Below are positions 1 through 20,961 of a stretch of 20,961 nucleotides of DNA, in pieces. Under the pieces are notes generated by a model. The model did no database searches, was not told where the DNA came from, and saw only the letters and a list, made by a program, of their open reading frames with translations. Made by a program: the position numbers and the translations under genes. Every line of letters starts with the position of its first letter. Within the stretch, counting starts at the first letter, position 1. Source of the DNA: a virus; the IMG/VR virus record IMGVR_UViG_3300044631_001122, positions 1-20,961 of that record. One strand, 5' to 3'.

Positions 1-25
1 CTTGCAAAATATGCAAAAAATAGTT

Positions 26-58
26 CTTGGGCATATCGTGTGAATAAGTGTATATTTG
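26..58 (+). promoter_or_regulatory. Candidate Bacteroidota-type promoter for the first gene
   Basis: TATATTTG at 51-58 is an exact match to the TAnnTTTG -7 element known from Bacteroidota. CTTG at 26-29 lies 21 bases upstream as a partial -33 TTTG element. The ATG at 82 follows at a distance that would give a short A-rich leader. This is inferred from consensus matching only; the region is AT-rich, so a chance match is possible. Confidence 0.45.
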
Positions 59-81
59 TAAACAATAAAACGATAAGCAAG

Positions 82-285
82 ATGAAAACGACAATCACCT
101 ACTCAGTATCAGACCTAATGTCATTTAAGACATGGGCAGCAGCGGTAGCCTTTGCTAACCGCATTAACTACAAAATCATTAAGGTAACTGGCACAAAAGG
201 CGCAAGTCAAGTAGAAAAAGGTTATACCGTTGACACTTGGAAAAATGCCAAGCAAATCAAAAACGACATTCTTTTCCAGCTTTAA
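82..285 (+). CDS. Small hypothetical phage protein (67 aa)
   Basis: I do not recognise this protein. It begins MKTTITYSVSD and is mildly basic, with an aromatic and lysine-rich middle (GYTVDTW) and no membrane segment or obvious motif. I chose the ATG at 82 because it follows an A-rich leader ending in AAGCAAG, much like the ACAAG before the next gene, and because a promoter-like TATATTTG lies just upstream. The same frame is open back to position 1 and has an in-frame GTG at 40, so a longer product or a continuation from outside the window cannot be excluded. It is the first of a run of small plus-strand genes, the usual make-up of a phage early region. Confidence 0.6.
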   Translation: MKTTITYSVSDLMSFKTWAAAVAFANRINYKIIKVTGTKGASQVEKGYTVDTWKNAKQIKNDILFQL

Positions 286-336
286 ACAATAAAGGGGTGC
301 GACTTGACAACGCACATAATTTAAACCATAAACAAG

Positions 337-576
337 ATGAAAGCACAAATTCAAATCCATTTACCAAGCCAGCACTTGCACGTTGCTGCTGCAAGGTTTA
401 GGCTTCGCAACCGCAAAGATCTGAAGTATTATGAGAACTTTGATTCGTTGAGAGATGCAAGGCAGTACCTTCTTGACCTCTCGCAAGATTTAGAGGACAC
501 CGAATTGGGTGACGATTGGTTAAGCTACGACAGCGTAACTGCGTACATTGTAACCGAGAAGGAGGAGATGATATGA
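337..576 (+). CDS. Small hypothetical phage protein (79 aa)
   Basis: This is an unrecognised 79-residue protein. The N-terminal third is basic, with a VAAARFRLRNRKDLKYY stretch around residues 16-32. The C-terminal half is strongly acidic (LSQDLEDTELGDDWL, around residues 48-62). The charge split suggests a small nucleic-acid or protein-interacting factor, but nothing specific can be claimed. The ATG follows a 51-base gap and the leader AACCATAAACAAG, similar to that of the preceding gene. Its stop codon overlaps the start of the next gene (ATG at 573), indicating translational coupling. An AAGGAGGAG sequence inside its 3' end serves that next gene. Confidence 0.6.
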   Translation: MKAQIQIHLPSQHLHVAAARFRLRNRKDLKYYENFDSLRDARQYLLDLSQDLEDTELGDDWLSYDSVTAYIVTEKEEMI

Positions 577-734
577 GGGCGTTTTACTTTATACTCGCAT
601 TCTTTGCGGTACTTGTGGAGAGCGACCGAGTTGACCAGTTCGTCTGCTGGGTAATTGATGCGCTGGCATTGACTACATTTTGTATCTTCTTAGCCTTTTT
701 TGGCACGGTTGCCATAGGCTTAATTTTTAACTAA
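573..734 (+). CDS. Small two-helix membrane protein (53 aa)
   Basis: The product starts MRAFYFILAFFAVLVES and has two hydrophobic segments, roughly residues 3-14 and 26-51, separated by an acidic turn (ESDRVDQ). This is a small inner-membrane hairpin by composition. The start at 573 is supported by a near-perfect Shine-Dalgarno sequence, AAGGAGGAG at 559-567, with a 5-base spacer, which is unusual here because most genes in this window lack one. A longer frame is open from 516 but would add a hydrophilic leader with no ribosome site. Function is unknown. Small phage membrane proteins can be holins, superinfection-exclusion factors or other envelope proteins, and no endolysin neighbour is visible to support the holin reading. 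Confidence 0.55.
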   Translation: MRAFYFILAFFAVLVESDRVDQFVCWVIDALALTTFCIFLAFFGTVAIGLIFN

Positions 735-735
735 T

Positions 736-966
736 ATGAAAACACCGATGCAAGAGTTATTGGAATGGGTTAGAGCAACCCTGCCAATGGATTTAGACAC
801 GCCACGAATGATTGAGGCTAAGATAGAATCATTGATAGAAAAGGAGAAAGAGCAATCAATTAGCATACTGATCAAATATCATAATAGTTTATTTTCTTTG
901 CCATTAAAGGATGGTGAAGCAGAAGCAATATATAACCATATTGTTAATACCAACAAAATGGTTTAA
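736..966 (+). CDS. MKTP-family small hypothetical protein, copy 1 (76 aa)
   Basis: This helical, charged protein starts MKTPMQELLEWV and contains ATLPMDLDTP followed by an amphipathic helix with IEAKIESLIEKEKEQ (about residues 26-40). The layout MKTP, a short helix, a LP motif, then an I-x3-I-x2-L(I/L) helix recurs in the gene at 1150, so the two are likely diverged paralogues. The start follows the preceding stop by one base. No enzyme motif is visible. It could be a small DNA- or protein-binding factor, but function is unknown. Confidence 0.6.
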   Translation: MKTPMQELLEWVRATLPMDLDTPRMIEAKIESLIEKEKEQSISILIKYHNSLFSLPLKDGEAEAIYNHIVNTNKMV

Positions 967-985
967 CCTTTAACACCAAAGAGAA

Positions 986-1153
986 ATGAATCTTATATTT
1001 GATTTTATAAAAAAGGTTTTTACCCACAACCGATGTGATGGATGCGGTTTCACTAAGGATGATGTTTATGTAACTGAATACTTTGCAGAGGCAGGATACA
1101 TTGAGTGTAAAAAATGCTATAATAAAAAACCATTTAACTCTAAAAAGAAATGA
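986..1153 (+). CDS. Zinc-ribbon-like miniprotein (55 aa)
   Basis: The product begins MNLIFDFIKKVFTHNRCDGC and carries two CxxC knuckles: Cys17/Cys20 (CDGC) and Cys41/Cys44 (CKKC), 20 residues apart, followed by a lysine-rich tail. This is the spacing of a small treble-clef or zinc-ribbon fold, so zinc binding is a reasonable inference. The gene fits its context well: it starts 19 bases after the preceding stop, behind an A/G-rich leader (AAAGAGAA), and its TGA overlaps the ATG of the next gene in an ATGA junction at 1150-1153. The role is unknown; phage miniproteins of this type often bind nucleic acid or host polymerase components. Confidence 0.6.
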   Translation: MNLIFDFIKKVFTHNRCDGCGFTKDDVYVTEYFAEAGYIECKKCYNKKPFNSKKK

Positions 1154-1386
1154 AAACACCAATTGAATTAGCAATCGAAGTGATTGCCGACCTTCCGACT
1201 GAGGTGCTGAACGCATCCAGCATAAAACAAGTAGTTATCGGGTTACTTAAACAAGCAGCCGTACACGAAAGGGAACACCTAACCCTTGCATTCATGGAGG
1301 GGCAATCAACACCAAAGGCATCCTTTGAGATGTGGTTTAATAAGAAGTATAAAAAGACTGAAAGGACATCTGATGACTCCGAATGA
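1150..1386 (+). CDS. MKTP-family small hypothetical protein, copy 2 (78 aa)
   Basis: It starts MKTPIELAIEVIADLP and shares with the gene at 736 the MKTP start, a short amphipathic helix, a LP turn near residue 15, and an A-x2-I-x3-I-x2-LL helix. Downstream it diverges into a histidine/glutamate-rich part and a basic tail (NKKYKKTERT). The ATG overlaps the stop of the zinc-ribbon gene by 4 bases, which fixes the start. Its last 14 bases overlap the next gene. No catalytic motif is seen and function is unknown. Confidence 0.6.
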   Translation: MKTPIELAIEVIADLPTEVLNASSIKQVVIGLLKQAAVHEREHLTLAFMEGQSTPKASFEMWFNKKYKKTERTSDDSE

Positions 1387-1819
1387 GATAATTGAAAGGG
1401 TAGCAATCTACCGAGGCGTAAGCATCCAGCAGATTTTAGGAAAGTCAAGAAAGCAAGAGATAGTTAACGCACGTCATGGAGCGCAGTATTTAGTGATGAA
1501 GCATTGTAAAAAAATGAAGCAAGAGGCAATGGCTGCACCCTTCAATCGTGACCGCACTACTCTATTGCACGCAAGGGATGCGGTAAATGATTCGCTTGCT
1601 ATTAACGATGGGCAGTTCCGATGGATCAACAACGTAGAACTCGGCAAAGGCTACGGAGATAAAGTCTTAGAAAAGCTATTTGCTGTCAAAGAGTGCATGG
1701 AAAAAGGCTATACTGGCGAGGCTAAAAAGATTGTAAACGATGCGATTGAGTTACGGCAGTCGTTTCTTGACAGCTTAGAACAACTAAAATTACAGCAAGT
1801 GTTTGATAATCAAAAGTAA
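1373..1819 (+). CDS. DnaA domain IV-like DNA-binding protein (148 aa)
   Basis: The first ~75 residues resemble the C-terminal DNA-binding domain (domain IV) of bacterial DnaA. They have a short helix containing VAIYRGVSIQQILGKSRK, a helix with EIVNARHGAQYLV, and the signature-like RDRTTLLHARDAV, comparable to the DnaA signature RDHTTVLHA. There is no AAA+ ATPase region and the whole protein is only 148 residues, so it cannot be a complete initiator. The remaining ~70 residues are helical and unrecognised. I chose the ATG at 1373, which gives MTPNEIIER, over the longer frame from 1286 because the longer leader lies inside the previous gene and is not protein-like; AAAGGA lies a few bases upstream. 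It may bind DnaA-box-like sites to control phage replication or compete with host DnaA (inference). Confidence 0.75.
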   Translation: MTPNEIIERVAIYRGVSIQQILGKSRKQEIVNARHGAQYLVMKHCKKMKQEAMAAPFNRDRTTLLHARDAVNDSLAINDGQFRWINNVELGKGYGDKVLEKLFAVKECMEKGYTGEAKKIVNDAIELRQSFLDSLEQLKLQQVFDNQK

Positions 1820-1831
1820 TCACTATATTAG
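1802..1831 (+). promoter_or_regulatory. Candidate promoter before the sigma-like gene
   Basis: TTTG at 1802-1805 is followed after 18 bases by TATATTAG at 1824-1831, one base off the TAnnTTTG -7 consensus. The GTG start codon lies only 5 bases downstream, so any transcript would have almost no leader. This is consensus matching only. Confidence 0.3.
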
Positions 1832-1836
1832 CAGCC

Positions 1837-2412
1837 GTGAAAGCACGGCAAATCATAATGAATCTATATGATTCAGGCGAGTTGATGAAGGCTTGCAAGT
1901 CAATAGGCAGCACTTACCATGACGATTTATGTCAGGAGGTGCTGCTTTGTCTTTTTGAGAAACCCGAAGCTAAGATATTGGAGGCGCACGAAAAGGGATA
2001 TTTTAGATTTTACGTAGTTAGGATTGTGATGAACTTTGCCAACTCTAAAAACAGCAGCTTTCACAAAAAATATAGAAATAGGGATGAGGTCATTCCGATA
2101 GACCACCTCGGGCAAGTAGGCGAGATGCCAGTCGAATCTTATCTTGAATCGCACGGCATTGACTTAACGGCTGGGGATTACGATTATCAAAAAGACTTAG
2201 ACACGCAAGGGAAGATAGACCGATTAGAGGTGGCGTATTTAAGATTAAATAACGAGAATGAATTCCCCTACGAACAAAAACTGCTTGACCTACATTTAAC
2301 ACTAAGGAACAAGCGAGCGGTCAGCAGATTGACCGGGATACCTTATCGCACCGTTTGTCATAACTTAGACACTATCTATAAATCTTTGAAAGATGCAGCA
2401 CTTAATTATTAG
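1837..2412 (+). CDS. Sigma-70-like transcription factor (191 aa)
   Basis: The arrangement resembles a small ECF-type sigma factor. A region-2-like segment at about residues 25-80 contains DDLCQEVLLCLFE and then GYFRFYVVRIVMNFANS, recalling the DLxQExFLxLW and FRxWLxxIxxN patterns of sigma region 2. A region-4-like helix-turn-helix lies near the C-terminus (about residues 150-188), with AVSRLTGIPYRTVCHNLDTI. The linker is acidic. The family usually runs 160-200 residues, so length fits. The start is GTG at 1837; an ATG at 1858 would give a product 7 residues shorter. Its end overlaps the next gene by 20 bases. If real, it could direct host polymerase to phage promoters such as the TACATTT elements described below (inference). 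A phage HTH regulator is the main alternative. Confidence 0.6.
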   Translation: MKARQIIMNLYDSGELMKACKSIGSTYHDDLCQEVLLCLFEKPEAKILEAHEKGYFRFYVVRIVMNFANSKNSSFHKKYRNRDEVIPIDHLGQVGEMPVESYLESHGIDLTAGDYDYQKDLDTQGKIDRLEVAYLRLNNENEFPYEQKLLDLHLTLRNKRAVSRLTGIPYRTVCHNLDTIYKSLKDAALNY

Positions 2413-2617
2413 CGCACTTGCTGGCTTGGCTGGCTACTCATTTGTTATGTTAGCTGGTTTTAACCTAAAGGGGAAACCCTTGAACTGCCAAGTATGTATG
2501 GCGTTTTGGTTTGGCTTGATTACCTCGTTATTAGTTGAGCCTTCCTTCTATGCTCCAGCCGTTGGCTTTGGGGCGATGTGGTTTGCAGCAATGGCACAAA
2601 AAACTTTACTAAAATGA
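2393..2617 (+). CDS. Small membrane protein with a CxxC motif (74 aa)
   Basis: Residues 3-23 form a first hydrophobic helix (IISALAGLAGYSFVMLAGF). A cytosolic or periplasmic turn with NCQVCMAFWFG (about residues 31-41) leads into a second hydrophobic stretch to about residue 68. The CxxC next to FW could bind a metal or form a disulfide. Similar small membrane proteins with a C-x-x-C-x(3)-W core occur in phages, but I cannot name a family. The ATG sits within the end of the sigma-like gene (20-base overlap) and the stop shares an ATGA with the next gene at 2614, so it is translationally coupled on both sides. Confidence 0.6.
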   Translation: MQHLIISALAGLAGYSFVMLAGFNLKGKPLNCQVCMAFWFGLITSLLVEPSFYAPAVGFGAMWFAAMAQKTLLK

Positions 2618-2910
2618 CACAAGACCAATACCTATCACTAAGGGCAGCACGACCTTACTTAGACCAATATTTTGCAGTTGGAAGCGTGAGCATTCCGCAC
2701 GATGTAGCGCAGATGATGCAGAAGGTTCACAGCGAACTTTATGGAGGTGGCTTTAATAACTGGTGTCAGGCTTGCGTGATAGAAGCACTCACCCGATTGA
2801 TGGTGGACTACGATAAGTACGAAACCAAAAGCGCACCAGTAATTATCTCAACTGGCAAAGAGGCAAAGGTCAAGACAAATGTCACCAAGCGAAGCAGCAA
2901 GAATAATTGA
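2614..2910 (+). CDS. Hypothetical phage protein (98 aa)
   Basis: The product begins MTQDQYLSLRAARPYLDQYF, with a helical first 40 residues, a central segment GGGFNNWCQACVIEALTRLM and a basic, disordered-looking tail ending in KRSSKNN. I do not recognise it. The ATG at 2614 overlaps the stop of the preceding gene (ATGA), which makes it better than the upstream frame start at 2578. Its 3' end overlaps the following 46-residue gene by 32 bases. Proteins beginning similarly and located just before ParB-like and terminase genes occur in Bacteroidota phages, but the role is unknown. Confidence 0.6.
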   Translation: MTQDQYLSLRAARPYLDQYFAVGSVSIPHDVAQMMQKVHSELYGGGFNNWCQACVIEALTRLMVDYDKYETKSAPVIISTGKEAKVKTNVTKRSSKNN

Positions 2911-3019
2911 GATATTAACCCAAACGCTGGAGGCTATCTGCGATACCGAGGTGGACAACAGCTATGAGGTCAAGCAGAAGTTAATAAACAAAATAAGCGA
3001 ACTAATTGATAAGATATGA
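2879..3019 (+). CDS. Very small helical hypothetical protein (46 aa)
   Basis: The product starts MSPSEAARIIEILTQTLEAI and ends KISELIDKI, consistent with two amphipathic helices joined by an acidic turn (CDTEVDNSYE). It fills the gap between two larger genes and ends in an ATGA overlap with the ParB-like gene at 3016, which supports real translation. Its 5' end lies within the previous gene's tail. Function is unknown; it could be a small oligomerising adaptor. Confidence is moderate because of the short length. Confidence 0.45.
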   Translation: MSPSEAARIIEILTQTLEAICDTEVDNSYEVKQKLINKISELIDKI

Positions 3020-3606
3020 CGACAACACCTATCAACAAAATCAAATCGAACCCTAACAATCCGAGGGTAATAAAAGACGACAAGTTTAAGAAGCTGGTGC
3101 AGTCTTTAAAAGACCTACCCGAAATGGCGCAAGTGCGACCGATAGTAGTCAATCAGGATATGATTGTCTTAGGCGGTAACATGAGGCTAAAGGCAATGAA
3201 GGAAGCAGGATGGAAGGAAGCACCAGTTGCCGTAGTGGATTGGGATGAAGATAAGCAGAGGCAGTTTATTATTAAAGACAATGTAGGCTTCGGAGAGTGG
3301 GATTGGGATATGTTAGCGAACGAGTGGGATGCCGAGAGTTTAGGAGATTGGGGATTGGATGTTGGTGGCTTTGATGTAAACGCAGCAGATATGACTGATG
3401 AATTTAGTTTACCTGATGGCGACAAAGCACCGTTTCAACAAATGACTTTTACGCTTGCAGATGAACAAGCAATGCAAATACAAAACGCAATAGCCGATAT
3501 AAAAGCTACCGAAGAGTATAAGTACGCTGAAACTATGGGCAATGAGAACAGCAACGGAAACGCTTTGTATTTAATTGTAATGCAATGGGCAGAGCAAAGG
3601 AAATAG
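3016..3606 (+). CDS. ParB/Srx-fold nuclease-like protein (196 aa)
   Basis: The first ~90 residues match the ParB N-terminal (ParB/sulfiredoxin) fold: INKIKSNPNNPRVIKDD, then RPIVVNQDMIVLGGNMRLKA, then AGWKEAPVAVV. The GGNMR box takes the place of the GERR nucleotide-contacting motif of chromosomal ParB. A tryptophan- and aspartate-rich segment (GFGEWDWDMLANEWDAE, about residues 92-108) follows and is typical of the phage subgroup often found next to DNA methylases and terminases. The last ~80 residues are unassigned. There is no helix-turn-helix typical of segregation ParB, so plasmid partitioning is unlikely. Here it precedes a Mom-like DNA modification gene with a 22-base overlap, suggesting a joint role in DNA modification or packaging (inference). 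Confidence 0.8.
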   Translation: MTTTPINKIKSNPNNPRVIKDDKFKKLVQSLKDLPEMAQVRPIVVNQDMIVLGGNMRLKAMKEAGWKEAPVAVVDWDEDKQRQFIIKDNVGFGEWDWDMLANEWDAESLGDWGLDVGGFDVNAADMTDEFSLPDGDKAPFQQMTFTLADEQAMQIQNAIADIKATEEYKYAETMGNENSNGNALYLIVMQWAEQRK

Positions 3607-4364
3607 TGGTTAAGGTAATACCAGCCAAGATTGCTAATGAGTTTGTAAAAAAATATCATTATTCAGGAAAGGTTGTGCCAAATTCGACTTTGCATTTTGG
3701 TTGCTTTTTAGACGAAAAGCTGCATGGGGTAATGAGTTATGGAAGCCCGATGGTGAAGGCTAAAGTTATTCATTATGTTGAAAAGACTAAATGGAATGAA
3801 GTTATCGAATTGAATAGAATGGCTTTTGATGATTATTTGCCAAAATATTCGGAAAGCCGATGTATTGCAATAAGCATTAAGCTAATTAAGAAAAATGCAC
3901 CACAAATAAAATGGATTTTAAGCTTTAGTGACGGAAACCTTTGTGGGGATGGCACAATTTATAGAGCAAGCGGATTTCAATTAATAGGAGTTAATAAAAA
4001 TTCCAGCACATATCAAATGCCAAATGGAGAAGTGGTTTGTAGCTTAACAAGTTCAGCACATAGAACAAAAGAAAGCAATGGCAAAAGTGGCACAAGCTGG
4101 ATAAAAGATAACGGAGGGAAAAAATTAGATGGCTTTCAAATTAGGTACATTTACTTAATAGATAAAACAAGTAAAATAACAGTTCCAATATTGTCATTTA
4201 ACAAAATAGATGAAATGGGCGCTGGTATGTATAAAGGAAAAAAAGTATCTTTGGCAGATAGAAAACAAAATGCGGCAGTAGCTCACTTGGGAGAGCGCTT
4301 GGCTTCCAGCCAAGAGGGGGCGTTCGATGCGACCGTGCCGCTCCAAAATTTAGAGGGAATATAG
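3585..4364 (+). CDS. Mom-like DNA adenine modification enzyme, C-terminus overprinted by a tRNA
   Basis: The core resembles the Mu Mom family of GNAT-like enzymes that modify adenine in phage DNA and block host restriction. Visible blocks are YHYSGKVVPNSTLHFG (24-39), WNEVIELNRMAF (70-81), ESRCIAISIKL (90-100) and SFSDGNLCGDGTIYRASGF (113-131). A basic C-terminal part carries TVPILSFNKIDEMGAGMYKG (199-218), which looks like the natural end of the family. From residue 230 to about 254 the codons are a tRNA-Gly-like sequence; the AHLGERLASSQEG stretch is the familiar false peptide made by translating a tRNA. The native stop may therefore have been lost. The start ATG overlaps the ParB-like gene. 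Substrate and chemical group cannot be inferred beyond family resemblance. Confidence 0.75.
   Translation: MGRAKEIVVKVIPAKIANEFVKKYHYSGKVVPNSTLHFGCFLDEKLHGVMSYGSPMVKAKVIHYVEKTKWNEVIELNRMAFDDYLPKYSESRCIAISIKLIKKNAPQIKWILSFSDGNLCGDGTIYRASGFQLIGVNKNSSTYQMPNGEVVCSLTSSAHRTKESNGKSGTSWIKDNGGKKLDGFQIRYIYLIDKTSKITVPILSFNKIDEMGAGMYKGKKVSLADRKQNAAVAHLGERLASSQEGAFDATVPLQNLEGI
4272..4345 (+). tRNA. tRNA-Gly (anticodon TCC), slightly degenerate
   Basis: A cloverleaf can be drawn. The acceptor is 4272-4278 with 4335-4341 (6 of 7 paired, G4278-G4335 mismatch). The D-stem is GCTC/GAGC with a GG-containing loop. The anticodon stem is CTTGG/CCAAG with loop CTTCCAG, giving anticodon TCC at 4305-4307. The variable loop is 3 bases. 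The T-arm is GGGCG/CGACC around TTCGATG (one G-A mismatch), followed by discriminator T and an encoded CCA at 4343-4345. The GGCTTCCAGCC core and GCTCCA end fit bacterial tRNA-Gly. It lies entirely inside the Mom-like reading frame and ends 22 bases before the small terminase start. The two mismatches and short variable loop leave open a decaying copy. Confidence 0.7.
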
Positions 4365-4367
4365 AAA

Positions 4368-4727
4368 ATGGCAAACGAACATAATCTTATCCCTGCTAAA
4401 AAAGGGGAAGTAAGAAACCCGAACGGCAGACCGAAAGGCACACGCAACCGCAGCACTATCGTTCGAGAGTGGCTGGAGGTACAGCAGTCCGTTAAAAACC
4501 CTATTACTGGCGAGCAGGAGGTATTAGAGCAGCAGGACATTATGACGCTGGCTTTAATAAAGAAAGCGCGTGAGGGGGATGTTAATGCGTTCAGGGAATT
4601 GATGGACAGCGCACACGGAAAGCAGACAAATCAAATCGAAGGCTCAATGCAATTAACTGGCTTGAAGGTTGAGGTGGTAGATAGCGGATTCAGCACGGCA
4701 TCTTCGGAGAGTGAAATAATCGACTGA
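4368..4727 (+). CDS. Small terminase subunit-like protein, DUF5681 type (119 aa)
   Basis: The N-terminus contains the NPNGRPKGTRNRS block (about residues 17-29), the hallmark of the DUF5681 proteins that precede large terminases in many phages and prophages. A helical middle (IMTLALIKKAREGDVNAFRELMDSA) follows and an acidic tail. It lies directly upstream of the large terminase with only one base between them, so a DNA-recognition role in packaging is a strong inference. The small size is typical. The ATG at 4368 comes 3 bases after the Mom-like stop and 22 bases after the tRNA CCA end. Confidence 0.8.
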   Translation: MANEHNLIPAKKGEVRNPNGRPKGTRNRSTIVREWLEVQQSVKNPITGEQEVLEQQDIMTLALIKKAREGDVNAFRELMDSAHGKQTNQIEGSMQLTGLKVEVVDSGFSTASSESEIID

Positions 4728-4728
4728 T

Positions 4729-5898
4729 GTGTTTGAAAGTTCGGTTTTATTCAAAGACAACTACTCGGCAACCGATAAAGTCGTAGTCAATCAAGGGGGT
4801 TCGAGTTCGGGCAAGACTTACTCCATTCTTCAGGTGCTATTTTTGAGAGCCATAGAGCATCCGAGAAGCGTTACGACTATCGTGGGGGAAACTATCCCCA
4901 ACCTTAAAAGTGGCGCGCTTAGAGATGCCCAAACAATTGTGGCGAATTCGCCTATATTAACCAAGTTGATAGCAAGCTACAACGCTACCGACCGAGTGTA
5001 CACCTTATACAACGGTTCGGTATTGGAGTTTAAATCTTACGAAACCAGCCAATCGGCTAAGTCAGGTAAGAGGCAGTTCCTATTCGTGAACGAAGCCAAC
5101 GGCATAAGCTATGAGATTTGGAACGAACTCTATCTACGCACAACCATTCAGGCTTTTATTGACTACAACCCCAATGCAGAATTTTGGGTGCATGAAAAGA
5201 TAATCGGCAAGGGTGGGGTGCGGTTGTTTATCTCCGACCATAGGCACAACCCTTATGTATTACCAGCCATTCGGGAGAAGATAGAAGGACTTAAGGACAT
5301 AGACTTAGAATTGTGGAAGGTGTATGCAAGAGGGCGTACCGGGCGCATCGAAGGTCTTGTATTCCGTAATTGGGATATTTGCGATTCGATTGACAAGGTA
5401 CGCTGCAAGCTGGTTGCACTTGGAATGGACTGGGGTTTTACGAATGATCCGACTGCTCTTTGTGCGGTTTGGAAAGATGGCGAGCATTTGTATATTGAGG
5501 AGTTACTCTACGAACGAGGCTTAACAAACCAAGACATCGGGGCGAGATTGAAGGATATGGCTATCGGAAGGACAATGGAGATAATAGCAGATTCAGCAGA
5601 GCCTAAGTCTATTGAGGAAGTGCATAGAATGGGGTTCAATATACACGGAGCAAACAAGGGTAAAGACTCAATCCAAAATTCAATAGATATTCTAAAGCGT
5701 TACAAACTGCACGTTTTGCGTGGTTCGGTCAATCTTATAAAGGAACTCAACAGCTACAAGTGGAAGCAGGATAAGAACGGCAACCCATTAAACGAGCCAG
5801 TTGATTTTCAAAACCACGCCATTGATGCGCTTAGATATGTGGCACTCAATAAATTAAAGGTGGCTAACTCAGGAAAATATTTTATATTGCAAGCGTAA
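4729..5898 (+). CDS. terL: Large terminase subunit (389 aa)
   Basis: This is the ATPase-nuclease motor that packages phage DNA into the prohead. The Walker A motif is GGSSSGKT (23-30). The Walker B-like strand is FLFVNEAN (117-124), with Asn in the usual first Asp position and the catalytic Glu present. The C-terminal RNase H-like nuclease shows its acidic residues in GMDWGFTNDP (Asp234), IIADSAEP (Asp288) and NHAIDALRY (Asp366). The length is near the family norm of about 400-450. The start is GTG at 4729; no in-frame ATG precedes Walker A. It is a Terminase_3-type protein, and the small subunit lies immediately upstream. Confidence 0.95.
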   Translation: MFESSVLFKDNYSATDKVVVNQGGSSSGKTYSILQVLFLRAIEHPRSVTTIVGETIPNLKSGALRDAQTIVANSPILTKLIASYNATDRVYTLYNGSVLEFKSYETSQSAKSGKRQFLFVNEANGISYEIWNELYLRTTIQAFIDYNPNAEFWVHEKIIGKGGVRLFISDHRHNPYVLPAIREKIEGLKDIDLELWKVYARGRTGRIEGLVFRNWDICDSIDKVRCKLVALGMDWGFTNDPTALCAVWKDGEHLYIEELLYERGLTNQDIGARLKDMAIGRTMEIIADSAEPKSIEEVHRMGFNIHGANKGKDSIQNSIDILKRYKLHVLRGSVNLIKELNSYKWKQDKNGNPLNEPVDFQNHAIDALRYVALNKLKVANSGKYFILQA

Positions 5899-5910
5899 AA
5901 CGACAACGAG

Positions 5911-6273
5911 ATGAATACAGAAACACGAATGACTGACGAGAATATGCTCAAGCATATTGAAAGCCACAAGGGCAATTTTAACTTTACTATCGCTCACCGT
6001 GTGGCATCGCTGATGTACTACAAAGATGCTCCGACAATGGTTTACCTGACTAACATGATTTGCATCGGTTACAACCTTATTCCTAATGACAAAGAGTATG
6101 CGCAAATTGGGTCACTTACGCCTGAAAAAATGAAGCTGATTATTGAAGAACAAAAAGGAGATATTGACTTTACTCAACCAAATCAATGTTTAAAAATTGA
6201 TAAAGGATACAACGGAGTATCGGGCCTTAAAGCAGCGTTGTGCTATGCCTACAACCTAAAGCCGAACCAATGA
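5911..6273 (+). CDS. Hypothetical protein with two tandem ~50-residue repeats (120 aa)
   Basis: Residues 12-60 and 74-120 are two diverged copies of one unit. Copy A has MLKHIESHKGNFNF and ends YNLIPND; copy B has MKLIIEEQKGDIDF and ends YNLKPNQ. Both also have a hydrophobic helix before the YNL(I/K)PN end (MICIGYNL, ALCYAYNL). The linker (KEYAQIGSLTPE) is short. No known domain is recognised. It follows the large terminase by 12 bases with the leader AACGACAACGAG and overlaps the next gene by 4 bases (ATGA). An internal duplication of this size suggests a pseudo-symmetric binding protein, but the function is unknown. Confidence 0.65.
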   Translation: MNTETRMTDENMLKHIESHKGNFNFTIAHRVASLMYYKDAPTMVYLTNMICIGYNLIPNDKEYAQIGSLTPEKMKLIIEEQKGDIDFTQPNQCLKIDKGYNGVSGLKAALCYAYNLKPNQ

Positions 6274-6932
6274 AAGCGCAGACCTTTATTTTCGTACACG
6301 ACCAGCAGATAGTCATTGACTACATTCAGGCTGGCAAGTTTGACCAATTACCCGACGTGAGATATGTGTTTTTAGGACAGCGACCTATTGACCGATTAGA
6401 CCAGTTTATCGGAGAAAAGAAAGTGATTGTGGCACGAAACCTACCCGATAATATCGAACACTTACCCAACTTAGTTGCTTGGACTGGGTGGTATGCTGTG
6501 GCACGGAACGGGCTGATAACAGCCGATGTGGTTAATCTATTCGAGTACGACATCAATCTAACTGACTGGAAACAGCCGATGAAGTCAACAGCTTACTTTT
6601 GGCATCCGTACGCTGATAATACTTGGTGGAACTACAACAACATAAAGCCTGAATTACGAAGATTGGTAGTAATGGTCAGCAATGACCCTTTGCCAATGAC
6701 CTCGAATTACACTTTGTTCGTTGACAAGATTCATCCGTTTGTAAAGAACTTAATGGAAAGCGACTTAGATGCAGAGCATCCGCAGGCTGGTCACATCGTT
6801 GAGAGGTATTGCAGCGCATACTTTCAATTCAAGGTTACGGCTGCTGGTGGACTTAACCACCTTTACGCTGATTCCCACGGAACGCAAGGCAGAGGGGATA
6901 GATACCAAGACATTAAATACAAACTGCTATGA
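6270..6932 (+). CDS. Putative glycosyltransferase-like protein (220 aa)
   Basis: The N-terminus looks like an alpha/beta sugar-nucleotide-type fold (KAQTFIFVHDQQIV, then VRYVFLGQRP). Residues 175-185 read HIVERYCSAYF, resembling the H-x2-ER-x3-Y motif of DUF4422-type glycosyltransferases, and FEYDINL (91-97) could hold an acidic metal-binding site. Family membership is tentative. ATG 6270 (MKAQTFIF) overlaps the previous stop by 4 bases and is better than the upstream frame start at 6240. The next gene, also glycosyltransferase-like, overlaps by 4 bases, so the pair probably acts in one pathway. Confidence 0.5.
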   Translation: MKAQTFIFVHDQQIVIDYIQAGKFDQLPDVRYVFLGQRPIDRLDQFIGEKKVIVARNLPDNIEHLPNLVAWTGWYAVARNGLITADVVNLFEYDINLTDWKQPMKSTAYFWHPYADNTWWNYNNIKPELRRLVVMVSNDPLPMTSNYTLFVDKIHPFVKNLMESDLDAEHPQAGHIVERYCSAYFQFKVTAAGGLNHLYADSHGTQGRGDRYQDIKYKLL

Positions 6933-7522
6933 TTAAGGTAATAAACTACGGAAGCGGTAAATATAAAGAGTTGGCAGCAACCCAATTCACAAACGGACTG
7001 CCTTTAAAAACTTACAGCAACGAATCGCCAAACGGAAGGGGTGACAACTATTGGAGGTGGAAGCCTGAAATACTCTTAAACACCATGACTAAATACAAGG
7101 GTGATTTCATCCTTTACATTGATGCTGGTGACTACCACACCGAGGACTTTTGGAAGTGGCTAACTGCCTACGTTGTCGTTTCGGATAACCTATTTGTGAG
7201 CCGTGGGTATTTACACAGAGAGTGGACTAAAGCCGACTGCTTAGAAGCAATGGGGATGCTGCCTTGTATTGAGCGAATAGACCATCAATTAGAAGCTGGG
7301 TTAATCGGTCTAAGGGCAAACGATGAAAACATCGCACTTGTAACCGAGTGGAGAGAATGGATGCAAGACGAGCATTTAGTGAACGATGCGCCAAGCCAAA
7401 TCCCAAACCATCCCGATTTCAAAGAGCATAGGCACGACCAATCTATTTTAACAAACTTAGTGCTTAGAGATAAATACCCGATTCAAAGAGTTAATCATGT
7501 AATATGGAACGCAAGACATTAG
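6929..7522 (+). CDS. Putative GT-A-type glycosyltransferase (197 aa)
   Basis: The block RGDNYWRWKPEIL (37-49) followed by GDFILYIDAGDYH (58-70) resembles GT-A-type enzymes of phage and capsule loci, in which the DAGD acidic motif ends the strand that holds metal and nucleotide-sugar. The later EHRHDQSILTNLVLRDKY (166-183) carries the HxxDQSI pattern also seen in such transferases. No membrane segment is seen. The length is short but complete for this type. It is coupled at both ends (4-base overlap upstream, 19-base overlap downstream). Donor and acceptor are unknown; modification of a virion protein or host glycan is inferred from position. Confidence 0.65.
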   Translation: MIKVINYGSGKYKELAATQFTNGLPLKTYSNESPNGRGDNYWRWKPEILLNTMTKYKGDFILYIDAGDYHTEDFWKWLTAYVVVSDNLFVSRGYLHREWTKADCLEAMGMLPCIERIDHQLEAGLIGLRANDENIALVTEWREWMQDEHLVNDAPSQIPNHPDFKEHRHDQSILTNLVLRDKYPIQRVNHVIWNARH

Positions 7523-8010
7523 AGAAATTAGACTACTCACATCCGTGGGTAACAGCAAAGGAACACATTTTGCAAGTGTATGACGAAGCCAAAAGGCTCA
7601 AAGGTCACGCCTTAGACATCGGCTGCTTTCAAGGTCACTCTGCGTTAGCTATGGGTTTGGCTGGTATGGAAGTATCGTTAGTGGATATTCATATTGATTA
7701 CTTAGACAAAGTGACCGACTTGCTGGAAGGTCACGGCTGCAAGGTAAATACCGCAGCAATGTGCGAGAGCGCAAAGGTGTTAAATTGGATTGAGCCAGTT
7801 GAATTGATAATGCACGATGCAGAACACGGTCAATCTATTGTGCCTGAATTACTTTTATTTTGGGATAAGGTAAAGTCAGGCGGTACGTTTATCATCCACG
7901 ACACCGACCAAATAGATTTAGCTGGCTTTATCAAAGCATTAGGCTACCCCGAAAATAAAACCACAGCAGACGAGCGTGGAAGGTGCTTGTCTATATTTTA
8001 CAAGCCATGA
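7504..8010 (+). CDS. Class I SAM-dependent methyltransferase (168 aa)
   Basis: The Rossmann-type motifs are clear. Motif I is ALDIGCFQGHSALAMG (36-51). An acidic residue ends strand 2 in VSLVDIH (57-63). A motif IV-like VELIMHDAEH lies at 99-108, and GGTFIIHDTD (126-135) forms a later strand. This layout matches Methyltransf_24-type enzymes, which often act on sugars or small molecules. No DPPY-type DNA-methylase motif is present, so DNA methylation is unlikely. Its place at the end of the glycosyltransferase cassette suggests it caps or modifies a sugar (inference). The stop overlaps the tail chaperone start in an ATGA. Confidence 0.75.
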   Translation: MERKTLEKLDYSHPWVTAKEHILQVYDEAKRLKGHALDIGCFQGHSALAMGLAGMEVSLVDIHIDYLDKVTDLLEGHGCKVNTAAMCESAKVLNWIEPVELIMHDAEHGQSIVPELLLFWDKVKSGGTFIIHDTDQIDLAGFIKALGYPENKTTADERGRCLSIFYKP

Positions 8011-8585
8011 AATTCACATCCCTAACTATTGACCAATTCCAGCGCATCGCAGCCATTGAGGCTACTGGTGAAGAGCAAATCAAGAAGGTGGCTATCGTTG
8101 CCGTTCTCAAAGGGATATCCTTAGACGAAGCGAAAAGCCTACCTATGACCGAGGTAGGTAAAGCGTACAAGGCAATCGAAGACGAGATGAAAGACTTGCC
8201 GAAGTTGCGATATAAGGAAACCTTCACGCTGAATAAAAAGAAGTACAAGCTGTCTTTATTTACCGATACGCTCACGGCTGGTCAGCTTATTGAAATGATG
8301 TCTTATGAAATGGCTGACGAGTACCAAGTGATTCAAAACCTACATAAAATAATGGCTACGCTTGCGAGGGAAAGGAAGTGGTTTAAGACCTTACCCTATG
8401 ATGGGGCGAAGCACGGAGAGCGTGCCGAGGAGTTCAAGCAACTCACGATGAAAGAAGTGTGGGGTGCGGTATCTTTTTTCTTATTAGCCTCCGAAGGCTT
8501 TATAACGATTATGAAGGATTATTCGGAGGCGGTACTGAAGACGATGGACAAGGAGTTAACCTCGCTGCGAAATACGGCTGGATAG
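8007..8585 (+). CDS. Tail assembly chaperone, short (G-like) product (192 aa)
   Basis: This gene sits where tail assembly chaperones are found, upstream of the tape measure gene, and has the typical behaviour of a pair made by frameshifting. The product begins MKFTSLTIDQFQRIAAIE, is helical with a KETFTLNKKKYKLSLF beta segment, and terminates normally at 8585. A TTTTTTC slippery site in the correct phase lies near its end (codons Phe-Phe at 8475-8480), allowing part of the ribosomes to enter the -1 frame. Sequence alone does not name a family, but the frameshift, length and position make the chaperone call strong. ATG 8007 overlaps the methyltransferase stop (ATGA) and is better than the upstream frame start. 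Confidence 0.75.
   Translation: MKFTSLTIDQFQRIAAIEATGEEQIKKVAIVAVLKGISLDEAKSLPMTEVGKAYKAIEDEMKDLPKLRYKETFTLNKKKYKLSLFTDTLTAGQLIEMMSYEMADEYQVIQNLHKIMATLARERKWFKTLPYDGAKHGERAEEFKQLTMKEVWGAVSFFLLASEGFITIMKDYSEAVLKTMDKELTSLRNTAG
8474..8530 (+). promoter_or_regulatory. Programmed -1 ribosomal frameshift signal
   Basis: The heptamer T_TTT_TTC at 8474-8480 is in the exact X_XXY_YYZ phase relative to the upstream frame. Six bases after it begins a perfect 9-bp stem, GCCTCCGAA (8487-8495) with TTCGGAGGC (8522-8530), enclosing a 26-base loop. An alternative 5-bp hairpin, AGCCT-CCGA-AGGCT (8486-8499), shares the same 5' arm, so the two structures are mutually exclusive. Slippery site, spacing, stem and downstream -1 frame all agree. 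Confidence 0.85.
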
Positions 8586-8719
8586 TCGTTGTGGATTCTT
8601 TGGCTATGGGTGACGTTCTCAAATGGGATGCCATCTTTAATCTAAACGCACGGCAGTTTTTAAACTACGTTCAGTATTACGCAGACAAGAAAGAAGTCGA
8701 AGCGATGAAAAGCCAATAA
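8480..8719 (+). CDS. Frameshift (T-like) extension of the tail assembly chaperone
   Basis: The -1 frame is open from upstream of the slip site to the TAA at 8717-8719. After slippage at TTTTTTC (8474-8480) the ribosome reads LISLRRLYNDYEG and continues for 79 codons, giving a fused product of about 237 residues (158 from the first frame plus 79). The extension is acidic to mixed and ends YADKKEVEAMKSQ. It has no convincing start of its own: the in-frame ATG at 8459 lies inside the first gene and precedes the slip site. In phage lambda the equivalent G-T fusion recruits tape measure and tail tube proteins, and the same role is inferred here. Confidence 0.75.
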   Translation, partial: LISLRRLYNDYEGLFGGGTEDDGQGVNLAAKYGWIVVVDSLAMGDVLKWDAIFNLNARQFLNYVQYYADKKEVEAMKSQ

Positions 8720-8730
8720 AAGTAGGTCTT

Positions 8731-8739
8731 TACATTTAC
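8731..8739 (+). promoter_or_regulatory. TACATTTAC element upstream of the gp10-like gene
   Basis: TACATTTAC begins 14 bases before the ATG at 8745, in the short gap after the chaperone gene. It matches the same motif before the genes at 17230 and 18299 and resembles TAnnTTTG with A in place of the last G. No TTTG lies at the expected upstream distance, so this copy is weaker than the others. Confidence 0.35.
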
Positions 8740-8744
8740 TTGTA

Positions 8745-9317
8745 ATGGACAAGCTTTTAGAAATCTCATCTATTCAGGGAACGGACTTTGTCGGTCTTGA
8801 CGTGGCGCAGCTTACTGGCGTTAAAAGGGTGCTGGGTGCGTTTGCAAAGCAGGTAGTTTTAGATTCTCAAAAGAACCTTGATAAAGGCGGTCGGTTTGGT
8901 CAGTACAACGCTTCCTTTAATCTTCGGCAGTCTATTGACCCATCGCAAGTAAGGGAAGAAGGTAATGGATACACCGTAGAAATATCAATGGCTGACTATT
9001 GGAAGTTTCTGAACGAGGGTGTACTTGGTAAAAAGTCAGGCAACAAAGCGCAAGGCAGTCCATTTCAATACGGCAAGAATGCACCTATCCCGACAAGGGC
9101 AGGAATAGAAAAGTGGATTCAAGCAAAGCCAATAGTTCCCGAAGATGGTGGCTCACGCAAAGGCTTGGCGTATGTAATTCGCAGAAGCATAATAAATACT
9201 GGTACGCCTCGAACCTTATTCTTTGACAAGGCACTACCCGATTCACTTATAAAAGTATTAACCGAAGATGTAGCCGAGGCGTTCGGCAAGTCCATTTCTA
9301 TCTCTATAAAAGTATGA
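8745..9317 (+). CDS. HK97 gp10-like head-tail/tail completion protein (190 aa)
   Basis: The overall pattern fits the HK97-gp10-like or tail completion proteins. The N-terminal helix is followed by DYWKFLNEGVLGKKSGNK (about residues 84-101), then a PFQYGKNAPIPTRAGIEKW block and a C-terminal RKGLAYVIRRSIINTGT-TLFFDKAL region. The D(Y)WxFLxxG core and the terminal P-R-x-F/L-FF segment recur in that family. It lies after the tail chaperone rather than with the portal and capsid genes, which is unusual for gp10-like proteins. ATG 8745 follows a TACATTTAC element and no Shine-Dalgarno sequence. Family assignment is moderately sure. Confidence 0.6.
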   Translation: MDKLLEISSIQGTDFVGLDVAQLTGVKRVLGAFAKQVVLDSQKNLDKGGRFGQYNASFNLRQSIDPSQVREEGNGYTVEISMADYWKFLNEGVLGKKSGNKAQGSPFQYGKNAPIPTRAGIEKWIQAKPIVPEDGGSRKGLAYVIRRSIINTGTPRTLFFDKALPDSLIKVLTEDVAEAFGKSISISIKV

Positions 9318-10474
9318 GCGTATCTATTCTATCACAGCCCAGCGTTACACTAAGCGCAGACAACGCTTTGTTTGTTGTTTCGGGCAGTAACTTTGCAAGC
9401 GGAAACTACCGATATGTCGCAGACGTAAGCGGAACGACTTTATTGAGCCGATTGAAGTGCGACAAGCTGCCAAACAACGAAGGCTTTTTCAACGTGGCAA
9501 AGGTAATCGAAACGCTTGTGCCTATCACAAAGCCAGCCGTTACGTTCTTTCAGGACCCGTTGATAGCTTCGACTTATCAGGTAGGCTTTAGAGAGGAGTA
9601 CGGAACGCCACCAGTAGTAGCAAGCGGACAAACCATAGCAAGCGGTATCGTGTTTCAAGGGTATAAACGCCAATGGGAAGATTTCGTTGCGAGTGGCTAT
9701 TATGCCTTAGCCTCGGCAGCCAAGATACTATCAAAGCAACCTACCAAAAGAAAGATAAGATTAGGAGAGAATGACTTTGCCAGCGTGTTGTTTTACATTC
9801 TTAGTGGCTCAACAAGCTATAAAGTAACCATTACTGCACCGACTCGCACCTTTTCGGTATCGGGAACAATAGCAAGCGGTGCGCTGGATGGAATGTTTAA
9901 TACTGGTCTTGCTGGTATTTACGCTTTAACAAGCGGTCAAACATCCGATGGTCAGGTAGGAAGCTATTTGTTATCGGGCATAACCAGTTACACGGTTACA
10001 ATTGAGTATGTGCATTCGGGAGATACGCAATATTACAGCGAAGGCAGAACGTCAGAAAACCACACAATAGAATACGAGGTCGAAAGCTGCGAGCGGTTTG
10101 CACCACAGCGGTTGTTCTTTAAGAACTCTTTAGGTGGCTTTGATGGCTATACCTTTACGATGAAAAACAAAAAGGTCGGCACAATGTCAAAGCAGACCTT
10201 CGGAAAGAATCAAAACATCTATGGAACGAAGGTAGCGGAAACGATTTATTCAGGCGAGTTTGAGGAAACAATGACCTTAAATAGCGACTGGTTAATAGAT
10301 GCTAACTGGATGTCGGAGTTGATTTACTCACCGCAGGTCTATCTGCAAATCGGTTCGGAGTTGGTAGAGGCAATCGTTAACACCTCAACCTTTGCCTTTC
10401 ATACAAGACCGCAGGATAAGTTGCAGCAGCTTCAAGTGGATGTCAAGATAGCCTATAAAAATAGTGTGATATGA
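9314..10474 (+). CDS. Probable phage tail/virion structural protein (386 aa)
   Basis: This predicted beta-rich protein starts MSVSILSQPSVTLSADNALF and contains many serine, threonine and glycine turns, including repeated (I/V)ASG tripeptides (PPVVASGQTIASGIVF, GTIASGALDG). Proteins of this kind sit between the chaperone and the large tail protein in Bacteroidota phages, but I cannot assign a defined domain. A C-terminal part (KSNQNIYGTKV-like and DWLIDANWMSELIYSP) is more globular. The start overlaps the previous stop by 4 bases and the end overlaps the next gene by 4. It could form part of the tail tip or baseplate, given its place before the 742-residue protein and the tape measure gene. 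Confidence 0.55.
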   Translation: MSVSILSQPSVTLSADNALFVVSGSNFASGNYRYVADVSGTTLLSRLKCDKLPNNEGFFNVAKVIETLVPITKPAVTFFQDPLIASTYQVGFREEYGTPPVVASGQTIASGIVFQGYKRQWEDFVASGYYALASAAKILSKQPTKRKIRLGENDFASVLFYILSGSTSYKVTITAPTRTFSVSGTIASGALDGMFNTGLAGIYALTSGQTSDGQVGSYLLSGITSYTVTIEYVHSGDTQYYSEGRTSENHTIEYEVESCERFAPQRLFFKNSLGGFDGYTFTMKNKKVGTMSKQTFGKNQNIYGTKVAETIYSGEFEETMTLNSDWLIDANWMSELIYSPQVYLQIGSELVEAIVNTSTFAFHTRPQDKLQQLQVDVKIAYKNSVI

Positions 10475-12699
10475 GTACGCTGATTATTTATCCGCTTGAC
10501 GATAGCAACGTAGAAGTTCCGTATGTTTTAGATTGCGATGAGGTAGATATTAGCCTGACCTTTTCGGTTCAGGACATTCAAGATGTAACCAAAAGGAGAG
10601 GTTCGTTCAGCAAGACCATCACGCTTGCTGGTACTGGTGCAAACAACCAAGCCTTCGGTCACGCCTATAACATTCAATCTTTTGTCGGTGGCTTTACGCC
10701 TAATAAACGAATTAGGTGTACGCTATGGAACGAGGGCATCCAAACCTTTACTGGCACTTTGCAGCTTCTTAGCATTACTAAGATGAACGAGCAGATTAAC
10801 TACGAGGTCGGAATATACTCGGAGGAAATAGCTTTCTTTAGGCAGATAAACGAAACGAAGCTGGCAGCGACCGCAGGAGTAAGTGGGTTTAATCATACAT
10901 TGACAGCATCAGTAGCAAGTGGAACGTGGGTAGCAACAGCAGGAAGTGGCTACGTTTACGGCTTCTTAGATGGCTACGGATATACTGACGTTGTGCCTTC
11001 TGCTTTAAGTTTCTTTGGCATATCATTGCTCATTCCTTACATTCAGCTTGTGCCTTCGTTTTATGTCAAGCAAATGGTTGACTTAATCTTTGCTCAAAGC
11101 GGATATAGATACGAGTCTGCGTTTTTTAACACAGCTAACTTTAAAAAGCTGGTTATCCCTTACGCTGGCGGTACGATGTTGCAAAACGATTTGAGTGGCG
11201 AAAATAGCATAATGGAAGGCAGCGAGTTAACTGGCGGTGAGGCTGGTGCAGCTAACTGGAATTATTTAGGCGACTTTTATTATAGCGGTGTATTCCCATT
11301 TGATACCGTTATTACCGACCCCCAAGGGTATTGGGATGATACTACTTATGAATTTACAAACGTAGCATTTTACAGCACTTGGACTGTAAACTATGAATTT
11401 ACTTTAAAAAACTTAGCAAATAGAGTTGTTCAAATAGGCTTTGCGATTTGCGATTCCGTTACTGGACTGCCTATAAACGAAACTCTGCAAGATACGGTGG
11501 TTGATTTTATACAACCATTACAAACAAAAAAGTTTCAGTTTCAAGGCGTTGTAAGATTAAACCCAAATCAGGTTGTCGATTTAAGGGCGTTTTTCTTTAG
11601 CATTCCTAACGACTACCCAATACAAATAGAGGACAAGTCTAAAATCACAATGATTTGCACGGAGAATGCAGGTGCAAACTTAGCTGCTGATATGGTTAAG
11701 GCATTGCCTCCTGACATTACGCAAGCAGATTTATTGAGTGACTTGCAGAAGATGTTTAATCTTTACTTTTATCAATCACCGACCGACCCTGACTTAATCT
11801 ACATTGAGCCGTTTAATACGTTCTATTCAAGCGGTAGCGTAAACTGGACTGAAAAGATAGACAACACCGACAAGCACTTATTGCAGATGGGTGACCCACA
11901 AGCACGAAAGCAAATCACGTTTAAATACAAAGATTCAGGCGATGCTTTGGGCAAGTTGTACAATGATACCTTTTCGGAAGGGTATGGCTCACGGATATTT
12001 GAAACTGATAACTATTACGCAAAGGGCGAGCAAGTGGTGGAAACCAAATGCTCAACCGTTATCCCTGCCTCTTTTCGTTCGGGATTGCCTATCGGCAGGA
12101 CTTTAGATATAGACTCAAACAACCAGCCAAAGGCAAGGGCGACTGGCTACCGCATTGCTCAATTTAATTATGTATCTATTCCATCATCGGCTGCGTGGTC
12201 AATGCTTTTGGACTATACACCAACCTTTGCCCAATTTACCTCATTGCCTTTAATTGCTCACATAGACAACCCTTACGCACCGACTTTTGACCTTGCGTTT
12301 GGTATGCCTAAGAATTTGTACTTTAAAGCCATTGATGGTGCTGGATTTAAGGATTACGATAATAGAAACCTATTCAACACCTATTGGCGTAATTATCTAA
12401 TAGAAACCACCAGCAAAGAATCTTTGCAAATAGAGATACCAGTAATACTTGACCCAGTTGACATCTACCAGCTTGACTTTAGGAAGCCTATCTATATTGA
12501 AGGCATCCTCTTTAGGTTGCTTGAAGTGAGAGATTACACCATTGGAGGCTCTCAAAAATGCACAGCAATCCTGCGCAGAATCCTTAATCTTGCACAGCCA
12601 GCGACTGGCGCAGTAGAGGTTAACACCTTCTTTGACTCGTCAACTTTAGTGCTTGGCGAAATGAAACCACAAATAGTAACACCTAACAACATTCAGTAA
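10471..12699 (+). CDS. Large virion structural protein, probable tail tip/baseplate (742 aa)
   Basis: The N-terminus contains VDISLTFSVQDIQDVTKRRG followed by SFSKTITLAGTGANNQAFG, a layout recurring in large structural proteins of Bacteroidota phages. The middle holds a hydrophobic strand-rich segment, and the C-terminal part contains IYIEGILFRLLEVRDYTIGG, typical of a tail-associated beta domain. No peptidase or lysozyme motif is visible, so enzymatic wall digestion cannot be claimed. It lies directly upstream of the tape measure gene (one-base overlap), the opposite side from where tail-tip genes usually follow it. Its large size and beta content suggest a distal tail or baseplate component (inference). 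Confidence 0.6.
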   Translation: MSTLIIYPLDDSNVEVPYVLDCDEVDISLTFSVQDIQDVTKRRGSFSKTITLAGTGANNQAFGHAYNIQSFVGGFTPNKRIRCTLWNEGIQTFTGTLQLLSITKMNEQINYEVGIYSEEIAFFRQINETKLAATAGVSGFNHTLTASVASGTWVATAGSGYVYGFLDGYGYTDVVPSALSFFGISLLIPYIQLVPSFYVKQMVDLIFAQSGYRYESAFFNTANFKKLVIPYAGGTMLQNDLSGENSIMEGSELTGGEAGAANWNYLGDFYYSGVFPFDTVITDPQGYWDDTTYEFTNVAFYSTWTVNYEFTLKNLANRVVQIGFAICDSVTGLPINETLQDTVVDFIQPLQTKKFQFQGVVRLNPNQVVDLRAFFFSIPNDYPIQIEDKSKITMICTENAGANLAADMVKALPPDITQADLLSDLQKMFNLYFYQSPTDPDLIYIEPFNTFYSSGSVNWTEKIDNTDKHLLQMGDPQARKQITFKYKDSGDALGKLYNDTFSEGYGSRIFETDNYYAKGEQVVETKCSTVIPASFRSGLPIGRTLDIDSNNQPKARATGYRIAQFNYVSIPSSAAWSMLLDYTPTFAQFTSLPLIAHIDNPYAPTFDLAFGMPKNLYFKAIDGAGFKDYDNRNLFNTYWRNYLIETTSKESLQIEIPVILDPVDIYQLDFRKPIYIEGILFRLLEVRDYTIGGSQKCTAILRRILNLAQPATGAVEVNTFFDSSTLVLGEMKPQIVTPNNIQ

Positions 12700-14375
12700 T
12701 GCCAGACGTAAATAAGGAAATAGCACTAAAGGTCACGACCGATGTAGGTCAAACCAACACAGCGTTAAAAAGTGCAGAGGAAAGGTTAAGCGAAGCCAAG
12801 AAAGCCATGTTGGATTTGGCATTAGCTGGCAAGCAAGGCTCAAAGGAGTTTAGGGATTTAGCTGTTGAGGCTGGTGCGTTAAAAGGCAAAATAGAATCCG
12901 TTGAGCAGACCGTTGATGGATTAGGCAAGAGCGCAAACAAGATTGAGGTATTTAGCGGTGCAGTTCAGGGCATAGCTGCTGGCTTTGCTATCGCACAAGG
13001 TACGGCTGCTTTATTTGCCGAAGGTAACGAGGAACTGCAAGAATCACTTGTTAAGGTACAAGCGTCTTTGGCTTTATTACAAGGCACGGAGCAAGCGGTT
13101 CAGTTATTAAGAAAAGAAAGCGCAGCAGGGCAGGCTTTATTGACCGCAAGAACCGCAGCTTATAATTTAGTGGTAGGCGCATCAACTGGCGCACTAAAGT
13201 TGTTCAGAATTGCTTTAGCTGCTACTGGAATAGGCGCAGCCGTAGTTGCGATTGGTGCATTGGTTGCTAATTGGGATAAACTAACCAAGGCGGTAACTGA
13301 CTTTATTAGCGGTTCTCCAATGCTTACAAAAGTTATTGGGTATATTTCGGATGGCTTTACTAAATTAGGCAGGGCGATTGGCGTAATACCAAGCGAATCA
13401 GAAGCAGCGACAAAGCAGATGATTGCTGATTTAGAAAAGCAACAAAAGCTATTAGAAGCAGCAGGCGCAAACACGGTTGCTATCGAAAGGCGTTTGGCTC
13501 AATTACGCATTCAATTAGCCAAAGAAACTGGCGAAGGGTTAGAGGAAGCGCAAGAGGAACTTACCATTTTTGAAGCGCAGCAATTTAAAATAAGAGCAGA
13601 CAAAGAAGCCGAAGCGTTAAAAATACGAAAAGCACAATATGCAGCGTATTTAGAGCGTGTAAGGATGTCGCAATTAGAGATAGGCACAGCCGAGGCTAAA
13701 GGATTCCAGCAAATTAAATCTAATGCCGAAGCTGGTTTAGAATTAGATAGGCAAACGCTGGATGCAAGATTTAAATTGCAACAAGAGGCGAGAGAAAAAG
13801 AAAGAGAAAAGCAAGCAGAATACAACGCCAATAAACTTGCTGACCAGCAAGCTGTTGAGTTAGGTATTATAAACATGGCAAAGGGTACATTTCAAACCAT
13901 TGCCGATGTATCTGCGTTTTTTGCTGGCAAAGACGAAGCAAGGCAGCGCAAGGCTTTTGAGATTCAAAAAGCAGCAGGCATAGCAAATACCTTAATCGAT
14001 ACCTATGCAGCAGCGCAAGCAGCTTTTAAATCAGCATCTCAAATACCAATTATTGGTGCGGTTGCTGGTCCGATTGCAGCAGCTACCGCCATTGCTGCTG
14101 GTCTTGCTCGTGTGGCAGCTATTAGAAACACTACCTTTAGTGCTGGCTCTGCAAGCGCAGCACCACAAGCTGTTAGTTCTCCCACATTCCCACAACCGAG
14201 TCAGCAGCCACCAGCAGCCTTTACCCCTAACGTAGCCAACCCAAATCCAACTAATCAGCCAAACCCACAAGGGGGGCAGAACGGAACGACAAGGGTTATC
14301 GTAGTTGAATCCGATATTAGGAGAGTAACAACAAGGGTTGATGCAGCCGAAAGATTTGCTACCTTTGGGAATTAA
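12699..14375 (+). CDS. Tape measure protein (558 aa)
   Basis: This has the classical composition of a tape measure protein. Long helical, alanine- and lysine-rich stretches with heptad character flank a hydrophobic segment at about residues 168-190 (FRIALAATGIGAAVVAIGAL). A second hydrophobic part lies later (IIGAVAGPIAAATAIAAG), and a proline/asparagine/glutamine-rich tail follows. A central coiled coil is rich in E, K, R and Q (REKEREKQAEYN). Such proteins set tail length; at roughly 1.5 angstrom per residue, 558 residues would give a tail near 80 nm (estimate). It ends just before a strong terminator, closing the tail transcription unit. Confidence 0.85.
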   Translation: MPDVNKEIALKVTTDVGQTNTALKSAEERLSEAKKAMLDLALAGKQGSKEFRDLAVEAGALKGKIESVEQTVDGLGKSANKIEVFSGAVQGIAAGFAIAQGTAALFAEGNEELQESLVKVQASLALLQGTEQAVQLLRKESAAGQALLTARTAAYNLVVGASTGALKLFRIALAATGIGAAVVAIGALVANWDKLTKAVTDFISGSPMLTKVIGYISDGFTKLGRAIGVIPSESEAATKQMIADLEKQQKLLEAAGANTVAIERRLAQLRIQLAKETGEGLEEAQEELTIFEAQQFKIRADKEAEALKIRKAQYAAYLERVRMSQLEIGTAEAKGFQQIKSNAEAGLELDRQTLDARFKLQQEAREKEREKQAEYNANKLADQQAVELGIINMAKGTFQTIADVSAFFAGKDEARQRKAFEIQKAAGIANTLIDTYAAAQAAFKSASQIPIIGAVAGPIAAATAIAAGLARVAAIRNTTFSAGSASAAPQAVSSPTFPQPSQQPPAAFTPNVANPNPTNQPNPQGGQNGTTRVIVVESDIRRVTTRVDAAERFATFGN

Positions 14376-14396
14376 GCGTTTCATAATTTAGGTTTG

Positions 14397-14424
14397 ACCC
14401 CGTGCCGAGAGGTACGGGGTTTTT
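14397..14424 (+). terminator. Strong intrinsic terminator after the tape measure gene
   Basis: A 10-bp stem, ACCCCGTGCC (14397-14406) with GGTACGGGGT (14411-14420, one G-U pair), encloses a GAGA tetraloop of the GNRA type and runs into a T-tract at 14420-14424. It lies in the 80-base gap after the tail module. Confidence 0.85.
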
Positions 14425-14450
14425 GCATACTTAGCCTTTCGGTACATTTT
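14422..14450 (+). promoter_or_regulatory. Candidate promoter for the head module (TTTG-N17-TACATTTT)
   Basis: TTTG at 14422-14425 is followed 17 bases later by TACATTTT (14443-14450), five bases before the ATG at 14456. It starts right after the terminator, which is the expected place for a new transcription unit, and resembles the elements before the genes at 8745, 17230 and 18299. Confidence 0.55.
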
Positions 14451-14455
14451 AAGGC

Positions 14456-15037
14456 ATGGAGTTACCCCTTTATAAACTGACTATTGACGAGGAAAGCGAG
14501 GGCGTTGATTACGTTGCGCTGACCGATATGCCAGCCATCGAAAGAAACTTTCAGGCATTCTCACAAAAGCAAAGGTTCAAAGAATCAGCTAAACGAGTAA
14601 TATCAGGTGCGTTGATGTTAGCCGATGTGCCTATCTATCGGAATGATTCTAAGATGGGCGAGTACATGGTTGTATTCGATAAGGACACCGTGTATAAAAT
14701 CGTGCAGAAGTTCTTTAAGCAGAACGCTACCCAAAATGTAAACGCTTACCACCAAACCCCGATTGATGGCGTGTTTATGTTTGAGAGTTATATCATAGAC
14801 CGAGAGCGTGGTATTAACCCACCGAAAGGGTTTGAGGATGTAACCGATGGCAGTTGGTTCGGAAGCTACAAAGTAGATAACAACGAGGTGTGGGATGCCT
14901 TTGTGACTACTGGTAAATTCAAAGGCTTTTCGGTTGAGGGTATGTTTGGGATGGAGAAAGTAGAAGATGCCATTGAAGTAGAAATGCAACGCCTTGAAAG
15001 AGCCATTGACCTTTTTTGCAAACAATTTAAACTTTAA
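14456..15037 (+). CDS. XkdF-like prohead protease (193 aa)
   Basis: The C-terminal KGFSVEGMFG (156-165) and the preceding DGSWFGSYKVDNNEVWDAF block resemble the XkdF-type serine proteases found next to capsid genes. A candidate catalytic Ser159 lies in FSVEG, and a candidate His99 in NAYHQTPIDGVFMFES. The N-terminal half is a typical alpha/beta core (VDYVALTDMPAIERNF). Such enzymes trim scaffold and capsid proteins during head maturation. Its place immediately before the scaffold-like and major capsid genes supports this role. The ATG follows a terminator and a TACATTTT element; no Shine-Dalgarno sequence is visible. Confidence 0.7.
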   Translation: MELPLYKLTIDEESEGVDYVALTDMPAIERNFQAFSQKQRFKESAKRVISGALMLADVPIYRNDSKMGEYMVVFDKDTVYKIVQKFFKQNATQNVNAYHQTPIDGVFMFESYIIDRERGINPPKGFEDVTDGSWFGSYKVDNNEVWDAFVTTGKFKGFSVEGMFGMEKVEDAIEVEMQRLERAIDLFCKQFKL

Positions 15038-15049
15038 TATTTATAAGCA

Positions 15050-15640
15050 ATGAACATCCTTGAAAAATTGCAGACACTTAGAGCAGCTTTCGAGCAAGCC
15101 TCTTTGAAATTTGCCGACTATATGTTGGGCGAATTGACCGTGCGTATCGAAGGAGAACCAGTAGTAGGTACTGCTGTCACTCTTTTAGATGCCGATGGAA
15201 ACCCCCTCGATGCTACTGGCGAACACGTTATTCCTGAATTGGGAACTATCGTTGTTTCAAACGGAGTAATCGAATCAATCACTCCTATGGTGGTTGAAGC
15301 TGCTGACGAAGCTGCTGCTGCGGTAGCCGTAGAAGAAGTGGCTGCTGTTGTTGAAGAAATCGCACCTGAAGCACCAGCCGAAGTGGTAGCTGCTATTTCA
15401 ACCGAAGTAGTTGGCGAGATTATGGACAAGCTGGATGAAATGGCAAGCGAACTTGTTGAGTTGAAAAAGAAGATGATGGCTGGACAAGAGCGTGAGAAAT
15501 CAATGTTTGCCCTTATCGAAGCACTCGCAGAAGAACCAAGCGTTAAAGCCGAAAAAGTAATGTTTGGTCAGTTCAAAAAAGACGAAATAGGCAACATAAA
15601 CAAAGTTGCATCAATCCTTAAAAACTTAAAAACTAAATAA
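15050..15640 (+). CDS. Scaffold-like capsid assembly protein (196 aa)
   Basis: Position between protease and major capsid genes and composition both suggest a scaffolding role. A short N-terminal helix is followed by a beta-like part (GELTVRIEGEPVVGTAVTLL), then a long stretch of Ala, Val and Glu (about residues 83-122) that includes EAPAEVVAAIS. The C-terminal portion is a coiled-coil-like helix (EIMDKLDEMASELVELKKKM) followed by a basic tail. Scaffold proteins are typically helical and charged in this way. The sequence does not identify a family; a structural head decoration protein is an alternative. Confidence 0.6.
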   Translation: MNILEKLQTLRAAFEQASLKFADYMLGELTVRIEGEPVVGTAVTLLDADGNPLDATGEHVIPELGTIVVSNGVIESITPMVVEAADEAAAAVAVEEVAAVVEEIAPEAPAEVVAAISTEVVGEIMDKLDEMASELVELKKKMMAGQEREKSMFALIEALAEEPSVKAEKVMFGQFKKDEIGNINKVASILKNLKTK

Positions 15641-15642
15641 TC

Positions 15643-16575
15643 ATGGCATACAATTTTGGCAACTTAGCCGTTTACACCGAGCAGCAGTCACTTCCCCTCG
15701 TAGTGAAGTCATTGTTCAGCGCAAAGAGCGCATCTATTTTGACACCAATGACTGGTATCAAATCTTCTAAGTCAGTTAACCTTATGGACACCGATGCGGT
15801 ATTCCAAAGCGGTGACAACTGCGGATTCACTGCATCAGGTACTACTACCTTCAGCAACCGCAGCTTGACCGTTGGTCGCATCAAAGTTAACGAGGCTATC
15901 TGCCCTAAGAAACTTGAAGAATACTGGATGCAGACACAGCTTCCTATCGGCAGCCGTTATACGTCAATTCCTTTCGAGCAGCAGTACGCTGAGCTTAAAG
16001 CTGGTAAGACAGCCGAGCAAATCGAAACTGCAATTTGGCAGGGCGATACCGCTTCAGGTAACACCAACGCAAACACCAACAAGTTTGATGGTTTCATCAA
16101 GTTAATCAACGCTGCTTCAGGTACTACCATTGCTGGTAATACTGGTTCAGTATCAGGCATCACATCTTCAAACGCTTTCGCAGTTATGCAGGGTGTTTAC
16201 AGCGTGATTCCTACAAACATTTTGGACAAAGAAGATTTGCGTATCGTTTGTGGATGGGATACTTTCCGCAAGTTGGTTGCAAACTTGACTAACCTCAACT
16301 TGTTCCATTACAACCCAACCGTTGAGAACGCTGGCGAGATTGTTCTCCCCGGTACTAACGTGGTTGTAGTTGCCTTGAATGGCTTGAACACTACTAACCG
16401 CATCTTCGCTATGCGTTTAAGCAATATGTTCTTCGGAACGGACTTGTTGAACGAAGACGAGCGTTTCGAAATCTTCTTTGCAAAAGAAGCTGACGAGGTG
16501 CGTTACGTTGCCGAGTTCAAAGCTGGTGTTCAGTTCGCCTATGCGACTGAAATCGTAAACTTTATATTAGCCTAA
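15643..16575 (+). CDS. Major capsid protein, HK97-like (310 aa)
   Basis: The size (310 residues) and place directly after protease and scaffold genes fit the major head protein. It begins MAYNFGNLAVYTEQQSLPLV, includes conserved-looking CGFTASGTTTFSNR and SRYTSIPFEQQYAELK segments, and ends with an acidic-to-beta segment (DEVRYVAEFKAGVQFAY) typical of HK97-fold P-domains. The HK97 fold itself is inferred from context, not from a unique motif. The codons here use more C and T third positions (such as AAC, TTC, GGT) than the neighbouring genes, as expected for a highly expressed gene. It ends 6 bases before a GC-rich hairpin. Confidence 0.8.
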   Translation: MAYNFGNLAVYTEQQSLPLVVKSLFSAKSASILTPMTGIKSSKSVNLMDTDAVFQSGDNCGFTASGTTTFSNRSLTVGRIKVNEAICPKKLEEYWMQTQLPIGSRYTSIPFEQQYAELKAGKTAEQIETAIWQGDTASGNTNANTNKFDGFIKLINAASGTTIAGNTGSVSGITSSNAFAVMQGVYSVIPTNILDKEDLRIVCGWDTFRKLVANLTNLNLFHYNPTVENAGEIVLPGTNVVVVALNGLNTTNRIFAMRLSNMFFGTDLLNEDERFEIFFAKEADEVRYVAEFKAGVQFAYATEIVNFILA

Positions 16576-16581
16576 TTCAAT

Positions 16582-16604
16582 GGGGAGGGTAACACCTCCC
16601 CTTT
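16582..16604 (+). terminator. Hairpin after the major capsid gene, possible weak terminator
   Basis: A 7-bp GC-rich stem, GGGGAGG (16582-16588) with CCTCCCC (16595-16601), has a 6-base loop and only TTT after it. It lies 6 bases after the capsid stop. It may be an attenuating terminator or an mRNA-stabilising 3' structure for the highly expressed capsid message; the short T-run makes full termination unlikely. Confidence 0.45.
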
Positions 16605-16627
16605 ACTAACCTCTAAATAATAAAAAT

Positions 16628-17146
16628 ATGAGTTGTGCATTAACCGCAGGTTACACATTAGGATGCCGAGATTCAGTCGGTGGCATCAAAGAGGTTCGTT
16701 TCATTGAATTCGCTAACGTTACTGGTATCACCGCTACAAGTGGGTTTGTCGTTTCAGGCATTACCACAAGTGGTTCTACTAAGTTTTGGAAGTACGATTT
16801 AACCAAGCAGACCTCGCAATTTACCGAAACCATCACTCCTTCTATGGAGAATGGAACGATTTTCTACCAACAAGACCTGCAAATTGTCTTGAATAAAATG
16901 ACTGCTGCCCTTCGCAATCAGTTGCGTTTGTTAGGTCAAAATAGACTTATGGCAATCGTTACTGACCGCAATGGCGTGTACTGGTTGTTGGGTTCTTTGA
17001 ACGGCTTAGAACTAAGCGCAGGAACTGGTCAGAGTGGTACTGCCTTCGGTGACCGTAACGGCTTTGACGTTACCTTTACTGGTATGGAAGAACAGCCAAT
17101 GCGTGAGGTGCAATCAAGCATCATCGCTGCATTGACTAACGCATAG
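16628..17146 (+). CDS. Probable major tail tube protein (172 aa)
   Basis: This small beta-rich protein starts MSCALTAGYTLGCRDSVGG and ends VQSSIIAALTNA. The GCRDSVGGIKEVRFIEF start and the ENGTIFYQQDLQIVL middle recall small tube proteins of Bacteroidota phages, and the size fits. It lies after the capsid gene, behind a short non-coding gap with the A-rich leader AAATAATAAAAAT, which supports strong expression. A strong terminator follows. A head-completion or decoration protein is the main alternative, since the other tail genes lie upstream. Confidence 0.55.
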   Translation: MSCALTAGYTLGCRDSVGGIKEVRFIEFANVTGITATSGFVVSGITTSGSTKFWKYDLTKQTSQFTETITPSMENGTIFYQQDLQIVLNKMTAALRNQLRLLGQNRLMAIVTDRNGVYWLLGSLNGLELSAGTGQSGTAFGDRNGFDVTFTGMEEQPMREVQSSIIAALTNA

Positions 17147-17172
17147 TGCTTCGTTGTCGTTAATCAAGCACG

Positions 17173-17200
17173 GGCGCATCCTAAGGGGTGCGCCTTTTTT
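17173..17200 (+). terminator. Strong intrinsic terminator after the head module
   Basis: A 9-bp stem, GGCGCATCC (17173-17181) with GGGTGCGCC (17186-17194, one G-U pair), has a TAAG loop and six Ts at 17195-17200. It closes the unit that began at 14456. Confidence 0.9.
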
Positions 17201-17208
17201 ATGCTTTA

Positions 17209-17217
17209 TACATTTAC
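17209..17217 (+). promoter_or_regulatory. TACATTTAC element upstream of the GT4 gene
   Basis: TACATTTAC lies just after the terminator and 12 bases before the ATG at 17230. Its position in a gap between a strong terminator and a new gene is the best contextual support for the motif being a promoter element, although no clear upstream TTTG is present. Confidence 0.5.
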
Positions 17218-17229
17218 TATTAAACGACA

Positions 17230-18282
17230 ATGAAAATAGCACTAATCCACAACGTTCAAAGTACAGGTTCGGCACTTTACCGACTTGAACTGCCACACGC
17301 TCATTTAGACGCAGCGTACAAAGGACTGACCTTTTATTCCGCACCTGAACCCTTTAGAATCTCCGATGAATCCTTCGAGCAGATGGACATCGTTTTAGTT
17401 AGTCGGATGTGGGGAGAAACCGCAGAGCAGATTAAATGGCTTCGGGATAAGTGTACAAAGTTCAATGTGACTCTAATTCTTGACCTTGACGATTATTGGG
17501 TGCTGGAATCAGGACATCCGATGGTTAATATTTACCGAGAAAAAGGAATCTCGAATATTATCCGTGAGCATATTAGAGTAGTTGACCACGTTATCTGCAC
17601 GAATGCCTACTTAAAAGAAAAGGTATCTATTTTAAATCCGAATGTTTCGGTAATTCCGAACTGTTCATATTCGGGTTACGAGCAGTACAAGATTAAGACC
17701 GAACCGAGTGAGTTCGTAAGGTTTGGCTGGTTTGGTGGCGCACAGCACTATGAGGACATTGTCTTGATGGAATCGGGTATGGGCATCCTTGCAGACGATC
17801 GTTCGTTGAACGGCTTGTATCGGCTTTATTTAGGAGGCTGGAACGAGAACCCAATGTACGAAGCGTACGAAAGAATCTTCACTGGTAACGGCAAGCAAGA
17901 GAACTACGGCAGAATCCAAGCAGCCGACATTTACTCCTATGTCGGTGGGTATAACTTTGTAGATGTTTGTCTTGCTCCTTTACGAGATACGACCTTTAAT
18001 AGATGCAAGAGTGAGTTAAAATTAGTCGAAGCTGGCACGATGGGTAAGGCTATAATTGCTTCCGATGTTTACCCTTATAACACCATAATCGACCACGGCT
18101 TGAATGGCTTATTGGTTCGGGAGGCACGCAGTAAAGATTGGCACAAGCACATAAAAACCTTAATCCACGAAAAAGATTTAAGGTTAACCTTGGCAGCCAA
18201 TTTAAAAGAAACGATAGAAACGGAATTTAACATCGATTATTGGGGCGCAAAAAGAATGGATTTGTATCATTCGCTTCGGTGA
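17230..18282 (+). CDS. GT4-like glycosyltransferase (350 aa)
   Basis: This is a GT-B-fold glycosyltransferase of the GT4 (Glyco_trans_1) type. The N-terminal domain begins MKIALIHNVQSTGSALYRLE and contains LDLDDYW (84-90). The linker leads into the C-terminal donor-binding domain with FVRFGWFGGAQHYEDI (162-177), and the region CKSELKLVEAGTMGKAII (259-276) holds the E-x7-E-like motif with Glu262 and the GxGKAIIAS region. The length is typical. The gene starts a new transcription unit and lies upstream of two probable virion surface proteins, so it may glycosylate them or a host surface glycan (inference). It is the third glycosyltransferase-like gene in the window. Confidence 0.85.
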   Translation: MKIALIHNVQSTGSALYRLELPHAHLDAAYKGLTFYSAPEPFRISDESFEQMDIVLVSRMWGETAEQIKWLRDKCTKFNVTLILDLDDYWVLESGHPMVNIYREKGISNIIREHIRVVDHVICTNAYLKEKVSILNPNVSVIPNCSYSGYEQYKIKTEPSEFVRFGWFGGAQHYEDIVLMESGMGILADDRSLNGLYRLYLGGWNENPMYEAYERIFTGNGKQENYGRIQAADIYSYVGGYNFVDVCLAPLRDTTFNRCKSELKLVEAGTMGKAIIASDVYPYNTIIDHGLNGLLVREARSKDWHKHIKTLIHEKDLRLTLAANLKETIETEFNIDYWGAKRMDLYHSLR

Positions 18283-18291
18283 TACATTTAC
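18261..18291 (+). promoter_or_regulatory. Candidate promoter TTTG-N18-TACATTTAC
   Basis: TTTG at 18261-18264 is followed 18 bases later by TACATTTAC (18283-18291), seven bases before the ATG at 18299. The element begins immediately after the TGA of the glycosyltransferase gene, so it occupies the entire gap. Confidence 0.5.
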
Positions 18292-18298
18292 CTTTAAG

Positions 18299-18697
18299 AT
18301 GCTGTATTTAATATCTAACCAGTCGAATGAAATCGTAGTCACTTGGACGGAAAGGATGACCAACCCCAATGCGCTTTATATCGTCTTGGAGTTAAGGTCA
18401 ATGGCTACCAATGACATTTATACCTATCCGATTTTAAAATCTTCCAACCTTTCGCTATTCCCCGAAAGGTACGACAACTATCAATTTTCGCTTGCGCCTG
18501 CTGTTCGTGGTCAATATACTTACATAGCCTACGAATCCACCAGTACATCTGCAACCAATAAAATTGGCGTGTTAGAAACTGGGCTGGCTTATATTGAAAT
18601 GGGCGAGCAGGCTTTTGTGAGCGCAACCAATACAATTACTTACGCAGAGCCAGTTACGAATGTTTTTGATAACACCTTTGACCTTACCTTTAACTAA
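18299..18697 (+). CDS. Hypothetical, probably virion-associated protein (132 aa)
   Basis: The product begins MLYLISNQSNEIVVTWTERM and is strand-rich, with GQYTYIAYESTS near the middle and a C-terminal FDLTF. I do not recognise a family. The composition fits an immunoglobulin-like or other beta-sandwich structural protein, common on phage surfaces. It lies between the GT4 gene and a second beta-rich protein, and its stop overlaps that gene's ATG by one base at 18697. Its start lies 7 bases after a TACATTTAC element. Confidence 0.55.
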   Translation: MLYLISNQSNEIVVTWTERMTNPNALYIVLELRSMATNDIYTYPILKSSNLSLFPERYDNYQFSLAPAVRGQYTYIAYESTSTSATNKIGVLETGLAYIEMGEQAFVSATNTITYAEPVTNVFDNTFDLTFN

Positions 18698-19230
18698 TGG
18701 GACAACTTTTAACCGATGCTTTAGTCATCAAAAACGAAACGCAGACTAATGCAAACACAGCCACGAGAGTTGGAACGTGGATGCAAAATTGTGCGATACA
18801 AATCGAGGATTCACCGAGTGCGCTTAACTTTTTTGACTTTGCATCTTCAGGAACTACCACTTTAGCAGAGAATGTATGGTCGCCAATTAACGCTACTATT
18901 ACAACTGGATTCAATAGAAACGGATTAAGCGTGAACGCTTCGGGACTTGTGACTTATAGCGGTGACTTGAAGTATTTTAGAACGAGCGCAATCGTTGCCT
19001 TAATAGGGCAGTCAAGCAGGAAGATTCACGTTGCTATATTCAAAAATGCAGAGTTGTGGCCTTGCTCGGAGTTTGTATCGGTTATTCCTTCGGCTAACGA
19101 GGTGACTATTCCTTCCCAATGCGTTGTGCCTTTATCTTCGGGCGATACTATTCAAATGTATGTTAAATGCTCAACGCACGCTGTCACGCTTACCTTAGAC
19201 AATTTAAACGTCATTATCAATGAGTTCTAA
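18697..19230 (+). CDS. Putative jelly-roll (C1q/TNF-like) virion surface protein (177 aa)
   Basis: The N-terminus is helical (MGQLLTDALVIKNETQTNAN). The rest is beta-rich, with ITTGFNRNGLSVNASGLVTY, then RKIHVAIFKNAEL and a C-terminal LSSGDTIQMYVKCSTHAV, the order and spacing of a C1q/TNF-like jelly roll (strand-rich core with a SGDTI strand). These domains often act as receptor-binding or head-decoration modules in phages. The family call is by pattern and not proven. The stop lies 11 bases into the portal gene, whose ATG at 19220 overlaps it. Confidence 0.55.
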   Translation: MGQLLTDALVIKNETQTNANTATRVGTWMQNCAIQIEDSPSALNFFDFASSGTTTLAENVWSPINATITTGFNRNGLSVNASGLVTYSGDLKYFRTSAIVALIGQSSRKIHVAIFKNAELWPCSEFVSVIPSANEVTIPSQCVVPLSSGDTIQMYVKCSTHAVTLTLDNLNVIINEF

Positions 19231-20961
19231 AAAACCTTTCGCCTTTTCGTGGCAGGGCTACCAGCATAAAGTGCCTTTGTTTATCGAAAACAAAAGCCAG
19301 CAATGGGTATCTTATGGAGTTGAAAACGACTACCCTAACTACCTCTTAAATCTTTATAGAAGGAGCGCAAAGCATAACGCCATCGTGAATGGTAAAGTAG
19401 GTTACATAGTCGGTAAGGGATGGACATCGGAAGAAGAAACACCTGCTGCCAAAGCCTTTTTGGATTCGCCTACGTTCCCGAATGCTTATGATTCGATGAA
19501 CGACCTTACCCAAAAGTTAACGTTGGATATGGAAATCTATAACGGCTTTGCTTTAGAAGTAACTTGGTCACGAGGTGGGGGGATTGCAGAGATTTGTCAC
19601 GTGGACTTTCATAGAGTTCGTGCGGACAAAGACGAAAAGATGTTTTACGTTTACGATTGGTACGATGAATACGAGGTTAGGCAATTCCCCCAGCTGAACC
19701 AAGTAAACCAAATCCCAGCTTTCAATCCAGACAATAGAATCGGCAAGCAGCTATTTTATTATAGAGCATACAGCGCAGGCGTTAAGGTTTACCCTTTGCC
19801 TGAATATCTTGGCGGTACGGCTTACATCGAGTTAGATGTGGAGATAGCTAATTTCCACGTTAATAATATCAAGAATAATTTTTGGGGTTCTTACCTTATT
19901 AACTTTCCAAACGGAATCCCTACCCCCGAAGAATCGGATGCCATCGAACGGCAGATGAAAATGAAGTTTGGAGGCACGGACAACGCTGGTCGTTTCCTTG
20001 TGAACTTTTCGGATAGTCCCGAAACCAAACCCGAACTGACTCCTTTAACTCCTTCGGACTTAGACAAGCAGTTTGACATATTAAATAAGACCGTTCAGCA
20101 AGAGATTTTCGTTGCTCACCGAGTAACCTCACCGATGTTATTTGGTGTAAAAACTGAAGGACAACTTGGAGGCAGAGCCGAAATGGTTGAGTCGTACGAA
20201 ATTTTCAAAGCTACTTACATCGAAGATCGTGTACAAAGAATCGAGCGGTCAGTAAATTACCTTGCTTCTTTCAACGGAGTGACTGGTTTGAAACTACAAC
20301 CTACCGAGCCGATTAGCGAGCAGCTTACCGAAGCAGCTTTGTTGCAGATATTAAGCCGTGACGAACTAAGAGAAAAGGCTGGATATGAGCCTGACCTTAC
20401 TACACCTGCACCTGCGGAAACAGTAGCACCACAAGAGATGGGCAATAGCGTTCTCGCTGGTTTATCTGCCTCACAGCAAGACAAAATGTTGCGAGTGGTA
20501 CGCAAGTACTCTAAAGGAGATTTGACTAAGGAGCAAGCGACTATAATGCTGCAAGGCTTCGGTTTACCAGCCGAGCAGGTTGATTTGTTTTTAGGCGAGC
20601 CTATGGAGTTTAATTCCGATGAAGATAAGTTTGAGCAAGTGGCTATGCAGTTTGGCGTTGATGCCGATGGCTACCAAGTTCTTAGGTCAAAGCCAGTACG
20701 CTTTGAAGCCGACAACTCTTTGTTAGCCGAGTTCATGGAAGTAGAACCCGAAAACAAAGAACTCGACAAGAAGATATTAGCTGAAATCAAAAGGACTAAA
20801 AAGGTCGATGCAGACCAAATCTCCCGAAAGTTAGATGTGCCGTTGGAAAAGGTGAGCGAGCGAATTGAGTACCTTATCTCTAAAGGGCGTGTAACTATCC
20901 AAGATAGAGTTGCAAGGATAGCTGACACCCCCGATACCGAGGCAGAGGAAGCGTTTGAGAT
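19220..20961 (+). CDS. Portal protein, 3' end beyond the window (at least 580 aa)
   Basis: The first ~370 residues resemble a tailed-phage portal. They include a VSYGVENDYPNYLLNLYRRS block (35-54), GYIVGKGW (67-74), VEIANFHVNNIKNNFWGS (around 207-224), and the helix and loop with IFVAHRVTSPMLFGVKTEG (296-314), typical of portal cores in Bacteroidota phages. Portals form the dodecameric channel joining head and tail. The C-terminal part is a long extension, with a linker rich in P, A and E and, at about residues 513-561, a winged-helix-like segment (DADQISRKLDVPLEKVSERI). The frame is open to the window end with no stop. It is far from the terminase genes, which is unusual. Confidence 0.8.
   Translation, partial: MSSKKPFAFSWQGYQHKVPLFIENKSQQWVSYGVENDYPNYLLNLYRRSAKHNAIVNGKVGYIVGKGWTSEEETPAAKAFLDSPTFPNAYDSMNDLTQKLTLDMEIYNGFALEVTWSRGGGIAEICHVDFHRVRADKDEKMFYVYDWYDEYEVRQFPQLNQVNQIPAFNPDNRIGKQLFYYRAYSAGVKVYPLPEYLGGTAYIELDVEIANFHVNNIKNNFWGSYLINFPNGIPTPEESDAIERQMKMKFGGTDNAGRFLVNFSDSPETKPELTPLTPSDLDKQFDILNKTVQQEIFVAHRVTSPMLFGVKTEGQLGGRAEMVESYEIFKATYIEDRVQRIERSVNYLASFNGVTGLKLQPTEPISEQLTEAALLQILSRDELREKAGYEPDLTTPAPAETVAPQEMGNSVLAGLSASQQDKMLRVVRKYSKGDLTKEQATIMLQGFGLPAEQVDLFLGEPMEFNSDEDKFEQVAMQFGVDADGYQVLRSKPVRFEADNSLLAEFMEVEPENKELDKKILAEIKRTKKVDADQISRKLDVPLEKVSERIEYLISKGRVTIQDRVARIADTPDTEAEEAFE

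Follow-up and report, generated by a model that had tools for sequence, protein, structure and literature searches.

The segment at 8474-8530 of the window, by which we mean the whole 20,961-base record of an uncultured virus of bacteria, very probably works as a canonical −1 programmed ribosomal frameshift signal, which seems to have arisen from an ancestral run of nine Ts (T9). A −1 frameshift yielding a fusion of a candidate tail assembly chaperone with a C-terminal extension is well supported by sequence comparison, and the signal in the window is most likely functional; we infer that the ribosome makes the shift, and likewise its rate and the role in tail assembly. The distinctive feature is the contrast with relatives that carry a T9 run, and not the second hairpin singled out in the earlier note. 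The features are listed in Table 1.

Table 1. Features of the recoding site and its surroundings, in window coordinates.
Feature	Position	Strand	Remark
Zero-frame gene, gpG-like candidate tail assembly chaperone	8007..8585	+	192 aa; ATG 8007, stop 8583-8585
Slippery heptamer T_TTT_TTC	8474..8480	+	zero-frame codons TCT TTT TTC; T6C where other lineages have T8-T10
−1-frame extension, gpT-like domain of the putative 237-aa fusion	8480..8719	+	conserved in divergent phages from the junction on
Spacer, 6 nt	8481..8486	+	
5-bp 'competing' hairpin	8486..8499 (8486-8490 with 8495-8499)	+	probably not functional
5' arm of 9-bp stem	8487..8495	+	paired in 15/15 close relatives; one A-U to G-U change
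Apical helix above 9-bp stem	8498-8505 with 8509-8516	+	8 bp including one G-U; stacked on the stem
3' arm of 9-bp stem	8522..8530	+	in the −1 frame also codes Phe-Gly-Gly of the conserved LFGG motif
Tape-measure protein gene	12699..14375	+	phrog_1506, E = 1.3e-9

Read from the ATG at 8007, the zero frame crosses the site as TCT TTT TTC TTA, and the heptamer conforms to the X_XXY_YYZ pattern in zero-frame phase. The earlier note had placed the heptamer at this position in exact zero-frame phase and had followed the −1 frame for 79 codons to 8719, giving a fusion of about 237 residues; all of these coordinates are correct. The −1 frame has 79 sense codons followed by a stop at 8717-8719, and the fusion is 237 aa long. 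Compared with the other in-frame X_XXY_YYZ heptamers in the genes of the window (21 in all), this one has the longest −1 open reading frame (79 codons; the next has 40) and the strongest downstream fold (runner-up, −13.6). The heptanucleotide TTTTTTC is under-represented in the window, with 4 matches on both strands where 10.9 would be expected; its only occurrence on the coding (+) strand is the chaperone site. A peptide across the Phe-Phe-Leu junction, formerly suggested as a marker of the fusion, is not diagnostic, because the zero frame also encodes Phe-Phe-Leu; the products part one residue later, as FFLLASE in the zero frame and FFLISLR in the −1 frame.

In the mechanism that we propose, the majority of ribosomes would continue to 8585 and produce the 192-aa chaperone. 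A minority would be held up by the stable hairpin (8487-8530) while tRNA-Phe occupies UUU in the P site and UUC in the A site; the tRNAs would then slip back by one base on U_UUU_UUC and pair again there, and the −1 frame would be read to 8719. By analogy with lambda gpG/gpGT, the C-terminal domain of this 237-aa product would serve to bring in the tail-tube protein.

The tail-chaperone role is one that we infer from the two-product anatomy and from synteny. The window and three relatives (G001, G002, and G009) each have a phrog_1506 tape-measure match on the same strand, downstream of the gene; the exception is G003, where the match is at the opposite end of the contig. In lambda the gene order is G, GT, H, whereas three genes (8745-9317, 9314-10474, and 10471-12699) separate the chaperone gene from the tape-measure gene in the window. 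As in the window, lambda G/GT is located upstream of the tape-measure gene on the same strand, and makes a zero-frame chaperone plus a rarer, C-terminally extended fusion by a −1 shift near the 3' end of the gene (Levin 1993, Xu 2004, 2013, as cited in PMC5009743). Unlike lambda G/GT, the window signal consists of U_UUU_UUC plus a strong 3' hairpin, and there is no detectable similarity in sequence or to a solved structure. The zero-frame protein had no Pfam match and no informative PHROG match (only the unnamed phrog_32199, in 11 of 26 relatives), no PDB entry matched its fold at E <= 0.001, and in BFVD a 'tail assembly chaperone protein' was matched only at E = 0.1. An AlphaFold2 model of residues 1-158 was confident (pLDDT 87.5), and its top fold matches were uncharacterised phage proteins, a Nonlabens one among them. 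A weak fold match to Flavobacterium phage 6H was rejected, as the gene there has no comparable −1 fusion. Thus the term 'Lambda-type' used in the earlier note fits the strategy, but membership of the lambda G/GT family is not supported by Pfam, PHROG, or PDB.

Some further features of the neighbourhood were recorded. The gene order at 12699-17146 is unusual: a protease-like gene (14456-15037), a capsid-like gene (15643-16575), and a further virion gene come after the tape-measure gene rather than ahead of the tail genes. By reading, three ORFs at 6240-8010, which follow the terminase gene (4729-5898) and precede the chaperone gene, resemble glycan- or methyltransferase-type enzymes, and an ORF at 1286-1819 resembles the C-terminal (origin-binding) domain of DnaA.

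Downstream of the heptamer, GCCTCCGAA (8487-8495) is perfectly complementary to TTCGGAGGC (8522-8530), so the 9-bp stem previously noticed six bases after the heptamer holds in both pairing and spacing. The 52 nt 3' of the heptamer, a window picked to stop near the end of the stem, fold at −21.7 kcal/mol (z = −5.4), a value as low in none of 200 shuffles; for an 80-nt window, z was −3.2. Among 52-nt windows taken from the record, a fold this strong occurs in just 0.24%. Of 20,000 dinucleotide shuffles made from the sequence downstream, 9 gave a perfect stem of 9 bp or longer at a spacing of 5-9 nt. By fold energy against shuffles, structure at the 6-nt spacing therefore exceeds chance. The minimum-energy fold includes the 8-bp apical helix, which the earlier note lacked. 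In that note a 5-bp hairpin sharing the 5' arm was thought to compete with the stem and tune the shift rate. Its pairs exist on paper, but at −5.5 versus −21.7 kcal/mol it is about 16 kcal/mol weaker than the main fold, with an equilibrium probability of about 0, and two of the 11 distinct sequences, L018 and L027, cannot form one of its pairs. We rejected it as a tuner.

Fourteen contigs resemble the window, with 94-98% identity in the gene and 92-99% in the extension, and together with it form what we call the window clade (15 sequences, 11 distinct in the hairpin comparison). TTTTTTC is kept in 15/15, and the Ser codon ahead of the T run alternates between TCT and AGT with its final T always kept. 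All nine stem pairs are likewise kept in 15/15, the sole change being A-U to G-U in L027. The apical helix is less conserved (93% of cells paired), with mismatches in several close relatives.

Because this region codes in two frames, conservation of the stem is weaker evidence than it appears, and within the window clade it is inseparable from the double-coding constraint. Stem sites were not significantly slower than other doubly coding overlap sites (1/18 versus 14/87 vary; Fisher p = 0.46). Little variation exists in the stem across the window clade, and no compensatory change was found; with no pair changed on both sides, covariation is uninformative as proof of the stem. Since the 3' arm codes a conserved −1-frame motif, the pairing could partly be a by-product of coding. 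These points favour an alternative in which the hairpin is incidental, that is, U_UUU_UUC alone shifts enough and the stem merely reflects two overlapping frames, one of them coding LFGG; the T8-T10 lineages described below also manage without a hairpin. However, such a perfect stem at this spacing is rare in shuffled sequence, as given above, and it occurs in just those sequences whose T run is short. In addition, the relative L106 codes LFGGG with an identical TTCGGAGG but without the matching 5' arm (z = −0.4), which means that the LFGG protein motif itself does not force the stem. We regard an incidental hairpin as rather unlikely, and favour a stem that contributes to the ribosomal shift.

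Divergent relatives with 18-45% identity share the chaperone part plus a −1-frame domain that starts directly at the junction. The motif of this domain, approximately Y..LF...GW...FLN, is conserved from the junction at 23-42% identity, also in phages whose zero frames have different ends. The conserved Phe-Phe junction and the −1 domain, found in about 16 divergent lineages, make it very likely, on comparative grounds, that recoding is real. The extension might instead be a separate protein made by internal initiation, or a decayed or unused frame. A GTG is present in the −1 frame at 8459, and the annotation of Nonlabens phage P12024S lists the two parts as distinct hypothetical proteins. Against this, the earliest ATG of the extension is at residue 43, within the conserved domain; in every lineage the −1 frame is conserved from the junction onward, a pattern accounted for only by a fused product; and conservation of the T run at synonymous positions would serve no role. 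Two separate proteins are thus extremely improbable, and the fusion remains our reading of the site.

Wherever a sampled lineage other than the window clade covers the site, its Phe-Phe junction is TTT TTT within an uninterrupted T run. Sixteen representative divergent lineages had T9 (12/16), T10 (3/16), or T8 (1/16), and the runs occur in five codon registers, for example GTT TTT TTT TAC and GCT TTT TTT TTG. Although 28% of the Phe codons in T-run loci are TTC, the junction is always TTT TTT. At the 52 distinct loci of these lineages, 52 of the 54 runs of at least eight Ts are located at the junction site. The relatives L030-L113 have T9 (sometimes T8 or T10) at the chaperone junction across about 15 divergent metagenomic lineages. 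No significant downstream structure was found in T-run lineages (most z values between −1 and +1, the lowest about −2.4), and the 9-bp stem is absent from every homologue outside the window clade. The earlier note had proposed conservation of both heptamer and stem among homologues as a check: homologues do retain the heptamer, as T_TTT_TTY, but only the window clade has the stem.

A cultured example is Nonlabens phage P12024S (JQ823122), in which the segment 23136-23830 (L114:5785-6479) covers P12024S_38 and P12024S_39. A T9 run (L114:6227) with a −1-frame extension links the two, which from their sequences are very likely one recoded gene. Like the window, P12024S has a homologous gene pair, a Phe-Phe junction, and a −1-frame extension; unlike it, P12024S has T9 instead of T6C plus hairpin, is very divergent on a long branch, and is annotated as encoding two unrelated hypothetical proteins. 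It is the more divergent family members, not the window protein itself, that lead to Nonlabens phages. Among isolates, the window protein gave only weak, chance-like matches to Streptomyces phages (E 0.07-0.3), and no relative of its extension was found. Two scans of genome contigs gave no prophage relatives as a route to the host. The hosts of these aquatic phages are probably Bacteroidota.

In the lineages outside the window clade it is run length, not codon register, that is conserved. For a purely ribosomal heptamer, seven Ts in a single register would be enough, so a length kept across registers points to RNA-polymerase slippage. Runs of nine As or Ts are sites at which the bacterial polymerase slips efficiently, and Thermus dnaX uses such slippage (PMC5009743). 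Judged by their runs, the T9 lineages may make the fusion in this way; tandem ribosomal slippage on a T9 run would yield an identical protein.

The same process might operate in the window clade itself, where an extra U in the T6 run would be followed by normal reading into the extension. The T9 runs of the relatives have the length for efficient slippage (PMC5009743), and one added U yields a protein identical to the product of a −1 ribosomal shift. However, the window clade has no uninterrupted A/T run of about 8-9 or more: in 15/15 sequences a C breaks the run after just six Ts (T6C), whereas the homopolymers of transcriptional realignment are usually at least 8 long (PMC3711429). The strong structure lies downstream, untranscribed while the polymerase occupies the run. 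A nascent-RNA hairpin that stimulates polymerase slippage sits 5' of the run (PMC5009743); the hairpin of the window is 3' of the slip site, which fits a ribosomal mechanism. Polymerase slippage in the window clade is therefore highly unlikely, and a ribosomal shift is preferred there.

In a maximum-likelihood tree, the window clade was sister to L050, which has T9 (support 99/99), and both were placed among T8-T10 lineages. T6C plus hairpin is restricted to the window clade (15 sequences) among the sampled lineages. The site of the window, TTTTTTCTT, differs from T9 by a single synonymous TTT to TTC change. The simplest account of these sequences is a change from T9 to T6C, a direction that relies on parsimony in a tree whose branches are long. 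An ancestral T9 run would have been broken by a T-to-C substitution in the window clade, and the hairpin would have evolved to aid slippage on the remaining U_UUU_UUC. We propose tentatively, at somewhat less than even confidence, that polymerase slippage on T9 is the normal device of this aquatic-phage chaperone family, and that the window clade has swapped it for ribosomal frameshifting at a hairpin with 6-nt spacing, yielding the same protein. No report of T9-based tail-chaperone fusions was found in the literature searched, a search whose cover leaves out most subscription journals.

The dnaX gene provides a parallel. The E. coli gene uses a ribosomal −1 shift, and that of Thermus thermophilus depends on slippage of RNA polymerase on a run of 9 Ts (PMC5009743; Larsen 2000). 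As in the chaperone family, homologous genes reach equivalent products through either a heptamer plus hairpin or a T9 run. The shifted product of dnaX is shorter, whereas that of the chaperone family is longer and fused, and the phage T9 mechanism is the one suggested by run length.

Tail-chaperone frameshifting is widespread and is commonly presented as a ribosomal device. Annotation overlooks such fusions, the halves being listed as separate hypothetical genes even in the cultured P12024S. If our proposal is true, the window clade represents a natural swap of the level at which a viral gene is recoded, much as dnaX differs between E. coli and Thermus. The natural variants, bare T9 versus T6C plus hairpin, which appear to make the same fusion, could show how a recoded ratio is conserved while the mechanism changes.
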